A stretch of DNA of 64,000 nucleotides, from NCBI GenBank assembly GCA_003598055.1, contig QZKI01000065.1:1-64000 (forward strand). The letters run 5' to 3'. The notes beneath the pieces were generated by a model that saw only the letters and a program-made list of their open reading frames with translations, ran no database searches and had not been told where the DNA came from. Shown in pieces: positions 1 to 64,000 of the stretch; positions within the stretch are counted from its first letter, which is position 1, and each line of letters opens with the position of its first letter. Made by a program: the position numbers and the translations under genes. Source of the stretch: Candidatus Abyssobacteria bacterium SURF_17 (GTDB lineage Bacteria; Abyssobacteria; SURF-5).

Positions 1-28
1 TCTCATTGGTAGCACTGAAGATGCAAAC

Positions 29-57
29 AGAGATTGCTTCGCTGCGCTCGCAATGAC
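29..57. repeat. dispersed-type intergenic repeat
   Basis: The segment from AGAGATTGC to CGCAATGAC has arms ATTGC (33-37) and GCAAT (50-54) around a GC-rich middle and can fold as a hairpin. A partial copy (CTGCTCGCAATGACT) lies near 105-120. I recall very similar elements scattered through intergenic regions of many unrelated bacterial genomes; that is general memory, not a search. No gene is visible in the first 249 bases. Confidence 0.4.
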
Positions 58-249
58 AAATGGACGTTTCTTTCACACACAACCCCGCCGCGGGTGGGGG
101 TCGGCTGCTCGCAATGACTGTATGGAATACACGTCACGCGGCAGGAATAATATCACATCGGGAATGCGGGGAAAAGGAGAATCTCTCAAATTAGGGCAAC
201 GGCAGCGAGACACAGAGGAGCGCGGGTGGTGAAAATACCTGTGCGGGAC

Positions 250-1161
250 CTAATCCAGGATATGCCGGTAGGGGTTGACAAGCTTCCCGTTCAGCCGAAC
301 TTCATAATGTAAATGCGGGCCAGTGCTTCGGCCGCTGCTGCCGACAAGGGATATTACGTCACCGCGGGTGACATGGTCGCCCTTCTTCTTGAGCAGTTTG
401 TCATTGTGGCCGTAAATGGTGCGATAGCCGTACTCATGACGCAATTCGACGGTGCGTCCGAGCCCTTCGCGCCAGCCGGAGAAGATGACCACACCATCAG
501 CGGGCGCCATTACGGGAGTCCTTCGAGGAGCAACTAGGTCAATCCCTTCATGAAATCTTCTCTTTCCGTTTATAGGGTCGGTTCGGTAGCCAAATCCAGA
601 CGAAATCCACGCGTCCTGAGAGGCTATCGGGTTTATCGAGGGAACGCATGCAAGGCGGTCCTCCTCTTTCTCGAAGTATTCCAGGAGTTCCGTGAAACTG
701 GTTTGTGTTGCAATGAGCGCTTCAAGCAAACCTCTGTTTTCGGGAAGATTTGGGCCGGAAGAAGTTGGGATGGAGCAATACTCGAACGTATCCGAGAAAG
801 CAACTGGACTGGGCTCAGGGCCGCCTTGCCCGCCTGCATTAGCCTTGTTCTCCGGCGCTTGACGCGGCCTAAGTCCGGCTATGGCTCGAAGCTTGTCTTC
901 AAGAACAATTAGCTTGCCAAATTCCACTTTGAGCGTATCGAGTTCCTGAGATCGCTGATTTACCTCGAGCTGCAAGCGTTCAATACGGGCTGTCTTTTCG
1001 TGTTTCCATATGTATAGCCACACACTGGAAATTATCACACAGGCTAGGATGACTAAGGAGAATGCTCCTGCACCCGCCCTCAGCACTTTGCCGTTGACAC
1101 TGAGGTCGATTATTTTCCCGGAACTGTTGGGAATGATGAGAACTGTCCACTTTTTCGACAC
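250..1161 (-). CDS. M23 family (LytM-type) metallopeptidase, membrane-anchored
   Basis: Predicted envelope peptidase or amidase activator acting on peptidoglycan, 303 residues. One membrane segment lies at about residues 32-52, followed by a heptad-like coiled coil (about 55-90), a low-complexity linker and a C-terminal M23 domain (about 185-300). The zinc-site motifs are visible: FHEGIDL (H-x3-D) and the HLHYEV motif. This layout (TM, coiled coil, M23) is that of NlpD/EnvC/MepM-like proteins in division or cell-shape control. The GTG start is preceded by GAGGGGGAG. It is transcribed alone, away from the methyltransferase. Whether it still cleaves or only regulates amidases cannot be told from sequence alone. 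Confidence 0.9.
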   Translation of the reverse strand: MSKKWTVLIIPNSSGKIIDLSVNGKVLRAGAGAFSLVILACVIISSVWLYIWKHEKTARIERLQLEVNQRSQELDTLKVEFGKLIVLEDKLRAIAGLRPRQAPENKANAGGQGGPEPSPVAFSDTFEYCSIPTSSGPNLPENRGLLEALIATQTSFTELLEYFEKEEDRLACVPSINPIASQDAWISSGFGYRTDPINGKRRFHEGIDLVAPRRTPVMAPADGVVIFSGWREGLGRTVELRHEYGYRTIYGHNDKLLKKKGDHVTRGDVISLVGSSGRSTGPHLHYEVRLNGKLVNPYRHILD

Positions 1162-1380
1162 GTGGCTCCCCCTCGACCCAGCCTAGATTTCTTGCAGGCG
1201 AACCCGGCACAAATAAGCAAAAAGCACATATCATGCCATCGAATATGATGAAATGGAAAAACATGTAAGATATTGGCATAACATTAGTTAGAACATAGAA
1301 GGTGAGATTTGCTGCGGTTGTCGAAGCGTGGGAGAAAGTTCAAAATTGTAATTTCTGAACAAATTCTGATGCCAGCCCGG

Positions 1381-2166
1381 TTATTTCCGGCAGACAGCAA
1401 ACAAATCGAGACAACCGCTGAAATCGCCAAGGCGAAAGATGAAGTTTTCGTGTGTGATGGTGTCACACAGGCCGGGGTCTTTGCGTTTCAGGCTCATTCT
1501 CATCATGCGACTGATGATGTCAAAGAGTGTTTGTCGCAGTGGTCGCGGCAGGTGAGAGGACAGATTGAATACATCAAGGGAGAGGAAACTCCGTGCCCAA
1601 CTCCGGTTGCTCTTCCAGTATTCAGCAAACAGTTCGTCGCCGAATACTCCATAGAGGTCAACTGTTTTGAAATGATTAGTCAACAGCTTTTCGAATTCCC
1701 TCGGAGAGTATTCGGAGAGATGGTAGGGATTGTTTGTTATTATCTCATCCTTGTTCACGGTAGCCAGGAGCGCAATGCCGTCTTTACAGAGGACCCGATG
1801 TATTTCATCGATGAGCTTGTTGGGCTCAGCGAGATGTTCGAGCATTTGGAAGCAGACCACAACCTCAAAGGTGGAATCCGGAAAACCGATCGGGGGCACT
1901 TCCATAAGCAGAAATTGAACGCTAACGCTTTCGCACCTCTTGCGGGCAACCTCAAGGGCCACGCGTGAATAGTCAAGCGCCGTCACCGACGCTGCCCTTG
2001 TTGCCAAGAGGAAGGTCCCTAATCCTTCACCACATCCCACCTCCAGAAGTCGTCTTCCGGCGGCATATTCGAGAGCGCGGTGGTAGGCTGCTAATTGCCG
2101 TTCGCGTATGGGTCTTTCCGCGGGATTGTCAACGGCTGTCCTCTCGGCTGAAAGAAACGCGGACAC
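1381..2166 (-). CDS. SAM-dependent methyltransferase, class I
   Basis: A 261-residue class I methyltransferase (Methyltransf_11/25 type). Motif I is LLEVGCGEGLGTFLL (about residues 38-53), the acidic end of strand beta-2 is TALDYS, and the post-motif segment FEVVVCFQMLEHL carries the usual Glu-His pair. The C-terminal third has no known domain that I recognise and may bind the substrate. Substrate unknown; small-molecule, quinone or lipid methylation are all possible. It ends about 220 bases before the M23 gene start and is probably monocistronic. Confidence 0.85.
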   Translation of the reverse strand: MSAFLSAERTAVDNPAERPIRERQLAAYHRALEYAAGRRLLEVGCGEGLGTFLLATRAASVTALDYSRVALEVARKRCESVSVQFLLMEVPPIGFPDSTFEVVVCFQMLEHLAEPNKLIDEIHRVLCKDGIALLATVNKDEIITNNPYHLSEYSPREFEKLLTNHFKTVDLYGVFGDELFAEYWKSNRSWARSFLSLDVFNLSSHLPRPLRQTLFDIISRMMRMSLKRKDPGLCDTITHENFIFRLGDFSGCLDLFAVCRK

Positions 2167-2365
2167 CGGGATATTCCGTCCTTTCCGTACTCACACTACA
2201 TCGATTGCCAATAGTATAATGGTGTGATACTGCGGCGTCAAACGACACGCGCCGTCGGTGAAAGTAGTTTGGCGGCGCCTCGAACCTGTGCTAGAATAAG
2301 TCGAACGAATAATTCGTCTCTTATTCAGGTAACCATCCTTAGTGGCGAGAGAAGGGAGTGGCACA

Positions 2366-3487
2366 TTGAGCAGCATCGTCTATTTCGCGGATATGCGTAC
2401 GAAGAAAGGAGCCAGTCTACCGGAAAAGTTGGAGGTCATGTTCAAGGAACTTGCGGTATTCCGAAACATCAAGAAGGATGAACTTACCGCAATTACCCTG
2501 CATTTCGGTGAGCGTGGCACTACGGGATTTGTGCGGCCGCTCTACATTAGGCGAATCGTGAATCTTGTGCGGGAGGCCGGAGGGAAACCGTTTCTGACGG
2601 ATGCGAACACCCTCTATCGAGGGCTTCGCTCGAACGCAGTGGACCACATGAGCCTTGCAATGGAGCATGGATTCAGCTACGCCAGCGTCAGTGCCCCCGT
2701 TATCATTGCCGACGGGCTTCGCGGCAAGGACTACGTCCAGGTCGAAGTAAACGGAAAGTATTTCAAGAAAGTCAAGATAGCCTCGGCGGCGCATCATGCC
2801 GACTCGCTGATTTCGGTGGCCCACGTGAAGGGCCATGTTCTCTTCGGGTTCGGAGGAGCGATCAAGAACATCGGCATGGGACTGGGTGCGCGAAGCGGCA
2901 AGCAAATGATGCACGCCGACCTTAAGCCTGAGATAATTCCGGAGAAATGCATCGGCTGCGGCATGTGCGTCGAATGGTGTCCGACCGGATCACTCGCGCT
3001 TGCCAAACTGGGCGGACGTGACAAGCCGCTGTCGGTTCTCAATCCAGCCACGTGCATTGGCTGCGGTGAGTGCGTGGTCACGTGCCCGAACGAAGCCATC
3101 AAAATAAGCTGGAGCGGCGCGCCGCAAGCAGTGCAGGAGAAGACCGTGGAATTCGCATCGGCTATAATCAGACAAAAACCCCACAAGGTGGGCGCAATCA
3201 ATTTCCTGATGAATATATCGCCGGACTGCGACTGTTTTTCGCATACCGATGCATCGATTGTGGCCGATATTGGAGTGCTCGCCTCTGACGACATCGTGGC
3301 GGTCGATCGGGCGTCTGTGGACCTTGTGAATCAAAGTCCAGCGCTTCAGAATACCGCCCTTACGCCGGGCAAAGTGGCTGATTCCGACAAGTTCGGGGCA
3401 ATTCACAACGTCGATTGGTCGTACCAATTGACGTATGCCGAACAAATAGGGTTAGGTAGTACCAAGTACGAATTGAGGAGGATTTAG
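2366..3487 (+). CDS. DUF362 family protein with two 4Fe-4S motifs
   Basis: About 373 residues. The N-terminal two thirds is a DUF362 domain, and the middle carries a bacterial ferredoxin-type 2x[4Fe-4S] module: CIGCGMCVEWCP and CIGCGECVVTCP. The final third continues DUF362-like sequence with further cysteines (PDCDCF). I chose the TTG at 2366 because AGGGAG lies seven bases upstream; an in-frame GTG at 2342 is possible. The family is widespread in anaerobes, and its function (electron transfer or a redox enzyme subunit) is not established. A GAGGAGG Shine-Dalgarno at its 3' end serves a 13-codon reading frame right after the stop. Confidence 0.85.
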   Translation: MSSIVYFADMRTKKGASLPEKLEVMFKELAVFRNIKKDELTAITLHFGERGTTGFVRPLYIRRIVNLVREAGGKPFLTDANTLYRGLRSNAVDHMSLAMEHGFSYASVSAPVIIADGLRGKDYVQVEVNGKYFKKVKIASAAHHADSLISVAHVKGHVLFGFGGAIKNIGMGLGARSGKQMMHADLKPEIIPEKCIGCGMCVEWCPTGSLALAKLGGRDKPLSVLNPATCIGCGECVVTCPNEAIKISWSGAPQAVQEKTVEFASAIIRQKPHKVGAINFLMNISPDCDCFSHTDASIVADIGVLASDDIVAVDRASVDLVNQSPALQNTALTPGKVADSDKFGAIHNVDWSYQLTYAEQIGLGSTKYELRRI

Positions 3488-3664
3488 ATGTTGTATGACG
3501 CCGCAGTGAACGCAAAGGGTTCTGAGTTTTAGGGAATTGTTTCTGGCGGCGGGACGGCCACGTTACTGAAGAAGGGTAAGGCACACGTCAGGAGCGACCC
3601 CTTTCGTTGCTGCCGACGAGACAACAGTCGCAGGTCGCGCACTGTGGCGATTTATTTTGGCACA

Positions 3665-3673
3665 TGGTATACT
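3665..3673 (+). promoter_or_regulatory. extended -10 promoter
   Basis: TGGTATACT is an extended -10 element; a weak TGGCGA lies 17 bases upstream of TATACT. The expected start is near 3680, about 40 bases before the GTG of the next gene, which has an AAGGAGG ribosome site. Confidence 0.5.
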
Positions 3674-3720
3674 TTTGGAAGGATTGTGTCCCCTTGATTT
3701 CTTTGACAAGGAGGTCTGCT

Positions 3721-4524
3721 GTGAGAAAGCTCATTATATTAATGATGGTGTTTTTCATCCTGCCTTCTCTGTCGCTCGCAGACGTCGTGGTTTTCAAGAC
3801 GGGTGCTGCCAGGAAAGGCGTTATCGTCGCGGAAACCGATACAACCGTGAAGCTGCGAACAAAGGACGGGGTTATCGGCACATCTCGCAGCAATATCGAG
3901 AAGATTGAGTATGCAACGGCCGAGGAGAATGAGGAACTTATCCGGAAGTGGGATGAAGAGAAGAAACAACAAGAAGAAGAGCGGAAAAACAGGCGCCAAG
4001 AGCTCGAGAAATTCGAGAACGAACAGCGGGCCAAAGGGCTCGTGAAAATTGGAGATGAATGGGTGTCCCCGGCCGAGGCGGAAAAGAGGCGACAAGAAGG
4101 GATTCGCCAACAGATTGAGGCTGCGCCACCCAAGTCCACGGGTGCTGAGGCAGATACGCAGGCATCGACCGAAGAGGAAGGTCTGCCCGAATTTTTTCAG
4201 AATCTGAACGAAGAAGAAAAGCAACAATTTATCGAGAACAGACAAAGAATGGAAAAAATTGAGGTGAGCGATGTGCGCCTTGACTCAGTCGGCGGCGCCA
4301 CGGTGGTGAAGGGCACGATAGCAAACAAGGGTGATATTGCTGTTCGTCGCGTGGAATTTGAGATCATCGGCTACAATGAAGCGGATGAGGTCATACTCTC
4401 GGATAGGGGAAGAGCGGGCAACCTGGAGCCGGGTGACGCGACGTCATTATATGTTCCCGTCCGGGTGGAAAGCGAGCTTGTAAAACGAACCGAGGTTCGC
4501 ATCCTCGATGTCTCCTTCCGCTGA
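3721..4524 (+). CDS. exported protein with coiled coil and FxLYD-like domain
   Basis: A 267-residue protein with a signal peptide (MRKLIILMMVFFILPSLSLA). A small beta-rich segment follows (about 20-60, resembling SH3-like or LSm-like 'VVFKTG..KG.IV' repeats), then a charged Glu/Lys/Arg-rich helix (about 70-125), a Pro/Ala linker, and a C-terminal beta domain (about 175-265) with the pattern of FxLYD domains (VVKGTIANKGD, EFEIIGYN). The GTG start follows AAGGAGG. It is probably periplasmic or surface-exposed. No enzyme motif is seen and the specific function is unknown. Confidence 0.75.
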   Translation: MRKLIILMMVFFILPSLSLADVVVFKTGAARKGVIVAETDTTVKLRTKDGVIGTSRSNIEKIEYATAEENEELIRKWDEEKKQQEEERKNRRQELEKFENEQRAKGLVKIGDEWVSPAEAEKRRQEGIRQQIEAAPPKSTGAEADTQASTEEEGLPEFFQNLNEEEKQQFIENRQRMEKIEVSDVRLDSVGGATVVKGTIANKGDIAVRRVEFEIIGYNEADEVILSDRGRAGNLEPGDATSLYVPVRVESELVKRTEVRILDVSFR

Positions 4525-4640
4525 GCTAGGAAGAAGCACACTTGCTTGTGTCAACTGTCTCGGTTCTATCGTTTCGGCGTTAGTTGGGTAACAGGGAGGG
4601 GAGATGCAATCCACACTCTGGGGCAAGGGGAACAACAGCA

Positions 4641-5570
4641 ATGGGGCTCATCTATAAGAACATAACCGAGACCATCGGCAATACTCCGCTCGTCCGGCTG
4701 AACGGCCTGACCAAGGACATCAACGCCACTGTGGTTGCGAAGCTTGAGTCGTTCAACCCTCTCGGAAGCGTGAAGGATCGTATTGGCGTGAGCATGATCA
4801 ATGCTGCGGAAGCACAAGGGCTTATCAACAAAGACACAACGATCATAGAGCCGACAAGCGGTAATACGGGAATCGCCCTGGCGTTTGTCGCCGCGGCCCG
4901 AGGATATCGGTTGATCTTGACCATGCCAGAAACGATGAGTGTCGAGAGAAGGACTCTCTTGAAACTTCTGGGAGCGGAACTTGTGCTCACACCCGGTTCT
5001 GCAGGAATGAAAGGTGCTGTTGCAAGGGCGGAAGAACTGGCAGGAGAACTCAAAAACTCCTTCATACCGCAGCAATTCAACAATCCGGCAAATCCAGCAA
5101 TTCACCGTGAGACCACGGCACTTGAGGTATGGAACGATACTGATGGCCGGGTGGACGTGTTCGTTGCGGGTGTCGGGACGGGGGGCACGATAGCAGGCGT
5201 GGGCGAAGTGCTTAAGCAGAAGAAGCCCGCCGTCCGTATTATAGCGGTTGAGCCGAAGGACTCGCCTGTCCTGTCAGGCGGCAAACCCGGTCCTCACAAA
5301 ATTCAGGGAATCGGCGCAGGCTTTATCCCGAATGTGTTCAGGCGGGAGTTTGTTGATGAGATAGTGCAAGTCGCCAATGATGACGCGATTCGAACTGCCC
5401 AACGTCTCGCAAGAGAGGAAGGCATTCTCTCCGGAATTTCTTCCGGAGCGGCATGCTGGGCTGCGCTCGAGGTGGCTCGCAGGCCGGCAAATGCAGAAAA
5501 ACTCATCGTCGTTGTTCTTCCCGATACAGGTGAACGGTATTTATCCACCGACCTCGTTGAACGAGCTTGA
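4641..5570 (+). CDS. cysK: cysteine synthase A (O-acetylserine sulfhydrylase)
   Basis: Makes L-cysteine from O-acetylserine and sulfide using pyridoxal phosphate. It has 310 residues, the usual family length. The start motif [10 protein letters not shown], the PLP lysine context ([11 protein letters not shown]), the substrate loop TSGNTGIAL, the phosphate-binding [15 protein letters not shown] and the C-terminal GISSGAA are all present. The ATG is preceded by AAGGGGA. It stands alone between the FxLYD-like gene and two small leftward membrane genes. CysM or cystathionine beta-synthase-like activity cannot be excluded, but the motifs fit CysK best. Confidence 0.93.
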
Positions 5571-5680
5571 TGCATCGCCAAGCCATACCCAGACCATGTT
5601 TCCTGAGCGTCACGTAACGGCCTTGAATACGCAATGCAGCTCGGACAGATGCGCCGGGCATGAACGGCAGCGTGACCGGG

Positions 5681-6004
5681 CTACGGGGTTGACTGATTGG
5701 TCAATTGTTGATGCGTTGAATCCCGCTGATACTCGTCCGAAGCTCCAGGATGGTCGTGCAGCACCGTGGAGACCGGCGTGGCCGGCTTACTCGGCGGGGT
5801 TGTGGTGATAGGCCCCGAATTACCGTGTTCGTGAGCACGGGCGATCAGCGAGGCGGTGATAATCAGCGCGGCAACGAGAAGAAGACCAGCGAAGGCAAGG
5901 ATGCCGGCTAGGTTCTCCATTTCCCGTACGCCGTCCGGCTTTGTTCCCAGATGCTTGCGTTCTTCCGGAGTCAGACCGAAGCGGTTGTCTTCCAAGTGCC
6001 GCAC
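5681..6004 (-). CDS. small single-span membrane protein
   Basis: A 107-residue hypothetical protein from a GTG start just after a GGGGGA ribosome site. One hydrophobic segment (about residues 34-56, ILAFAGLLLVAALIITASLI) follows a charged N-terminus, and the C-terminal half is Thr/Pro/His-rich and hydrophilic. An alternative start is the internal ATG at MENLAG. It begins 13 bases after the stop of a 35-residue membrane peptide, so the two are probably co-transcribed. No family recognised. Confidence 0.5.
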   Translation of the reverse strand: MRHLEDNRFGLTPEERKHLGTKPDGVREMENLAGILAFAGLLLVAALIITASLIARAHEHGNSGPITTTPPSKPATPVSTVLHDHPGASDEYQRDSTHQQLTNQSTP

Positions 6005-6017
6005 TCCCCCGGGAGGT

Positions 6018-6125
6018 TCATCGCTTTCGAAGAATCTCCATAATGGTCAAGACCACATAGGTAGTCCCACCCACAACAAGTGCAACGATAAGGATGAGGG
6101 CAAGTCGCGTGAGAAACGTATTCAT
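6018..6125 (-). CDS. 35-residue single-span membrane peptide
   Basis: An ATG-started frame encodes MNTFLTRLALILIVALVVGG and continues to end in MEILRKR: one membrane helix with positive charges at both ends. It lies directly upstream of the 107-residue membrane protein and on the same strand. No strong ribosome site is visible. Small subunits of this kind occur in respiratory and transport complexes, but nothing here identifies a partner. Confidence 0.45.
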   Translation of the reverse strand: MNTFLTRLALILIVALVVGGTTYVVLTIMEILRKR

Positions 6126-6391
6126 CCATCAAGCAGTGAAGGGAGGCCCGTGCTCTCCAATTGGCTCCGTGCGTTGCGCAATAATCCTAAGATGCGTTTG
6201 GAGTCTAGCACATCCCTCGGGGATTTGCAATTTCTCTTGCATTATGTCGGCCTGATCGGTAAAATTCTCAATGGACGATGGCTCCGCGGCCCGGGAGAGT
6301 CGGGCCGTGACTACGCGGCGTGAACCATGAGGCGGGGCAAATCGCATTGAGATCTTACACCCGGGCACAAGTAAGGAGGAGAATAAACAGG

Positions 6392-6928
6392 TTGAGATAT
6401 ACGAAATTTGCAGTGGTTTGGTTGATGGCCGGCATGCTTGTGTGCCTCAGTGGATTTGAGATGCCGAGCTTCGCCGACGACTCTCCGAGGATACCGGATG
6501 ACGCGACCGCGCGCACGCTGGACGGCAAGACAGTGAGCATTGCGGACCACAGAGGCAAACTTGTTTTTCTGAACATCTGGAAGACTGATTGCATTGCTTG
6601 TCTTCATGAGATACCGATTCTCAACAGGGTCCAAAAGGAATACGCTTCGGCGAACTTCACCATTGTCGGGCTTGCCATGGACAAGAAGAAGGACGAGCGA
6701 GTCGCACAGGTTATGAAGGTGGGCAACATTGCGTATCCAGTCTGGCTTGGTGACGGTCAGCCGATCGCCAAGTACGCCGACGTCTGGGCTTATCCCTTTT
6801 TGCTCGCCATTGGGCCCAACGGAGAATTGATCGGCTACATCGAGGGTGCGTTCCCCACATACGAGCATGCTGTCGATGCGATAAAGCGAGCGCGTGAGCT
6901 TCTTGAAAAAAAGGAGTCCTCAAAGTAG
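6392..6928 (+). CDS. TlpA/ResA-like thioredoxin-fold protein
   Basis: About 178 residues from a TTG with AAGGAGG upstream. An N-terminal signal or anchor helix is followed by a thioredoxin fold: LVFLNIWKTDCIACLHEIP holds the CIAC redox motif in the place of the usual CGPC, and the cis-proline region is AYPFLLAIGPNGELI. Such proteins reduce or oxidise disulfides outside the cytoplasm, often for cytochrome c maturation. The next gene along encodes a cytochrome c-like protein behind its own promoter, which supports that role as an inference. Confidence 0.82.
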   Translation: MRYTKFAVVWLMAGMLVCLSGFEMPSFADDSPRIPDDATARTLDGKTVSIADHRGKLVFLNIWKTDCIACLHEIPILNRVQKEYASANFTIVGLAMDKKKDERVAQVMKVGNIAYPVWLGDGQPIAKYADVWAYPFLLAIGPNGELIGYIEGAFPTYEHAVDAIKRARELLEKKESSK

Positions 6929-6952
6929 CCCAAAGTGCTGTCACAAGAGAGC

Positions 6953-6981
6953 TTGACAATCGTTAGCTCATGTGGTAGGAT
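6953..6981 (+). promoter_or_regulatory. sigma-70 type promoter
   Basis: TTGACA (6953-6958) and TAGGAT (6976-6981) are separated by 17 bases. The start would be near 6988, giving a leader of about 200 bases before the cytochrome c-like gene. Confidence 0.6.
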
Positions 6982-7016
6982 AAAGCAAATTTTGAACTTT
7001 TCTTTTCTAATCCGCC

Positions 7017-7048
7017 GGGGGAAATGGGTTGGATGGGGCCGATGTGGG
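7017..7048 (+). other. candidate G-quadruplex in 5' leader
   Basis: Four G-tracts (GGGGG, GGG, GGGG, GGG) are separated by loops of 4, 6 and 7 bases in the transcribed strand of the leader. The same segment can instead pair CCGCC (7012-7016) with GGGCGG (7046-7051). Confidence 0.3.
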
Positions 7049-7188
7049 CGGCTCTACTAGCCAGTGGCTTTCACTGAAAGGACCTCTGCGGACTTTTCTT
7101 TGTGATGCACATCGCGTGGGGCAAGGTATTCTGACAGGCGCAGAATCGATTGGGTTGGTCCGGGCCAAAAAAGGGGAAGGTAAGGGAA

Positions 7189-9252
7189 ATGAATAAGTCC
7201 AGCGGCCTCAGTTTCCGTCTGCAGTTTCTCAGTCCGGCTTGTGCTTTAATTCTTCTTTTCGTCTTGTGCTCCGCGGTTGCTGCGCAGAGTTTCTCTTCCG
7301 GCGGCGACCAGCTTTTCAAAGAGAAATGCGCCATCTGTCATCCACTGGACAGAGCCCTCAATCGGTTTGACCCGACAGAATCATGGGAAAAGGTAGTCGC
7401 GCGACAGCGTTCCAAGGCGCCTTTCTGGATAAGCAGTGATGAGGCCAAGGCGATTACAGCCTATCTGGAGCATAGGGAGAAAGCAGTTTCCGCAGGGAGG
7501 CCCGACTTGCTGCCCGAGGCGATGGCAACGCGACAGAACCTCATCGTCGTCGAGCCGGCGGCGCGCATGCACGAAAGTGTGGCCGAATCACGCTTTGACA
7601 CCGCAAATGGCGCTTTAGCAGCGAATGAACTCTTCTTGAGCGGTGTGCCGTTCTTCGAGAAGATGACTCAGTTGGGAATCCCGACAGACAACGAACTCGT
7701 CAGCATCACGTCGGAAGAATCATATTGGTACTCACGGTATATTCTTTCCGCTATCGCAATGGAATCAGGCATAGGTATTCATTTGCTTCAGTCGCGGCGC
7801 ATCATATTGCAGGCGGAAGAAGAGGCAATCTCGCCCAGAGAGTTCTATGAAAACTTCCTTACGCGAGTCAGAGAGCGGACAGGTCAGAATATGGATGTGC
7901 CGGGGACATTTCCGATTTTCGCGGAATTCGCTTCCGGGGAGCCGGAACTGACCGAACTGCCCGACTTAAATGATTACAACACACTTCGATGGAATCCGCA
8001 GAAGTTTGATAAGACGATAACGCCCGCCGCACTTGGACAAACACTCTACAGCCAGGCATTATGGGCGGAATATTTCTTCGGGTCCAAACACGGTGAGAAT
8101 CTGCTCGGCAACGACGCGCTCGAAGGTTATCTGGGAGCGATTCTTGTCGCCGAAGCCGTAAGCAAAATGCACTTCCTTAGAACGGAGGCGGCCTACGACG
8201 GAAAGGAGCTCGGAGCGGTTAATCCATTCGCTTACGAGGCGAAACTTCTCTACTTCCCGCATCAGTTGCTCGTCGAGCTTTCTTACCCCGAGGGCGCGCC
8301 GCCCGCGCCTGTCTCGTATCAGGTCGTGGATCCGAGCAGCCATCTCTTCGACCAGGCATCTCTTTTGTTGGGAGCAAGCGAGTTCTATCGATTCTCCGAC
8401 CCCAAGGTAGAGGACAACTGGGATGCGGTTTTCGGGTCGCCCGCCGAGGGTGCGCTGTTTCCGCCGGAACCGCATAACGTGGCCAAAGGTTTGACGGGAA
8501 TCGTGCTCAAGAATATGATCGCGATGCACTTTGACCCGATACGCCAGACATTTGTATCGAATTGGGCGAACGGGGAGCGCGGCAAGACGATATCAGCGGT
8601 GGATGCGGGACTCACTCTCGTTGCCCTTGCGAATGCCTATAGCGCATTTCACGATGACGAGGAAATTCGACAGGGTGCGCGAAAGATGCTTGAGCGCCAG
8701 GCGCAGTTCCTCGCTGAATATCTTCAACTCGCTGACGGTGGATTCGTCGAACATTACAACTTGGAGACAAGCGCACACGCAAAAGTCCCGCGCACCCTTG
8801 CCTCACAAGCAATGGCGATACGGGGCCTTATCGCTGCATACCAGGTGACGGAAAATTCTTCTTACATCGAGTCCGCTTTGAGCGTGCTCAATTTCATGAA
8901 TCAGAACCTCTGGTCATCAGCCGCCAGGATGTATCGTTCGGCGGAAGGAACCGAGTTGTCCCGCTATTCTCCGCTGGACATCGGCGCAACGCTTGGCGCA
9001 CTGAGAGAGGCGATACTCCTCAAACAGGACGGAGATGCCATTAAGAAATTCAAGCTCGTTTTCACTACCGCTCTGAAGAACAATGGCATGCAGCTCGCAG
9101 AACTCGAGCCGACGGGTGAAAAGATGGGAAGCGTGGCTGACGTTATGACGCCGGATTCGGACGGCGACGGCGTGCGCAAGCCACAATTCGCGGGCGGCAA
9201 ATTCGGAGTTGCCCCCGTGGTTGCCGGTCAAGTAGAATTTGCAACACCATGA
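7189..9252 (+). CDS. exported cytochrome c-like protein with large helical-repeat domain
   Basis: A 687-residue protein. The signal peptide ends near VAAQSF. One c-type heme site follows (KCAICH, about residues 44-49) in a short cytochrome c-like segment ending with the helix AKAITAYL. The remaining roughly 500 residues are alpha-helical and resemble (alpha/alpha)6-barrel or YyaL/DUF255-like repeats, for instance around residues 480-630. The C-terminus carries a DSDGDG-type calcium-like loop. An ATG start follows TAAGGGAA. Heme attachment outside the membrane fits the preceding TlpA-like gene. The catalytic role of the helical domain is unknown. Confidence 0.7.
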   Translation: MNKSSGLSFRLQFLSPACALILLFVLCSAVAAQSFSSGGDQLFKEKCAICHPLDRALNRFDPTESWEKVVARQRSKAPFWISSDEAKAITAYLEHREKAVSAGRPDLLPEAMATRQNLIVVEPAARMHESVAESRFDTANGALAANELFLSGVPFFEKMTQLGIPTDNELVSITSEESYWYSRYILSAIAMESGIGIHLLQSRRIILQAEEEAISPREFYENFLTRVRERTGQNMDVPGTFPIFAEFASGEPELTELPDLNDYNTLRWNPQKFDKTITPAALGQTLYSQALWAEYFFGSKHGENLLGNDALEGYLGAILVAEAVSKMHFLRTEAAYDGKELGAVNPFAYEAKLLYFPHQLLVELSYPEGAPPAPVSYQVVDPSSHLFDQASLLLGASEFYRFSDPKVEDNWDAVFGSPAEGALFPPEPHNVAKGLTGIVLKNMIAMHFDPIRQTFVSNWANGERGKTISAVDAGLTLVALANAYSAFHDDEEIRQGARKMLERQAQFLAEYLQLADGGFVEHYNLETSAHAKVPRTLASQAMAIRGLIAAYQVTENSSYIESALSVLNFMNQNLWSSAARMYRSAEGTELSRYSPLDIGATLGALREAILLKQDGDAIKKFKLVFTTALKNNGMQLAELEPTGEKMGSVADVMTPDSDGDGVRKPQFAGGKFGVAPVVAGQVEFATP

Positions 9253-9295
9253 GCGGCGGCTCCACGGGTCGGGAGCGGCGAGGAGGAACATCAGG

Positions 9296-9505
9296 ATGGC
9301 TTCCGGTCCACGTATCACAAAGGAGATGAGAATCGAGGAGGTCATTAAGCGGTATCCCAGGACTATTGAAACGTTCGAGCGCTTTGGCCTCAGGTGTACG
9401 GGCTGTTCGGTTGCGGCATTCGAAGACATTGAAGAAGGCGCACTCTCACACGGCATCGACCTCGATACTCTGTTGGAAGAATTGAATCGCGTCGCGCAGG
9501 GATGA
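9296..9505 (+). CDS. DUF1858 domain protein
   Basis: A 69-residue protein of the DUF1858 type. It opens with ITKEMRIEEVIKRYP, continues to a Phe-Gly-Leu turn and has the paired cysteines LRCTGCSVA that mark the family. These small proteins often sit beside hybrid-cluster or other redox proteins; the role is unknown. The start follows GAGGAAC, 43 bases after the cytochrome c-like gene, so co-transcription is likely. Confidence 0.85.
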   Translation: MASGPRITKEMRIEEVIKRYPRTIETFERFGLRCTGCSVAAFEDIEEGALSHGIDLDTLLEELNRVAQG

Positions 9506-9526
9506 AACGCACGTGACGCGTGCGCG

Positions 9527-10459
9527 ATGAAACAAGACCACACGACGAGGCAGAAGCACCGGACATCGGGAATAGCGTCGTCCCCTGGCCCCTTACCTTA
9601 CCCTCCAGGCTCGGATTTTCTTTACAAACCCCGTTTCATTACTCTTCTCACTGATTTCGGTCTCTCCGATGCTTATGCCGGCGTGATGAAAGGGGTCATC
9701 GCCAGCATCAATCCGTTTGCTCGCGTGGTTGACCTCTGTCATGAGGTAGCGCCTCAAGACGTTCACGCCGCCGCGTTCCTAATGGCCGCCTCATTCGCGT
9801 ATTTCCCCCGTGGTACGATTCATGTCGCCGTCGTTGACCCGACCGTCGGAACTGAGCGCCGTGCCCTCTGCGTGGAGGCGGGGGATTACGTATTCGTCGG
9901 ACCGGACAATGGAGTCCTCTCGATTGCGTGCAAACGAGCCGGTCAGCGGAAGATAGTTGCAATCGAGGAGAAGAAATACTTTCTTTCCGACAGGAGCCGC
10001 ACCTTCCACGGGCGAGATGTCTTCGCGCCTGTGGCTGCGCACATTTCCGCGGGTGTATCTATTGATGCATTCGGGCCAAGGGTACGCTCGATGAAGAGAA
10101 TCCTGCACTCTTTGCCCAGAATTCCAACCTCGGGACGGATTGAGGGCGAGATTGTCCACGTGGATAGTTTCGGCAATCTCATCACGAATATAGACGAGGA
10201 GACCATCCGGAAGGTGTTCCCCCGGATAAACAAACGCGGTCTGGTCATTCATTGCGGTGGCCGCTCAATTCATGGCCTGAGCGACGCATATGGTGAAGCG
10301 AAGCGAGGGCAGGCGCTCGCTCTCATCGGAAGCTACGGCCTGATGGAACTGGCGGTGCGTGACGGCAGCGCATCAGTGACACTGGGGACTAAACGAGGCG
10401 GCGCTGTCACAGTTGAACGGCTGCGACACCGAATCGCTCATATCCAACGTCGGAGGTGA
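9527..10459 (+). CDS. SAM hydroxide adenosyltransferase (DUF62 family)
   Basis: A 310-residue member of the family that hydrolyses S-adenosylmethionine to adenosine and methionine by hydroxide attack. The signature FITLLTDFGLSDAYAGVMKG comes after about 35 extra N-terminal residues. The VDPTVGTERRALC and DSFGNLITNI segments are also typical. The first in-frame ATG lies 21 bases after the DUF1858 stop, and a start nearer the conserved domain is possible. Its stop overlaps the Shine-Dalgarno of the next gene, so the two are coupled. Confidence 0.87.
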   Translation: MKQDHTTRQKHRTSGIASSPGPLPYPPGSDFLYKPRFITLLTDFGLSDAYAGVMKGVIASINPFARVVDLCHEVAPQDVHAAAFLMAASFAYFPRGTIHVAVVDPTVGTERRALCVEAGDYVFVGPDNGVLSIACKRAGQRKIVAIEEKKYFLSDRSRTFHGRDVFAPVAAHISAGVSIDAFGPRVRSMKRILHSLPRIPTSGRIEGEIVHVDSFGNLITNIDEETIRKVFPRINKRGLVIHCGGRSIHGLSDAYGEAKRGQALALIGSYGLMELAVRDGSASVTLGTKRGGAVTVERLRHRIAHIQRRR

Positions 10460-10467
10460 ACTCTCAC

Positions 10468-10923
10468 GTGGTTATTCTCGAAGGCGCGCGCGTTGCTAAA
10501 TTACTATCCAATCTGGTTTACGAAAAGAAGCAGGTTCATGAGAGGAGCGTCGACCTGACCGTGAAATCCCTGGCGCGGCTGGCGACCACGGGTAGTATAG
10601 ATTTTGGGGGAAGCGAATATGCGACCGGTGAGAAGGTGCCGCTCATCCCCGGAAAGATGACGGCAGATGACAAATACGGCTGGTGGCTGCTTGCGGCAGG
10701 GGAGTTCATCGCCGAGTACAATGAGCGGCTTTCGCTTCCGCCCGAGCATCTAGCAATCATTCAGCCGCATGAACGGTTACTCGAGATCGGCGTGACACAC
10801 GGCACTCGAGTTCTCACAGAGCCTGACGAAAAACTAGTCTCACTGATCCATGTGTGCCAGGCCGATGTCCGCATCAAGGAGAACGCCCGCATATCGAAGC
10901 TCATTGTGCTGCGGCATGAGTAA
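10468..10923 (+). CDS. dCTP deaminase/dUTPase-fold protein
   Basis: About 151 residues with the trimeric dUTPase-like beta fold: GWWLLAAGEFIAEYNERLSL and LAIIQPHERLLEIGV match the central strands of deoxycytidine-triphosphate deaminase-like proteins. I prefer the GTG at 10468 because a perfect GGAGGTGA lies eight bases upstream; a GTG at 10456 would overlap the previous stop. The specific dCTP deaminase catalytic residues are not clear by eye, so nucleotide substrate and even enzymatic activity remain open. Co-transcribed with the SAM hydroxide adenosyltransferase. Confidence 0.7.
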   Translation: MVILEGARVAKLLSNLVYEKKQVHERSVDLTVKSLARLATTGSIDFGGSEYATGEKVPLIPGKMTADDKYGWWLLAAGEFIAEYNERLSLPPEHLAIIQPHERLLEIGVTHGTRVLTEPDEKLVSLIHVCQADVRIKENARISKLIVLRHE

Positions 10924-10950
10924 CGCGTCCGGGGAAACGCAGAAAACGTT

Positions 10951-11637
10951 TCAGCCCGGTATGATTTCCAACTCTACCTTCTCAACCCCCGTTCCAATCA
11001 TCCGCAGGTCTTGCGCCGCCTGATACGAAAGGTCAATATCGCGTCCGGAAACAAATGGGCCACGGTCGTTGATGCGCACAAGGGTCTGACGCCCGTTGCG
11101 CAGATTGGTCACCCGAACCCGTGTGCCAAACGGCAGGGTACGATGCGCTGCCGTGTATTCGTGCATATTGTAAGTCTCGCCACTGGCTGTTCGTCGTCCG
11201 TGGAATTTCCGACCGTACCATGAAGCAGTCGCGAAGAATATTTTATTGGTATGTCCGATTGGCAGCGGTTTGTTATGGAAATTAATATTGGTTTGTTCTG
11301 ATAGCTCAGGCGTGGACGATGGGGGACAGGACTCACAGTTTCGCGACTCTTGCGGCCGGGCCTCGTTTTCTCCATCTGACTCGTTGATGGTCCCCTGTTC
11401 TGTGCTCGCCGTTCCGCCGGGAAATCTTGTTTGTGGAGTGCGTTGTTCTTCCGAACTGTATCTCATACGAATCTTACGGGCAGGAGAATCACCAAAATCA
11501 TCCGACGCAGCGATATTTGGTTGGGATTGGCGGGGGAATTCGAACCCAAAAGCGATGTCGTGAAACGCGATGAGACAGACGGCGCCGATGAACGCGGTCA
11601 AGACAAGACGCAGCAGTAACTTCATGGTCTGGTTCAT
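10951..11637 (-). CDS. RlpA-like septal ring/lytic transglycosylase family protein
   Basis: A 228-residue exported protein. The signal/anchor helix is at residues 5-30, followed by a disordered Glu/Arg/Ser linker and a double-psi beta-barrel (about 135-226). The RlpA hallmark motifs are [30 protein letters not shown] and VRINDRGPF, and the catalytic-type Asp in NDRGPF is present. No SPOR domain is attached, unlike the E. coli protein. It faces the preceding rightward operon tail to tail. Confidence 0.88.
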
Positions 11638-11854
11638 TCACCCGTTGGACGTGAACTCTTCTAGGGAAATCACCCTCATGGGATGCAAATTGCATACCAC
11701 AATCCTTTGCCCCACGACATTTCGGTAAGTACAAGCGATAACAAGGAGTTACGGAATACGACAGATAAGACAAATCAAAGGGGAGTGACAAGAAGTGAAT
11801 TCAGCGAGGCTTTTTTTGGCAGTCCCCATGGCATCGCAAAGACAGGGGTGAAGC

Positions 11855-11886
11855 AAAAAGGGCGACGCTCTTCCGAGAATCGCCCT
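11855..11886 (-). terminator. rho-independent terminator
   Basis: Read leftward, a stem of GGGCGA and TCGCCC (11860-11865 / 11880-11885) is followed by five T. It ends the zinc-ribbon gene. Confidence 0.7.
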
Positions 11887-11916
11887 CTCTCCTATGTCGT
11901 TACAACGGCCCGTGTA

Positions 11917-12087
11917 CTACGAGCGAGGAGGTTGAAGCGTGCCACAGTGAATGCAGCGCTCGGTGTTGAAATCCGTGTCCTTCACCAATCCGAAGCGGCC
12001 ACAGTGTTTGCATCCGCGCGCGAAACTCTTGATTTCGACTTTCAGGCCCGCTATACTGTAGCTTTCAGTTTTTTCTTCTTCAGCCAT
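11917..12087 (-). CDS. small zinc-ribbon protein
   Basis: A 56-residue protein starting MAEEEKTES, with two knuckles GCKHCG and RCIHCGT about 17 residues apart, enough for one structural zinc site. The ATG has AAGGTGG nine bases upstream; an earlier in-frame ATG at 12108 has no such site. A terminator follows. Function unknown; such proteins are often nucleic-acid or protein adaptors. Confidence 0.65.
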   Translation of the reverse strand: MAEEEKTESYSIAGLKVEIKSFARGCKHCGRFGLVKDTDFNTERCIHCGTLQPPRS

Positions 12088-12144
12088 TACATCAAACCAC
12101 CTTTCCACGCATCCATTATACCAGTCAGATAGAGGATTTTCAAC

Positions 12145-12942
12145 CTAGAGGCCGATTCCTGAGTCAACCTCGACCAGCTGACCGTTTACGCCGTCCGCCT
12201 GCGGAATCGCGAGGGCAAAAATTGCACCAGCCGCTTCCTCGGGAGTCAAAATACGACCGCCGCGCAGCATCATGAACTGCTCGCCCATTTGACGTGATTG
12301 CTCGGGAATGCCTATGTTGGCGCCCAGAATCTGCTGGCCAGAAGTTGACTGCGTCAGACGTGTCTCGACGAATCCATACGCGACACAGTTACAGTTGACC
12401 CTTATCCGGAGCCATTCTTTCGTGAGCACGCGCATAAGCCCGACTGCACCGCTCTTGGCCGCCCCATAGTTGCTCTGGCCGGCATTGCCATGGGTGCCAG
12501 CCTCGGACGCCACGAAAACCACACGTCGATAATTTCCATCCTGGCTCAGTTCCTTGAAATGAGGATAAGCGAGCTTGCACAGCATCCACGGAGCTTCCAT
12601 GTGAACGCGCACCATCAGGCGAAAGTCCTCGAGCTCCATCTTTTGAATGACCTTGTCGTTGCAGAAGCCCGCTGCCGGAACAAGGATATCGAGGCCCTTG
12701 AAGTTGTCAAGCGCAGCCTTTATGAGCGCCTCGTTCGTGGACTGTTCCATCACGTTTCCCGCAACTGCGACAGCTTTGCCGCCACCCTTCTTAATAGCGC
12801 CAACAACCTCTTCGGCGGGGGCTTTGTCAAGGTCTGATACCACGACGCTTGCGCCCTGCTCGGCAAACAGCTTCGCAGCCGCAGCACCGATTCCACGTCC
12901 CGCTCCTGTTATTATGGCTACCTTACCATCAAGCAATCCCAT
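12145..12942 (-). CDS. short-chain dehydrogenase/reductase (SDR)
   Basis: A 265-residue classical SDR. The NAD(P) motif TGAGRGIG is at residues 12-19, and an Asp at the end of beta-2 (VSDLDKA) suggests NAD preference. The catalytic Tyr and Lys are in SNYGAAKSG. Such enzymes act on keto/hydroxy substrates, including 3-oxoacyl chains. The C-terminal half has insertions (ANIGIPEQSRQMGEQF) unlike FabG, so I do not assign FabG. The start follows AAGGAGGCGACAGGT, and a promoter lies about 125 bases upstream. Confidence 0.85.
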   Translation of the reverse strand: MGLLDGKVAIITGAGRGIGAAAAKLFAEQGASVVVSDLDKAPAEEVVGAIKKGGGKAVAVAGNVMEQSTNEALIKAALDNFKGLDILVPAAGFCNDKVIQKMELEDFRLMVRVHMEAPWMLCKLAYPHFKELSQDGNYRRVVFVASEAGTHGNAGQSNYGAAKSGAVGLMRVLTKEWLRIRVNCNCVAYGFVETRLTQSTSGQQILGANIGIPEQSRQMGEQFMMLRGGRILTPEEAAGAIFALAIPQADGVNGQLVEVDSGIGL

Positions 12943-13067
12943 ACCTGTCGCCTCCTTTGTGTGTGATTGACAACTAGGAAAATCTCGAACCAGAAGAAGG
13001 AAGACTCTCCACGAACGTTTTAAGACCGGGGCTTTCGCGCGGAGCTTCCTCCCGACGAAGCAGTGTT

Positions 13068-13095
13068 ATTCTAGCATATTTTTTCAAAAATGCAA
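13068..13095 (-). promoter_or_regulatory. promoter of the SDR gene
   Basis: On the leftward strand, TTGCAT and TAGAAT are 16 bases apart. The transcript would start near 13061 and have a leader of about 120 bases. Confidence 0.5.
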
Positions 13096-13195
13096 CAGTT
13101 TTCTTGTGTCTCTGCACAGAAATGCCACGTCCATATTTTTCTGCCCTTGGGAAGAGTACCACAAGCGCGTAGCGCCTGGCCGCCGCCATTGTGCC

Positions 13196-13639
13196 CTAAC
13201 CGAAAAACTTATCGAAGTATTCCCTCTTCGAAAGCAGGTTGAGGTCGATCCGCAGGAAATCGCGGGCTTCCTCAGCACTGATGGGCGTGGAGGCAGGATT
13301 CTTGATCGAGGGTGCAATATGACAGGAGGAGTCGCTCCGAGACTGATGCGCCTCAGCGTCGAGACTCCTATCTGAGTCACGTATGATCTGCTCGAGGTCG
13401 GTCTCCTCCATGACGCCACCCTGGGAATTGATATACTCCATGATGATGCGGGCGAGAGACTGAATCTTCTCCCCGAAGGTGCCATCGCCCTGCATTCTTC
13501 CCTTCAGGCCAATTACTTTGTTGTTGTATAAGGCGACCGCTTCTCCGCAAACAGGGCACGGTCCCATCAGGATAGTCCGGCGTGGGGGAGGACTAATGTA
13601 ACCGCTTGACCGACAGTACGGACATGTTACCCGGATCAT
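13196..13639 (-). CDS. zinc-ribbon protein of unknown function
   Basis: About 147 residues. The N-terminus has two CxxC knuckles (TCPYCRSSG and GPCPVCGEA), then an alpha-rich region with RIIMEYINSQGG, an Asp/Ser-rich stretch and a C-terminal helix ending in YFDKFFG with ARDFLRIDL before it. The chosen ATG (MIRVTCPYC) is 15 bases downstream of GGAGG; an upstream ATG in frame is possible. The family is not recognised by me. Confidence 0.6.
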   Translation of the reverse strand: MIRVTCPYCRSSGYISPPPRRTILMGPCPVCGEAVALYNNKVIGLKGRMQGDGTFGEKIQSLARIIMEYINSQGGVMEETDLEQIIRDSDRSLDAEAHQSRSDSSCHIAPSIKNPASTPISAEEARDFLRIDLNLLSKREYFDKFFG

Positions 13640-13699
13640 AGCCGCTCGGTCTCGCCTCCTCATTTGTCGAATCATTTCGGCAAGAAACTATGCAATCAT

Positions 13700-14166
13700 A
13701 TTATAACACACATAGTTGCAGGCTTCAAGCGAACCGAGTCCTCTAATCAATCCTGCGCCCTCACCCCGGCTTCTGACTCAGCCGGTAGGGCCGGAGCCCG
13801 GTCTGCAACGCCGTGGAGGATTCTCGCACTTCGCGCCGGTAAGATTGCGGGCAGGGCATTGCCGGAGGGGGGGAAGAATATGGGAAATCCGGCAATGCCC
13901 TCGTTATCCATGTTTCGTGGTCGCACGATGGGGTTTGACCGTGCATTTTCACCCGCTTGTTATGTTCGGTCTTGAACTGGCCTCTATTGCCTCAAGACTC
14001 GTGCGTACGCCTTTCCTCATCAGGCCTTCAGAATCTTGCGCCCATTGGACGCATACCGGGGGAAAGATGTTCCATCTATTTAGAATCCGCAGCTCGGTTT
14101 CCCTTGAAACCGGGCGGACAGTCTCCCTTCCCATATGCCAGAGATATGGCCTACAAAGGTCAGGAA
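13700..14166. other. gene-free stretch with inverted repeats
   Basis: No convincing coding frame. It holds a 14-bp inverted repeat (13853-13866 / 13888-13901) and, at about 14090-14115, a short hairpin CGGTTTC/GAAACCG. A structured RNA is possible, but I see no known consensus. Confidence 0.35.
13853..13901. repeat. 14-bp perfect inverted repeat
   Basis: AGGGCATTGCCGGA and its reverse complement flank 21 bases. No T-run follows on either strand, so it is not an ordinary terminator. Confidence 0.6.
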
Positions 14167-14334
14167 TCATCCGTGTCCCACATCCGTAGCCAGGGATTTT
14201 TCGTTCACCTTTCTCTGAGGAAGGACTATTTCCTTTTTCAGATTGTCAATGAGCTTGTCCAGTTCCTCAAGTTGCGAAGAATCAAGGTCTATCGGATGAG
14301 AAGAGTCGCTATTGATTGGTGTCTTCTTAGTCAT
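14167..14334 (-). CDS. 55-residue hydrophilic protein, probable TetR-regulated
   Basis: MTKKTPINSDSS opens a small, highly charged protein with a central helix (SQLEELDKLIDNLKKEI). The ATG is preceded by AAGGAAC at six bases. About 57-74 bases upstream is a copy of the operator that overlaps the tetR promoter region, placing this gene in the same regulon. It may be read with tetR or from its own promoter. No homology is recognised. Confidence 0.55.
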   Translation of the reverse strand: MTKKTPINSDSSHPIDLDSSQLEELDKLIDNLKKEIVLPQRKVNEKSLATDVGHG

Positions 14335-14390
14335 TGCTATGTTCCTTGTCAGTGCTCCTCGTATGTGTGACTGTTTCGGGCGGCGCCTCA

Positions 14391-14408
14391 AAACCGACCA
14401 GTTGGTTT
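14391..14408. promoter_or_regulatory. TetR-family operator, second copy
   Basis: AAACCGAC-CA-GTTGGTTT is a palindrome with one mismatch and is identical in 17 of 18 bases to the operator in front of tetR. It lies between the tetR stop and the 55-residue gene. Confidence 0.65.
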
Positions 14409-14425
14409 GTCGCGTGACAAATTTT

Positions 14426-15034
14426 TTATGAGGCCACTCCCTCCAATAACAGCGACCGCAGATTCCGAAACAGCCAGGAAAGGTCTATGTGCTCAGGGTC
14501 CAGATGCGCCATCATGGTTGTACCCTGCAATGTGCCAATTATCAGGAGAGCCAAAGAGTCGGGATTGACGCTCTCCTTAAACAAGCCCTCACGTTTTCCT
14601 TGCCCCAATATCTCCACGATGCTCGCCTTCCAGTTAGCGTATATCTTTCGTAGTCGCTCCGAGAAATGCTGCTCGACCTCCATCATTTCCGCAGTCAATA
14701 CGGCCAGGAGAGCGCATCCGTGGAATACATTGCCTTCATGAGTCTTTATCATGATTTCGAACATCCGTTCGATTTTCTTGAGGGCTCCCTTTTCCTTCTC
14801 GACCTCCTCGAGGACATTGTGAATCCAGAATTCTCGCATATATTCGATAACTGCATCACCCAGTTCTTCCTTGCTTCTGAAATGGAAGTAAAACCCGCCC
14901 TTCGTTAGGCGTGCAGCTTTGAGTATCTGGCTCAGCGATGTATTATGGAAGCCGTTCTTTCTGAACAGTTCTGCGGCAGTCCATACGATCCTGTCGCGTG
15001 TGAGTTTGCCTTTTTCCAGAGGGACAGTTGTCAT
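14426..15034 (-). CDS. TetR/AcrR family transcriptional regulator
   Basis: About 202 residues. The N-terminal helix-turn-helix is SLSQILKAARLTKGGFYFHF (about residues 32-51), and a ligand-binding helical domain follows, as in TetR_N plus C-terminal domains of the AcrR/NemR type. The ATG (MTTVPLEK) follows GGAGAAC. Its promoter has a perfect palindrome just downstream of the -10 element, the standard design for autorepression. A second copy of the site follows its stop codon. The effector is unknown. Confidence 0.9.
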   Translation of the reverse strand: MTTVPLEKGKLTRDRIVWTAAELFRKNGFHNTSLSQILKAARLTKGGFYFHFRSKEELGDAVIEYMREFWIHNVLEEVEKEKGALKKIERMFEIMIKTHEGNVFHGCALLAVLTAEMMEVEQHFSERLRKIYANWKASIVEILGQGKREGLFKESVNPDSLALLIIGTLQGTTMMAHLDPEHIDLSWLFRNLRSLLLEGVAS

Positions 15035-15049
15035 CGTGAGCGTTCTCCA

Positions 15050-15067
15050 AAACCGACCAGTCGGTTT
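15050..15067. promoter_or_regulatory. TetR-family operator
   Basis: AAACCGAC-CA-GTCGGTTT has perfect 8-bp arms around a 2-base centre. It sits just downstream of the tetR -10 box and upstream of its start codon. Confidence 0.75.
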
Positions 15068-15076
15068 CTTACCTGA

Positions 15077-15105
15077 AGTGTACCACAACCTCCCCCGATT
15101 GTCAA
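15077..15105 (-). promoter_or_regulatory. tetR promoter
   Basis: Read leftward: TTGACA, 17 bases, TACACT. The palindromic operator follows within ten bases of the -10 element. Confidence 0.75.
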
Positions 15106-15217
15106 GTCCCCACACCAAAAAATCCAGTCCTGCCACACGATGTTCGTTTGGCTATTTCTCGGGACAGACGTAACACAATTCAAATTAAGGATTTACAGAG
15201 ATGTGGATAGTGGAGTA

Positions 15218-15472
15218 TCAGGCGAGCATGTCAATTAAGCTGCCGGGAGTCTGCATCCCTGCATTGCGGGCACTCTGTTCGATAGCGTTACGCTGCTCTG
15301 GTGGGGCAGGCTGGACCTCGCGCGCAGCGCTCGGCTCGGGTTCTGTCGCTTCGGGCCTGCGGGCACGTGCTGATTGTTGAGCTTGGCCCTCGACTGCTTC
15401 TCTTTCCATGGCAGACGCCCGTTGCATTTCCGAAAAAGAAGGTCGTTGGCTCTCTGGAAATCGCACTCCCAT
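15218..15472 (-). CDS. small hydrophilic protein, possible motility-type peptide
   Basis: An 84-residue protein from MGVRFPESQ behind GGAGAG. It is rich in Ala, Arg, Glu, Pro and Gln, so mostly disordered. Its end (GMQTPGSLIDMLA) recalls the short C-terminal signature of small putative motility proteins, but that likeness is weak. Alternative internal starts exist. Function unknown. Confidence 0.45.
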   Translation of the reverse strand: MGVRFPESQRPSFSEMQRASAMEREAVEGQAQQSARARRPEATEPEPSAAREVQPAPPEQRNAIEQSARNAGMQTPGSLIDMLA

Positions 15473-15585
15473 ACAGTTTCTCTCCGTCAGGGCTAATAGT
15501 AGTATTTTATCACCGATTCGTTTGGGCGTCAACTCTGCCAGGCACGATATGAAAGTATGCAGGTTGAGGCAGAATACGACAGATG

Positions 15586-15594
15586 TGGTATAAT
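15586..15594 (+). promoter_or_regulatory. extended -10 promoter
   Basis: TGGTATAAT is a strong extended -10. TTGAGG lies 19 bases upstream of TATAAT, a little far. Transcription should start near 15601 and read through a folded leader. Confidence 0.6.
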
Positions 15595-15603
15595 GCAGGC
15601 AAA

Positions 15604-15704
15604 GAGGTAGGGGAGGGGCGGAGCGAGGCAGGCAACCAGCGAAGCTGCCCGAGGCAGACGGTAGGTAAGCGTCTTCAGGAAGCAGCCAGGAGCCCCTCTG
15701 CTAC
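15604..15704 (+). ncRNA. structured leader RNA or small RNA, class unknown
   Basis: The ends pair: GTAG (15607-15610) with CTAC (15701-15704) and GAGGGGC (15613-15619) with GCCCCTC (15692-15698). Inside are a hairpin GGCAG...CTGCC (with CAGC-GAA-GCTG) and GACG...CGTC. It follows an extended -10 promoter directly. AGGAAGCAGCC recalls signal recognition particle RNA, but the matching GGTCAGG strand is missing. It may be an independent RNA or a regulatory leader of the phosphatase operon. Confidence 0.4.
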
Positions 15705-15719
15705 GAGAGTCAATTTGTG

Positions 15720-16217
15720 ATGGATTATAAGCGAGCTCTCCTCAATTTCAGTTATGTGGTGCCGAATATGCTGGCGGGAATGGCACGACCCGGACAAGTC
15801 AATCCCCTCAGGGAAGACCTCTCCTTTCTCAGGGCGCAAGGAATCAAGGCAATTCTCTCATTGAGCGAATCGCCGTTGGAAATGAATCCGCTTCATGAGA
15901 CTGATTTCTCCTACCATCACGTGCCTGTCGATGATTTTACTGCTCCGACGATAGAGCAGGTGGAGGAATGCATGGATTTTGTCGAGCGGATGCTCGAACG
16001 CGAAAAGAAGCCGGTTGCCATCCACTGCGGCGCCGGTTGTGGACGGACCGGTACCATGCTCGCCTGCTATTTTGTAAAACAGGGGCGGACAGCCGAGGAG
16101 GCAATAGCCGGTTTGAGGACGGTCAGACCGTGTTCCATCGAAACAGAGGGCCAGAAAGCCTTGGTCTATCAGTATGAAGAGTACCTAAAATACCGGCCAT
16201 CAACGAGTCAGCAGTGA
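15720..16217 (+). CDS. dual-specificity/protein tyrosine phosphatase-like
   Basis: A 165-residue cysteine phosphatase. The P-loop HCGAGCGRTG (C-x5-R) is complete, a general-acid candidate lies in VDDFTAPT, and the fold start is VPNMLAGMARPG. Similar archaeal and bacterial proteins dephosphorylate phosphotyrosine or small phosphate esters. First gene of an operon: its stop overlaps the GTG of the nuclease gene. Leader described separately. Confidence 0.85.
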   Translation: MDYKRALLNFSYVVPNMLAGMARPGQVNPLREDLSFLRAQGIKAILSLSESPLEMNPLHETDFSYHHVPVDDFTAPTIEQVEECMDFVERMLEREKKPVAIHCGAGCGRTGTMLACYFVKQGRTAEEAIAGLRTVRPCSIETEGQKALVYQYEEYLKYRPSTSQQ

Positions 16218-16705
16218 ATCACGCCTCCAGCCCTGCGAGCTTAGCCAGACCGAAGTTTCTTGCCGATGAGATGCTCGGCCGGCTCGCCAAGTGGCTGCGG
16301 CTTCTGGGCTATGACACAGCGTATGTGAGCGGAATTGCTGACAGAGACCTAGTGAGCTTAGCGGAGGCTGAAGACCGAATCATATTGACCCGTGATACTT
16401 CTCTCATCCTCCGAAAGCGTTGTCGCAGGTATATTTTCGTTCGGAGCGACCATTGGCGGGAACAGCTCGAACAAGTCTACCGGGAAGCCGGACTCAATTG
16501 CGAGTCGATGCTTACTTTATGCGCGCTCTGTAATTCTCGCCTTCAGCAGGTTGAGAAAGCGTCCGTCGAGACGAGAGTGCCGCCGTATGTGTACCACACA
16601 CAGGAGAGTTTCTACGAATGTAAGAACTGTGCCCGCTTGTTCTGGCCGGCGACACATGTCAGCAGAATTCTGGAAGAGCTGAGTTCCATAAGGGAGGAAT
16701 CGTAG
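16214..16705 (+). CDS. Mut7-C RNase domain (DUF82) protein
   Basis: A 163-residue PIN-like nuclease domain followed by a zinc ribbon. FLADEMLGRLAKWLRLLGYD and the Asp-rich ILTRDTSLI are the family's acidic-site motifs; the C-terminus has two CxxC knuckles (LCALCNSR and ECKNCARL). GTG start overlaps the previous stop (GTGA). The biological target of standalone Mut7-C proteins is not established. Confidence 0.87.
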   Translation: MNHASSPASLARPKFLADEMLGRLAKWLRLLGYDTAYVSGIADRDLVSLAEAEDRIILTRDTSLILRKRCRRYIFVRSDHWREQLEQVYREAGLNCESMLTLCALCNSRLQQVEKASVETRVPPYVYHTQESFYECKNCARLFWPATHVSRILEELSSIREES

Positions 16706-16706
16706 T

Positions 16707-18305
16707 ATGCGCAGAAGAGTGATATCCGTTTTCTGCCTCGCGTTGTTTCTGTTTGCAGCCTGTTCGGAGCGCGGGCAGAACAATGCAAGGGCGGAAGCGC
16801 AAGGTCTGCCCGGCGGGGGCAGTGATGAATTTCCCTCGGTGCTGAGCCCCTGCGTTGCAGGCTCGTTTTATCCTGCGGATGAGAACACACTCAAAGCTGA
16901 TATTGCGCGTTATTTGGAATCAGCCGAGCAGGCAAGCGTAGACGGCGACGTTATTGCTGTTATTGTACCTCACGCCGGATATGTCTATTCCGCTCCCGTC
17001 GCTGCGTACGCCTATAAGGCGATTGCGCACCAGGCCGAAACGGCAAAGCAAGAGTCGCTCAGGAAGTGGGACGCGGTCGTCGTTCTCGCGTTCAGCCACC
17101 GGAGTGCGTATCCCGGCGTATCCGTCTACTATCGGGGAGCGATAGAAACCCCGCTCGGCAAGGTTGTTGTGAACGAGGATGTCGCACGATTATTCATGAA
17201 AGACGACCCCCGCTTTTCTTTTTCACAGGACGCTTTCGCGGGAGAACATTCCGCAGAAGTGCAGATTCCCTTCATTCAGACCATTCTTCCCAACGTACCC
17301 GTCGTCCCGGTCGTCTTCGGCCGCCAGACGCCCGCGAATATCGAAGCTGTGGCAAACGCTCTTGGCCGAGTTGCGCGTGAGAAACGTATACTCGTGGTGG
17401 CGACAACGGACCTCTCGCATTATAAGCCATATGGAGTGGCCGTGGCGCTCGACCGACAAACGGTGGAGAGAATGGTGAAGGGTGATCCAAGGCGGATGGC
17501 AGAATACCTGAGCGCGCGCTACGACAGCATGTGCGGTCCCGGTCCGGTGCTTGCAGTCATGTCATATGCAGAGGCGCAAGGCGCTGTTCCGCTGCTGCTC
17601 AAGTATGCCAACTCTGGCGACACCGCCGGCAGCAAGGATGCGGTGGTGGGATATGCGGCGCTTGCTTTCGTGAAGAAGAATGCCGCCCAATCGCAGGCGC
17701 AGGCCGCGGAGCAAGTCTCTCCTGGCGAGCAAGAGAACCCCCTCTCCGAGTCCGAATTCCTTACGGCTCACGATAAGGAAGTTCTGCTCCGGCTTGCGCG
17801 TCGTTCGCTCGAGACGTTTGTTCGTGACGGCCATCTCCTTTCGGTTGACCCTCCCCAAAGCGAAAGACTAAGAGAGAATGGCGCTGCTTTCGTAACGCTC
17901 CGGAAGCACGGGCAGCTTCGAGGATGCATCGGACGAATGGATGCGATAGCGCCTCTTTACCAGACCGTCATTGAGATGACGGTGGCGGCTGCATCTCAAG
18001 ACCACCGCTTCCTGCCGGTCGAGCCAGATGAGTTGAAGGATATTGGAATCGAAATTTCCGTCAACACACCTCTCGTGCGCGTTTCCAGTCCCGACGAGAT
18101 CATTCTGGGAAAACACGGAGTTGTGGTTGCGAGAGGACTGCATCAGGGAGTGTTCCTCCCGCAAGTTGCGACTGAGACAGGCTGGAGCAAAGAAGAGTTC
18201 TTGACAAATTTGTGCGTGCACAAGGCAGGGTTGCCATCCGACGCCTACAAGAAGGACGCGGACCTCTACGTGTTTAGCTCGGTTATCTTTCACGAAGAAC
18301 GCTAG
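16707..18305 (+). CDS. MEMO-AMMECR1 fusion (AmmeMemoRadiSam B and A), predicted lipoprotein
   Basis: A 532-residue fusion. The N-terminus looks like a lipoprotein signal: a hydrophobic stretch ending LFLFAAC with Cys near residue 19. The MEMO-like domain (about 45-325) has the PHAGYVYSAP, FSHRSAYP and EHSAEVQIPF motifs. The AMMECR1 domain (about 350-530) has LRGCIGRMDAI and ASQDHRF. The two domains occur as A and B parts of the system named for its third partner, a radical SAM protein, which is not in this window. Cell-surface location would be unusual for this fold pair. It follows AGGGAGG directly after the nuclease gene. Confidence 0.87.
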   Translation: MRRRVISVFCLALFLFAACSERGQNNARAEAQGLPGGGSDEFPSVLSPCVAGSFYPADENTLKADIARYLESAEQASVDGDVIAVIVPHAGYVYSAPVAAYAYKAIAHQAETAKQESLRKWDAVVVLAFSHRSAYPGVSVYYRGAIETPLGKVVVNEDVARLFMKDDPRFSFSQDAFAGEHSAEVQIPFIQTILPNVPVVPVVFGRQTPANIEAVANALGRVAREKRILVVATTDLSHYKPYGVAVALDRQTVERMVKGDPRRMAEYLSARYDSMCGPGPVLAVMSYAEAQGAVPLLLKYANSGDTAGSKDAVVGYAALAFVKKNAAQSQAQAAEQVSPGEQENPLSESEFLTAHDKEVLLRLARRSLETFVRDGHLLSVDPPQSERLRENGAAFVTLRKHGQLRGCIGRMDAIAPLYQTVIEMTVAAASQDHRFLPVEPDELKDIGIEISVNTPLVRVSSPDEIILGKHGVVVARGLHQGVFLPQVATETGWSKEEFLTNLCVHKAGLPSDAYKKDADLYVFSSVIFHEER

Positions 18306-18364
18306 CATCTTCGATGCCAAGTCGGTGCTGTTCAGAGATTTTTCTCGCGCGTGAGATTTTTTTC

Positions 18365-18392
18365 TTGACAAAAAAAGAACACGTGATATCAT
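18365..18392 (+). promoter_or_regulatory. promoter of the response regulator gene
   Basis: TTGACA and TATCAT are 16 bases apart. The T-rich stretch just before may also end the upstream operon, but its stem is weak. Confidence 0.5.
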
Positions 18393-18443
18393 AGTGCGTG
18401 AACGTCACCCAAGCGATTACATTCCACCGGCGCGGGAATTCCC

Positions 18444-18872
18444 ATGAAGGCGACTTCGAAGAAGCGCTGCCGCTCCTCTCAAAAACGATCTCCAAAGAAC
18501 CCGAGAATCCTCGTGGTCGATAGCGATACCGTGATGGCCGAGCTGATGCGGAGTTATCTCGGAGACGAAAAGGGATACGAGGTTCTCATAGCTGAGACCG
18601 GCGCGAGCGGAATACGAGCGGCCCTCGAACAGTTACCTGACCTGATTCTTGTGGATTTCCGTTTGGCAGATATGAGCGGGCTGGAGATGCATGACAGGTT
18701 GCGGCAGAATCCGGCCACAAAAGAGATTCCCGTGATATATGTTTCCTCGTTCCTGACGCTGCGCACGATTGAGAAGGCGACCGACAAAGGCGCACGAGGA
18801 TTTATTAGTAAACCCTTCACGCTTTCGGAAATCTACACGAAAGTCGCCACGATCCTGAGCTCCTCCATTTGA
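18444..18872 (+). CDS. single-domain response regulator (CheY-like receiver)
   Basis: A 142-residue receiver with a short basic N-terminal tail. The phospho-acceptor Asp is in DLILVDFRLAD, the switch Ser region is VIYVSS, and the conserved Lys is in FISKPF. No output domain follows, so it would act by protein contact. No cognate kinase is adjacent. It converges on the leftward Fe-S subunit gene. Confidence 0.9.
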   Translation: MKATSKKRCRSSQKRSPKNPRILVVDSDTVMAELMRSYLGDEKGYEVLIAETGASGIRAALEQLPDLILVDFRLADMSGLEMHDRLRQNPATKEIPVIYVSSFLTLRTIEKATDKGARGFISKPFTLSEIYTKVATILSSSI

Positions 18873-18881
18873 TTGTCTTAA

Positions 18882-19541
18882 TCAAGCCTTGCCCTCACCG
18901 AGGAGAGTTCCTATCGCATCCCTTCGAATGGCAATCCCTTTGACACAAGTGCACTGAGAACACGACGAACAGCGTTCAATCCCCAATGACCTCGCCTGAG
19001 CGCGTCGGTCTTCTCCATCTCGCGGGTCAAGGTGAAGTTGCGCAAGCCTCACAAAGACGTATGGGCCGCCGAATTCGCGCTTCTTCCAGTCAAACTGAGG
19101 ACAACTCGAAACACAGCCGTAGCACTCGAGGCATCCTATTAGGCGTTCGTACGATTCCGGAACTTTGAGCGCGCCGAGCGGGCGTTCGCCCGAAGACTTG
19201 ACATAGAGACGCAGCTCGGATATGCGTTCATCGAGAGGGGCCCGGTCAACAATGATGTCTCTTATTGGCCGAAGGTGCTTCAGGGGCGAGATTGTCATTC
19301 CTTCGCGCGCCGGCGTGAGACACGCGAGACGCGGCCTGCCGTTGACATCAACTGCGCACTCGCCGCATTTGGTTGCGCGACACCCATACCGGAAGGCAAG
19401 TGTCGTGTCATAGGTTTCAGAAATATACAGGAGAACCTGGAGTACGGTGATACCGTCTTTGAGAGGGACGAAATAGCTCGCCGGAACACATACTCCCAGT
19501 GCAGGGTCGTACCGTTCGACGATAATGTTCGGTTCTTCCAT
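18882..19541 (-). CDS. succinate dehydrogenase/fumarate reductase-type iron-sulfur subunit
   Basis: A 219-residue SdhB/FrdB-like protein. A plant-ferredoxin-type [2Fe-2S] site is at YGCRATKCGECAVDVNG plus a later Cys; the second domain has GCLECYGCVSSCP and RCSSCSQCTC for further clusters. The last group departs from the usual CxxCxxCxxxCP spacing. It overlaps the flavoprotein gene by TGATG, so translation is coupled. No membrane-anchor subunit follows, pointing to a soluble complex or an anchor elsewhere. Confidence 0.85.
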   Translation of the reverse strand: MEEPNIIVERYDPALGVCVPASYFVPLKDGITVLQVLLYISETYDTTLAFRYGCRATKCGECAVDVNGRPRLACLTPAREGMTISPLKHLRPIRDIIVDRAPLDERISELRLYVKSSGERPLGALKVPESYERLIGCLECYGCVSSCPQFDWKKREFGGPYVFVRLAQLHLDPRDGEDRRAQARSLGIERCSSCSQCTCVKGIAIRRDAIGTLLGEGKA

Positions 19542-21364
19542 CAGGAGTCATCCCCGAGGTTCAAGCGCGCATCGAGAATCTTTGACTGCGCTTTTCGTGG
19601 CAGTATGTTAAGGATAAGAAACTGGATGCGTTCCCGAAGCGGATTCGCGCCACCTTTTGAACCAAGATGGATTCTTGATAACGGAACATCCTCTGCTCGC
19701 AACGCAAGTGTGTCATCGTGCATTCCAACAACGATATTCTTCAGCCATGCCTTGTCGTCTCGACGAGTGTAGTCAAGCCGAACATGTCCGCCACGACTTT
19801 CCTTTCGCATGAGAGCGCTCCGGACAATGACTTCTCCCGCTAGGAGCATCGCATCGAGCTCGATGGCGTCGAGCCAGTCGGGGTTGCATTCGCGCCGTCC
19901 GGATATGCACACGTCGGACTGCATCTCGCGGATTCTTTGGATTTCTTCGAGTGCATGGGTGAGGCGCCCCTCGTCGCGAATCGGGCCGACGTTCTCCCAG
20001 AGTATGCGCTGGAGCCTTCGCACAAGAAAGATGGGCTTGTGGCTTCCCGATTTCCCCGGAAGAGAATTTGTGTGTGCTGAAGTCTCTTTGGCTGTCGAGA
20101 TGTCGACAGATATATCTCCTGTGCGGGACGCTGCCTCGGCTGCAAGATTGCCGGCAAGGCTCCCAAAGACAAACAGTTCAGCAAGCGAGGTGGAACCGAT
20201 GCGGTTGCCTCCGTGCAGGCCTCCCTGCACTTCGCCGATGGCAAAAAGATTCTTCACTCCCCAGACGCGACAATCAGGCGTGACTTTGATTCCACCCATT
20301 TGATAATGCGCAGTTGGAAAGACATCCCATGGTGTGCGACCTTTCGCTGCATCTTCACCGTAAGCCCGCCTGACCGCATCGATCATTGACGGGAATGTCC
20401 GTTTGAGAAACTCAAACATCTTCGTTCCAAGCACCTTCTTGAGATTCGGAGTCAGGTCAAGTACCATCCCGCCATGTTGAGTGGCAATACCATGCTCCTT
20501 CGCGAGTGACATCGCTGCCGACACTTGCGCGCGTGTTTTCATTCGCACGCGGGTGAGAATCTGCCTGCCTTTCGCGTCGAGCAGCCTGCCATAAGGCCCG
20601 GCAATCGCGGGTTCGCCGCAGACGATGCCAACCATAGGCTCCGGGTGCGTCAGCGCGAACGGAATGAACTGCTGCTGCTCCATGTCAACGAGCTCGGCCC
20701 CGGCTCTCAGGGCCAGAACATAGCCGTCGCCCGTCATGGCTCGTGAATTACTCGTGTGGGGATAATAAAGCCAGCCAAGGCCACCGGTGGCCAATATGGT
20801 TTGTTTCGCGCGGATCATGACCATCTCGCCGGTGAGCCAGCGCAGGGCGATGGCGCCGGCGACGTTCGCGCCGTCACCGATGAGTCGCACGGCGATGGTC
20901 TCGTCGAGGACTTGAACGCCAACCCGAGAAGCTGCCCCCCTGAGCGCCGTGCCTATGGGAACGCCCTCGGAATAGATGGTAAGCGTTCTGGGGAAGCCGT
21001 GCCCGGCGAGGGGAACAGGGAGGGGGGCGAGCGTGCCGGAGCGTTTTCGAGAAAAGATGACTCCGAATTGTTCCATCAACTCGGCTGCATGCGGAGCGCG
21101 CTCGCAGAATGTTTCAACCAGCGCCTGGTTGTTCAGGAATTCTCCCGCAACAACCATGTCGCGCATGAGCGCCTCCGGAGAATCCTCCGGTGAGATGTTC
21201 GGCAGGAGTACAAGACCCCCGGCAATCCGCGTGTTCCCGCTGCCATAGGGGCGCTTCGACAGGACAATGACGCGCGCGCCTCTCTCGGCAGCCGTGACTG
21301 CGGCAACGATGCCGCCTCCTCCGGCTCCGATGCAGAGGACATCGCACTCGAGCTGCGTAAGCAT
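19541..21364 (-). CDS. succinate dehydrogenase/fumarate reductase-type flavoprotein subunit
   Basis: A 607-residue FAD enzyme with an N-terminal dinucleotide-binding motif (CIGAGGGGIVAAV) and a FAD-binding-2 domain. The site HYQMGGIKV and the late GGLHGGNRIGSTSLAE are as in the fumarate reductase family. The histidine that binds FAD covalently in membrane Sdh/Frd is absent: the region reads GSGNTRIAGG. This favours soluble types, such as thiol:fumarate reductase or related oxidoreductases. Reaction direction and partner are unknown. Eight bases separate it from hypA. Confidence 0.85.
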   Translation of the reverse strand: MLTQLECDVLCIGAGGGGIVAAVTAAERGARVIVLSKRPYGSGNTRIAGGLVLLPNISPEDSPEALMRDMVVAGEFLNNQALVETFCERAPHAAELMEQFGVIFSRKRSGTLAPLPVPLAGHGFPRTLTIYSEGVPIGTALRGAASRVGVQVLDETIAVRLIGDGANVAGAIALRWLTGEMVMIRAKQTILATGGLGWLYYPHTSNSRAMTGDGYVLALRAGAELVDMEQQQFIPFALTHPEPMVGIVCGEPAIAGPYGRLLDAKGRQILTRVRMKTRAQVSAAMSLAKEHGIATQHGGMVLDLTPNLKKVLGTKMFEFLKRTFPSMIDAVRRAYGEDAAKGRTPWDVFPTAHYQMGGIKVTPDCRVWGVKNLFAIGEVQGGLHGGNRIGSTSLAELFVFGSLAGNLAAEAASRTGDISVDISTAKETSAHTNSLPGKSGSHKPIFLVRRLQRILWENVGPIRDEGRLTHALEEIQRIREMQSDVCISGRRECNPDWLDAIELDAMLLAGEVIVRSALMRKESRGGHVRLDYTRRDDKAWLKNIVVGMHDDTLALRAEDVPLSRIHLGSKGGANPLRERIQFLILNILPRKAQSKILDARLNLGDDS

Positions 21365-21371
21365 GGGCGCG

Positions 21372-21713
21372 CTACTCTATTTCAATCTCCTTCACGGCAA
21401 GCTCCATCCCCTCGACGACGTCAACATCCTTTGACTGACATTTGGGACAGAGGAATTTATAGTCTTGCACCATGAAGGTGTGCTCACATGGCTTGCATTG
21501 GGCCTTAATCGGAACCTGCTCGACCTCGAGGACAGCGCCTTCGGCCGCGGTATCCTTTGTGATGAATTCGAAGAAGAACGCCAGTTGCTCGCGGACAATG
21601 CCTCGGAGCTGGCCCGCGCGTATGCGCACAACCTTTACCTTTTGCGCGCCGTTCTTTTGAGCTTCTGTGAGGACAATTTTCAAAATGCTTTGCGCTATCG
21701 ACATTTCGTGCAT
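21372..21713 (-). CDS. hypA: hydrogenase maturation nickel metallochaperone HypA
   Basis: A 113-residue HypA. MHEMSI supplies the N-terminal nickel-binding His2; the zinc site is QCKPCEHTF and LCPKCQS (two CxxC). It hands nickel to hydrogenase or another nickel enzyme. It lies in the same series as hypB with an Fe-S protein between, but no hydrogenase gene is in the window. Confidence 0.93.
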   Translation of the reverse strand: MHEMSIAQSILKIVLTEAQKNGAQKVKVVRIRAGQLRGIVREQLAFFFEFITKDTAAEGAVLEVEQVPIKAQCKPCEHTFMVQDYKFLCPKCQSKDVDVVEGMELAVKEIEIE

Positions 21714-21734
21714 GGGTCGCGGTCTCTTTTCTTC

Positions 21735-22802
21735 CTACAGCTTTCCTTTTTCCTGCATGATCGCGCCCATCAGTTCCCGGAAGTTCCGTTTCGGCTCAAG
21801 AATCTCTTCGCGCCTCCTCATTTTCAAGGATTCGGTCGGACACACCATATTGCAGAGTCCGCACCCGAGACATTTGTCAGGGTCGACCTCGGCTACCTCA
21901 TTAACAGTAAGAGCGCCGAAGTGGCAGCGGTCAACGCATGCCCCGCACGCAGAGCAGGTATCGGCATCGATCTCCAGAACGAAATGCGATGTGGCCACGG
22001 AATGCGGCTTATGCAGCCTCGTGATACCTCCAAGGATGCCACAGCAGCAGCCGCAGCAGTTACAGATGAAATTGATGTGCTTCTGGGTGTTGTCGGAAAG
22101 ATGCACGAGGCCCGCTTCCTCCGACACGGCGAGGACTTTGTGTGCTTCTTCCTTCGTTATCTTACGGCCGAAACCGCGCTCGACGACGTAGCGCGCGAAC
22201 GGGCCGAACTGAAGGCACACATCCTTCGGCCTGCCGCAGGATTTGCCAAGCAGTTCTTGCTCATGACGACAGTAGCACACCGAGAGTGCAAGGTAATCCG
22301 CCTCGTCGATGAATTTGGACACGCGTTCGTAGGGGAAGACCTCGACACCGCTCGGTATCTCTTTTTCCATGACGACGATGCGAGCCATCTGTGTCCTGGA
22401 CGCAAAGAGGTCTTCTGCCCAGCCGCTATGCCACATCTTATCAAAGAGTTCAGCCAGGCGCTTTGTCTTCGGGTTCACTTCGCCCTTCATGAATTGGAGC
22501 TCGAAAATACCGGGGACAAGCGGAAAGAGACTGTACAGGTCTGTGCTCTCCTGTTTCCGGTGGTAAACGAGCCCCTTGTTGGCCATTGATTCCAGAAGCG
22601 GCTTGACTTCCGTTTCCTTCCGGCCGAGCGAATCGCAGATGGTAGCCAGTGGCGTCGGGAATATCGGCAGTTCGGCGCCCAGTTTCGCCTCGTCTTCCGT
22701 GAAGAGGGATTTCAACAGCTCAACGAACTGCTCGGTCTTTGGCGCCCCCGAGGGAAATTGGTTCAGCTTGTCAATCAGTTGTTGATACATATCCTGAGTC
22801 AC
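21735..22802 (-). CDS. 4Fe-4S protein with winged-helix-like N-terminus
   Basis: A 355-residue protein. Residues 30-130 look like a winged helix (SLGRKETEVKPLLESMANKG). Then comes a Cys-rich middle (SVCYCRHEQELLGKSC), a remarkable FICNCCGCCCGIL cluster and a C-terminal 2x[4Fe-4S] ferredoxin (CSACGACVDRCH and CLGCGLCNMVCP). It could sense redox state or carry electrons. It is sandwiched between hypB and hypA. I know similar proteins from anaerobes but no proven role. Confidence 0.8.
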   Translation of the reverse strand: MTQDMYQQLIDKLNQFPSGAPKTEQFVELLKSLFTEDEAKLGAELPIFPTPLATICDSLGRKETEVKPLLESMANKGLVYHRKQESTDLYSLFPLVPGIFELQFMKGEVNPKTKRLAELFDKMWHSGWAEDLFASRTQMARIVVMEKEIPSGVEVFPYERVSKFIDEADYLALSVCYCRHEQELLGKSCGRPKDVCLQFGPFARYVVERGFGRKITKEEAHKVLAVSEEAGLVHLSDNTQKHINFICNCCGCCCGILGGITRLHKPHSVATSHFVLEIDADTCSACGACVDRCHFGALTVNEVAEVDPDKCLGCGLCNMVCPTESLKMRRREEILEPKRNFRELMGAIMQEKGKL

Positions 22803-22829
22803 GATTGCCTCCCTTAGAAAAGACCTTCA

Positions 22830-23516
22830 TCACTTCTTTTTCGTCTTTTTCTGAAGCCTTTTCCGTTTTTTCTCAAGTTCAGTGGTCATCCATTTCAGCC
22901 AGTTATTCAGCCCTTCTCCCGTCGTGCAGGAGAGGGGGAATATTGCGAGCTTCGGATTGATGCTGTGAGCGTTTTTCCTTGCTTCGTCCATGCTGAAATT
23001 CGTGTATGCCAGCAGATCAATCTTGTTGATGAGCATTGCGGATGATTCCCGAAACATAAGCGGATATTTTAGCGGTTTCTCATCACCCTCGGTCACGCTC
23101 AGCATCATTACCTTGTGGTCTTCTCCTATCTTGAACTCGGCCGGACAAACGAGGTTGCCCACGTTCTCGATGAAGAGAATATCGACCGCGGAGCAATCCA
23201 GGTTGGAAAGCGCACTTCTGGTCATGTTCGCGTCAAGGTGGCAGGCGCTGCCGGTGTTGATTTGAACGATAGGGATATCGAATTTTCTCAACCGGTCGGA
23301 ATCGCGAGTAGTTGCGATATCGCCTTCCACCACGCCCACGTGTATCCCGAGTGGTTCTAACTTTTCGATAGTGCGCTCGAGGAGAGTGGTTTTGCCTGCT
23401 CCGGGTGAGCTCATGAGGTTGATTGCAAGCACCTTGTGCGAAGCCAACTCCTCACGAATTTCCTCGGCGATCGCATCGTTGGCTTTAAGGATGTTGTCGA
23501 GTACCGTTATCTTCAT
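22830..23516 (-). CDS. hypB: hydrogenase maturation GTPase HypB
   Basis: A 228-residue SIMIBI GTPase for nickel insertion. P-loop NLMSSPGAGKTTLLERT, the SACHLDANM metal-site segment and NKIDLL guanine motif are present. A short Lys-rich C-terminal tail is added. No N-terminal His-rich store. It works with HypA for [NiFe] hydrogenase or other nickel enzymes. Confidence 0.93.
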   Translation of the reverse strand: MKITVLDNILKANDAIAEEIREELASHKVLAINLMSSPGAGKTTLLERTIEKLEPLGIHVGVVEGDIATTRDSDRLRKFDIPIVQINTGSACHLDANMTRSALSNLDCSAVDILFIENVGNLVCPAEFKIGEDHKVMMLSVTEGDEKPLKYPLMFRESSAMLINKIDLLAYTNFSMDEARKNAHSINPKLAIFPLSCTTGEGLNNWLKWMTTELEKKRKRLQKKTKKK

Positions 23517-23539
23517 TGTTGTCAGCTCCCATGCCTCCC

Positions 23540-24694
23540 TTACGTAAATGCTCCAATGCCTGTTGCATATCTGCCGATGATGAGCTTTAATATCTGCGAG
23601 GTGCCTTCATAGAGGCTTGCAACGCGCGCGTCGCGCATGTATCGCTCGACCGGATATTCATTCGAGTAACCGTAGCCTCCAAATACCTGAATTGCCCGGT
23701 TGCTGCAGCGCAGCGCGGCTTCCGATGCATACAGCTTCGCGAGTGCGGTCTCGCGGGTATTCCGGACACCCTTGTTTTTCAGGTGGCCCGCCTGGAACAC
23801 AAGAAGGCGAGCGGCCTCGGTGTCCAGCACCATGTCGGCAATCAATTCCTGCACGAGTTGAAAGCCGGCAATCGGGCGGCCGAACGCCGTTCTCTCCTGC
23901 GCATACTTGGCGCTCGCATCAACGGAACCCTGACAGATTCCCACACACCCCGCGGCCACGCTGTAGCGGCCGTTATCGAGCCCGCTCATGGCGACTTTGA
24001 ACCCATCGCCAACGTTTCCGAGCAGGGCGTTGTCGCCGACCTTCACGTCTTCCAGTGTCAACGAGGAGGTGTCGGAAGATTTTAGACCGAGCTTGCCTTT
24101 GATGGGCTGGGCCGAGAAACCCGGTGTGTCGGTATCGACGAGAAATGCGGCAATACCCTTGTGCTTGAGTTTCTTATCGGTTTGCGCAAAGATAATTGCG
24201 AGCTTTGCGACGCTTCCATTGGATATCCACATTTTGTTGCCGTTGAGTATCCATGAAGAGCCGCCTTTTTTGGCCGACGTGGAAAGATTGGCGGCATCGC
24301 TGCCGGCATCCGGCTCGGTGAGTCCGAAGCAGCCGATAATTTCTCCGGAGCAAAGCTTCGGCAGATACTTCATCTTTTGCTCTTCGGTTCCCCACGTGAG
24401 GATGGTCAGAGCGACAAGCGATGTCGTCACCGAGAGAACGGTTCGGACGGACGAGCAAGCACGTCCTATCTCCTCCGTCACGAGCGCGTACGAGATGTAA
24501 TCCATACCGGCGCCTCCGTATCGCTCCGGTATTGGCGCGCCGAGAAATCCGAGCGAAGCCATGTTCTTGACGATCTCGGCCGGAAACTTCTCTTGCTCGT
24601 CGTTCTCGCGTGCGACGGGGATTATTTCCTTTTCCGCAAACTCTCGCGCTGTCTGGCGCGCGGCCCGTTGCTCGTCAGTCAGCTCCATGTCCAT
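23540..24694 (-). CDS. acyl-CoA dehydrogenase
   Basis: A 384-residue acyl-CoA dehydrogenase, typical length. The FAD/acyl signature CFGLTEPDAGSDAAN and the C-terminal catalytic-Glu context ASLYEGTSQILKLIIGR are clear. It oxidises acyl-CoA to enoyl-CoA with electron transfer to ETF; chain-length preference unknown. Neither etfAB nor other beta-oxidation genes are adjacent, so the link to neighbouring hyp genes is likely only positional. Confidence 0.93.
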   Translation of the reverse strand: MDMELTDEQRAARQTAREFAEKEIIPVARENDEQEKFPAEIVKNMASLGFLGAPIPERYGGAGMDYISYALVTEEIGRACSSVRTVLSVTTSLVALTILTWGTEEQKMKYLPKLCSGEIIGCFGLTEPDAGSDAANLSTSAKKGGSSWILNGNKMWISNGSVAKLAIIFAQTDKKLKHKGIAAFLVDTDTPGFSAQPIKGKLGLKSSDTSSLTLEDVKVGDNALLGNVGDGFKVAMSGLDNGRYSVAAGCVGICQGSVDASAKYAQERTAFGRPIAGFQLVQELIADMVLDTEAARLLVFQAGHLKNKGVRNTRETALAKLYASEAALRCSNRAIQVFGGYGYSNEYPVERYMRDARVASLYEGTSQILKLIIGRYATGIGAFT

Positions 24695-24745
24695 GGAGTA
24701 TTCCTTTCCATGCGCGATGTCCTGCGTCCTGTGAGAGACGCGAAT

Positions 24746-26158
24746 TCACCGCTTGATGAGAAGTTTGTCCACAATGCGCATGAGCTGTTTCGCATTTCGA
24801 CACTCATACACTTCATCGCAATACGGCAGATAGTCATGCATGACGCTGTCTCCCAACCGCCATGCCGCCTTCGCCTCAGGATTGAGCCAGATGACGCGCT
24901 TCGCCTTTTCCGTTATCTCCTTGAAGGCCCACGTGCGCGGGTCATTTCGATTGTTTCGGGCATCTCCCATAATCATCAGTGTAGTTCGGGATGTAACCGA
25001 ATCAACGAACTCGTTGCGAAATCTGTGAAACGCATATCCGAAATTGCTGTGTCCATTATAATCGACAAGGCGCGAATTGAACGCAAGCTGGATTGCGGCG
25101 TTCACTTCGTGCTCCGAGAACAGGCGCGTAACCTCAGCTATCTCTGTTACGAACACGAATGTACGCACCTTCGAGAACAGCTCCTGAAGCGTGTACAGGA
25201 ACTGGAGCATGAACCGAGCCGCATAACTGACGGAATCGGAAATATCGCACAGCGCAAAGATCTGCGGTTTCTCGCGACGTCGATTTCGGTAACAGAGCTC
25301 GATCGGGACCCCTCCGTATTGCATGTTTCGCCGGATGAGCCGCTTCACGTCTATGCGTCCCCGGTGTCTCCGCTTTGTCCGCAACACATAGGTATCGCGC
25401 ATCTTTCTACCGAGCTGCGCGACGATATCGCGCATCATCTCTATTTCGCGTTGGGTCAGTTGATAGAAACTCTTATTGAGAAGCTCCTCCTCGAGCATTC
25501 GTTCTGTGCTACTGAGCAGCTTCTTATCAAGCTCTCGGCGGACATACGCCCTGACTTCATCGAATACGCGCTGCATGCGTTGCTGAATGTATTTGATTGC
25601 GCGTTCAACGTCCTCAGGCGAATATCCTTGATTGATGAACTCCTGCCTCAGCCGCTCCAGTTCCTCTGAGAATGCATTCCAGCCGAGACTGTCCCGAATT
25701 TTTCGCGCAAAGAATCCGACCTGAAGCGGATTACTTATCTCACTGAGGCCTGTCGCCGCTCCGATTTCCATCATCGTGAGCAGAAAGTCACCTCCAAGTT
25801 GCCACTGAAACAGATTATAGAGGCCCTCGAATCGTTCGCGGTTATCCTCAAAGAACGAATCGACAAATTCCTGTATCGTGAGAGGGCCAAGTGACAACAT
25901 GCTTGCGTCGGGGTCGGTTTCATTTTCAGGGAGAGTATCGCCGGTGAGCGACGTGAAGTAGAGGTCGAAGAGCTTCTCGAATGTGGGGATGTCGGCAGCC
26001 CGTTTCACGAGCGTTGACCGAAGCGCTGACTTAAAGGTCGGCTTGCGCTCGAGCCCCAGTACTTCGAGCGCCTGAAAGCAATCGATGTTCTCTGAAAGCG
26101 CAACCCGCACTCCGCTGCTTCGAAGGGCATGGATGAACTCGAGCACGCTTTTTTGCAT
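24746..26158 (-). CDS. VWA domain protein, CoxE-like
   Basis: A 470-residue protein. The helical N-terminal two thirds precedes a von Willebrand A domain with a MIDAS-type FALCDISDSVS (DxSxS) near residue 300. This CoxE-like family works with MoxR-type AAA ATPases in metal-enzyme maturation or membrane-protein remodelling. The partner ATPase is 12 bases upstream. The substrate is unknown; aerobic CO dehydrogenase genes are not here. Confidence 0.85.
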   Translation of the reverse strand: MQKSVLEFIHALRSSGVRVALSENIDCFQALEVLGLERKPTFKSALRSTLVKRAADIPTFEKLFDLYFTSLTGDTLPENETDPDASMLSLGPLTIQEFVDSFFEDNRERFEGLYNLFQWQLGGDFLLTMMEIGAATGLSEISNPLQVGFFARKIRDSLGWNAFSEELERLRQEFINQGYSPEDVERAIKYIQQRMQRVFDEVRAYVRRELDKKLLSSTERMLEEELLNKSFYQLTQREIEMMRDIVAQLGRKMRDTYVLRTKRRHRGRIDVKRLIRRNMQYGGVPIELCYRNRRREKPQIFALCDISDSVSYAARFMLQFLYTLQELFSKVRTFVFVTEIAEVTRLFSEHEVNAAIQLAFNSRLVDYNGHSNFGYAFHRFRNEFVDSVTSRTTLMIMGDARNNRNDPRTWAFKEITEKAKRVIWLNPEAKAAWRLGDSVMHDYLPYCDEVYECRNAKQLMRIVDKLLIKR

Positions 26159-26170
26159 ACGTACACCCTG

Positions 26171-27097
26171 TCAGTTCAGTTTTCCGTCAGACGCAGGCAG
26201 GAGGCTGTGGAGGTTCTCCTTGACTTTCTTGATATCTCCCTCATACTTGAGAAACAAATTGAGGGTGGACTTCACGGTCTCGGCGTCGAGCGTGTCAATG
26301 TTCAAGATGGTAAGCGCACGCGCCCAGTCTAATGTCTCGCTGATGCTGGGTAGTTTCTTCAGGTCGACTTTGCGAACCTTATGGACCACGTCAATGACTT
26401 GTCGCGCAAGTCTCTCGGCGATACCCGGCACTTTCAGCTCGATTATTTCTTTCTCGTGGTCTGCCGTCGGAAAGTCTATGAATAAGTGAAGACAGCGCCG
26501 CTTCAACGCATCACTCATTTCGCGCGCGTTGTTGCTCGTGAGAATGACATGGGGGATATGTCGCGCCATGAGCGTTCCGAGTTCGGGCACGCTTACCTGG
26601 AAATCGCTAAGCACCTCGAGCAAGAAAGCCTCGAATTCAGGGTCGGCCTTGTCGACTTCGTCGATGAGCAGCACGACTTGCCGCTCAGAGAGAATCGCCT
26701 TGAGGAGGGGACGAGGGAGTAGGAACTTCTCCGAGAAAAAGGCGTCTTCCTGCCTGTCAATTCGCTCGACAGCCTGCCGCAGGTCTTCGCACCCGCTGAG
26801 CACGTCCTGTATCTTCTCCTTCAGAATCTGGGTGTAGAGGAGCTGCTTCGCATATTCCCATTCGTAGAGCGCCTTGCCCTCGTCCAGGCCTTCGTAACAT
26901 TGCATTCGAATCAGTTCAAAGCCCGCAGCCGAAGCCCATACGCTCGCAAGACTCGTCTTTCCAACTCCCGCCGGTCCTTCGACGAGGATGGGTTTTTGCA
27001 TGCGTTCTGAAAGATAAATTGCAGTGGCGATTTCGCTGCTGCAAATGTACTTTTGGCGCTTGAACTCCAGAGCAACCTCTTCTATCGAGCCAAACAT
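26171..27097 (-). CDS. MoxR-family AAA+ ATPase
   Basis: A 308-residue AAA+ ATPase. Walker A EGPAGVGKTSLA (about residues 40-51), Walker B QVVLLIDEVDKAD and sensor 1 VILTSNNAREM are visible. Together with the adjacent VWA protein it forms a typical chaperone pair. Its start is four bases after the PadR stop. Confidence 0.9.
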   Translation of the reverse strand: MFGSIEEVALEFKRQKYICSSEIATAIYLSERMQKPILVEGPAGVGKTSLASVWASAAGFELIRMQCYEGLDEGKALYEWEYAKQLLYTQILKEKIQDVLSGCEDLRQAVERIDRQEDAFFSEKFLLPRPLLKAILSERQVVLLIDEVDKADPEFEAFLLEVLSDFQVSVPELGTLMARHIPHVILTSNNAREMSDALKRRCLHLFIDFPTADHEKEIIELKVPGIAERLARQVIDVVHKVRKVDLKKLPSISETLDWARALTILNIDTLDAETVKSTLNLFLKYEGDIKKVKENLHSLLPASDGKLN

Positions 27098-27101
27098 TGT
27101 C

Positions 27102-27752
27102 TCAGCCTTTCTTCGCAGGACGATTGGAACCTCTGCCTAAGCTCCTGTATTTGGCGGTTGCGGCACCTGGTCTGTTGGTCTTGCTGCGGCCTCTGGATAC
27201 TCGCTTCCGTGCGAGCGCCCGTGTTTCCGCCTCGAGCAACTCACTGGCCCATTGTACCTTGAGACGCTGCACTGCAACACCAAAATCCACAATCCTCAAT
27301 TTATGAGAATTCAGGCCCCTTTCCTTCATTTCCTCGCGCATGCGCCCATATTCCCGGATTTTCCCGTTCGCTGTCTCGATTTGGCGCCTAAGTTTCGCTA
27401 TGCGCTCATGCGGAGAGAGATGTTCGAAGAACGTGCATTTCATCAGAAAGCTGTACTGCATGAAGAAGTCGTACTTGACCGGGTCGGTCTCGTCCTCGTC
27501 CCCCGTAAGCCACCGGAGGAACTCTTCGCGGCCGCGGTCGGTGATGTGATAGAGATTCTTATTCGGTGATTTCTCCTGCCGTACGGTCTCTTTCCGGACA
27601 AGCTTCTGTCCTTCAAGATGCGTAAGGAGGGGATACAGTTGCCCGTCATTGAGACCGTCCTTGCTGACGAACGGCGAGAAGATTTTTTTGATGCGGTATC
27701 CGTGCGCCGGCCCCTGCATCAATACGCCGAGGATAGCGTGCCGCGTACTCAT
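27102..27752 (-). CDS. PadR-family transcriptional regulator
   Basis: About 216 residues. The winged helix opens ILGVLMQGPAHGYRIKKIF, followed by DGQLYPLLTHLEGQKLV and the wing ending HITDRGREEFLRWL, as in PadR. A C-terminal coiled coil (about 110-165) is for dimerisation, then a basic tail. I prefer MSTRHAI because an earlier ATG abuts the GGAG site. A palindrome lies about 50 bases upstream, so it may control itself and the moxR-VWA genes. Confidence 0.88.
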   Translation of the reverse strand: MSTRHAILGVLMQGPAHGYRIKKIFSPFVSKDGLNDGQLYPLLTHLEGQKLVRKETVRQEKSPNKNLYHITDRGREEFLRWLTGDEDETDPVKYDFFMQYSFLMKCTFFEHLSPHERIAKLRRQIETANGKIREYGRMREEMKERGLNSHKLRIVDFGVAVQRLKVQWASELLEAETRALARKRVSRGRSKTNRPGAATAKYRSLGRGSNRPAKKG

Positions 27753-27796
27753 CGTGAAGCCCATCTCCGGTGATGCATCACTATACCTATGAGTAA

Positions 27797-27817
27797 GATA
27801 CCTTAGACTTAGGTATC
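27797..27817. promoter_or_regulatory. palindrome upstream of padR, likely operator
   Basis: GATACCT and AGGTATC flank a 7-base centre that is itself partly symmetric. Sites containing ATAC...GTAT are typical of PadR regulators. It is near the start of padR. Confidence 0.6.
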
Positions 27818-27884
27818 ATTTTAGCAGGCCTCCGTTACGGATGTCAAATAGCCGCTTTGGCCCCTCGGAAGGACGGGAGGGGAG

Positions 27885-27920
27885 ACAAGAATGGCATCCG
27901 ACAAGTCTGTCGGATGCCAT
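27885..27920 (-). terminator. terminator of rplM-rpsI
   Basis: A perfect 12-bp stem (ATGGCATCCGAC and its complement, loop of six) read leftward is followed by TTCTTGTCT, a modest T-rich tail. Confidence 0.7.
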
Positions 27921-27950
27921 AACACATCGGAATGTGATTCACGTTCCGAA

Positions 27951-28346
27951 TTATCGTTTGGAGAACTGGAAGCGGGCGCGTGCGCCTTTCTGGCCGTATT
28001 TCTTCCGTTCCTTCATTCGAGGGTCGCGTGTGAGAAAGCCACCCTTGCGCAGAGCGCTCCGGAGGTCCGGATTGTAGGCGAGCAGGGCGCGCGCGATTCC
28101 ATGGCGGAGCGCTCCTGCCTGGCCCGAGGACCCTCCGCCGCTCACGTTTGCACGAACATCAAACTGGCCTAAGGTCTGGGTGGCCTCGAAGGGCTGTCTG
28201 ATCAACATCGAAAGTGTCTCGCGGCCAAAGTACTCCTCAAGGTTCTTGCCGTTGACATCAAACTTTCCGCTCCCTCGTACCAGACTAACCCGTGCGAGCG
28301 ACCGCTTGCGCCTTCCTACACCTCTGTACATTTCCTTCTGATTCAA
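27951..28346 (-). CDS. rpsI: 30S ribosomal protein S9
   Basis: A 131-residue uS9. [10 protein letters not shown] near the N-terminus, [19 protein letters not shown] in the middle and the C-terminal [17 protein letters not shown] tail that reaches the P-site tRNA are diagnostic. It follows rplM, the common bacterial gene pair. Confidence 0.97.
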
Positions 28347-28376
28347 TTCAGCCTGCCTCCTGAGCCTGCCGCGTGA

Positions 28377-28805
28377 CTAAATCTCGATTTGCTGTGGTTT
28401 CTGTGCCTCGTGTGGATGTGTGGGGCCGCTGAAGACGCGGAGTTTCTTCGCCATGCTACGCCCAATATGATTACGAGGAAGCATTCCCTTGACGGCCTCG
28501 TGGATGATCCGCTCCGGAAACCGCGCCTGCAAGTCCCGATATATCGTGGTCTTCAGGCCACCCGGCCAACGCGTATGGTGCCGGTACATCTTCTGCACGG
28601 GCTTTTTCCCTGTCACCTTGACCTTTTCCGCGTTGACCACGATGACGTGGTCGCCATGATTCCAATGGGGAGAATATGTGGGCCTGTGCTTGCCTCGCAG
28701 TAGCTTTGCGACCTCGCTTGCGAGCCTTCCGAGCACCTTGCCATCGGCGTCAACAAGATACCATTCGCCTTCTATATCACCCTGCTTTGGGGTATACGTA
28801 CGCAT
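28377..28805 (-). CDS. rplM: 50S ribosomal protein L13
   Basis: A 142-residue uL13. The signature AVKGMLPRNHIGRSMAKKL and the N-terminal WYLVDADGKVLGRLAS motifs are clear. I chose the ATG of MRTYTPK, ten bases after GGAGG. Promoter and downstream rpsI as expected for this operon. Confidence 0.97.
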   Translation of the reverse strand: MRTYTPKQGDIEGEWYLVDADGKVLGRLASEVAKLLRGKHRPTYSPHWNHGDHVIVVNAEKVKVTGKKPVQKMYRHHTRWPGGLKTTIYRDLQARFPERIIHEAVKGMLPRNHIGRSMAKKLRVFSGPTHPHEAQKPQQIEI

Positions 28806-28860
28806 CTGCTCTCGACCTCCGGCGTCACACAATGGCTGTATATCTGAGAATAACTTTATA

Positions 28861-28890
28861 AATATAGCAGATTCCCGGCCAGTTTGTCAA
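28861..28890 (-). promoter_or_regulatory. promoter of rplM-rpsI
   Basis: Read leftward: TTGACA, 18 bases, TATATT. The transcript would start about 50 bases before rplM. Confidence 0.65.
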
Positions 28891-28925
28891 ATTCGGGAAA
28901 ATACACACCGGCGGGTCAACCCGTC

Positions 28926-30008
28926 CTACGCCTCGATACCCTCTGCCCTGAGATAGAAATTCGCAGGGTCCGCGGCGGGACCGGATGGTGGCTGCTTTTT
29001 CAATTCCAGGAGATGTCGCGTCGGTTCCGCGGGTGTTATGGACACGTCTTCTCCTTTGCAGATAAAGGGAGCGCTCTGAGTAAATCCATAGACTCTCTTC
29101 TTGCCGGCATCAATCGGAATCTGGGCGCGAGGCGCGAATATTTCGGCGGGTTCGACCAAGACCACCGGCGAAACCGGATAAAGCTCCATCAGGGAGCAAA
29201 GAAAGGCACGGTCGAAATACTCATGATATTCCTGTCTGTACTCGACCTGCGCCGCGCCTCTAAGCGATATCCTCCTCGGCGATGCCAGTTGGAATGGAAC
29301 TTTCAGGCACAGCGCATCTTCCTTATGTTCTCCGGCCAGAGGAATCACCTTTGACGCGCTCCGAAGCGAGCGGAACATCTCCATTTCAGCCTCGATTTCC
29401 GGAAGAGAGTCGGAGGCGAGCAAGGCCTCTGTCAGCCGTTGCGTATGAACGGCCAGCTTCCGTGCTGAACTGAGACTGGCAAGACGCAAGAGCGCCACGG
29501 CCGCGACTCGCCTGCGCACTTTCTCAAGCTTTCCGTCTGCCCCTCCGGCAACTTTGTTAAGACGCGTTGTGGAGAGCAGATTACGGAAGATGCGGACATA
29601 GTCCGCGCGAACGAGCGGCCACTCGCCGAACCTCATGTAATAATCAAATACATGCGGCCAGAGGTTCTCCCGCCATCGTTCTCCAAGCCGAATCTCAAAG
29701 TTGAAGCGGTTCCGCAGCACTGCTTGCAGCTTCTCGTACGTGAGGAGGTAGACAGGACCGTCGTATTCTATTCGTGCAACACAGTCTTCCAGGGGATTGA
29801 GCCTGAAGTCTCCTGCGCCGATTGCCGAGAGATTCTTTGGCGCACCAACGAGGCCGCCTGACGCGGAAAACTCAAGGCGGCCTGGCATGCTCGATGAGAC
29901 ACCACACCCCTTTGGAGTCTTGATAAACGGCGCAGATCCCACTACAACAAACTGGTGGACTGAAACACTAGCCAGGCTTACGACCCTTTTTCTGAACAGC
30001 CGCCTCAT
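28926..30008 (-). CDS. protein of unknown function
   Basis: About 360 residues, not recognised. It opens MRRLFRKRVVSLAS, contains a beta-rich N-terminal part (VARIEYDGPVYLLTYEKL), a helical middle with many Arg/Leu (about 165-230) and a Pro-rich end. No membrane segment or catalytic motif is evident. The start I favour has AAGGG upstream; an earlier in-frame ATG would overlap the upstream gene by 23 bases. It follows another unknown gene by 13 bases, so the two form an operon. Confidence 0.6.
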   Translation of the reverse strand: MRRLFRKRVVSLASVSVHQFVVVGSAPFIKTPKGCGVSSSMPGRLEFSASGGLVGAPKNLSAIGAGDFRLNPLEDCVARIEYDGPVYLLTYEKLQAVLRNRFNFEIRLGERWRENLWPHVFDYYMRFGEWPLVRADYVRIFRNLLSTTRLNKVAGGADGKLEKVRRRVAAVALLRLASLSSARKLAVHTQRLTEALLASDSLPEIEAEMEMFRSLRSASKVIPLAGEHKEDALCLKVPFQLASPRRISLRGAAQVEYRQEYHEYFDRAFLCSLMELYPVSPVVLVEPAEIFAPRAQIPIDAGKKRVYGFTQSAPFICKGEDVSITPAEPTRHLLELKKQPPSGPAADPANFYLRAEGIEA

Positions 30009-30021
30009 CAACAGCCCTTGT

Positions 30022-30705
30022 TCAAGGTGAGGTATAGCCGACAATACGTCCGGCCGCTAATTTGACCTTTACCTCTTTCAAGTTCTTGAACAGTTTTCCG
30101 TTAATGTAGGTGCGGGAGGGATCGCAGACAACGGGCGCCATGACCGCCAATGTAAGTGGCGCCGCTAATGCAGACGCAAACACCAGCCCCGCGCCAACTA
30201 CCATAGCAAGAGCGATCACACTTGCAACCGTATCGAGTGATGTGCTCGCCTCCTCTGTGCCCTCCCCGATATCTGGGGAGGATTCATGGAGCGTTTCAAG
30301 AGCGTGTTTCAAGAAACCTTTATACTCGAGGGGCGCGGCCACGGAGGCGATTTTCTTCTTGGCCTCCAACTCCGCGCGTTCGGGCATCGTTTCATGGGCG
30401 GTTATCCTGAAGCGCACCGGCTGATTCGCCCCCGCTGGGTGAAGGTGAATCATGCGGGCTGCCTCGCCGTCGCTGTACACGTCAAGCGCGGCGACGTGCT
30501 CCATGCTGTCGATGAACATCGGAGTTTCGTGAAACACCTCGAGAGTACGCACACCGGGAATCGACCGTCCGCCGATGTCCACCTCAAATGGCTGGCGGGA
30601 AGAAACGGACACTCGGTGCAGACCGGTGATCCTCTGGGGGACTGTTTTGATACGCTGGGCGATAAGTGGACGTGCTTGAACGGTACGTGTAGCAACACGC
30701 TGCAT
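30022..30705 (-). CDS. protein of unknown function with C-terminal hydrophobic segment
   Basis: About 227 residues, not recognised. A basic N-terminus (MQRVATRTVQARP) leads to a beta-rich part (SVSSRQPFEVDIGGRSIPG), then a charged stretch and a long hydrophobic region (about 162-200, VIALAMVVGAGLVFASALAA) that could be one or two membrane spans, then a short tail. The ATG has AGGGGAGGGG upstream. First gene of a pair with the following unknown protein. Confidence 0.6.
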   Translation of the reverse strand: MQRVATRTVQARPLIAQRIKTVPQRITGLHRVSVSSRQPFEVDIGGRSIPGVRTLEVFHETPMFIDSMEHVAALDVYSDGEAARMIHLHPAGANQPVRFRITAHETMPERAELEAKKKIASVAAPLEYKGFLKHALETLHESSPDIGEGTEEASTSLDTVASVIALAMVVGAGLVFASALAAPLTLAVMAPVVCDPSRTYINGKLFKNLKEVKVKLAAGRIVGYTSP

Positions 30706-30936
30706 ACGCATCCCCTCCCCTCTGTGGAAGCATGCACGCTCCATGCTTGCCTGTTAACAATTATACTATCAAATGGAGCAAGCGTCAATAGCGGCAGGGG
30801 GTATATTATGAATGAACGCCGGCAGGATTTTCACGCGGAAGAAAGAGAACCAGCACGGGTTTCAAGGGACGGAATTCTCACCGTGAATTCCAAGGTGTAA
30901 AATGATTCCCGTCTTGTCCGTCCGTGGGAGAGGATT

Positions 30937-31122
30937 TTAACGAGACGGTTTCTTGGTCTTTCCTTCCCCCAGCTTTCCGGAATTCGTCCGAAACTCTTTC
31001 CCTCGCGGCTGGTTGGCGAGCAACGTCCGCATTTCTTCGCTCGTGACCCCTTCATCCTTCACATACTTCATTGGGATCACGGAGCCCAATCTTAGCCGCG
31101 TTCGGGTGAGGGGGCGCTTCAT
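30937..31122 (-). CDS. 61-residue basic protein coupled to ExeA-like ATPase
   Basis: MKRPLTRTRLRLGSVIP opens a small, strongly basic protein ending GEGKTKKPSR. Its ATG overlaps the stop of the ExeA-like gene (ATGA), a good sign of translational coupling and of a real gene. No domain recognised. It may be an accessory or nucleic-acid-binding partner of the two ATPases upstream. Confidence 0.6.
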   Translation of the reverse strand: MKRPLTRTRLRLGSVIPMKYVKDEGVTSEEMRTLLANQPRGKEFRTNSGKLGEGKTKKPSR

Positions 31123-31970
31123 GTCAGACAGTGTTCCTGGAGACACCGTTCGAGGACTGTCCGTGTGATTCTTGGTTCAGACCGCATGTAGGCCTCGAGG
31201 AGCAGGTTGTCGCCGAGCTTGTTCACTTCCCGGCAGATGCCTCCCGAATACGAGTGTATGGGATCGTACACGTCCTCAGCGAATATGTTTTCCGTCGAGC
31301 CCGCCACCATCAGCCGGAACTTGATGTATTGTTCGGTCTCGGCTCGTGCCATGGGCATAAGATAGGAGGACATGGCGATTCTGCTTCGAAGAGAGTTGTA
31401 TCGCTTGTGACGCAATCTGCGCGGAAACGTTTCTTCCGCCAGCATGATTATCGTGCAGAGCTTTTCCTGGGGAGTCTCCAGATTCGTGAGCGCGCGTATC
31501 ATGTGCAGTTGTTCCGAGGGCAGGAAATGGGCTTCATCAACGATGACGACCACTCGTTGTCCCCGACTATACGTATCCATAAGATAGGAGTGAATCATGT
31601 CGAGGTAACCCTGCGTATTCTCTCTTCCCGAAGGCCGGGGGATTTCCAGTTCATCGGCAATGCATGCCAGGAGCCCCATCTTGCTCATCCCCGGGGTTGC
31701 CAGAATGACCACAGGGATGAACTCGCCCTCGCCGAACGCGCTCAGAAGCATTTGCGCAAGGAGCGTCTTGCCCGTGCCGCTCCGGCCCCATACAAGGCCG
31801 AGCGCCTTGTGATGCTTCGCGCACATCATCATCTTCACAAACGCGGCTTCGTGCGTCTGCGTACGATAGAAGAATTCCGGATTCACGTTGTCGGCAAACG
31901 GCATGCGCTGCAAACCAAAATGTTCGCAGTAATCAAGCGTTGCGCCCAACCATTTTGTTGCCACTTCCAT
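31119..31970 (-). CDS. ExeA-like AAA ATPase
   Basis: About 283 residues. FGLQRMPFADNVNPEFFY is the typical N-terminal segment of ExeA/GspA-type ATPases; Walker A is VWGRSGTGKTLLAQ, Walker B VVVIVDEAHFLP. In type II secretion and exopolysaccharide/exosortase loci such ATPases help assemble envelope machines; some relatives serve transposition. I chose the ATG behind AGGAG, which overlaps the end of the MinD-like gene by 38 bases. No transposase is near. The following basic protein gene overlaps it by four bases. Confidence 0.82.
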   Translation of the reverse strand: MEVATKWLGATLDYCEHFGLQRMPFADNVNPEFFYRTQTHEAAFVKMMMCAKHHKALGLVWGRSGTGKTLLAQMLLSAFGEGEFIPVVILATPGMSKMGLLACIADELEIPRPSGRENTQGYLDMIHSYLMDTYSRGQRVVVIVDEAHFLPSEQLHMIRALTNLETPQEKLCTIIMLAEETFPRRLRHKRYNSLRSRIAMSSYLMPMARAETEQYIKFRLMVAGSTENIFAEDVYDPIHSYSGGICREVNKLGDNLLLEAYMRSEPRITRTVLERCLQEHCLT

Positions 31971-33114
31971 AACACTCTCCTGTTTCCCTGTTAACGCCAA
32001 TCCCCTTGCCATCCGCCACCGCCGCAAGCGGCAAGCAGCGGGTGATAAACTTCTCCAAACCCGCTCCGCCCAACCGCGAGCGGGCCGACGCCATCTCCTG
32101 TTCGAGCAGCATGCGTGCGAGTTTCCGTATCGATAGCGAGGCCCGTGAGTCGGGATGCCGAATCGAGAGCGCGACTCGCTCATTTACGGCATGTCGCACT
32201 CGCGAGTCTTCCCAGATGTTTCCCATATCGAGCACGCGCCTCCCAAGGAAGCGATGCGTGCACTGGGAAATTCGCACGAGCGCCTCACGTCCTTCGCGCG
32301 CGCTCCTCACGCGGTTCGCCACAACCCCGATTCTGCAGCACGGGCTGCGTCTCATGCTGAGCTTTATGAGAGCATATGCGTCGGTGATTGCCGTAGTCTC
32401 AGGTGTCATGACCACCAGAACAAAATCCGCCGCCACGACAAAATCCAGGACCGAATCCGACACACCCGCAGCCACATCAACGATAATTACGTCATATCGC
32501 GCATCGAGTTTTCTCAATTCCGACAGGAAAATTCGGCGCTTGTGAGCAGGCAAGTTCGCGAGTTCAAGAATTCCGGACGCGCCAGGCACGATGTCGGGCC
32601 CGTCAGTCACTTTAGCGATGATGTCCTCGAGTCTCCATGCTCCTGACATGACATCCCGTATCGTCTTTCCTTCTTTCAAACCTGCAAGCACATGGAGATT
32701 GGCCACGCCAAAGTCTGCATCGACAACAATCACCCGAAGCCCTTGCCTGACTAACTCGACCCCGAGGTTCAAGGCGACCGTGCTCTTGCCAACACCCCCC
32801 TTCCCGCTCGCCACAGCAACGAGCCGGGCCGGGGAAGAAGTATCCTCGCAGGATGATGCGAGCCCATTACTCCCATGGAGCGACGGATGGGTCACTATGG
32901 CTGCGAGATGGCGGATGAGCATGTTCGGTGCGACTCCCTGCTCAAACAATCTATTTGCAGCAGCGAGTATCTTCAGGTCGTTCGGCAAATATGTCCGAGG
33001 AATGAGCGTAAAGGGGGAGAGAAACTCCTGACAATAGAGCTCCAGAAATCTGAGGCGTGATGGCTCTATGCCAATCAGTCTTGCGGCTTTTTCTGCGTTC
33101 GGATGGTTTTCCAT
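31933..33114 (-). CDS. MinD/ParA-like ATPase with MerR-like N-terminal domain
   Basis: A 393-residue protein. Residues 6-70 match a MerR-type helix-turn-helix (KAARLIGIEPSRLRFLE ... NRLFEQG). The P-loop ATPase has the deviant Walker A SGKGGVGKSTVALNLG (about 103-118) with both lysines, VVDADFGVANLH and DVIIVDVAAGVSDS, close to FleN/YlxH/MinD. Its ATG lacks a ribosome site, while a good AGGAGT precedes an out-of-frame ATG at 33145, so a shift near the start is possible. The promoter spacer contains a palindrome it may bind. First gene of a unit with the ExeA-like ATPase. Confidence 0.82.
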   Translation of the reverse strand: MENHPNAEKAARLIGIEPSRLRFLELYCQEFLSPFTLIPRTYLPNDLKILAAANRLFEQGVAPNMLIRHLAAIVTHPSLHGSNGLASSCEDTSSPARLVAVASGKGGVGKSTVALNLGVELVRQGLRVIVVDADFGVANLHVLAGLKEGKTIRDVMSGAWRLEDIIAKVTDGPDIVPGASGILELANLPAHKRRIFLSELRKLDARYDVIIVDVAAGVSDSVLDFVVAADFVLVVMTPETTAITDAYALIKLSMRRSPCCRIGVVANRVRSAREGREALVRISQCTHRFLGRRVLDMGNIWEDSRVRHAVNERVALSIRHPDSRASLSIRKLARMLLEQEMASARSRLGGAGLEKFITRCLPLAAVADGKGIGVNRETGECYGSGNKMVGRNA

Positions 33115-33171
33115 CTGGGCGTTCGGTACTGGAAACGTCAGCCATACTCCTAGATATTGTATTCTTGTCAG

Positions 33172-33200
33172 ATTTTAATACTTCATCTAGTATTTGTCAA
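33172..33200 (-). promoter_or_regulatory. promoter with palindrome between -35 and -10
   Basis: Read leftward: TTGACA, 17 bases, TAAAAT. The spacer and adjoining base carry AATACT-N6-AGTATT (33177-33194), a perfect 6-bp inverted repeat. MerR-type regulators classically bind between these boxes, though usually with 19-20 bp spacers. Confidence 0.7.
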
Positions 33201-33600
33201 CACCTTTTTGGTTTCTTCATGAGCCGTCCCGACAGAAAGCAGAGAAATGGCTAACGCGAGGGCGACACCACATGCGCCTGCGTGCCTCATCATCCACGTC
33301 AGACGTGCGCAGATCCTGCTGCAAAGTATGGTAGAATTGAGTATGAGAATCTGCCTCGCAAGCGAGAGCTTCCGACGAACCGCTCTTCACCGTATATTCA
33401 CGCGCAGGCACACGAACTTCACTTGTGGATACTTCCTGTGTGAATTTGAGGTGAGGTGGATGGCAAATCTGCATTAAAAACATCTGACTAAGGTCTCGCC
33501 GGGCGGCGCAGTTTTCTCGGGAAGGAAAACGCAGTTGCGCGAGCCGCTGAACCGAAGCATAAGGAACGTCGTAGAAACATTTGTGTTGAAGGTGTCTGAA
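33201..33600. other. stretch without a supported gene
   Basis: A 76-codon rightward frame from 33247 has an unlikely composition and no ribosome site. The region separates the leftward MinD-like promoter from the rightward glycosyltransferase gene. I see no clear repeat or RNA. Confidence 0.5.
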
Positions 33601-35241
33601 ATGTTGAGGAATCTGACGTGCGATTCTCGCCAATTCCCGCGGCCTTCTGTCTTCGAATGGTTCTGCCTGCCATTGGGCCTGTTCCTGATCTTTTATTATG
33701 CATGGATTATGGACGACGCATATGTCTACTTCCGGTACATTGACAATATGGAATTGCTTGGAATCGGTCTTGTCTATAATAGGGGAGAATACGTTGAGGG
33801 ATTTAGCAGTCCCGCTTGGGCGTTCATTCTTGCGGTCTTACGGTCTGTTGGTTTGGGATACTGGGTCATCATTCGCGGCGTCGCTGTAGCGGCTTTTGTG
33901 ACATTCTGGGCGGCGCTGGTCATCATAAACAGAAAGTTGTCGGGGACCGAGGCAGGCACATATATTGTCAATTTCCCCTTGATCAATCTGTCGCTGACAT
34001 ACGGCGTGCTCTGCTACTTCACCTCCGGACTCGAAACTCCGCTCGTGCAGGTGTGCGGGGTCCTCTACGCATGCTTCTTGCTTTTTCCGGGTGTACGGCT
34101 TCTGCAATTCGTTGTAGGAATCTCGCCCTTTATCCGCCATGAACTGGCGATTCCTTGCCTCATGGCGCTTGCGTGGTTTGTGGTCAGCCGCCGGAGGATT
34201 CCGTGGACGCTCGTGATTACTGGAATGGTCTTCGGCATTCTCCTCTTCGTCTTCCGTATCTACTACTACGCGGACTTGCTTCCGAATACGTTCTATTTGA
34301 AAAACGAAACCGCAGTTGCCAGAGGACTCCTGTATTTAAAAGACACTGTCTTGCCATATTCTGTGCATTACATTCTACCTTTCTTAGCGCTCTGTCTGGC
34401 CGTGCTCAAAATAACGGGGAGGAGAGAGACGGGCTACCACATGGCAGAGCGCGCTATGATGGTGCTCATTGGCTTAAGCTTCATTGTTTACGTTGTCAAG
34501 ATTGGAGGAGATCCGCGGCATTACCGCTTTCTCGCATTCCCGTATTGTATTATCATGGCTTCGACGGGCGGAATCGTGGAAGCGCTCATGTTACGCTTGG
34601 GCTTACGGTCGTCGAGGATGGCCGTTCTCGCCCTGAGCCTCATACTCGCTCTGTTCACCGTGACTCGTTATCCACGGCAACTCGACAAGCATCCATTGCT
34701 TCCAGACGTTCACCACCGACCGGTCGACGAGATAAATGATGCGGCGCTTCATCGCAGCTTCAGAGCGTTTTCGCCAAGTCCGTGGACGTTGGGGTCTGAG
34801 ATAGAATTGGGCGGAGCGGTCGAGGAGTTTCTGGAGCGTCATCCACCAAATCAGTATGTCGATGTCATTTGGTGTCCGAACTGCTACTTCGCATACACTG
34901 CGTTTCCGTGTCAGGTTATCAACGGCCTTGGGCTGACTGACCCATTCCTTGCAAGGACAGAGATGAGATCTGAACGTGCAGCGCACAAGTTTGGGCTGAT
35001 GCCGCTCGCCGAGGACATGGTCAGAATCCGCAAGAAATACGGATTTAGGAAGGGAGCTTTTCGAACGGCAACAGAAAACGGGGATGCCCCGGCATGGGTG
35101 GAAGAAAACCTGACTACCATAGAGAGAATCGAACAGAAAGTGTATAATGAACATGCGTTCTTTGAGAACTTACGGATTGCATTTATGAGAACAGGAAGGA
35201 TCAGGCTCGCGTATACCTCACTGGATGAACGTGAGAAATGA
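33601..35241 (+). CDS. GT-C fold membrane glycosyltransferase
   Basis: About 546 residues with roughly ten or more membrane spans and a C-terminal soluble part. The N-terminal loop WIMDDAYVYFRYIDN ... YVEGFSSPAWAF is the acidic DD-containing motif shared with AftB-like and related lipid-linked sugar transferases. It would move a sugar from a polyprenyl carrier outside the membrane. I chose the ATG with AAGGTG six bases upstream. A hairpin (ATGAGCC/GGCTCAT) overlaps its stop. Confidence 0.78.
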   Translation: MLRNLTCDSRQFPRPSVFEWFCLPLGLFLIFYYAWIMDDAYVYFRYIDNMELLGIGLVYNRGEYVEGFSSPAWAFILAVLRSVGLGYWVIIRGVAVAAFVTFWAALVIINRKLSGTEAGTYIVNFPLINLSLTYGVLCYFTSGLETPLVQVCGVLYACFLLFPGVRLLQFVVGISPFIRHELAIPCLMALAWFVVSRRRIPWTLVITGMVFGILLFVFRIYYYADLLPNTFYLKNETAVARGLLYLKDTVLPYSVHYILPFLALCLAVLKITGRRETGYHMAERAMMVLIGLSFIVYVVKIGGDPRHYRFLAFPYCIIMASTGGIVEALMLRLGLRSSRMAVLALSLILALFTVTRYPRQLDKHPLLPDVHHRPVDEINDAALHRSFRAFSPSPWTLGSEIELGGAVEEFLERHPPNQYVDVIWCPNCYFAYTAFPCQVINGLGLTDPFLARTEMRSERAAHKFGLMPLAEDMVRIRKKYGFRKGAFRTATENGDAPAWVEENLTTIERIEQKVYNEHAFFENLRIAFMRTGRIRLAYTSLDEREK

Positions 35242-35314
35242 GCCTCACGGCTCATACTAGACCTCTGTGGATGCTGCGTAAGCAAGAGGATTTGTCGGGA
35301 AGGAGTGATCATGG

Positions 35315-35581
35315 ATGATTATTCTCAGAATCCTGCTCTCATTGCTTCTCTTGGGCTTGAGCGCGTGTGCTGTGCTCGACGACGGCTATTCAACACACTA
35401 CGGACTGACTAATCCCGAGAATCCTCCCGTTCATCCGAATCTCACGGATGAGACTTATATGGGCGGGACAGTGAGTCAGCGCGAAGCCGAAGAATATGAA
35501 CGGAAATATCACGAACACGACATATTCAAGCCCACCGAGCCAGAGGCAACAGGAGTGCAAGAGTCCGAGGCTGGAGAGTAG
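35315..35581 (+). CDS. small predicted lipoprotein
   Basis: An 88-residue protein with a lipoprotein signal (LLSLLLLGLSAC, Cys at about residue 18). The mature part is hydrophilic and rich in Glu, Pro and His. ATG start behind AAGGAG. No family recognised; it probably sits on the inner or outer membrane. Confidence 0.65.
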   Translation: MIILRILLSLLLLGLSACAVLDDGYSTHYGLTNPENPPVHPNLTDETYMGGTVSQREAEEYERKYHEHDIFKPTEPEATGVQESEAGE

Positions 35582-35775
35582 ACTCGAGCCGCAGATGCCA
35601 ATGGTTCCCTCGCTCAATATCTTCCTTGCCCGAGAACGTGATTGTATGCAAGTTCCGAAATACGATGCCTACTTCTTCATGCTGTGTCGCCACGAAGAAA
35701 GGGGGAGCGCTTACCCCACAGCAATGAGCATTATGTCCCAGGAATCAGCGCAACGCAGCGGAGAAACTTGAACAC

Positions 35776-36357
35776 ATGGAAATAGAAGCCAAAGTCAGGC
35801 CAAAGAATCTTTCTAAGCTGCGGTCTTCCCTGAAATCGGCGGGTGCGGTCTTCAAGGGAAGGGGGTTGGAGAAAAATTGGCTGTTTGACCATCCGGAGCA
35901 GGCGCTTGCCGCAACCGACAAGTTGCTGAGGCTGCGGGAGGATATACGCGTTTCCTTGACATTCAAAGGGCCGCGGCAAAATTCGCAATTCAAGAAGAGA
36001 GAGGAAATCGAAATCGAATTCCCCGACACCTCATCTGCGCGTTCCCTTTTGGAGGCGGTAGGATTCATCCATTGGTTCTACTATGAAAAATTCCGAGAAA
36101 CATGGAAGCTGGGTTCGGCAACAATTGTGGTAGACGAGTTGCCTCAGTTGGGTGTCTTTGTCGAAGTCGAAGCGGAAACGGACGCGGAGGTCGAAGCCGT
36201 TGTCAGAAAATTGAAGCTTCCGCGCAAGTACATCTCTTCCACATATGTGGAGTTGTTGGTTGAATCGGCCAAACAAACGCAGAAATACACGGGCGCGTTT
36301 AGGTTTCCGCCAGAGTATGAGTCCGTCCTGGGATTCACTGATGCGGATTCCAAATAA
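35776..36357 (+). CDS. CYTH domain protein (class IV adenylate cyclase-like)
   Basis: A 193-residue CYTH protein. MEIEAKV supplies the ExExK motif at the very start; LLRLRED, LTFKGP and EIEIEF and the late VEVEAET carry the acidic/basic residues that line the triphosphate tunnel. Members are adenylate cyclases, thiamine triphosphatases or polyphosphatases; sequence alone does not decide. No ribosome site is strong. Confidence 0.87.
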   Translation: MEIEAKVRPKNLSKLRSSLKSAGAVFKGRGLEKNWLFDHPEQALAATDKLLRLREDIRVSLTFKGPRQNSQFKKREEIEIEFPDTSSARSLLEAVGFIHWFYYEKFRETWKLGSATIVVDELPQLGVFVEVEAETDAEVEAVVRKLKLPRKYISSTYVELLVESAKQTQKYTGAFRFPPEYESVLGFTDADSK

Positions 36358-36431
36358 GTGAACTTTTCGCGACCGAGGATTATGCATTGAGAGCCGGAAC
36401 GGTCGCACGCAGGCTTCAGCGGAGGCGCGAG

Positions 36432-37391
36432 ATGTCAACGATTCAACAGCAGCCGGGTTCGGGATATGAGGGAATAGCGAGTTTCTGCCGAATGCCCATG
36501 TGCTTTGACATAAGCGAGCTTGAAGCGGATGTCGCGATTGTCGGCATTTGCATGGACTGCGGTACGACGTACCGGTCGGGTGCTCGATTTGGTCCCAAGG
36601 CGATTCGCGAGGGGTCGATGCCATATGCGATGGGTTACTCTCCACATCATGGCTTCTACGACATTGAACGAAACCAGCATCTCCTCGCGGGCAAGAAAAT
36701 CGTAGATTGTGGGGACATACCGACGATACCGACGCTTTTTATTGAAACGCTTGATGTCATCACCCAATTCATACAAGAAATCAGGCAGCGTGGCGCGGTC
36801 CCGGTCGTCCTCGGCGGGGATCATTCAATCAGTTTCCCGGTAGTCCGCGCTTTCAGCGATACGCGTCTTCATGTTATTCAGTTCGATACGCACCTTGACC
36901 TCATGGATGAGGTTATGGGAATTAGATTCAGCCATGCAAACCCCATGAGGCGCATCTCCGAGCTAAAGCACGTTACGGGAATCACGCAAATAGGCATCCG
37001 AGGGTTGCTCAACCAGCCGGAGTGGGTCGAGACGGCAAGCGAGGTATCGAGATTCTTTACTGCGGAACAGGTTCGACATAGCGGAGAGGAATTCGTGACC
37101 TCACACATTCCACCACAGGAAAACGTCTACATAAGCCTTGACATTGACGTGCTCGATCCCTCGGTCGCGCCCGGTACGGGCACCCCGGAACCTGGCGGGC
37201 TATCCTATGTTGAGCTTCGGGAGTTACTCCGTGGATGTGTTATGGGGAGAAACTTGGTGGGAGCGGACATCGTTGAGGTAAACCCCTTGTTCGACTCGTC
37301 GGGAAGAACAGGGCAAGTAGCCGCGCGACTCCTTATCGACCTCCTCGGTTCGGCCACGTTCGGGTCGGGCTCCGTGCCCGAGTGCGGTTAG
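36432..37391 (+). CDS. agmatinase/ureohydrolase family enzyme
   Basis: A 319-residue binuclear manganese hydrolase of the arginase/agmatinase family. The metal motifs are GGDHSI, FDTHLDLMD (DxHxDxxD) and SLDIDVLDPSVAPGTGTPEPGG. Agmatine to putrescine plus urea is the common reaction, but guanidinobutyrase or other guanidino substrates are possible. I chose the ATG after GGAGG. Confidence 0.85.
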   Translation: MSTIQQQPGSGYEGIASFCRMPMCFDISELEADVAIVGICMDCGTTYRSGARFGPKAIREGSMPYAMGYSPHHGFYDIERNQHLLAGKKIVDCGDIPTIPTLFIETLDVITQFIQEIRQRGAVPVVLGGDHSISFPVVRAFSDTRLHVIQFDTHLDLMDEVMGIRFSHANPMRRISELKHVTGITQIGIRGLLNQPEWVETASEVSRFFTAEQVRHSGEEFVTSHIPPQENVYISLDIDVLDPSVAPGTGTPEPGGLSYVELRELLRGCVMGRNLVGADIVEVNPLFDSSGRTGQVAARLLIDLLGSATFGSGSVPECG

Positions 37392-37494
37392 TGGGTCGTA
37401 GCCAACGCGCCCTATTGACAGACTCACCAGTAATGTGTGCGCAGAGTGGAACCGCAGCACACGCTGCAACGAATGAGTCGTTTGAGGAGAAGAA

Positions 37495-38394
37495 ATGCTG
37501 AATAAAGCAACCAAACAACGCACATCAAAGACCGCGAAAGCGGGCCGCAAAAAAGAAAAGACCGTCCTCATCCTGCAAGGAGGAGCATCGCGGGGTGCGC
37601 ACCAGGTTGGCGCCATGAAGTACCTGGAAGAGCAGGGTATCAAGCCTGATGCGATAATCGGCAGCTCGATAGGCGTTATCAACGCATGTCTCTACGCTAC
37701 GGGTGGTATCGACCAGATGGTCGATTTCTGGACCTCATTTCGCGCCCATCCTCTGCTTCCCGGCATCAGCGCGCGCGAAAACATCTTTCTGGGTAATTCT
37801 CTCCTTTCGATGGGGAAGAGCTTCGAGAAAATCGAGGGATATCTCGATTTTCCGAAGATACATCGCAGCCGGGTGGAAGTCTCCTTCATCTTGACCAATT
37901 TGTCGCAGGGCACAGGGGAATTGAGGTCAAACAAAACCGAAAGGTCATGGGAAGACTTTCGAACGATCGCGCGCATCGGGTACACCATTCCGGGGCTTTT
38001 TCCCCTCATAGAGTTTCAGGGCGACTACTGGTGTGATGGCGGATTCGTATGGAACGTGCCGCTCGAGTATGCTCTGCAGAAGGGCGCCACACGCATCTTT
38101 ATGCTTCTTTGCATCGGCCGCACGCTGCCAAGACAAGAGAGTTTCAGCAATATCTATCAGGTGCTTTCGCGGTTCTACGACGTCATGTGGGTTCACGTGG
38201 GCAGTGGAGGCGTTATCCAGCGCGACTTCACCCATGCAATGTATCGGGGAGCCGAGATACACATCGTTGAGCCAGGCACCTATCTTGAAGGATTCAGTAT
38301 GCTGAGTCTGCTCCGTTTCCATCCGTCGAAAGCCAAGAGGTATATCGAACAGGGCTATGCCGATGCTCGTGAGCAGCTTGGCCGGATCAAGTGA
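37495..38394 (+). CDS. patatin-like phospholipase
   Basis: A 299-residue patatin-family lipid acyl hydrolase. The oxyanion stretch LQGGASRGAHQVGA, the nucleophile GSSIG (GxSxG) and the Asp of CDGGF complete a Ser-Asp dyad. A basic N-terminal tail precedes the domain. Acts on phospholipid or neutral lipid; cytoplasmic or membrane-associated. Confidence 0.88.
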   Translation: MLNKATKQRTSKTAKAGRKKEKTVLILQGGASRGAHQVGAMKYLEEQGIKPDAIIGSSIGVINACLYATGGIDQMVDFWTSFRAHPLLPGISARENIFLGNSLLSMGKSFEKIEGYLDFPKIHRSRVEVSFILTNLSQGTGELRSNKTERSWEDFRTIARIGYTIPGLFPLIEFQGDYWCDGGFVWNVPLEYALQKGATRIFMLLCIGRTLPRQESFSNIYQVLSRFYDVMWVHVGSGGVIQRDFTHAMYRGAEIHIVEPGTYLEGFSMLSLLRFHPSKAKRYIEQGYADAREQLGRIK

Positions 38395-38400
38395 GGAATG

Positions 38401-38429
38401 AAAAAGGCCTGCCCCAAAGGGCAGGCCTT
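38401..38429 (-). terminator. terminator of the ferredoxin gene
   Basis: Read leftward, an 11-bp perfect stem (AAGGCCTGCCC and complement, four-base loop) ends in TTTTT. Confidence 0.8.
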
Positions 38430-38450
38430 GGCAGGGTTCCGTTCTCAGTC

Positions 38451-38645
38451 TTATCCTTCTTCCACCTGGATCGCCTCAACCGGGCATTCATCGGCGGCTT
38501 GTCTAACCAACTCTTCGTTCGCCGCGAGGTCCGCATCTTCCTTCACGCTCGCCTGGTCGTTCAACTGGAAGACATCGGGACAGGTGGTTTCGCACAAGCC
38601 ACAGCCCGTGCACTCTTCGGTAACCCAGACTCTCACAATCGCCAT
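38451..38645 (-). CDS. ferredoxin, single [4Fe-4S]
   Basis: A 64-residue ferredoxin. Cluster ligands are ECTGCGLCETTCP and the later DECPVEAI; the second half has lost its own CxxCxxC set, so one cluster is expected. A small soluble electron carrier, here monocistronic with its own terminator. Confidence 0.92.
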   Translation of the reverse strand: MAIVRVWVTEECTGCGLCETTCPDVFQLNDQASVKEDADLAANEELVRQAADECPVEAIQVEEG

Positions 38646-38849
38646 CTCTGAACCTCCTTCTATTTGGTTTTGGTGATTGGCGTCAAATCTACAACGAGTC
38701 GCGACGGCGTATTATACAAGTTTTCTCTCCAAACGGCAAGATTTTTTTGTCGCTTCTGTTCCCCCTGCCTTCAAGGTCGCCGATGCCTGCATTCTTCTTC
38801 ATCTCTCGTCCGCGACAAGGGCGATATCCGGTTCAGTCACCGATGCGAA

Positions 38850-39485
38850 TTAATGGATTAGATGCAAAATAAACTCCTCTAAAGCGAAGACTGCGATGCC
38901 TGCCACTAGGCCATAGAGCGTGGACCGTTCGCGTCGAAAGGCCTCAAGCCATGGTGAATCAGGCGTGAGAGCAGAAAAGGGAAGGGGTATCCAACGGGCC
39001 GTCTGACGCATATAGCTGAGATACTCTTCCCCGAAACGCTGCCTAAGCAGTTCTTCCTCATACAGAACGATGCAGTTATAGAACACGAAACACAGGCCAA
39101 GCGCAGCCGGAATAAACCACAGGAGCTCCGAAAGCACACAAAATCCGGTAAGAATCAGATGGTTGCCAATGTAAAGGGGGTTCCTCGTGTATGCATATGG
39201 GCCCGTGTTGACAAGTCTGCGCGCCTTGTCCCTCCTTGTCCGGGCGCTCCGGCCGATGTGACGCATCGCCCACAGCCTCAGCGTCTCGCCCAAACAGACA
39301 AGCGCAATCCCGGTCGGCCAGAGAACAGCGTCATTCTCATACTCCCACCGAAAGAAAAAGAGCATGAACACAAAGAGCGGAGCTGAGATAAAATTGCGGG
39401 ACTGAAAAAACAGACGGCCCAACCGGACTGCAAGACCTTTGTTTGAAAAATCCAATGGCGGCTTCGCGTTTGTTTCAGAAACCAT
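38850..39485 (-). CDS. isoprenylcysteine carboxyl methyltransferase-like membrane protein
   Basis: A 211-residue multi-span protein of the ICMT/PEMT family. The signature TGPYAYTRNPLYIGNHLI and the later EEELLRQRFGEEYLSYMRQ match. Bacterial members methylate lipids or small molecules rather than prenylated proteins in most known cases; substrate unknown. Confidence 0.85.
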   Translation of the reverse strand: MVSETNAKPPLDFSNKGLAVRLGRLFFQSRNFISAPLFVFMLFFFRWEYENDAVLWPTGIALVCLGETLRLWAMRHIGRSARTRRDKARRLVNTGPYAYTRNPLYIGNHLILTGFCVLSELLWFIPAALGLCFVFYNCIVLYEEELLRQRFGEEYLSYMRQTARWIPLPFSALTPDSPWLEAFRRERSTLYGLVAGIAVFALEEFILHLIH

Positions 39486-39529
39486 GTGTTTCCCATCCCT
39501 CCAATCAACCTGGGGACTGCTACAGCGGT

Positions 39530-39760
39530 TTATATCTCTCCGGCCACAAGCGTTTCCGTTGCTTGCACGCCCTGTATTCCACGTATCTGGCGCACTACGA
39601 GCCGTGACAGCGCATCGAGACTGTCAGCCTCGATGATGAGAACGGTATCCCAGTGCCCAAAAACGGGGTTCACTTCGAGGACGCCCGGAGTTGCCCTGAC
39701 TTGCGAAAGCGCTTTCTCCTCCAATCCGGGCACCAGACTCAGCAGCACATAGGCCTTCAT
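39530..39760 (-). CDS. Lrp/AsnC ligand-binding domain protein
   Basis: A 76-residue standalone RAM/AsnC-type domain (AYVLLSLVPGLEEKAL ... VFGHWDTVLIIEADS). It lacks a DNA-binding part. Its ATG overlaps the mutS stop by four bases, so it is translated with mutS. May be an amino-acid-sensing adaptor; role unknown. Confidence 0.82.
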   Translation of the reverse strand: MKAYVLLSLVPGLEEKALSQVRATPGVLEVNPVFGHWDTVLIIEADSLDALSRLVVRQIRGIQGVQATETLVAGEI

Positions 39761-42369
39761 CTATCACCTTCCTTGTTCAGCTTTCTCTTGAGTTCAGCAA
39801 GTTTGGCGAGTGCTTCGAGCGGAGTGAGTCGGTCAATGTCCAGGCTCTTCAACTCATCCTCGAGCGGCGAGGCAGCGGCAACCGGTGCGAACAACTGCAG
39901 TTGGTTGGATTCGCTCGTGGGTTTCAGCCTTCGTGCCGGGTTGACCCCCTCAAGCTCGGAGAGCACCTCGCGTGCGCGGGCGATGACATTCCCCGGAAGT
40001 CCGGCGAGCTTTGCGACGTGTATTCCATAGCTGTGGTCGGAGCTGCCATCGATCACCTTATAGAGAAACACGACCTGATTGTTCCATTCTCTCACTGCAA
40101 CATTCAAGTTTTTCACTCGTCGCAATTCCTTCGCAAGGTCGGTGAGTTCATGATAGTGGGTCGCAAAGAGCGTCTTCGCCCCGATGTTGTTGTGGATATG
40201 TTCCGCCACGGCCCACGCAATGCTCATTCCGTCGTACGTGCTTGTACCGCGCCCTATCTCGTCAAGCACGATCAGGCTTTGGCGGGTTGCATTGTTCAGG
40301 ATGTTCGCGGTCTCGCTCATCTCAACCATGAACGTGCTCTCTCCACCCACAAGATTGTCCGATGCTCCAACCCGCGTGAAGATTCTGTCCACCAGTCCGA
40401 TTGCGGCCTGCCTTGCAGGAACGAATCCTCCCATCTGCGCCATCAACACAATGAGCGCAACCTGGCGCAGATATGTCGATTTGCCCGCCATATTCGGACC
40501 AGTAATGACAAGCAGTGCACCTCGTTCGTCTATGTCGGTGTCGTTGGGAACGAACGGTTGTCCGAGATTCAACTGCTCGAGCACGGGATGTCTTCCTTCT
40601 TCCAGCTTAAGCTCGAACGATGTTGAGATTTCCGGCCGGCAATAATCGTTCGCGGCGGCCACGTGCGCGAGCGATTGGACCGTATCAACCTCCGCAACCA
40701 GGTCGGCATTGGTCTGGATTCGTTCGGTCTGGCCACACACCTGTTCTCTGAGAGCGCGAAACAGGTCACCCTCCAGAGCGGTCATCTTTTCTTCGGCGCC
40801 CAGAATCGCGGCCTCCCGCTCCTTGAGTTCCGGAGTCACGAAGCGCTCGGCGTTCACGAGCGTCTGTTTGCGGATATAATCCGGGGGCACGAGCGAAAGG
40901 TTAGGCTTTGTTACCTCGATGTAATAGCCGAATACCTTGTTGTAGCTCACCTTCAGCGAACTGATGCCCGTTCGCCGAATTTCCTTCTTCTGCAACTGGG
41001 CAATCCAGTCCTTACCATCCCGCACCAGGGTTCTCAGGGAGTCCAGCTCCGGGCTGTAGCCGTCTCGTATGATGTTGCCTTCGGTTATGGTCACCGGAGG
41101 AGCATCGACGAGCGCTCGTACTATAAGAGACGTTACATCTTCGACGGGGTCGAGCGATTGATATGCTGCTTGCATCAGGCGCGCAGACGTTTCCCGAAGC
41201 GTTTCTTTGAGCACAGGCATTCGGAGAAGCGAGTCCTTGAGCATCACCATATCCCGAGCGTTTGCGCCCGGCCCGCATATTCTTCCCACCAGGCGCTCGA
41301 CGTCGTGAATTTCCTTGAGAACGTTCCGGATCCTTATTCGTAAGGCATTGGATTGTACCAACTCCGCAATAGCTTCCTGCCTCGCGAGTATGCGTTCCCT
41401 GTCCATAAGGGGATGTGTAATCCAGTTTCGAAGCCTCCGGGTGCCCATCGAAGTGATGGTCGCGTCCAGTATGCCCAGCAGCGAGCCTCTCTTGCTCTTG
41501 TCACGGAGCGTTCCCTGCAGCTCAAGGTTTCGTTGAGTATTGACGTCGAGTATCATATATTCGGAGCGGATGAAGGGCGCGGGTCTCTTGAGATGATGGA
41601 GCGAGGCCCGGCAGGTTTCCTTAAGGTAGTGGAGAACTGCTCCCGCCGCCGATGTCGCCAGGGGCATGTGGTCGAGACCAAGCCCGCTCAAGGAATGGAG
41701 ACCGTAATGAGACGTTAGGAGCGTAGTGGCTTGGGAAAGCGAGAATATCCAGTCGTCCAATGGACGCAGCGGAATATTTGCGCAATTCCTGTTCAAAGAC
41801 GCTTTGAGAGCAGAGTCCATCGCTGATGAGGAAAAAAGGAACTCCGACGGCCCGACTCTGAGCAGTTCCTCGACGAGCAGCTCATGCACATTGGAACCTT
41901 CCCGCTCCGTGGCCTGGAACTCGCCGGTCGAGATGTCCGCGAATGCGACCCCGATGCCTCGGTCAGATATGTGGGCAGCGGCCAGAAAATTACTCGCATT
42001 CTCGTCGAGCAGCTCTGGCTCGAGAATAGTGCCGGGCGTAATGACTCTGACCACCTCCCGCCTCACGATTCCCTTAGCAAGCTTTGGGTCTTCCACTTGC
42101 TCGCAAATCGCGACTGTCTTACCCGCGCGCAGCAGTTTTGCGATATATCCCTTTGCCGCATGATAGGGGACGCCGCACATGGGCACTCGATCTTCTTTCC
42201 GGGTGGAATCCCGCGAGGTGAGGGCAATCTCGAGGATTGCCGACGCCACTTTTGCATCCTCGAAGAACATCTCGTAGAAATCGCCCATGCGGAAGAAGAG
42301 GATCGAATTTCGATGCCTGTCCTTTATCCGGTTGTATTGCCGCAGCATCGGAGTCAGTTCATCCATCAC
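39757..42369 (-). CDS. mutS: DNA mismatch repair protein MutS
   Basis: An 870-residue MutS. The mismatch-reading FFRMGDFYEMF is at the N-terminus (about residues 24-34), Walker A GPNMAGKSTYLRQ and Walker B LIVLDEIGRGTS at the C-terminal ATPase, with STFMVEM and a final helical segment. It recognises mispairs and recruits MutL, which is not in this window. miaB lies just upstream on the same strand, 81 bases away. Confidence 0.97.
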   Translation of the reverse strand: MMDELTPMLRQYNRIKDRHRNSILFFRMGDFYEMFFEDAKVASAILEIALTSRDSTRKEDRVPMCGVPYHAAKGYIAKLLRAGKTVAICEQVEDPKLAKGIVRREVVRVITPGTILEPELLDENASNFLAAAHISDRGIGVAFADISTGEFQATEREGSNVHELLVEELLRVGPSEFLFSSSAMDSALKASLNRNCANIPLRPLDDWIFSLSQATTLLTSHYGLHSLSGLGLDHMPLATSAAGAVLHYLKETCRASLHHLKRPAPFIRSEYMILDVNTQRNLELQGTLRDKSKRGSLLGILDATITSMGTRRLRNWITHPLMDRERILARQEAIAELVQSNALRIRIRNVLKEIHDVERLVGRICGPGANARDMVMLKDSLLRMPVLKETLRETSARLMQAAYQSLDPVEDVTSLIVRALVDAPPVTITEGNIIRDGYSPELDSLRTLVRDGKDWIAQLQKKEIRRTGISSLKVSYNKVFGYYIEVTKPNLSLVPPDYIRKQTLVNAERFVTPELKEREAAILGAEEKMTALEGDLFRALREQVCGQTERIQTNADLVAEVDTVQSLAHVAAANDYCRPEISTSFELKLEEGRHPVLEQLNLGQPFVPNDTDIDERGALLVITGPNMAGKSTYLRQVALIVLMAQMGGFVPARQAAIGLVDRIFTRVGASDNLVGGESTFMVEMSETANILNNATRQSLIVLDEIGRGTSTYDGMSIAWAVAEHIHNNIGAKTLFATHYHELTDLAKELRRVKNLNVAVREWNNQVVFLYKVIDGSSDHSYGIHVAKLAGLPGNVIARAREVLSELEGVNPARRLKPTSESNQLQLFAPVAAASPLEDELKSLDIDRLTPLEALAKLAELKRKLNKEGDR

Positions 42370-42450
42370 AGGATATTTCCCTCACACATATGATACGCTC
42401 TGAGATGTTCCGAAGTCTGGAAAAAGTAGAAAACCGTTGAAATAACGCTT

Positions 42451-43851
42451 TCACCCTTGGGGCTCTTGTCCGGAAGAGTGTTGCGCCGCCTCGCCAACCA
42501 GCGTCCAGCCATCCAGCCGGCAGACGCGAATTTCAATCTCTCTTCCGATGTCTTCCTGTCCCCCGCAAAAGCGCGCCACCCTATGTCCTCTCGTGCGCCC
42601 AACCAGGAAACCGTGACGCTTCGCATCGTGAGACTCCGCAAGGACAGACTGTGTCGTATTCAGCAAGCTCTTGAGCCGTTCCAAACTGACTTCCTTCTGA
42701 AACTCAAGCAGAGCCCTGTGACGAGCGGCTATCGTGGACTTATCCACGCGATTGTCAAGTGAACCTGCCGCCGTCCCAGATCTGGACGAGTATTTGAATA
42801 TGTACGCTCCGTCAAACCGCACTTTCTCGAGCATGAGACGGGTCTGTTCAAAATCCTCTTCCGTTTCGCCCGGGAAACCTACGATGATGTCCGTCGTCAG
42901 GCTGATGTGAGGTATCAGGTCGCGCAGTCTTTCGACGATGCGGAGATACTCTTCCGAAGAATATCCGCGGTTCATAAGTTCAAGGATGCGTGTGGAACCA
43001 GCCTGGACGGGAAGATGCACATGCTCGCACACTTTGGGCAAGTCCCGAATAGCCCGCATAAGGTCCGTCGAGATATCCTTGGGATGCGAGGTTGTGAAAC
43101 GGATTCGCGTGATTCCCACAACTGCGTCGAGCTGCTCGAGGAGGCGCGCAAAGCTCGCGTCAACGTGAAGGTCTCGCCCATACGAATTTACATTCTGCCC
43201 AAGCAATGTGACTTCTACCACGCCGCCTTCCGCTAACGCACGCACTTCAGCGACCACTTCATCCGGGCGCCTGCTCCGCTGCGGTCCCCGGACATAGGGA
43301 ACGACACAATACGAGCAGTAATTGTCACATCCGCGCATTACGGACACCCACGCACTGATTCGAGCGCGTCCCAGCGTGATGGGTGGTCGATGCTCCGGTG
43401 ACGCACAAACGTCGGGGGTCGATACAACCGGACGCTCGCCGTTCTCGACGCGCCTGAGCAGGTCAGCTATGCCACCGAGCGCGTTGGTGCCGAACACGAG
43501 GTCCACGTGCGAGAACCGTTTTGTAAGCGCGGCCTTCTCCTTCTGTGCAACGCAGCCGCCCACGCCTACAATCAGCTCGGGCTTCTTCGCTTTCAACGCC
43601 TTTAACTGCGAGACCCTACCATACAGCCGCTGTTCGGCGTGCTCGCGGACGCAGCAAGTGTTAAACAGAATCACGTCAGCGGCCTCAAGGTGTTCCGTCA
43701 GTATGTATCCGGCGTCTTCCAAAAGCCCGCCTATCATCTCCGAGTCGTGCTGGTTCATCTGGCATCCGAACGTGATCACGTGAACGGACCTCTGCCTTGA
43801 ACTCTCTTCACATGAGTGAATTGGATGATGGATGCTTGCCTCTGTTTTCAT
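42451..43851 (-). CDS. miaB: tRNA-2-methylthio-N6-dimethylallyladenosine synthase MiaB
   Basis: A 466-residue radical SAM methylthiotransferase. The N-terminal UPF0004 domain (TFGCQMNQHDSEM) carries the auxiliary cluster ligands, the radical SAM motif is CDNYCSYC, and a TRAM domain closes the protein. It modifies A37 of tRNAs that read U-starting codons. The C-terminal TRAM part is near normal length. Confidence 0.93.
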   Translation of the reverse strand: MKTEASIHHPIHSCEESSRQRSVHVITFGCQMNQHDSEMIGGLLEDAGYILTEHLEAADVILFNTCCVREHAEQRLYGRVSQLKALKAKKPELIVGVGGCVAQKEKAALTKRFSHVDLVFGTNALGGIADLLRRVENGERPVVSTPDVCASPEHRPPITLGRARISAWVSVMRGCDNYCSYCVVPYVRGPQRSRRPDEVVAEVRALAEGGVVEVTLLGQNVNSYGRDLHVDASFARLLEQLDAVVGITRIRFTTSHPKDISTDLMRAIRDLPKVCEHVHLPVQAGSTRILELMNRGYSSEEYLRIVERLRDLIPHISLTTDIIVGFPGETEEDFEQTRLMLEKVRFDGAYIFKYSSRSGTAAGSLDNRVDKSTIAARHRALLEFQKEVSLERLKSLLNTTQSVLAESHDAKRHGFLVGRTRGHRVARFCGGQEDIGREIEIRVCRLDGWTLVGEAAQHSSGQEPQG

Positions 43852-44165
43852 AGCATGATGATTTAGGTATCAGGGCTCATGAAGATATCCGACAATGGAA
43901 TGGTAACTCCAGCCTGAAATCCCTGCAGGCGTGAGCTTGCTCACAGGGAGTTTCTCCTTATTTTCACGCCGCATATTCGAATAAATCGGAACCCACACAA
44001 TTGTCGGACATTTCTTCGTGCGGTAATGAATCCTGCGGAGCAAAGCGAGCACAACGGGATGAACCGCCCCCTCTTAACAGATGCAGTGTAGCATACACGT
44101 ATCGGCTATGGCAAGCTCGGCCAACGTCATGATTGCCATGGCCTCCGCTCGATATACCGCAGCCT
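43852..44165. other. stretch without a supported gene
   Basis: A hairpin with GTGAGC-TT-GCTCAC lies near 43931-43944. A short leftward frame with IYSNMRRENKEKLPVSK is seen, but I cannot support it as a gene. Confidence 0.4.
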
Positions 44166-44194
44166 TTGACTAAGCGAGCAGTTCGTGGTAAAAT
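44166..44194 (+). promoter_or_regulatory. promoter of the B-box/TPR gene
   Basis: TTGACT, 17 bases, TAAAAT. Start near 44201, 66 bases before the ATG. Confidence 0.7.
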
Positions 44195-44266
44195 AGTTCT
44201 GCTCAAAGCACTTAGGAACGCATACGCCAAGTGCCATGGCAAGGGCATCACGCAGGGAGGGAAAAG

Positions 44267-45289
44267 ATGAAGTGTCCCGTTCACAGCGATAAGGACGTCG
44301 TCGGATACTGCGTTGAGTGTGGCGCTTTCGGCTGTGACCGTTGCCTAAAAGCCATCGGAAAGGGCGAAAGCCTTTGCCAGAAATGCGTGAAGGCACGGGA
44401 AGCGGACGCACGGGGCGGAAAGGCCGGGATTGTTTCCAAACTGCTGGGCGACAGCAGAAAGAGACCCACCCCTCCCGGCGCGAGTGCCGCGAGCGGGCGT
44501 GCCCGGGTGGCACAGAAAACCGGAACCGGCCGAAAACTCGTTATTCACTATAGACAAGGAAAGGTCGTTAAGGGAGTTACCTACAAGCTTGACGTGAACT
44601 CGCTGGGTTTCTATCTGATACCGGTGGAGCCCACAGCCGAACAGGAAAGAATATATGTTCACTTCTCGGACCTGAAAGCCATATACTTTGTAAGGGATTT
44701 TGAAGGGAAGCTCGATTCCAGTGGAGCCATTCTGGAACGGTCAACGGAAGGACAGGAGACCAGGATCGCCTTCGATGACGGCGAAATCATAGAGGGCTGG
44801 ACCATGCATCATTTTGACCCTTCGTGTCAGCGTTTTTTCATGGTTCCGAAAGAGAACAACGGGAACAACATCAGTATTCTTGTCGAGCGCTCCGCTCTGA
44901 AAGGTCTCGAAGTGGGCGAATTCAGGCAGGGCAGCTTTTCCGAAGAAACCGAACTGTCCGGCCTCCCGCAGGCGCAGACGAAGGGGCGCGCACCTCTGAG
45001 CCAGGGGGAATCAATGGGGGACCTCTATTTCTCGATGAAGAACTATGACGCGGCACTGGCCGAGTATGAGAAGGTAAAGAAGGACTATCCGCACGACAAA
45101 CGCTTGGCATTAAAGATATCTGTCTGCAACTTTAATCGCGGGGTTAGCTTTATTAAATCGCGAAAATATCTCGAGGCCAAAGCAGAGTTTGAAAAGATCG
45201 CGGAAGACGACCCGATATACGGAAATGCCAAAAAGAAAATCCGGAAGATAGACAAGATTCTCAAGGAGGTTCAGAAAATGGGCACATAG
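44267..45289 (+). CDS. bacterial B-box zinc finger protein with duplicated middle module and TPR
   Basis: A 340-residue protein. The N-terminal B-box-like zinc finger (MKCPVHSDKDVVGYCVECGA ... CDRC ... CQKC) is followed by a linker. Two tandem copies of a beta module follow: VIHYRQGKVVKGVTYKLD... and RIAFDDGEIIEGWTMHHFD..., each with an (I)xFxxGxxxxG(x)T pattern like DUF6982-type domains. C-terminal TPR helices (about 250-335) end it. Function unknown; likely a cytoplasmic scaffold. Start after AGGGAGGG. Confidence 0.75.
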   Translation: MKCPVHSDKDVVGYCVECGAFGCDRCLKAIGKGESLCQKCVKAREADARGGKAGIVSKLLGDSRKRPTPPGASAASGRARVAQKTGTGRKLVIHYRQGKVVKGVTYKLDVNSLGFYLIPVEPTAEQERIYVHFSDLKAIYFVRDFEGKLDSSGAILERSTEGQETRIAFDDGEIIEGWTMHHFDPSCQRFFMVPKENNGNNISILVERSALKGLEVGEFRQGSFSEETELSGLPQAQTKGRAPLSQGESMGDLYFSMKNYDAALAEYEKVKKDYPHDKRLALKISVCNFNRGVSFIKSRKYLEAKAEFEKIAEDDPIYGNAKKKIRKIDKILKEVQKMGT

Positions 45290-45372
45290 CCGAAACCCGC
45301 AGAATCGCCCGATTGCGGCTGAAGGAACTCTGAAGGGAAGCGTTATGCATTCATTATATTTGAAGATTGAAC

Positions 45373-45400
45373 TTGAATTCAGTCAAGTTTGTGCTATAAT
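45373..45400 (+). promoter_or_regulatory. promoter of the phosphoesterase-hisB operon
   Basis: TTGAAT, 16 bases, TATAAT. The leader is about 108 bases, without a clear gene. Confidence 0.65.
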
Positions 45401-45514
45401 GATACGTTTTGTGGAATCTGCTTCATTCTATAAACCCAATTCATTCAGAGACATTATTCAAGCACTGATTGTTCGCAACTCCCCGGATGCGGAGGGAGCT
45501 TGTCGGGAGCACAA

Positions 45515-46246
45515 ATGCGGTATGCAATTATTTGCGATGTTCACTCGAACCTTGAGGCGCTAGAAACAGTCCTCACAGAGGTCAAGAAACGCGAAGTCGA
45601 GAGAATATTTCACCTCGGTGACATCGTCGGTTACAACGCAAATCCGAATGAGTGCATAGAAGTATTCATGGCCGAGAACATAAGCTCGATCATGGGCAAC
45701 CACGATGCCGCTTGCTGCGGCCTGGACGACCCCTTGTGGTTTAATTCGGCGGCAAAACAGGCCATCATTTGGACCCGCGATAAGCTGAACTCCAAGTGCC
45801 GGGAATATCTGCGTGGCCTGCCGGAGCAACTGGTATTGGAGGGCAGGATTCTGCTCGCTCACGGGTCTCCGGAGAGCCGTGACAACTATATCCTTGATTG
45901 GATGGATGCAATGCGCCAATTTGCAGTCATGGAAAAGACGTCCATGAATATCTGTTTTTACGGGCACAGCCATCTCCCCGCCCTGTTTGCTTTCCGTGGA
46001 TTCAACCACGATCTCGCTCAACACGGCAAGCACACGCTTGACTGGAGCAATCGCTACCTTGTCAACTTTGGAGGAATGGGTCAGCCTCGCGACGGCGACC
46101 CGCGCACCTGCTTCGGGATTTTCGACTCCGACGAGATGACGGTCGAGTTCTTCAGGATTAAGTATGACGTGCTTAAGTGCGCCAGGAAGGTCGAGAAAGC
46201 CGGTCTCGACACCTATCTGGCCGAACGTTTGTTGGCCGGTGTTTGA
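45515..46246 (+). CDS. metallophosphoesterase
   Basis: About 243 residues of the YfcE/MJ0936-like calcineurin fold. The metal-site motifs are all visible: CDVHSN, GDIVGYNANP, GNHD, HGSP and GHSH. Probable cyclic-nucleotide or other phosphodiester hydrolase. It heads an operon with hisB, hisH and a sensor kinase, 41 bases from hisB. Confidence 0.88.
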   Translation: MRYAIICDVHSNLEALETVLTEVKKREVERIFHLGDIVGYNANPNECIEVFMAENISSIMGNHDAACCGLDDPLWFNSAAKQAIIWTRDKLNSKCREYLRGLPEQLVLEGRILLAHGSPESRDNYILDWMDAMRQFAVMEKTSMNICFYGHSHLPALFAFRGFNHDLAQHGKHTLDWSNRYLVNFGGMGQPRDGDPRTCFGIFDSDEMTVEFFRIKYDVLKCARKVEKAGLDTYLAERLLAGV

Positions 46247-46287
46247 CGACCAGCGCACCGCTGAGTCATCGGATGTGAGCGAATCCA

Positions 46288-46872
46288 ATGCGCAAAGCGA
46301 AAATCGCCCGCAAGACAACCGAGACCGATATAACGGTCGATCTTACTATTGACGGCAAAGGGACCTATGACATTCGAACCGGCGTCGCGTTCCTCGACCA
46401 TATGCTTGCGCTCATGGCGAGACACGGTTTGATGGACCTCTCCCTTTCGGCGACGGGCGACCTTCAGGTTGATGCTCACCATACGGTCGAGGATGTCGGG
46501 CTGTGTCTGGGGAAAGCCTTCGGTGACGCGCTCGGCGGCAAGGAGGGGATTGCGCGTTACGGCTCGGCTCGCGTTCCCATGAACGAGGCGCTCGCGCATG
46601 TTGATGTGGACATTTCGTCTCGGCCATTCCTGGTGTTCAATGCCGACCTCCCGCGGGCAAAAGTGGGACAATTCGACGCTGAGCTCACGCGTGAGTTCCT
46701 GCATGCATTCGTGAATACCGCCCAAGTGACACTTCACGTTAACCTCCTGTACGGAGATAACGTACACCACTGCATCGAGGCGATATTCAAGGCACTTGGC
46801 CGCGCGCTCTCGCAGGCAGTCACACTCGACGACCGCATCGAAGGTGTAATGTCGACGAAGGGGAACCTGTAA
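46288..46872 (+). CDS. hisB: imidazoleglycerol-phosphate dehydratase
   Basis: A 194-residue HisB, the usual single-domain length, sixth step of histidine synthesis. The manganese-binding DAHHTVEDVG and VHHCIEAIFKALGRAL motifs are complete. Followed four bases later by hisH. The other his genes are not in this window. Confidence 0.96.
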   Translation: MRKAKIARKTTETDITVDLTIDGKGTYDIRTGVAFLDHMLALMARHGLMDLSLSATGDLQVDAHHTVEDVGLCLGKAFGDALGGKEGIARYGSARVPMNEALAHVDVDISSRPFLVFNADLPRAKVGQFDAELTREFLHAFVNTAQVTLHVNLLYGDNVHHCIEAIFKALGRALSQAVTLDDRIEGVMSTKGNL

Positions 46873-46876
46873 CGCG

Positions 46877-47551
46877 ATGATAGCGATAGTGGACTATCAG
46901 ATGGGCAACCTACGAAGCGTCCAAAAGGCGTTTGAACACATGGGCTTCGAGGCAGTCATCACGGACGCGCCCGAAGTCATGATGGACGCGGCCGGACTCG
47001 TGTTGCCGGGTGTCGGAGCCTTTGGGGATTGTTATCGCGAGCTCAACTCACGCGGACTTGTCAGCCCCTTGCTCGAATGGGTCGGTTCTGGTCGCCCTTT
47101 TCTAGGGATCTGTTTGGGCCTTCAAATTCTCTTCCGTTCGAGTGAAGAGAGCTCGGGAACCCCAGGGCTCAAGGTTATCCCGGGAGCCGTGAAGCGATTC
47201 ACCAACGGTAGCCTCAAAGTTCCCCATATGGGATGGAACCAGGTCAGGCACCCAAAGGGCAGCGGGGGAGACCATGCTCTCGCAGAGTGTCCTCTCTTCG
47301 AGGGCATCCCAGACGGCGCCTATTTTTATTTCGTGCATTCCTACTATGTCGTGCCCGAGGAACCGGATGTGACATGTTGTGTGACGGACTACGGGGTCAC
47401 GTTCACATCAGCCATCTGGAGGGACAACGTGTATGCCGTTCAGTTTCACCCCGAGAAGAGTCAGGACGCAGGCCTCAGGGTGATTGAAAACTTCGGGAGG
47501 CTGGCTCTGCGGGGCAGCCGGCACGTAGGTACGGGAGCTCGTGGCAAATGA
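46877..47551 (+). CDS. hisH: imidazole glycerol phosphate synthase, glutamine amidotransferase subunit
   Basis: A 224-residue class I amidotransferase. The nucleophile lies in FLGICLGLQILF, and the His-Glu of the triad in VQFHPEKS. It supplies ammonia to HisF, which is not adjacent; this is unusual because hisF is commonly close. Its stop overlaps the ATG of the sensor kinase (ATGA), coupling histidine synthesis and signalling genes. Confidence 0.95.
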   Translation: MIAIVDYQMGNLRSVQKAFEHMGFEAVITDAPEVMMDAAGLVLPGVGAFGDCYRELNSRGLVSPLLEWVGSGRPFLGICLGLQILFRSSEESSGTPGLKVIPGAVKRFTNGSLKVPHMGWNQVRHPKGSGGDHALAECPLFEGIPDGAYFYFVHSYYVVPEEPDVTCCVTDYGVTFTSAIWRDNVYAVQFHPEKSQDAGLRVIENFGRLALRGSRHVGTGARGK

Positions 47552-49590
47552 ATCAGCGAGCAATGACAAGAAGAAGACCTAAGATAAGCTTGCGGCTCAA
47601 GCTATTCATTGCGCTCGTTCTCGTCGGAGTCCCTCCTCTCATAGTGGGGCTGCTTGCGGCCTACTTCGAGGGGATCGACATTCATGAATACTATACGGGC
47701 ACAAGATTCCAGAACCTCGCGCACTGGATGTCAGAGGAAATCAAGACGAATATCGCCATCCAGATAACCGCTGCCAGCGGTCTTGCGCTTACGCCGACCG
47801 TAATTGAGGCCGTCGAACAAGCGAACGCGTCATATAAGGGCAAAGAGGCGGATGCTATCAGCACGGAAATTTCGCGCATCGATGAAGAATGGCAAGCGGC
47901 GTCGAAAATCAATGATATGATCCGAGCCTATTTATCAAATCGGGTCTCTCAGTTCCTTCAAAGCATCATGAGGCTCAATATGAACTGGGCGAGCGAAATA
48001 TTTGTGACCGATGAGCACGGCGCCATCGTCGGCGCGACGGGCAAGACCACGGATTTCTACCAGGCAGACGAGAACTGGTGGGTGGAGACATTCAATCAGG
48101 GCAATGGCCGCAATGTAGTAGAGGGCGTTGAGTTTGACCAGAGCGCCGGAATAGAATCGGTGACCGTGGCCGTGCCAATTCGCGACCCCGAGAGCAACGC
48201 AGTGATCGGCATATTGAAGATTGTGATCAAGGCGGATTACTTCTTCCGGGCGGTCAGCATTCTTCGCATGCAAGAGGAGATCGGATATGCAGGTCTGATG
48301 ACTCCCGATGGCACACTACTCGCTTCATCGGCTCCGCTGCGACCAGCACGCATATCGGAGGCTTTCTGGCGGCCGATCCTCGACCGCGGTGACGGCTGGA
48401 CCACCGTCGTTGATGAAACGGGCGAGAAGAGCGTGCTTGGGTTTGCCGTATTAGACACGAGCGACCTTGATGCGGAAGTGCGGCTGACGGGTGGAAAGTG
48501 GCACATCTTCTTCTATCGCAGCGTGCGGGAGGGCTATTCGCGCATATATGCCACTGCCTCGAGGGTCTTCTCGATCGGCTTCGGCCTGGTGCTCGTCCTC
48601 AGCCTTCTCGGTTTTTATGCCGCTAACTGGATAGTCATGCCGATACGGCTCCTTCGCGAAGAGGCTCAATACATCGCACAGGGCGACCTCGGGCGCCGAG
48701 TGGAGATACACACCAACGATGAGATCGAGCTGCTTGCCGAAGAAATAAACATCATGTCCCAAAAACTCAAAGAGACGCACGCCAATTTGGAGCAGAGAAT
48801 AGACGAGCGCACCGCACAACTATCTGAGGCCAACAAGAAACTCGAAGCACAGAGGGAAGTGCTCCTCAAAGTGAACAAGCAGCTTATGAAGGCAAGCACG
48901 CTTAAATCGCAATTTCTCGCCGACATCTGCGACGGACTGAACAACCCGGTAGTAAATATCGTCCGGCTCGCAGAGGTATTGACGCAGCAGGATTCGGCCG
49001 AACTGAATGAGAGACAGAAGGACTACCTGAGCGATATACTCGCGAATGCAGTCCACCTTCGCCAACTCATAAACGAGGTCTTCACGCTTGCCAAGGCGAC
49101 CTCCGGAAAGATCGAGCTTAACCTGTCGCAGTTCTCGGTCGCCAACACTCTCCATGAAGTACACGAGACGGTGAGAGCTCTCGCCTCGGAGAAAAACGTC
49201 AAATTCGATTTTGACCTCGACAGCTCCGTCGGGGAAATAGCTGCTGACATTAATCTCTTCAAACATGTCATCTTCAACTTGTACACCAATGCCATAAAAT
49301 ACAATAAAATGAATGGAACGGTTCATGTCACTGCCGCCCGCGTCGATGACTCGCTGGAGGTATCCGTGACTGATACCGGCGTCGGGATACGGCCAGAAGA
49401 CCACGAAAGAGTCTTCCATGAGTTCGAACGAGTGGAAGACGCCCAGGAACCCTACTACGAAGGAGCAGGTATGGGACTGGCCCTCGCACGTCGCTTCGTA
49501 GAACTGCACGGCGGCAGAATCTGGGTCGAGAGCGAATACGGCAAGGGGAGCAAGTTCGTGTTCAGGATTCCGTTGAAACAGCGGGGATAA
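47548..49590 (+). CDS. sensor histidine kinase-like protein lacking the phospho-acceptor His
   Basis: A 680-residue membrane protein: TM1 (about 19-41), an extracytoplasmic Cache-like sensor, TM2 (about 337-360), HAMP (about 360-412), a coiled coil, a HisKA-like dimerisation domain and an HATPase. The H-box reads FLADICDGLNNPV, where the standard His of FxxxxxHELRTPL is Asp462 (codon GAC, 48931-48933). The HATPase looks intact: NLYTNAIKYN, DTGVGIRPEDHERVF and GAGMGLALARR. It may bind ATP without autophosphorylating. It overlaps hisH by four bases; no regulator gene is adjacent. Confidence 0.88.
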   Translation: MNQRAMTRRRPKISLRLKLFIALVLVGVPPLIVGLLAAYFEGIDIHEYYTGTRFQNLAHWMSEEIKTNIAIQITAASGLALTPTVIEAVEQANASYKGKEADAISTEISRIDEEWQAASKINDMIRAYLSNRVSQFLQSIMRLNMNWASEIFVTDEHGAIVGATGKTTDFYQADENWWVETFNQGNGRNVVEGVEFDQSAGIESVTVAVPIRDPESNAVIGILKIVIKADYFFRAVSILRMQEEIGYAGLMTPDGTLLASSAPLRPARISEAFWRPILDRGDGWTTVVDETGEKSVLGFAVLDTSDLDAEVRLTGGKWHIFFYRSVREGYSRIYATASRVFSIGFGLVLVLSLLGFYAANWIVMPIRLLREEAQYIAQGDLGRRVEIHTNDEIELLAEEINIMSQKLKETHANLEQRIDERTAQLSEANKKLEAQREVLLKVNKQLMKASTLKSQFLADICDGLNNPVVNIVRLAEVLTQQDSAELNERQKDYLSDILANAVHLRQLINEVFTLAKATSGKIELNLSQFSVANTLHEVHETVRALASEKNVKFDFDLDSSVGEIAADINLFKHVIFNLYTNAIKYNKMNGTVHVTAARVDDSLEVSVTDTGVGIRPEDHERVFHEFERVEDAQEPYYEGAGMGLALARRFVELHGGRIWVESEYGKGSKFVFRIPLKQRG

Positions 49591-49639
49591 CGATTCACAG
49601 CCATTCTTGAAGCCTGACCAACTCGAAGAATCCGTACAG

Positions 49640-51109
49640 ATGCAAGAGTTTCGGCAGAGACTCCCCCTCGGTTTCATCCTTTCCTTCTCAACCATCCGCA
49701 CATGGCTGCTCGTCCTGCTGTGTGCCGTTCTCGCCTCGAAGGGCGCTGTCTTCTTTTTCAGAGCCGCACGGGTTGTTTCCTACCCCTTCGAGTGGTCGAC
49801 AATGGACGGGTATTTTGTGTACCATGGCCTGCGACTCCTGAAGGGACAGCCAATCTATTTCGGTTATGAATCCCTGTTGACACCCTTCGAGTACGTGCCC
49901 CTCTACCCGCTGGCTATCGGATTCCTGGCCCGGCTCTTTGGACCCGGTGTGTGGTACGAGAGGGTCTTCGGGCTTGTCTGCGCCGGAGTCGCAGCGTTGC
50001 TCATTTTTCAAGCTGTCTTCAGCGGGACCCGCAGCCGCATAGCTTCCCTCTGCGCCGCCCTGATGTTCTTTGCGCCTGCCTCGCTTTCAGTGTGGTTCCT
50101 TGTGAGGGGAATAGATATTTTTTCGGCTTGTCTGGCGCTCGGTGCGGTGTTGCTCGCCAACAGTGACAGCCGTGGATTCAGATGTCGATCGGTATGGGCC
50201 GTCGCTCTATTCGTGGTCGCCTTCTATGCAAAACAAACGACTATTTTTCCGGCGGCCGGCGCCCTGGCTTTTGTGATGTATCACAATCCGCGACGAGGCG
50301 TTGCAATGGCAGTTGGCTATGCGATATCAGTGGCACTGATTCTGGCGGTCCTTCAATATCTGAGCAACGGATGGTTCTTCGAAAACGCCTTCCTGACGAC
50401 GGCGATGAATCCCTATCTCCCACGCGAACTGTTTCGCCTATTTGCGGCCTTTACGGGCGTACTCTTTTTCGCTTTTCCGGCAGCCCTTGTCCAGGCGCTC
50501 GTCGACATTCGGCGCGGGCCGACTATCTGGACGTTCTATTTCGTCGCGACTGCCATTTCGGCCCTGCTCGCGGGCAAGGTCGGCGCAGCGTTGAGCTACT
50601 TTATCCCGCTCTTCACCGCTGTCTGCATATACACGGGGCTCTGGCTGGGCAATGCCGAACTGTTCAAGGTGCGCGGGAGAACGTACATGGCGCTGTTGTT
50701 CTTGCTCGTGCTGCAGTCTTGTTTCTTTCTTCGTGAATTACTCCCCACGCCCACACAAGAGGACTACCTCGAGGCACGAGCGCTCGACAGTCACATCAAA
50801 GTCAATCCCGGCCCGGTGCTCCTCGAACGCATCGACAGTTTTGCCACCAGGAATGGCAGGAGTCTGAACGTGGAGGCTGTCCAACTTCCCATACTCGTCA
50901 TGCGGCGCAAGTTCGACCCCGAGCTCTTGATTGGCCCTATTCAAGACCGGGAGTTTTCGGTCATCGTTTACAGTGGTGTGCACTTCGGAGGAATGCCGGC
51001 CCTGAAACAGGCGCTCTTTGAAAACTACCACGTAACTGACCGCATCGACCTTGGCCTTTTTTTTGGCAGGATGACGTTTCTCGTGCTCTCGCCCCGGTAC
51101 CCCTCATAG
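49640..51109 (+). CDS. GT-C fold membrane glycosyltransferase
   Basis: About 489 residues with many membrane spans. The first periplasmic loop contains the acidic motif region FEWSTMDGYFVYHG, and the architecture (many helices then a soluble tail) is that of polyprenyl-linked sugar transferases. I chose the ATG at MQEFRQR; a TTG 33 bases earlier is possible. No ribosome site is strong. Substrate unknown. Confidence 0.72.
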   Translation: MQEFRQRLPLGFILSFSTIRTWLLVLLCAVLASKGAVFFFRAARVVSYPFEWSTMDGYFVYHGLRLLKGQPIYFGYESLLTPFEYVPLYPLAIGFLARLFGPGVWYERVFGLVCAGVAALLIFQAVFSGTRSRIASLCAALMFFAPASLSVWFLVRGIDIFSACLALGAVLLANSDSRGFRCRSVWAVALFVVAFYAKQTTIFPAAGALAFVMYHNPRRGVAMAVGYAISVALILAVLQYLSNGWFFENAFLTTAMNPYLPRELFRLFAAFTGVLFFAFPAALVQALVDIRRGPTIWTFYFVATAISALLAGKVGAALSYFIPLFTAVCIYTGLWLGNAELFKVRGRTYMALLFLLVLQSCFFLRELLPTPTQEDYLEARALDSHIKVNPGPVLLERIDSFATRNGRSLNVEAVQLPILVMRRKFDPELLIGPIQDREFSVIVYSGVHFGGMPALKQALFENYHVTDRIDLGLFFGRMTFLVLSPRYPS

Positions 51110-51116
51110 AAAATGC

Positions 51117-51145
51117 TTGATTCTGGTATGAATTTTTGGTAAATT
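51117..51145 (+). promoter_or_regulatory. promoter of the kinase-like gene
   Basis: TTGATT, 17 bases, TAAATT. Start near 51152, 34 bases before the ATG. Confidence 0.6.
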
Positions 51146-51185
51146 AATTCCAAAATATTATCAGTCATCACGTGAGCAAAAAGAT

Positions 51186-54100
51186 ATGAGTCAGAACGAT
51201 AAAGAACAAGATCGCCAAAGCCGCGAATTCCTCGGCACAAGGAAACACATGAAGTACGGGCTCTCGTTCTTCAAGAAGGGTGAATACGAGCACGCTATCG
51301 GCGAATTTGAGCTCATACTCCAACATGACAGAGCCTATGTCCGCGCGTATAACAATCTTGGCTACATCTATCGCTCCCTCGGCGTCTATGACAAGGCGAT
51401 CGAGATATGGACGGAAGGCCTCCGGATTGACCCGTCATATAGGAGACTTCAAAAGAACATCACGAGCCTTCAACGTTTCTTGAAGTCAAAGGAACGCAGG
51501 GGTGAATCAATGCCCATCGGCATTGAGGACTTCGAAATCGGCATCGAGTGGCTGTCGGAAAACGCCGAATTGCTCGAGATACGCGAGGGCAGCCTCTTTG
51601 ATACCTATGTGATAGAAGACGACCAGAACACGTATGCCCTGAAGACGCCCAGGAAAGCGCTTCTTATGGACGAAACGGCGAAGAAGGTTTTTGTAGAAAG
51701 TTGCGGGAACTGGCTTCGCCTCGGCCAGCATGATCATATCGTTCATGCGCGCTCGATCGAATGGGTCTCCGGTCGGCCGTTTCTTGTCATGGAATACTCC
51801 GCTGATGGCTCTCTCCGCACGCTTCTCAGTACCATGTCCAAAGCCGGAGGACTTCCCATCGCACAGGCAGTTGAAATTGCCGTGCAAGTCTGTTTGGCTT
51901 TGTCCTACGTTCACGCGAGCCTCGGTATGGCTCATGGTGGCATCAGAGCAGAGAACGTGATGCTTTTCCGTCCGGCCGGGCAGGGTAGGGAAGGACGCGA
52001 CGAAACGCGAACACTCCGTTTCCTTGCGAAGGTTAGTGACATCGGCGAGTGGGCAATGTTTCAGAATCCACAACTCTTCGGTAACGCCAGCGGAAACATC
52101 CCCCGATCGATGGACGACAAAGAATCCGTGCGTGCTCCCTCGGGATTCTTACCTGTTTCTCCTCAAGCAGCCGCGCCGGAGTTGCTCGAGTCAATCTCCA
52201 CACCAAACACGAGAAGCGATGTCTATTCATTTGGAGTGCTCCTCTATGAAATGCTCACTGGAATGCTCCCCTTCTCCGGCGTGGACCCCTCGGAGTTGCT
52301 GAGGACGATGTCCGAACGTCCACCGGAACACCTGTCGGCCGTAAACCGACGCGTGCACCCCAGCATAGGAAGCATTTGCATGAAATGTTTGCAGCGGAAT
52401 CCAGAAGCGCGACCCGGCGATTTCTTCGAAGTCGCAGATGCGCTTCTTACCTATCAAGAGAGGGCGGAGGCGGCTCTCTCAGATTTGAGTAGCCTGTGCA
52501 ATACGTTTACAAGAATATCGCGATTCCAATTCAAAGATGGATCAAGGGGCACTTCGCTCATGATTGTCGGGGGCACGGAGTTTTCCTCCGAAGTCGGACA
52601 GATATGGGAGATATTGAAGCGCCGTGCGGATGCGGAGCGCGACGAGGCGCTTCGGAATCGCCTCGCGCACATCTCAGACGCGGTGCTTGTCCCCGGGCTC
52701 TCCGTCGACGACGTCTATCCCACAGGTGCAAGCATCCTGGACGGCTTGATGAGCAAACCCGCAGAAGCATATCGCAGGGACCTGAATGTCCTGCGAGGAA
52801 GCGATGGCGCCCGTGCAGGAGCCGCTGCGAGTTCTTCAGGCGGAGGACCTCCACAGTCAGAAGCTCACATGTCATCCGAACCGCCTGCGCAAACCGCTCG
52901 CGAAGAATCCGATATCTTTGGGCTCGGGCCCGCGGCGGAGTACTCCAGCCTTTTGAGAGCCGGCGATTCGCAAGGGGCGCTGAAACTCTTGTGTAGAGCG
53001 CTGCAATTTCGGAGTGAGGCGCTTTTGTTGGAAGCCCGGAATGCTCCTGAGCTTCTTCAAGCGCTAGGGCGCGTTGTTCGGTCGGAATCGCTTCAAATGT
53101 GGACCGCTTCCCTTTTTCAGGAGTTGCCCGCGATCTCCGCCTGTCCACCGCCAGAGGAATTTCTTCGACTCGGAACGGACACGGAAGACGAGATAGCAGC
53201 CATGGTCTGCGGGTTGCTTCTCATGCTCGGGGGCGAATACGCCGCGACGCTCGAGACGTTCAACATGATTCCGGACGAGCACTACCTTCCCGCGTTCGCA
53301 ATATACGCATGGGCCCTGGCGCGGTTTCAATCCGCAGGCATGGAGAACATTCGGCTGAACAGCCTCAGAAATGCAGATGGCCTGCTGCGCGATGCAATAA
53401 TCGCGGCAAAAAAATCCAGCAAGCGTACAACCGTTATCAACGCATCCAGCCCGCATGCCTCCCTATCCGACGCCATTTTCCTGCGGGCGCTCATACTCGA
53501 ACAATTGGCCGAACATAAGAGCGCAATAGCCCACTTTCGCGCGTGGAAGGCAATGCCTCGGCCAGAATCCAGGCCGCCACGGAAGTCTCTACCATGGACG
53601 AATCTCGTACAGGGTAAGAGCATGTATGAGGTCGGGATGCCGAGCGAGGGATTCATCCGCTGGCAAAGAGTGCTCACGCAGGATTTGCGGGCGCCGTTCC
53701 TCGCCCTCTTGGAGCACGGTTGCGACAAACCAAGAGTGTTGCTCGCCAAGCATGTGCTCACGTGTTGCGAAGACGCCATCTCGCGCTTCGCCGACAATGC
53801 CGTGCTCTGGTGCCTGAAGGCAAAGTTGCTCCATTGTATGAACCGCCCGCATGAATCCCTCGAATGCACATCGCGCGCGCTTGCGCTTGAAGACGATTTC
53901 TATCCCGCTCACTTCGTCAGAATGGAGGCCCTCGTCTTGACGGGCAGATTCGAGGAAGCCCGCGACGCCCTCAAGACGTGCATCCTCCGCGAGCCGTATG
54001 AGCCTCTGTTCATGCTGCGCAACGCCGAGATTCTCTGCCAGACCGCGGAGCTCAAGAGAGCCATTGACGAACTTAAGAGAGCTATCGCCCACGGCCTCGA

Positions 54101-54200
54101 CCTCTGTGAGCTTCGCCTGTGCATCGATGAAAAAAAACTTGCCGCTCTCGAAGAAAATGCGGAGTTCAATTCCATGCGAGAGCATTTGGAGCAGGCGTAG
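51186..54200 (+). CDS. TPR / Ser-Thr kinase-like protein with degenerate catalytic loop
   Basis: A 1004-residue cytoplasmic protein: N-terminal TPRs (about 15-85), a eukaryotic-type kinase-like domain (about 110-430), a low-complexity linker (about 530-580) and long C-terminal TPR-like helices (about 590-1000). The ATP-site Lys153 (YALKT) and DIG (Asp285, KVSDIGEW) are kept. The catalytic loop reads HGGIRAEN where HRDxKxxN is expected, so Gly252 replaces the catalytic Asp; the Gly-rich loop is also poor. This marks a probable pseudokinase. It has its own promoter; the upstream gene is a glycosyltransferase. Confidence 0.86.
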   Translation: MSQNDKEQDRQSREFLGTRKHMKYGLSFFKKGEYEHAIGEFELILQHDRAYVRAYNNLGYIYRSLGVYDKAIEIWTEGLRIDPSYRRLQKNITSLQRFLKSKERRGESMPIGIEDFEIGIEWLSENAELLEIREGSLFDTYVIEDDQNTYALKTPRKALLMDETAKKVFVESCGNWLRLGQHDHIVHARSIEWVSGRPFLVMEYSADGSLRTLLSTMSKAGGLPIAQAVEIAVQVCLALSYVHASLGMAHGGIRAENVMLFRPAGQGREGRDETRTLRFLAKVSDIGEWAMFQNPQLFGNASGNIPRSMDDKESVRAPSGFLPVSPQAAAPELLESISTPNTRSDVYSFGVLLYEMLTGMLPFSGVDPSELLRTMSERPPEHLSAVNRRVHPSIGSICMKCLQRNPEARPGDFFEVADALLTYQERAEAALSDLSSLCNTFTRISRFQFKDGSRGTSLMIVGGTEFSSEVGQIWEILKRRADAERDEALRNRLAHISDAVLVPGLSVDDVYPTGASILDGLMSKPAEAYRRDLNVLRGSDGARAGAAASSSGGGPPQSEAHMSSEPPAQTAREESDIFGLGPAAEYSSLLRAGDSQGALKLLCRALQFRSEALLLEARNAPELLQALGRVVRSESLQMWTASLFQELPAISACPPPEEFLRLGTDTEDEIAAMVCGLLLMLGGEYAATLETFNMIPDEHYLPAFAIYAWALARFQSAGMENIRLNSLRNADGLLRDAIIAAKKSSKRTTVINASSPHASLSDAIFLRALILEQLAEHKSAIAHFRAWKAMPRPESRPPRKSLPWTNLVQGKSMYEVGMPSEGFIRWQRVLTQDLRAPFLALLEHGCDKPRVLLAKHVLTCCEDAISRFADNAVLWCLKAKLLHCMNRPHESLECTSRALALEDDFYPAHFVRMEALVLTGRFEEARDALKTCILREPYEPLFMLRNAEILCQTAELKRAIDELKRAIAHGLDLCELRLCIDEKKLAALEENAEFNSMREHLEQA

Positions 54201-54266
54201 CGCGTAACGTCGCCTTGTTCTGTTCCGCGTCATTCCTCAGCACAATGCACGCTCGATATAGGGACC

Positions 54267-54325
54267 GAGCCCTATTTCTGCCTGCAATCGCCTGCGCGTT
54301 GCATGTCGTCTCAGGAATAGGGCTC
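54267..54325. repeat. 10-bp inverted repeat after the kinase-like gene
   Basis: GAGCCCTATT and AATAGGGCTC flank about 39 bases. No T-run follows on the coding strand. It may be part of a termination or processing structure. Confidence 0.45.
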
Positions 54326-54389
54326 TGTTCCTTCTCACCACCGACGCAATGCATGAATCTCGCCGGTGACTGCGCACTTGACACTTGAC

Positions 54390-54418
54390 TTGCAAATGGA
54401 AGGATTGTATGCTATAAA
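54390..54418 (+). promoter_or_regulatory. promoter of 6S RNA
   Basis: TTGCAA, 17 bases, TATAAA. Start near 54425, directly at the RNA. Confidence 0.7.
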
Positions 54419-54424
54419 TATACT

Positions 54425-54625
54425 GAGATGGCAAGAGAAACTATCCCTGCCATGCTCGTGAAGATGCGACAATATTGAGCCAACAGTATTGGAAGGGGAG
54501 CCTTAGATTTTCGAGTAGATTGCAGGCCGCCTCGGCGCGGAAGCACGAAGCTTGGATGCGGGCACCCACTTGGACCGCAAGGTTCAACGAGTCAAGTCTC
54601 ACGGCATTGTGGCGGGGATTTTTTT
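54425..54625 (+). ncRNA. ssrS: 6S RNA
   Basis: The 5' arm ATCCCTGCCATGCTCGTG (54443-54460) pairs, with bulges, with the 3' arm CACGGCATTGTGGCGGGGAT (54600-54619). The 3' half has the 6S-like run GGGCACCCAC ... GCAAGGTTCAACGAGTCA. A T-run (54619-54625) ends it, and a strong promoter sits just upstream. 6S RNA mimics an open promoter and sequesters sigma-70 RNA polymerase. The assignment rests on structure and remembered motifs. Confidence 0.75.
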
Positions 54626-54736
54626 CGCCGGTAATAAGCTACCAGCGCCCGGGCCAAGTTTTGCGTCTTCTTTTCGTTTTCGAATCGCACTACCGTTCTT
54701 TCTTGCCGATTACATGCTCTCTACGGGAAAACGCAA

Positions 54737-54755
54737 GGGCGACTCCGAGTCGCCC
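54737..54755 (-). terminator. terminator of the pilin-like gene
   Basis: A perfect stem GGGCGACT-CCG-AGTCGCCC; read leftward it is followed by TTGCGTTTTC, a weak T-rich tail. It resembles the stem of the terminator at 11855-11886. Confidence 0.55.
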
Positions 54756-54807
54756 CTCTGTTAGACAATCATATCTGTGGCACAACCTCTGGAACGCTGC
54801 CCCGGAT

Positions 54808-55875
54808 TTACGGACCAAACCGCATTATCACCCCATCGCTTGCTGTGCCGTCAGGGGTTGCATAGACCTTGCCCCTTCGCTCCTGCCGAACATCATAGTT
54901 GAACACCGGTTTGCCGTCCGCGTCATCAAGTTCAGGTGTGCCCAGAGGCTCCAGGCCGCTTTCCTTGTCACCCGCATTGAATCTATACGTCCATCTCGTC
55001 TCGATGATGGTGTCACTGCTTGTCCTCAGGTTGGTATCTAAACCATTGTTTTCTCCCGAGCTCGGCTCGAAGAGAATCCTATTATTGTCGTCGTCCGTTG
55101 GGTCGCTTGCAAACGCGTCTTCTCCGACATCTTCTCCATTCTGCATGGTTAGATAATAGTTATGGAGTCCGTGGTCGCTTCCGTCAGGACCGACGCTGTA
55201 AATTACCCACCGATTGTAGTAGGGCGGGTGGTTTGTCTTGTAGTCATTGAGGCCTGCCGGGTGGCCTGCTGCGTAACCTCGAAAATCGGGCATTCCCTTC
55301 GCGGTGAGCTGGGGCACATAACCGGCATAATAATGATAGTAGGTCCTTTCACCAAGAATGTCTATCATGGCCTGTCTGTCCGGGTCGGTGAACATACCCA
55401 GACGGTCGTAATAGGTTCCGTCCAACCTTCCGTTGCCCCGTCCTGCGTCACCGGCAAGGTCTCTCAGAAGGATTCCCACGTCTTCGTTAGGGTCAAGCCG
55501 ATAGTTGCCTTCAGTTCCATCAGGGTCAGGGCCGGGGTAGTCCGTGTTTACTATCCATTGTCCGCCACTCAATTCAAACGGCCCCTCACCATCCGAACCG
55601 ATATCTTCGCTCGGGAAGAAGGCGCCGCCGAGCCAATCGTTCCCGATCGGTGGGTACGTATCCCATTCCGCATAATATGTTTCAACTGCCGTCTCTATGT
55701 GTGCGAGTTGTGCCTTGACGGCACCGACGTCCGCCTTCGCTCGCATCCTCGAGATTGCCGGAAGCGCGATAGCGGCAAGCAATCCAATGATGGCAATCAC
55801 AGCGAGCAATTCGGTAAGCGTAAAGCCAGTGCGCGAGCTCTTGAATCGGGAAACCGACTCTCCCCTGCGTCTCAT
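54808..55875 (-). CDS. type IV pilin/type II secretion pseudopilin-like protein
   Basis: A 355-residue protein with a class III signal: a short basic leader cut before FTLTELLAVIAIIGLLAAIA, Glu at +5 of the mature chain. The mature part carries acidic, Gly/Asp-rich beta segments and is longer than most GspG or PilA. Such large versions occur in many uncultured bacteria. It has a strong promoter and an attenuator-like hairpin in its leader. No prepilin peptidase or secretion ATPase is in the window. Confidence 0.85.
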   Translation of the reverse strand: MRRRGESVSRFKSSRTGFTLTELLAVIAIIGLLAAIALPAISRMRAKADVGAVKAQLAHIETAVETYYAEWDTYPPIGNDWLGGAFFPSEDIGSDGEGPFELSGGQWIVNTDYPGPDPDGTEGNYRLDPNEDVGILLRDLAGDAGRGNGRLDGTYYDRLGMFTDPDRQAMIDILGERTYYHYYAGYVPQLTAKGMPDFRGYAAGHPAGLNDYKTNHPPYYNRWVIYSVGPDGSDHGLHNYYLTMQNGEDVGEDAFASDPTDDDNNRILFEPSSGENNGLDTNLRTSSDTIIETRWTYRFNAGDKESGLEPLGTPELDDADGKPVFNYDVRQERRGKVYATPDGTASDGVIMRFGP

Positions 55876-55936
55876 GTGGCAGCCTCCTTGAGATGTCCCA
55901 CCAATTCTCTTCCTTCACCCGCTGTTCTTGAGACAA

Positions 55937-55970
55937 ACAAAAAATCTTATCCTTTCCCCCGGATAAGATT
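55937..55970 (-). terminator. attenuator-like terminator in the pilin leader
   Basis: Read leftward, AATCTTATCC and GGATAAGATT form a perfect 10-bp stem with loop GGGGGAAA, then TTTTTT. It lies between the promoter and the start codon of the pilin-like gene, so it can stop transcription early. Confidence 0.7.
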
Positions 55971-56008
55971 CCTCTGAAGCTTTCCTTTTTCAACTTCTTC
56001 CACAAGGA

Positions 56009-56037
56009 ATTGTACACCACAGTTTGGCCAGTGTCAA
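56009..56037 (-). promoter_or_regulatory. promoter of the pilin-like gene
   Basis: Read leftward: TTGACA, 17 bases, TACAAT. Start near 56002, about 126 bases before the start codon. Confidence 0.8.
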
Positions 56038-56127
56038 GCCATTTTTTCGTTGATTCGGCGCAAGTTCATCAGATATACTAATAAGAGAATTCTGGTATCT
56101 CTGCGCCTTTTAGGGATTTCCCTCGAA

Positions 56128-58296
56128 ATGCATCACCACATGGATGAACTACTCAAGGATCTCAACGAGCCTCAGCGCCTGGCGGTTACCACAACGGAAG
56201 GGCCCGTTGTCGTCATTGCGGGCGCTGGCAGCGGAAAAACACGGGTAATAACGTACCGCGTCGCATATCTGGTCGGAGCGCGGCGGGTTGCGCCCCACAA
56301 TATCCTGGCCGTTACCTTTACAAACAAGGCGGCAGAGGAGATGAGAGGGCGCATTTACAAGCTCTTGGGCACCGTGAAGCTGGAGTCGTGGATCGGCACG
56401 TTTCACGCCGCTTGCGCGCGCATTCTCAGGCGCGAAGCGGACTGCCTGGGTTACAATCGCGCCTTCAGCATATACGATGAATCCCATCAACTGTCGCTGG
56501 TAAAGCATTGCATGAAACACATCAGTCTCTCGGAGCGTGACCACAATCCAAACGCAATTCTTTCGCGCATAAGTCTGGCGAAGAACGAGATGATCACGCC
56601 CGAGGCATTCGCCTGCTCTGCCTCCGATTACTTTGACCAACAAGTCGCGCGGGTTTATACCTTGTACCAAAAGGGACTCCGCGAGAACAATGCCATGGAT
56701 TTTGATGACCTGCTCGATAATGCTCTGCTCATCCTCAAGGAGCACCCCGAGCGCTCCGAGAAGTACCGCGAACTCTTCAAATACATCCTCGTGGACGAGT
56801 TTCAGGATACGAATCATGTCCAATACGAACTCGTGCGCGAACTCGCTAAGGAACATCACAACCTGTGCGTAGTTGGGGATGATGACCAGAGCATTTACAG
56901 TTGGCGCGGAGCAAACATTGAGAATCTCTTTAATTTCGAGAAGGATTTCCCGGAGGCGACGGCCGTCTTCCTCGAGGAAAATTACCGCTCAACCCAACTG
57001 ATTCTCGATGCCGCCAACGCAGTCATAGAGAACAACGAACGGCGAAAACCAAAGAAGCTCTGGACAAGCAACAAACACGGCGAAAAGATCGTGTGGTACG
57101 GTGCATTCAACGAACATGATGAGGCACGATACATAATCCAGGAGATCGGCCGCCTGAAGGAGCTCCATCGCGAACTAAGGAACAGCGATTGTGCAATATT
57201 CTACCGAACGAATGCGCAGTCGCGCGTGATTGAGGACGAACTGCGCCGTGCAAACGTTCCTTATACCGTCGTCGGCAGCGTTCAATTTTATGACCGCAGA
57301 GAAATCAAGGATGTGATTGCGTACCTGCGGGTGATCGCAAATCCCAAAGACAGCGTGAGCCTGAGAAGAATAATCAACACGCCCCCTCGAGGAATAGGGA
57401 AGACGACCCTCGAAAGGGCAGACGAGTTCGCATCCACTATGAACGTGTCCTTGTTCGAGGCAGTCGGCCGAGCATCGGAGATACCATCGCTGCGAGCCGA
57501 TGCACGTCAAAGTCTTCTTACGGTTCATGCGTATCTCTCGCATCTCGTCGAGAAGAAACAGGAAGTCCCGGCGACAGAGCTAGTTCGAGAAATTGTTGAA
57601 ACAAGCGGTTACGCTCAGATGCTCGAGCAGGACCCCACGTTCGAAGCGCGCGCGCGCCTGGAAAACCTGGACGAATTACTTTCAGCCGCGGCCGAGTTCG
57701 AAGAAGCGGCCGGCGATTCGTCCCTCGATGCATTTCTCGAGAATGTGTCGCTCAAGACAGACATTGACGAATGGGACGAAACCCGGGACTTGATAACCCT
57801 CATGACCCTGCATACGGCCAAAGGACTGGAGTTTTCCGCCGTCTTTATCGCAGGCATGGAGGAAGACCTCTTTCCCCATGCAAACGCTCTTGCTTCCGAG
57901 AAAGGGCTGGAGGAAGAGCGACGCCTGTGCTATGTGGGTATAACAAGAGCCAAGAAGCGTGTTATACTTACCTCCGCAGATACGCGGATGACCAGAGGCA
58001 TGAGAAACGCGCAGCAACCCTCACGATTTCTGGACGAGATTCCCGGGGAACTGCTTCAGTGCATCGACGGCACGCATGGCGAACGCGTGACTGACGATGA
58101 TTACAGCCAGGAAATGCCCGCATACGAAGGCTCTGCGTTCCATATCGGGGACATCGTCGAGCATTCGGCATTCGGGCTCGGCAGAATAGGCGCCGTGGTC
58201 GGAAGCGGCGAGAAGCTCAAGGTTGCAGTGCGCTTCTTCCGGGACAATAAGCAAAGAGACATCATCGTCAAGTTCGCGGGTCTGAGAAAACGGTAA
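56128..58296 (+). CDS. UvrD/PcrA-family DNA helicase
   Basis: About 722 residues of a superfamily 1A 3'-5' helicase. Q-motif LNEPQRLAV, Walker A IAGAGSGKTR, Walker B VDEFQDTN, motif III GDDDQSIYSWRGA and the late TLHTAKGLEFSAVF are all present. Roles include excision repair and clearing RecA or transcription machines. Exact start uncertain: ATGs at 56128 and 56140. I leave the choice between pcrA and uvrD open. First gene of a rightward series. Confidence 0.93.
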   Translation: MHHHMDELLKDLNEPQRLAVTTTEGPVVVIAGAGSGKTRVITYRVAYLVGARRVAPHNILAVTFTNKAAEEMRGRIYKLLGTVKLESWIGTFHAACARILRREADCLGYNRAFSIYDESHQLSLVKHCMKHISLSERDHNPNAILSRISLAKNEMITPEAFACSASDYFDQQVARVYTLYQKGLRENNAMDFDDLLDNALLILKEHPERSEKYRELFKYILVDEFQDTNHVQYELVRELAKEHHNLCVVGDDDQSIYSWRGANIENLFNFEKDFPEATAVFLEENYRSTQLILDAANAVIENNERRKPKKLWTSNKHGEKIVWYGAFNEHDEARYIIQEIGRLKELHRELRNSDCAIFYRTNAQSRVIEDELRRANVPYTVVGSVQFYDRREIKDVIAYLRVIANPKDSVSLRRIINTPPRGIGKTTLERADEFASTMNVSLFEAVGRASEIPSLRADARQSLLTVHAYLSHLVEKKQEVPATELVREIVETSGYAQMLEQDPTFEARARLENLDELLSAAAEFEEAAGDSSLDAFLENVSLKTDIDEWDETRDLITLMTLHTAKGLEFSAVFIAGMEEDLFPHANALASEKGLEEERRLCYVGITRAKKRVILTSADTRMTRGMRNAQQPSRFLDEIPGELLQCIDGTHGERVTDDDYSQEMPAYEGSAFHIGDIVEHSAFGLGRIGAVVGSGEKLKVAVRFFRDNKQRDIIVKFAGLRKR

Positions 58297-58313
58297 CGGA
58301 GGCACGTGTTCCT

Positions 58314-59375
58314 ATGTCGCTCGAAGAAATTCGCGAGAGAATCGATTCCATCGACAGCGAGATCATCCGTCTCCTGAACGAGCGGGCGAAGGCGGCGATC
58401 GATGTCGGGAAACTCAAGGAGCAGGCAAACACTCATATCTATGCGCCGGCTCGCGAGATACAGATCTTCGAGCAGATATGTTCCCGGAACACCGGGCCGT
58501 TGACGAATGAGGCGCTGAAATCCATTTACAAAGAGATTATATCGGCAAGTCGCAGCCTGGAGAAACCGCTCATCGTGAGTTATCTCGGGCCGCAGGCCAC
58601 GTTCGCTCATCTCGCGGCCCTTCAGAAGTTCGGCAGTTCCACGAGCTACCTTCCGGCTCGAACCATATCCGACGTTTTCATCGACGTGCAGAAGGGACGG
58701 GCCAACTACGGCGTGGTTCCCATCGAGAACTCGACCGAGGGAAGCGTCAGCTACACGCTCGACATGTTCATGGAATCAGACTTGAAGATTTTCTCTGAAG
58801 TCATGCTCGAGGTTTCCCATAACCTCATGTCGAAAAGTCAGCTTACGGGAATAACCAAGATATATTCACACCCGCAGGCGCTTGCACAGTGTCGCCGATG
58901 GTTGGAGGCAAATGTTCCAGCGGCAGAACTGACCGCGACATCGAGCACCGCCCAGGCGGCCGAGTTGGCGGCGAAGGACGTTTCAGCGGGCGCGATTGCA
59001 AATGAGATTGCGGCCGAGATATACCACCTGAACTTGCTGGTCAGACGCATTGAAGACAGCCCGTATAACTACACCCGTTTCCTGGTCGTCGGTCACTCCA
59101 TCGCGGAGAAGAGCGGGCGGGACAAGACGTCAGTCATGTTCTCCATCAGGCACAGGGCGGGAGCGCTTTCCGAGATTCTCAAGACATTTGCCAGCTACGA
59201 GATCAATCTCACGCGAATCGAGTCAAGGCCCTCACGTCAAAGAGCGTGGGAGTACGTGTTTTTTGTCGATCTGGAAGGACACACTGATGATCCACGCGTC
59301 GCTCAAGCGCTCCACGAAGCAACGGAACATTGCATCTTTTTGAAGACCCTCGGCTCCTATCCGAGTGGCGAATGA
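58314..59375 (+). CDS. pheA: bifunctional chorismate mutase/prephenate dehydratase
   Basis: A 353-residue P-protein of phenylalanine synthesis. AroQ chorismate mutase helices (IRERIDSIDSEIIRLLNERA, residues 5-24 and on) are followed by the dehydratase (VSYLGPQATFAHLAA ... PIENSTEGSV ... YTRFLVVG with the TRF motif) and an ACT domain (about 280-345) with the ESRPSR segment for Phe feedback. GGAGG upstream. Confidence 0.95.
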   Translation: MSLEEIRERIDSIDSEIIRLLNERAKAAIDVGKLKEQANTHIYAPAREIQIFEQICSRNTGPLTNEALKSIYKEIISASRSLEKPLIVSYLGPQATFAHLAALQKFGSSTSYLPARTISDVFIDVQKGRANYGVVPIENSTEGSVSYTLDMFMESDLKIFSEVMLEVSHNLMSKSQLTGITKIYSHPQALAQCRRWLEANVPAAELTATSSTAQAAELAAKDVSAGAIANEIAAEIYHLNLLVRRIEDSPYNYTRFLVVGHSIAEKSGRDKTSVMFSIRHRAGALSEILKTFASYEINLTRIESRPSRQRAWEYVFFVDLEGHTDDPRVAQALHEATEHCIFLKTLGSYPSGE

Positions 59376-59391
59376 AAGCCGGCGGTCAAAC

Positions 59392-59835
59392 ATGACGACG
59401 GATCAGAAGGTCTACAGGATACTGGATGCCAACGCAAATCGCGCCCGCGAAGGGCTCAGGGTAGTCGAGGAGTATCTCCGGTTCATCTGCGACGATGCCA
59501 CATTCACTGCGCGTTTGAAGGGACTGCGGCATCACATTACAGAGACTCTTACAAGACTGGATATGGACGAAAAGCTCATCGGGGCGCGTTCAAGCGATAC
59601 CGACGTGGGCGCGTCTTCATCCTCCCGGTCCGAGGCAAATCGGTCTGACACCGCCCATATCATGACGGCCAATCTACGGCGGTCGCAGGAAGCGTTGCGT
59701 GTTCTGGAGGAGTATTCGAAACTAATTTCGCACCGAGCATCAGCCGAGTTCAAGGAGATGCGGTTCGACCTATATACGATCGAGAAGGATATCCGACTCG
59801 CCATGCCCGGCATGCACGGAGCAGGAGGAGAATAG
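59392..59835 (+). CDS. ThiD2-family protein (HMP-P kinase-like)
   Basis: A 147-residue standalone copy of the domain often fused to the N-terminus of ThiE. RILDANANRAREGLRVVEEY is the family signature, and NLRRSQEALRVLEEYSK a second helical repeat. The ThiD2 family includes a hydroxymethylpyrimidine phosphate kinase in thiamine synthesis; I recall experimental support in bifidobacteria. No thiamine gene is adjacent here. The start follows the pheA stop by 16 bases. Confidence 0.8.
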   Translation: MTTDQKVYRILDANANRAREGLRVVEEYLRFICDDATFTARLKGLRHHITETLTRLDMDEKLIGARSSDTDVGASSSSRSEANRSDTAHIMTANLRRSQEALRVLEEYSKLISHRASAEFKEMRFDLYTIEKDIRLAMPGMHGAGGE

Positions 59836-59843
59836 GCTTTCTT

Positions 59844-60599
59844 ATGCGACACGACGAGCCGGTTGCCATCATTGAAATACGGAACCTGACGAAGGTCTTT
59901 GGAGCCACGAAAGCCGTGGACGACCTGAGCCTTCACGTCGGCAGGGGGGAATTCTTTTGTTTTCTCGGGCCAAACGGCGCGGGAAAGACTACGACAATCA
60001 AGATGCTCACAGGCCTGCTCCGGCCCACTTCGGGCACCGCCCTGATCGCCGGACACGACATCATCGAGAACGCCGTCGAAGCCAAGCGCGAAATCGGATA
60101 CATTCCCGACCATCCGTACCTGTACGAAAAGCTCTCGGGCCGAGAATTTATGCGGTTTGTGGCCGGGATATATCGCCTTGACGGCGCGCTGCTTGACCGG
60201 AAAATCGATGAACTGCTGGAGCTATTCGGGGTCAGAGAGTACGCCGACCAACTCACAGAAGACTACTCTCACGGGATGCGGCAAAAGCTTATCTTCAGCG
60301 CGACGTTCCTCCACTCGCCCCGAGTCGTGATCGTGGATGAGCCATGGGTTGGGCTCGACCCAAAGAGCATACGCTTTGTGAAGGATTACCTGAAATCAAG
60401 AACAAAAGAGGGCGTCACCATATTCATGTCCACTCATACCCTCAGCATCGCCGAGGAAATTGCGGACAGAATAGGGATAATTCACAAAGGAAAGCTCATC
60501 GCCCAGGGAACAGTCGACAAAATCAAGGCGAGCACGGTACGCAACCTCGAAGACGTCTTCCTTGAGCTGACCGCCGAATCGCCGGAAGTGCCTCAGTAG
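59844..60599 (+). CDS. ABC transporter ATP-binding protein
   Basis: A 251-residue ABC ATPase. Walker A GPNGAGKTTTIKML, the signature YSHGMRQKL (degenerate LSGGQ), Walker B VVIVDEPWVGLDP and the switch His (MSTHTLSIAE) are present. The type fits ABC-2 exporters, yet no permease gene follows; the partner must lie elsewhere. Nine bases separate it from the thiD2-like gene. Confidence 0.92.
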   Translation: MRHDEPVAIIEIRNLTKVFGATKAVDDLSLHVGRGEFFCFLGPNGAGKTTTIKMLTGLLRPTSGTALIAGHDIIENAVEAKREIGYIPDHPYLYEKLSGREFMRFVAGIYRLDGALLDRKIDELLELFGVREYADQLTEDYSHGMRQKLIFSATFLHSPRVVIVDEPWVGLDPKSIRFVKDYLKSRTKEGVTIFMSTHTLSIAEEIADRIGIIHKGKLIAQGTVDKIKASTVRNLEDVFLELTAESPEVPQ

Positions 60600-60602
60600 A
60601 GT

Positions 60603-60630
60603 TTTACAAGCCTCCACAATATGATATAAT
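60603..60630 (+). promoter_or_regulatory. promoter just before a start codon
   Basis: TTTACA, 16 bases, TATAAT. The start would fall near 60637, only about six bases before the ATG of the next gene. Confidence 0.65.
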
Positions 60631-60642
60631 CTTGCGACAGCG

Positions 60643-61146
60643 ATGGCGACATTCAGACCAAGAATAGCGCTTCCGGCGCTCGTAATCATTGCAGCGCTCA
60701 CGGCGAGTTTCTCTGACCCAGCCATGATGAAGGACTTGGACGTGCTGAAGAGAGCGCTTGCGAAATCGCTTGGGGAAAGGAGCAATACGGGTGCGAACCG
60801 AATAGCGGCCGTTCGCAAGTCCGAAGACCACGGGAGGGACACTCTCTTGGTAGTCCTTAACGCCAACAGCAGCCCAACCACCGCCGGTCTGCGACATGGA
60901 ATTCTCGACGACACCGCCACGGTACTGGAAGTCGCGAAGAGCTGGGGATGGCCAGACAAAGTTGACCAGGTAATAGTCACGGAGCATTTTCCTCTCAAGG
61001 GGAAAGACGCTCCGCGAGATCCTCAGCCTATTTTTGTCGGAGCCATATCTTCTTCCAAGGTCCGCGAGGTTGATTGGGGAACCATAGATCGGAGAAAAAT
61101 CCCCGAAATGCTCGATGGCCTGAGTTGGCATGGCTCGCTCGAATAG
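60643..61146 (+). CDS. unknown protein with N-terminal signal or membrane helix
   Basis: A 167-residue protein opening MATFRPRIALPALVIIAALTA, a signal-like helix, then a soluble domain with LLVVLNANSSPTTAGLRHG and FVGAISSSKVREVDWG. Not recognised. The promoter is so close that the mRNA would be almost leaderless; an internal MM start (near 60724) lacks a ribosome site. Confidence 0.55.
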   Translation: MATFRPRIALPALVIIAALTASFSDPAMMKDLDVLKRALAKSLGERSNTGANRIAAVRKSEDHGRDTLLVVLNANSSPTTAGLRHGILDDTATVLEVAKSWGWPDKVDQVIVTEHFPLKGKDAPRDPQPIFVGAISSSKVREVDWGTIDRRKIPEMLDGLSWHGSLE

Positions 61147-61207
61147 AACGGGAATCCCCGACCAGAGGCTTCGTGTGTGTGAAGGAACCCATGAAAGGAA
61201 GAGAAAC

Positions 61208-61540
61208 ATGAAATCGACACGAACAACCAATGTCCTGCTCGTACTCGTCATCCTTGCGTTGCTGGCCAATGTCTTGGTTCCCATGCTCCAGACAAGAGAG
61301 GCTGAAGCCGTGGGGCAAGACGCTGCGTCGCCGTCCCAGGTGGCCGCTACGGCTCAAAACGTCGCCCTTGAAAAAGTCGGCCGGGTAGTAGCGGACGGTC
61401 TCGCGCAAATCGCGCAATCAAACCAGCAGATAGCGAATGCAATTCTGGAGCATTCCCGAACCAATGAGCACATCGCAGATGCGCTTGTAAAGGTAGCCAT
61501 CGAAATGAGGTCCCAGCGGGGCAGCTCATTCGGCGAGTGA
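61208..61540 (+). CDS. small membrane-anchored helical protein
   Basis: A 110-residue protein: one N-terminal membrane helix (NVLLVLVILALLANVLVPML), an Ala/Gln/Ser linker and a helical end (IAQSNQQIANAILEHSRTNEHIADALV) that probably forms coiled coils. Start after AAAGGAAGAG. No family recognised. Confidence 0.65.
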   Translation: MKSTRTTNVLLVLVILALLANVLVPMLQTREAEAVGQDAASPSQVAATAQNVALEKVGRVVADGLAQIAQSNQQIANAILEHSRTNEHIADALVKVAIEMRSQRGSSFGE

Positions 61541-61588
61541 GCGCTCGTGCCGAATGCCACCGCGTTTGTGAGACGAAATGTGTTCCCT

Positions 61589-61616
61589 GCCCTCGCGCCG
61601 TCAATCGGCGCAGGGC
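61589..61616. repeat. intergenic GC-rich hairpin
   Basis: GCCCT-GCGCCG pairs with CGGCGC-AGGGC (one bulged C) around TCAAT. No T-run follows; it may be a terminator without one or a stabilising hairpin. Confidence 0.4.
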
Positions 61617-61656
61617 GCCCGCAAACAGCGTGATCGAGCTTATGGAGTGACTCCTT

Positions 61657-62673
61657 ATGGGAAAATTCGGCTATCTGCTTGGCGCAGTCTCGTTGATCGC
61701 AATTTGCGGTTGCGGTTCTTTGTCGAGTGTTAAAACGCCTCAGCTTTCGAGCGTGAACATCCTGAAATCCTCAGAGAACCAGCGGGTGTATCATGCCGAT
61801 TACGATACCACGTTTCGAACTGCCGTGGATGTGCTCAGGCAGATCGATGATACGAGCGCAAAGCTCGTGAAGTATGGTTCAGGTCTCATTGTGTTCCAAA
61901 AACCTGATGCCACAGGCACTATTACCGCCCATATCAAGAAAGTCGACGAGACAAACACTCAGGTGGAGCTGTCTGCGGAAAACAAGAGGAAGTACTGGAT
62001 TGACAGCGCTGATGTGCAAACACGCGACGCCTTCTTCACTGAGATGGACAAACGAATGGCCGCAACGCCCGCTGAGCCCCCAAAAAGGGCGGCCGACAAT
62101 AGCGCGCAAGTCGTTCCCACGGAAACCTCGAACGCCCCCGGAGAATCAGAGGGGAAGGACAAGTCCATTCTCCTCGCAAAGCTTCGGCAGAAGCTTCAGC
62201 CCGAGGACAATGCCCTTTTTCTTGATCAACTCTCCTATGATGACCTGGCGTTCCTTGACCGAAGACTGCAAGAAATCGAAGCGACCGACGCAGAAAGAAA
62301 AAATCTCGCCGGCAGATGCGCTGCGTGCTATATCGACCTTGGCCGAGTGTACCATGACTCCGGGCAGTATGCACGCGCGGCTGAGGCGCTTAAGGAAGCT
62401 CTTGCAGTTGACCCCGAAAATGCTGTCGCCCACTGCAATCTCGGGGAAATTTACAAGCATCTGCACCTGTACGACGACGCTCTCCGAGAGCTCAAACTGG
62501 CGGAGAGACTTAATCCGAACCTGCCCGATACCTACATCAACATGGGCATCATCTACGACGATTACGTGGTGGACGATCAAAAGGCGCTCCAATACTACAG
62601 AAAATACTTGGAGCTGGGAGGTACCGACAAGCAAGTGCTCGAGTGGATCAGCGTGCTTGAGAAGGATTCCTGA
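61657..62673 (+). CDS. TPR-containing predicted lipoprotein
   Basis: A 338-residue protein. The lipoprotein signal (LLGAVSLIAICGCG, Cys near residue 17) is followed by a beta-rich domain (about 40-120; HADYDTTFRTAVDVLRQIDD) and C-terminal TPRs (about 225-330; YARAAEALKEALAVDPENAV, then another). Probably on the periplasmic face of a membrane, as an assembly or scaffolding factor. It may share a transcript with the small membrane protein upstream. Confidence 0.78.
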   Translation: MGKFGYLLGAVSLIAICGCGSLSSVKTPQLSSVNILKSSENQRVYHADYDTTFRTAVDVLRQIDDTSAKLVKYGSGLIVFQKPDATGTITAHIKKVDETNTQVELSAENKRKYWIDSADVQTRDAFFTEMDKRMAATPAEPPKRAADNSAQVVPTETSNAPGESEGKDKSILLAKLRQKLQPEDNALFLDQLSYDDLAFLDRRLQEIEATDAERKNLAGRCAACYIDLGRVYHDSGQYARAAEALKEALAVDPENAVAHCNLGEIYKHLHLYDDALRELKLAERLNPNLPDTYINMGIIYDDYVVDDQKALQYYRKYLELGGTDKQVLEWISVLEKDS

Positions 62674-63050
62674 AGGCAGCCGAGACGTTGAAGGACTGTT
62701 CTCTAACTGTGTGGAGGCGTGTTCCTGCAGGTGCTCTGGCGGTACCTCAGGACCATCTCCATAGAAAAATCATTCAGTATCTCAGATTCCGGTACCGTCT
62801 CATTGAGACCAATTGTCGAGCCTCTCATCGAAGCCAACAAGTCTTTGTCTCAAAACTGCGGAAAGAGGCACATCCCTTGCGCGCAAGAGTCCACTTCGCA
62901 TCCTGTTGGGACCTGCAAGGGTGAATCCGCAAACATTCGTTCGCCGCGTGGATGAGTTCTCTTACGGTTCATCATGTCACACGTTGCCGACGCGTGACAT
63001 AATGGGACATGAAACGGCAGGGTAGGGGAGTGGAAAACGGAGGTGGAGAG
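62674..63050. other. gene-free stretch with a promoter-proximal palindrome
   Basis: No supported gene. TGTCAC-A-CGT and ACG-C-GTGACA (62975-62999) form an imperfect palindrome that ends just before CATAAT, a possible -10, and precedes dodecin. It could be an operator. Confidence 0.35.
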
Positions 63051-63254
63051 ATGGCGGTCGCACGAGTAACGGAAATCATTGCTTCATCACCAAAGGGTTT
63101 CGAGACGGCGATAACCGAGGGCCTCAAGCGCGCAAACAAGACGCTGCGCGGTCTCACCGGCATCGAGGTCGTGGCAATGAAGGCAAAGGTCGAGAACGGA
63201 AAGATTACAGAATATCGCGTGCAGATGAACATTACGTTCATCCTCGAAGATTAG
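63051..63254 (+). CDS. dodecin family flavin-binding protein
   Basis: A 67-residue dodecin. VTEIIASSPKGFETAITEGL and the conserved GIEVVAMKAKVENGKI ... YRVQMNITFILED cover the beta-alpha-beta-beta fold that assembles as a dodecamer and stores or buffers flavin. I chose the ATG at MAVARV with GGAGGTGGAG upstream. Confidence 0.92.
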   Translation: MAVARVTEIIASSPKGFETAITEGLKRANKTLRGLTGIEVVAMKAKVENGKITEYRVQMNITFILED

Positions 63255-63337
63255 TCAGGCAGGCGGAAGGAAGGCGGCGAACCGGATGGACAACAACCGC
63301 TCCCCTATCGCTCTCGCCGTCTCCGAAGCACAATCGT

Positions 63338-63631
63338 TCACGCAGTATGAATGAACTGGTAAACAAGCAGGACCAGCAGAACGATCGAAACCGCTGCAAA
63401 ACCGAACGAATAGACTAACGGAAACGCGAGGAATCCGTACTCGACAAGCACAAAGTAGTTCGCAAAGGAGAGTGCTATCCCCAGCGTCAGAATCAGACAT
63501 GCCTGAAATCGGCGTCGGAGCAACAGATAAACCAACAACCCGACGACAATAACCAATTCAGGATGGCCCATTCCGTAGCTGTAGCCTGCCGACAGATACC
63601 GAGAACCATTTTCCAAGAGCGTCCAACCCAT
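63338..63631 (-). CDS. small membrane protein, three spans
   Basis: A 97-residue protein with about three hydrophobic segments (LVIVVGLLVYLLL; ACLILTLGIALSFANYFVL; LVYSFGFAAVSIVLLVLLVY). Start after GGAGG. Converges on dodecin. No family recognised. Confidence 0.6.
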   Translation of the reverse strand: MGWTLLENGSRYLSAGYSYGMGHPELVIVVGLLVYLLLRRRFQACLILTLGIALSFANYFVLVEYGFLAFPLVYSFGFAAVSIVLLVLLVYQFIHTA

Positions 63632-63889
63632 AGGAGACCTCCTTCAGAAATCGCCTGCACCCTGAGTCGAACACTTGGTGAGCATAACTTGTGCCAATAC
63701 GGCAGATTCCCTCCATCGGTGTAACCTCTTATAGATTAATAGGTTATGAAATGAAGAGTTCGGTGGGCGGGAATTGAATGTCGCTCGATCGGGAACGGAA
63801 AATTACAAAATTGTTTTCAAGCCACAGAATGCGTATCTCGACAACAAATTGCCGACATTCCAACAGACGGCACTTTTGCCTCACGAAGT

Positions 63890-64000
63890 TCAACTGAACA
63901 GTTTCTTCGCCAGTAATGCAACACGTCTGCCGAGCGCTTCACATTGAGCTTTCACCCGGTCATCCGGAGCGTCGATTGAAACAGGGCCGTAGTGGTCACC
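63890..64000 (-). CDS. C-terminal fragment of a flavodoxin/FMN reductase-like protein
   Basis: The last 36 codons of a leftward gene that runs off the window. The end (HYGPVSIDAPDDR then EALGRRVALLAKKLF) resembles the tail of flavodoxin-fold oxidoreductases (NADPH-dependent FMN reductase or WrbA-like). Only the tail is visible, so this is tentative. Confidence 0.4.
   Translation of the reverse strand, partial: GDHYGPVSIDAPDDRVKAQCEALGRRVALLAKKLFS

Follow-up and report, generated by a model that had tools for sequence, protein, structure and literature searches.

The window analysed here, a 64,000-nucleotide stretch of DNA from Candidatus Abyssobacteria bacterium SURF_17, carries a gene in which a Memo and an AMMECR1 domain are fused behind a lipoprotein-type N-terminus. 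Our preferred reading, to which we give a probability of roughly 0.6, is that the predicted product is a membrane-tethered lipoprotein combining proteins B and A of the AmmeMemoRadiSam system, and that it and a putatively Tat-exported radical SAM (rSAM) protein together represent one example of an ancient branch of that system that is exported. The AmmeMemoRadiSam system itself is known, and it is the putative exported branch that looks new: export of these proteins was not described in the literature searched, as far as the texts were available, though Burroughs and colleagues may already have mentioned it in their 2019 paper on the Memo superfamily (J Biol Chem). Memo, AMMECR1 and their rSAM partner are conserved proteins whose reaction is unknown, and humans have both Memo and AMMECR1, a pair whose place of work has long been assumed to lie within the cell.

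The Memo-AMMECR1 fusion and its N-terminus

The fusion gene (16707–18305, on the plus strand, as are all window features given below) encodes 532 residues, with its stop within these coordinates. Pfam places a Memo domain at residues 48–319 (PF01875, 196 bits; 16848–17663) and an AMMECR1 domain at residues 361–528 (PF01871, 166 bits; 17787–18290), and the same chain meets the NCBIfam models of AmmeMemoRadiSam system proteins B (TIGR04336, 252 bits, cut-off 26) and A (TIGR04335, 167 bits, cut-off 99), confirming the fusion that an earlier note had proposed here. With both models above cut-off and a TIGR04337 rSAM gene in the genome, the protein resembles the known B and A components, but differs from them in being fused into one chain to which a lipoprotein-type signal has been added; the usual gene neighbourhood of the system, which is not strictly defining, is not met in the window genome. 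An AlphaFold model based on a 62-row alignment (mean pLDDT 90.6, pTM 0.64) shows a lone helix at residues 3–20, then a disordered, flexible linker (residues 20–47, 16764–16847, with pLDDT below 50 at residues 24–33) and then two well-folded domains.

Domain searches identify a Mut7-C RNase domain gene (16214–16705), separated from the fusion by a 1-base gap, and further upstream in the same run a dual-specificity phosphatase-like gene (15717–16217), giving the order phosphatase, Mut7-C, fusion, response regulator across 15717–18872. At L024 the order phosphatase, fusion, response regulator is also present. Phosphatase-like genes are found upstream of the fusion both there and in the frames of the ortholog locus L016, in which a frame similar to the Mut7-C gene lies directly 5' of the fusion.

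The Memo domain aligns with MEMO1 (PDB 3BCZ, 7KQ8) such that H89, H131 and C276 correspond to H49, H81 and C244, the residues given as iron or copper ligands of human MEMO1 in the available part of PMC11081632. In this alignment MEMO1 lacks an AMMECR1 domain; the window Memo domain, for its part, sits behind a signal peptide, as predicted below. In an alignment of 79 fusions (3 of 82 rows were excluded as short or cut), the three ligands are kept in 79, 78 and 77 of the matches listed, respectively. The His, His, Glu iron ligands of LigB-type extradiol dioxygenases are not met, the third ligand being Cys in 77 of the 79 fusions among the matches listed, as in MEMO1. The AMMECR1 domain is homologous over window residues 353–532 to the archaeal structures PH0010 (1VAJ), MM0484 (1ZQ7) and ST0229 (1WSC), whose chains of 207–230 residues lack a Memo domain, and its R405-G406-C407 motif and G409 are invariant (79/79 among the matches listed). 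The Memo domain also ends in a VGY motif, with V and Y present in 79/79 and G in 73/79 of the listed fusions; together with weak scores of the rSAM with pyruvate formate-lyase activases, this end offers a loose lead towards a glycyl-radical idea.

The chain begins with MRRRVISVFCLALFLFAAC, followed by SERGQ, in which a positive n-region leads into an uncharged hydrophobic run and then Cys19 (LFAAC). Under a motif rule, the n-region, hydrophobic run and lipobox cysteine of bacterial lipoproteins are all met, with residues 1–18 as the predicted signal peptide (MRRRVISVFCLALFLFAA; 16707–16760) and Cys19 (16761–16763) as the putative lipidated cysteine; F at position -3 is not the commonest residue in the lipobox pattern used. 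The genome encodes Lgt (224 bits with the LGT model). An equally hydrophobic uncharged 12-mer arose in just 50 of 200,000 shuffles of residues 2–46, and elsewhere in the chain no uncharged 12-mer is as hydrophobic as the N-terminal run. Direct reading places a Shine-Dalgarno-like GGGAGG (16692–16697) 9 nt 5' of the ATG at 16707, and none of the in-frame starts between the run and the Memo domain has a Shine-Dalgarno sequence.

The fusion occurs in all three genomes examined from the phylum of the window, at 61 percent identity, and all three orthologs have the Shine-Dalgarno sequence, the ATG, a hydrophobic run and an invariant Cys19, although the sequence of the run itself has diverged; in the ortholog at L016 the next in-frame start falls within the Memo domain. 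One could suppose that the run is untranslated or unused, which would make the window protein a B-A fusion of the usual cytoplasmic kind, as four fusions elsewhere (L074, L080, L086 and L097) have no signal at all; with a ribosome-binding site and ATG 5' of the run kept in every phylum ortholog, the outcome of the shuffle test, and signals that recur across many phyla, we consider this very improbable. A lipoprotein-type N-terminus, which the earlier note had suspected from the hydrophobic start, is thus supported, and its ortholog check came out in favour under simple rules; export and acylation of Cys19 are inferred from sequence. Our preferred reading would place the fusion, as a lipoprotein that combines proteins B and A, at the outer surface of the cytoplasmic membrane.

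A Tat-type radical SAM protein on a separate contig

The rSAM partner had been described as absent nearby, which is true of the window but not of the genome: a search found one TIGR04337 gene (409–411 bits, cut-off 220) on contig C25, ruling out a partner missing from the whole genome. As this gene exists and rSAM and fusion genes elsewhere lie side by side with matching signals, "absent nearby" could mislead. The placement of the fusion and the rSAM on separate contigs (C5 and C25) nevertheless counts against the preferred reading.

The C25 protein carries the radical SAM motif CxxxCxxC (as CNVECKFC) and scores as a member of the TIGR04337 family, but has a Tat-type N-terminus, with a twin-arginine motif ahead of a hydrophobic run, TRRSFLLTCGAAAAGAGSAFAA, in a stretch that reads TDHLTRRSFLLTCGAAAAGAGSAFAAYQW. 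Its start is uncertain, since a TTG at L012:6539 includes the motif and two ATGs lie past the hydrophobic run; the copy in a second genome of the phylum (G002) has an ATG start ahead of the motif (N-terminus MILRRDFLVKAGVTVAGVGG), which speaks for translation of the motif. The window genome encodes TatC (198 bits), and on a tree of rSAM domains the C25 protein groups with the exported-type sequences described below. We thus predict a Tat-type N-terminus, from which actual export is inferred, with the start codon remaining uncertain; the fusion would then partner with this Tat-exported rSAM.

Upstream of the C25 rSAM lies a DUF362-like gene, whose product also begins with a twin-arginine-like sequence. 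Between the two genes, L012:6043–6555 holds a 170-residue open reading frame, which we take to be GxxExxY-like (without a family search), followed by short repeats of CATCGGCGTT; this frame may have altered the 5' end of the rSAM gene. The rSAM was also considered as a selenoprotein and rejected, its lone in-frame TGA being an ordinary stop after PGVWNV.

Separate, unfused Memo and AMMECR1 proteins are also found in all three phylum genomes; the strict rule given below calls no signal on any of these three Memos. The window genome and G002 have such an unfused pair, yet their sole rSAM at E 1e-40 is of the Tat type. A third Memo-domain protein without AMMECR1 (contig C21, L005:1465–2706, minus strand) has about 115 extra N-terminal residues.

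Export signals on fusions and their rSAM partners across lineages

A collection of 84,980 species was scanned with the three-sequence phylum alignment, yielding at least 581 relatives. The best 80 of these were taken further and, judging by record titles, belong to Omnitrophota, Bacteroidetes, Chloroflexi, Aminicenantes, Planctomycetota, KSB1, Archaea and others. Two cultivable organisms, Marinilabilia salmonicolor (L089) and Anaerophaga thermohalophila (L063), are among the carriers of fusions. Signals were called without a SignalP-type predictor, by simple hydrophobicity and motif rules: start codons and Shine-Dalgarno sequences were scored, and an uncharged 12-mer with mean hydropathy of at least 1.3 within 40 residues was counted as a signal, either at the best-scored start (strict) or at any start (permissive). 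Among the matches listed, 59/81 fusions have a signal under the strict and 70/81 under the permissive rule, with 22 and 11 failing, respectively, and one further fusion without data; a lipobox-like Cys follows the signal in 21/81 (strict, among the matches listed). For comparison, these genomes also hold unfused Memo paralogs, counted as the 18 copies whose loci were obtained, and a signal is called in 0/18 (strict) or 3/18 (permissive) of them. The relatives were ranked by likeness to a signal-bearing query, which may have biased the set towards signal-bearing matches. Signals on most fusions lend comparative support to the extracytoplasmic role that the earlier note had drawn from the hydrophobic start, without any export experiment, and the exported branch would be distinct from cytoplasmic paralogs that often occur in the same genomes.

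At least one TIGR04337 rSAM is present in 49 of 53 fusion-bearing genomes, many of which have two. By eye, the 107 distinct rSAMs, made up of those adjoining fusions and those at 60 of 63 sites for which no locus had been given, fall into 52 with Tat-type or transmembrane N-termini, 53 that start at the domain, and 2 without data. A twin-arginine-type motif, by a rule written after looking at the sequences, precedes the hydrophobic run in 43/52 exported-type rSAMs vs 0/53 of the others, and the hydrophobicity rule at the best start finds a signal in 36/52 and 0/53, respectively. A maximum-likelihood tree was built from the domain without the N-termini (a quick search that left many branches with weak support); on it, 4 changes account for the two types compared to a mean of 35 in shuffles, so that the exported type appears to be mostly one old branch with a few losses.

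Memo and rSAM lie within one stretch in 36 loci, two of which (L158 and L180) have an unfused Memo. Where a fusion and an rSAM share a locus and both N-termini are readable, signals are found on both in 35 cases, on neither in 4, on the fusion only in 2 (L064 and L067) and on the rSAM only in none (Fisher 1.5e-4, uncorrected for kinship; three of the four "neither" cases are one clade). Additionally, eight further Omnitrophota genomes, chosen for their long rSAM frames, yielded eight fusions, seven of them with a hydrophobic N-terminus by eye; the eighth (G109, L249:257–2803, minus strand) is an 849-residue chain comprising an N-terminal hydrophobic, transmembrane segment, an rSAM, a Memo and an AMMECR1 domain, which means that the three domains must share one compartment there.

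These observations also bear on the possibility that the fusion is a surface lipoprotein while the N-terminus of the rSAM is a mere membrane anchor, leaving the enzyme facing the cytoplasm. Positive charges past the hydrophobic run in two Omnitrophota proteins (L027 and L066) and in L028 would suit such an anchor; against it stand the twin-arginine-type motif ahead of the run in most exported-type rSAMs, a CxxCH motif directly past the run in seven, the single N-terminal hydrophobic segment of the three-domain G109 chain, and the signals on neighbouring fusions, and we regard an anchor as quite unlikely. Under the preferred exported reading, the rSAM would fold with its [4Fe-4S] cluster and then be exported, via Tat where the motif is present and by another route where the N-terminus is plainly hydrophobic.

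Locus partners and possible chemistry outside the membrane

Whether exported proteins of this kind would still perform radical chemistry is a separate matter, and we hold as evenly balanced the wider proposition of an ancient and widespread system in which Tat- or Sec-exported rSAMs with tethered Memo-AMMECR1 proteins carry out 5'-deoxyadenosyl-radical chemistry outside the cytoplasmic membrane. Transmembrane carriers would supply its electrons, and a membrane SpeE-like protein that handles SAM-derived metabolites might assist. To our knowledge, neither SAM nor a low-potential reductant is known outside the membrane. Export signals on members of the branch restrict the choice of substrate to molecules of the cell envelope or the exterior; the rSAM radicals would modify an envelope molecule, with the Memo H/H/C metal site and AMMECR1 acting as partner or product-handling domains, and both this chemistry and its substrate are inferred. 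If an rSAM were active outside, ideas on where SAM radical chemistry occurs would need revision. An anaerobic envelope setting is plausible from the available part of a 2026 study (PMC13386939), which places AMMECR1 (PF01871) among the highest-weight anaerobe markers (3.38 for aerobes, 50.66 for anaerobes).

Electrons might reach the rSAM through NosR-like FMN/4Fe-4S proteins, DsbD-like proteins or c-type heme, depending on the lineage. In genome G021 (L133:3675–5993, plus strand), FMN_bind and Fer4_5 domains share a 773-residue chain with the rSAM, which lies at its C-terminal end, and at L111:2758–3876 (minus strand) an FMN_bind and Fer4_5 gene adjoins an exported-type rSAM. Both domains are shared with NosR/NapH-type carriers; the NosR model, however, scores only 53 and 39 bits, far under its curated cut-off of 1000, and the L133 module is attached to an rSAM. 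Eight other Omnitrophota frames, and two shorter ones, were checked as further candidates for NosR-rSAM fusions, of which only the G109 frame is long, and its extension is C-terminal and consists of the rSAM-Memo-AMMECR1 arrangement. Without a further fusion among the Omnitrophota frames, the NosR-rSAM link rests on one locus and one neighbour pair. Seven exported rSAMs, from one clade (L034, L038, L060, L061, L065, L099 and L146), have a CxxCH followed by histidines between the Tat signal and the domain; heme c attachment is possible, although binding has not been shown.

Such redox features would also suit a scenario of exported proteins in which the rSAM no longer performs SAM chemistry outside the cell, its cluster serving instead in electron transfer, sensing or metal handling with Memo. 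The unexplained presence of SAM outside the membrane speaks for this, as do the NosR-like, DsbD-like and c-heme-like features, which fit a redox chain, and the binding of iron or copper by human MEMO1 at the same ligands, according to the part of PMC11081632 that was available. The exported-type rSAMs have, however, kept the CxxxCxxC cluster motif in 52/52 and a TYxEP-type motif in 51/52 cases, about as well as their non-exported counterparts, suggesting that the catalytic fold is under the same constraint, and we judge a loss of SAM chemistry unlikely.

For the preferred exported branch, the loci supply operon partners as candidates for testing. A membrane spermidine-synthase-like gene is present in 31/52 exported-type loci vs 0/53 of the other type, DsbD_2 in 8 vs 0, and DUF362 in 11 vs 1; the queries for these counts were taken from exported loci, and the median locus is 12.9 kb for the exported and 10.2 kb for the other type. 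The SpeE-like family is numerous in the window genome, where no close copy of this gene was found (best 72 bits vs 289–291 in two relatives; the assembly is 92 percent complete). A crude pattern for the DLPEP-type motif matches only 3 of 34 SpeE-like proteins, which leaves their catalytic state open; their tie to SAM metabolism is suggestive only, and SAM supply outside the membrane remains an inference. Examples of membrane proteins with the spermidine-synthase domain are encoded at L034:6067–8229, L063:9486–11627 and L112:1–1488.

Follow-up and report, generated by a model that had tools for sequence, protein, structure and literature searches.

Organization of the locus

Three overlapping genes are found on the minus strand of the window (the whole stretch of 64,000 nucleotides that was analysed), between positions 33114 and 30937, and all three reading frames are present (Table 1). 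They code for a MinD-type ATPase with an N-terminal MerR-type domain (gene 1), an AAA+ ATPase of the ExeA type (gene 2), and a small basic protein (gene 3). The overlaps amount to 38 nt between genes 1 and 2 and to 4 nt (ATGA) between genes 2 and 3.

The start codon of gene 1 is uncertain as its Shine-Dalgarno sequence is weak. This start is overlapped, in another frame, by an ORF of 64 aa (32951-33145; AGGAG-T-ATG at 33145) which has a better Shine-Dalgarno sequence than gene 1. Gene 2 was assigned to the ATG at 31970, which is preceded by AGGAGAG; the 354-aa ORF starting at 32183 was rejected as a spurious upstream extension. In the ORF list, gene 3 has a GTG start at 31146 (69 aa). Its best start is the ATG at 31122, which shares ATGA with the stop codon of gene 2.

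The genes on either side were not counted as members of the unit. The two downstream genes (28926-30744; 240 aa and 372 aa) have a promoter of their own (TTGACG-17-TATAAT at 30788). In G001, a genome from the same family, they are not found in the interval from uL13 to the unit, and in G002 they are located elsewhere (L159). In the genome of the window (G000), where they separate uL13 from the unit, both are unannotated and without a Pfam family, and the 240-aa product has hydrophobic segments at its C-terminus. The divergent gene upstream (33535-35241) is not present in that region of G001. It codes for a polytopic membrane protein of 568 aa which has the look of a glycosyltransferase and no Pfam match.

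Table 1. Features of the three-gene unit, with coordinates referring to the window.
Feature	Position	Strand	Basis
Promoter block of the unit, TTGACA-17-TAAAAT	33152..33200	(-)	Conserved 49 bp compared to G001
Gene 1, MerR-MinD fusion ATPase, 393 aa	31933..33114	(-)	Pfam/HMM matches, structure model, G001 orthologue
MerR-type winged helix-turn-helix, residues about 7-68 of gene 1	32911..33096	(-)	MerR_1 in orthologues; model helices
MinD/FlhG-type deviant Walker A ATPase domain, residues 97-345 of gene 1	32080..32826	(-)	Pfam, HMM, fold
Short C-terminal helix of gene 1, residues 352-367	32014..32061	(-)	Low-confidence model helix; conserved tail
Shine-Dalgarno AGGAGAG of gene 2, within gene 1	31975..31981	(-)	Sequence
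Gene 2, ExeA-type (AAA_22) AAA+ ATPase, 283 aa	31119..31970	(-)	Pfam, model, G001 orthologue
Gene 3, small basic protein, 61 aa, N-terminal RTRLRLG, ATGA overlap with gene 2	30937..31122	(-)	Motif family

The MerR-MinD fusion protein

The ATPase domain of gene 1 is matched by Pfam AAA_31/CbiA and by MinD HMMs with 132 and 101 bits. Residues K105, K110, D132, D134, and D213 are invariant in 27/27 proteins. In the window copy itself, the match to MerR_1 is weak (E=0.054; 14.1 bits, which is under the cut-off of 21.6). The MerR assignment is nevertheless right by homology because MerR_1 matches all 27 orthologous N-termini (best E-value 1.4e-14). Four helices are found in the MerR region of the AlphaFold model (mean pLDDT 75). 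In a fold search with gene 1, the highest-ranking PDB entries were those of FleN, among them its complex with the AAA+ region of FleQ, and then those of FlhG and MinD.

A tail, FxDLMGALKRxM, is kept in the relatives of gene 1 in the region of the C-terminal helix. The amphipathicity of this helix is just modestly above that of shuffled sequences, and residues 352-367 may possibly serve as a membrane-targeting amphipathic helix.

In a tree from which the MerR part was omitted, a supported branch (96/86) still separates the MinD domains of the fusion proteins from the others, in agreement with the fusion having arisen once. When named genomes were scanned with the MinD protein, the only relatives were of the MinD/FlhG type, none of them with the fusion. 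Carriers of the fusion such as G000 also hold a separate paralogue of the FlhG type. No description of a MerR-MinD fusion, or of its pairing with gene 2, was found in the searchable literature.

The AAA+ partner

Gene 2 matches Pfam AAA_22 (4e-19), and its best NCBIfam match is TIGR03015 (XrtA/PEP-CTERM ATPase), with 155 bits compared to a cut-off of 324.5. This family is matched by all 28 gene 2 proteins, in each case with less than half of the cut-off score. The Walker A and B motifs together with N163, R197, and R247 are invariant in 28/28. The model (pLDDT 92) consists of one AAA+ fold, and a fold search identified Orc1/Cdc6, DNA-bound MuB filaments, and TnsC as its nearest relatives. The GAFTGA loop is missing from all 28 proteins, which shows that gene 2 does not code for a sigma-54 activator. 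Within its 283 aa, gene 2 has no hydrophobic segment comparable to the membrane helices of the f13 small proteins described below, and a peptidoglycan-binding part was not found. The domain assignments of the preliminary description (a MinD-type ATPase with its own MerR-like domain, overlapping an ExeA-like ATPase and a small basic protein) thus proved correct for all three frames.

Distribution and conservation

When 386 genomes were searched for gene 2, seven further ones stood out with 207-240 bits, while all others scored at most 160 bits. Six of these seven have a MerR-MinD gene directly upstream. When a profile of the fusion was run over 372 genomes, those with the fusion (418-595 bits) coincided exactly with the eight that carry the pair; the next best match (310 bits) is devoid of MerR. 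Surveys of three phyla revealed carriers among 22/40, 4/8, and 1/2 genomes. Of the 29 neighbourhoods that were read, that of the window included, 28 have the MerR-MinD gene directly upstream of gene 2 in the same orientation (one being truncated by the contig end). The exception is G136, described below. The pair of ATPases is found in four phyla with the same order of genes.

In G001, these three genes likewise have uL13-uS9 on one side and a lipoprotein/CYTH pair on the other, and identity with the window is about 75% for the AAA+ protein and 55-57% for the MinD protein. G002, which also belongs to the family of the window genome, is without the three genes. When all ORFs of the loci were clustered, no other gene proved to be common across phyla. 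Neither flhF/fliA nor transposase genes occur as conserved neighbours, consistent with the initial view that the unit differs from standard flagellar, pilus, and secretion loci. Phage relatives were not found, viral contigs yielding one distant partial match.

The small basic protein and its N-terminal motif

The charged residues of gene 3 add up to a net charge of +10. A family search gave no match, and no DNA-binding domain was seen. Its N-terminus conforms to the motif [KR][TI]x[LIF][RK], often with glycine as the next residue. Downstream of gene 2, a short ORF with this motif is present in 16/27 loci from all four phyla, compared to 0.4% at random anchors in the same DNA; the corresponding binomial probability of 1e-31 is overstated because the loci are related. 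With a motif matrix built from the other phyla, gene 3 of the window ranks first among the 687 ORF starts of the window, and dN/dS values of gene 3 in close pairs are 0.21-0.32. In 11/27 loci, gene 3 is missing or unrecognised. These include the whole f13 family, in which five loci (L053, L085, L087, L108, and L109) have a single-helix membrane protein of 40-48 aa between genes 1 and 2.

RTRLRLG of gene 3 resembles, by eye, the activating peptide of PomX (AKPRLRLGALT). Homology to this peptide across the family of small proteins was rejected as not significant (1324/20000 shuffles with the family matrix).

G136 belongs to a fifth phylum, outside of the four that have the pair. Here (L083:7502-9183, G136:C46), a gene 2 orthologue with 42-44% identity occupies the slot which is normally that of ParA. 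Its stop codon overlaps the start of the next gene, which codes for a full ParB (ParB_N, HTH_ParB). The N-terminus of this ParB (MDKYSKTLLREG) begins with the gene 3 motif, at a score that was reached by 0/20000 shuffles. The locus is an island with a tyrosine integrase close by. There is no MerR-MinD gene beside the AAA+ gene, and the 15 kb that were read gave no match to ParA/MinD. The AAA+ protein being the only common partner, this arrangement suggests that the motif belongs with it. Peptides of ParB, MinE, and PomX are known to act on ParA/MinD ATPases via positively charged N-termini (PMC10241942, PMC7993993), so that docking of the motif on the gene 1 product is possible as well. The docking partner is thus ambiguous, with G136 speaking for the AAA+ protein and the analogy to PomX and ParB for MinD.

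Taken together, the gene linkage, the domains, the catalytic residues, and the conservation of gene 3 securely establish the module as real and conserved beyond chance. Its mechanism and its cargo are what we infer below.

Promoter and regulation

One strong promoter precedes gene 1, with 11/12 consensus bases. The 49-bp block around it is nearly identical in G000 and G001, whereas the flanks differ. In G000, the spacer between -35 and -10 carries the inverted repeat AATACT-N6-AGTATT (33177-33194); a second repeat of the block is GTATT-N13-AATAC. The former repeat is incomplete in G001, and a common operator was not seen in the loci of other phyla. The spacer has 17 bp, compared to 19-20 bp in MerR operators. 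The core of the block is present as a single copy in each of G000 and G001, with no second one when as many as 3 mismatches were allowed. Such a pattern is consistent with a MerR domain that regulates its own operon, which we consider probable, and argues against a wide regulon. A MerR regulon elsewhere in the genome was considered and rejected on the same grounds.

Comparison with known systems

By structure, gene 1 is nearest to FlhG/FleN, with which it shares the MinD-type fold with a deviant Walker A motif. It differs in having an N-terminal MerR domain instead of DQAxxLR, a motif found in 0/27 MerR-MinD proteins compared to 13/24 other homologues. FlhA is absent from 16/29 carriers of the module, while seven genomes with FlhA are without the module, and flhF is not a conserved neighbour in the loci read. 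Control of flagellar number was rejected on this distribution of FlhA together with the missing DQAxxLR. In the FleN/FleQ system, an AAA+ partner is acted on by a MinD dimer, as may be the case in the module. In Pseudomonas aeruginosa, FleN dimers inhibit the AAA+ ATPase of FleQ (PMC10723142), which is a direct precedent for a MinD ATPase that controls an AAA+ partner. Compared to FleQ, the partner in the module is a short AAA+ protein of the ExeA type, devoid of GAFTGA.

The pair formed by the XrtA-associated TIGR03015 ATPase and a tyrosine autokinase is similar in that a protein of the same AAA_22 superfamily is paired by its gene with a P-loop protein of the MinD fold. In contrast, the module has a MinD-like protein rather than a kinase, is far below the family cut-off, and lacks polysaccharide genes; Wzz, export, or exosortase genes are not conserved as neighbours. 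Gene 2 resembles MuB/TnsC and ExeA/GspA in its fold and AAA_22 domain. However, a conserved transposase neighbour is missing at the module loci, and the similarity to the DNA-bound MuB/TnsC filament is one of fold. GspA/ExeA of type II secretion differ from gene 2 by their membrane anchor and peptidoglycan-binding domain, and T2SS genes are not found with the module.

PomXYZ, ParAB, MinDE, and McdAB resemble the module by combining a MinD-type ATPase with a protein that has a short basic N-terminus, but have no counterpart of its AAA+ partner. Like ParA of type Ia ParABS, gene 1 has an N-terminal HTH, which is of the MerR type and not of the ParA type; a ParB next to the AAA+ gene is restricted to G136, where MerR-MinD is lacking.

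Possible function of the module

ATPases of the ParA/MinD type position chromosomes, organelles, flagella, and division sites. Our best reading, which is tentative (probability about 0.4), is that the unit is a conserved, self-contained switch of the ParA/MinD type that is complemented by an AAA+ partner and by a small adaptor. The gene 1 product, as a MinD-fold ATPase, would be expected to form an ATP-dependent dimer. Its MerR domain would bind DNA, most simply at its own promoter, which would keep the operon at a constant level. The gene 2 product, as the regular partner of gene 1, might be switched by the MinD dimer, as FleQ is by FleN, or might act as a carrier of the cargo. The basic N-terminal peptide of gene 3 may dock on one or the other ATPase, in the manner of ParB, MinE, or PomX, and its tail would then contact the cargo. 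Contact of gene 1 with the membrane, and an output in positioning or regulation, are further elements that we infer for this switch. A gene for the cargo was not found: besides gene 3, no conserved neighbour is present across the loci read.

The unit had initially been suspected to control the positioning or assembly of a surface structure. A positioning-type role is plausible. A surface or envelope structure is not supported: no envelope gene is conserved as a neighbour across phyla, gene 2 has no membrane anchor and is closest in fold to the DNA-binding proteins Orc/Cdc6, MuB, and TnsC, and nothing ties the module to such a structure. Close to this suspicion is the view that the module is related to the XrtA-type pair of a MinD-fold tyrosine autokinase and a TIGR03015 ATPase and controls export or assembly of an envelope polymer. 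Since the TIGR03015 family acts in polysaccharide loci, a link to the envelope is possible. All 28 gene 2 proteins match this family, TIGR03015 and AAA relatives adjoin tyrosine autokinases and Wzz in plasmid loci, and a PMT_2-like glycosyltransferase gene follows gene 2 in five f13-family loci. We consider this view quite unlikely given the low TIGR03015 scores, a gene 1 that is MinD/FlhG-like and no BY-kinase, and the lack of Wzz, export, exosortase, or glycosyltransferase neighbours across phyla; the divergent membrane-protein gene of the window has no counterpart at the same place in G001.

A regulator resembling FleQ-FleN, in which MerR targets distant promoters and the MinD dimer remodels the AAA+ protein so that a regulon (e.g. 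for motility or biofilm) is controlled, is unlikely, if a little less so. Among solved structures, FleN and its complex with the AAA+ region of FleQ come closest to gene 1, MerR is a transcription-factor domain, and FleN does work on an AAA+ partner. The promoter block without a second copy in G000 and G001, the complete lack of GAFTGA, and the many carriers devoid of FlhA argue against it. As improbable as the envelope role is DNA partition, or a domesticated mobile element, with gene 2 as a DNA-bound protein of the MuB/TnsC/Orc type, gene 3 as ParB-like, and gene 1 as ParA-like with an autoregulatory HTH. The fold of gene 2 would agree with this, as would the succession of AAA+ gene and motif-bearing ParB in the integrase island of G136, and ParA of type Ia does have an N-terminal autoregulatory HTH. 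However, ParB, transposase, and integrase genes are not common neighbours in the other 28 loci, the unit shows chromosomal synteny with uL13-uS9 in G000 and G001, and gene 3 is without a DNA-binding domain.

In a more far-reaching form, which we regard as speculative and unlikely, the module would be a new two-ATPase machine for spatial organization or partition. An Orc/MuB-like AAA+ protein, in addition to MinD, would read a ParB-like adaptor peptide ([KR][TI]x[LIF][RK]), with either a small protein or ParB taking the part of the adaptor, and MinD would have turned into a DNA-binding, self-regulating switch. Several little-studied phyla would carry this module for cell organization.

Whatever its output, the module combines a MinD ATPase that has its own DNA-binding domain with a constant AAA+ partner and is kept in four little-studied phyla. 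Without a fixed neighbour that reveals the cargo, it represents a defined and testable orphan system. The proposed docking motif that is common to the small protein and ParB provides a handle on how adaptors and ATPases are matched. As a minor observation, several of the small proteins also have an acidic-hydrophobic motif at their C-terminus (e.g. DQILFDVADEP, EERLLVPPEE). In the phylum of G014, the gene 2 orthologues have an N-terminal tail, missing in the window and in G001, with a recurring acidic-hydrophobic motif (VVDLVD, IVELVD, VIEMVD) that is a possible interaction peptide.
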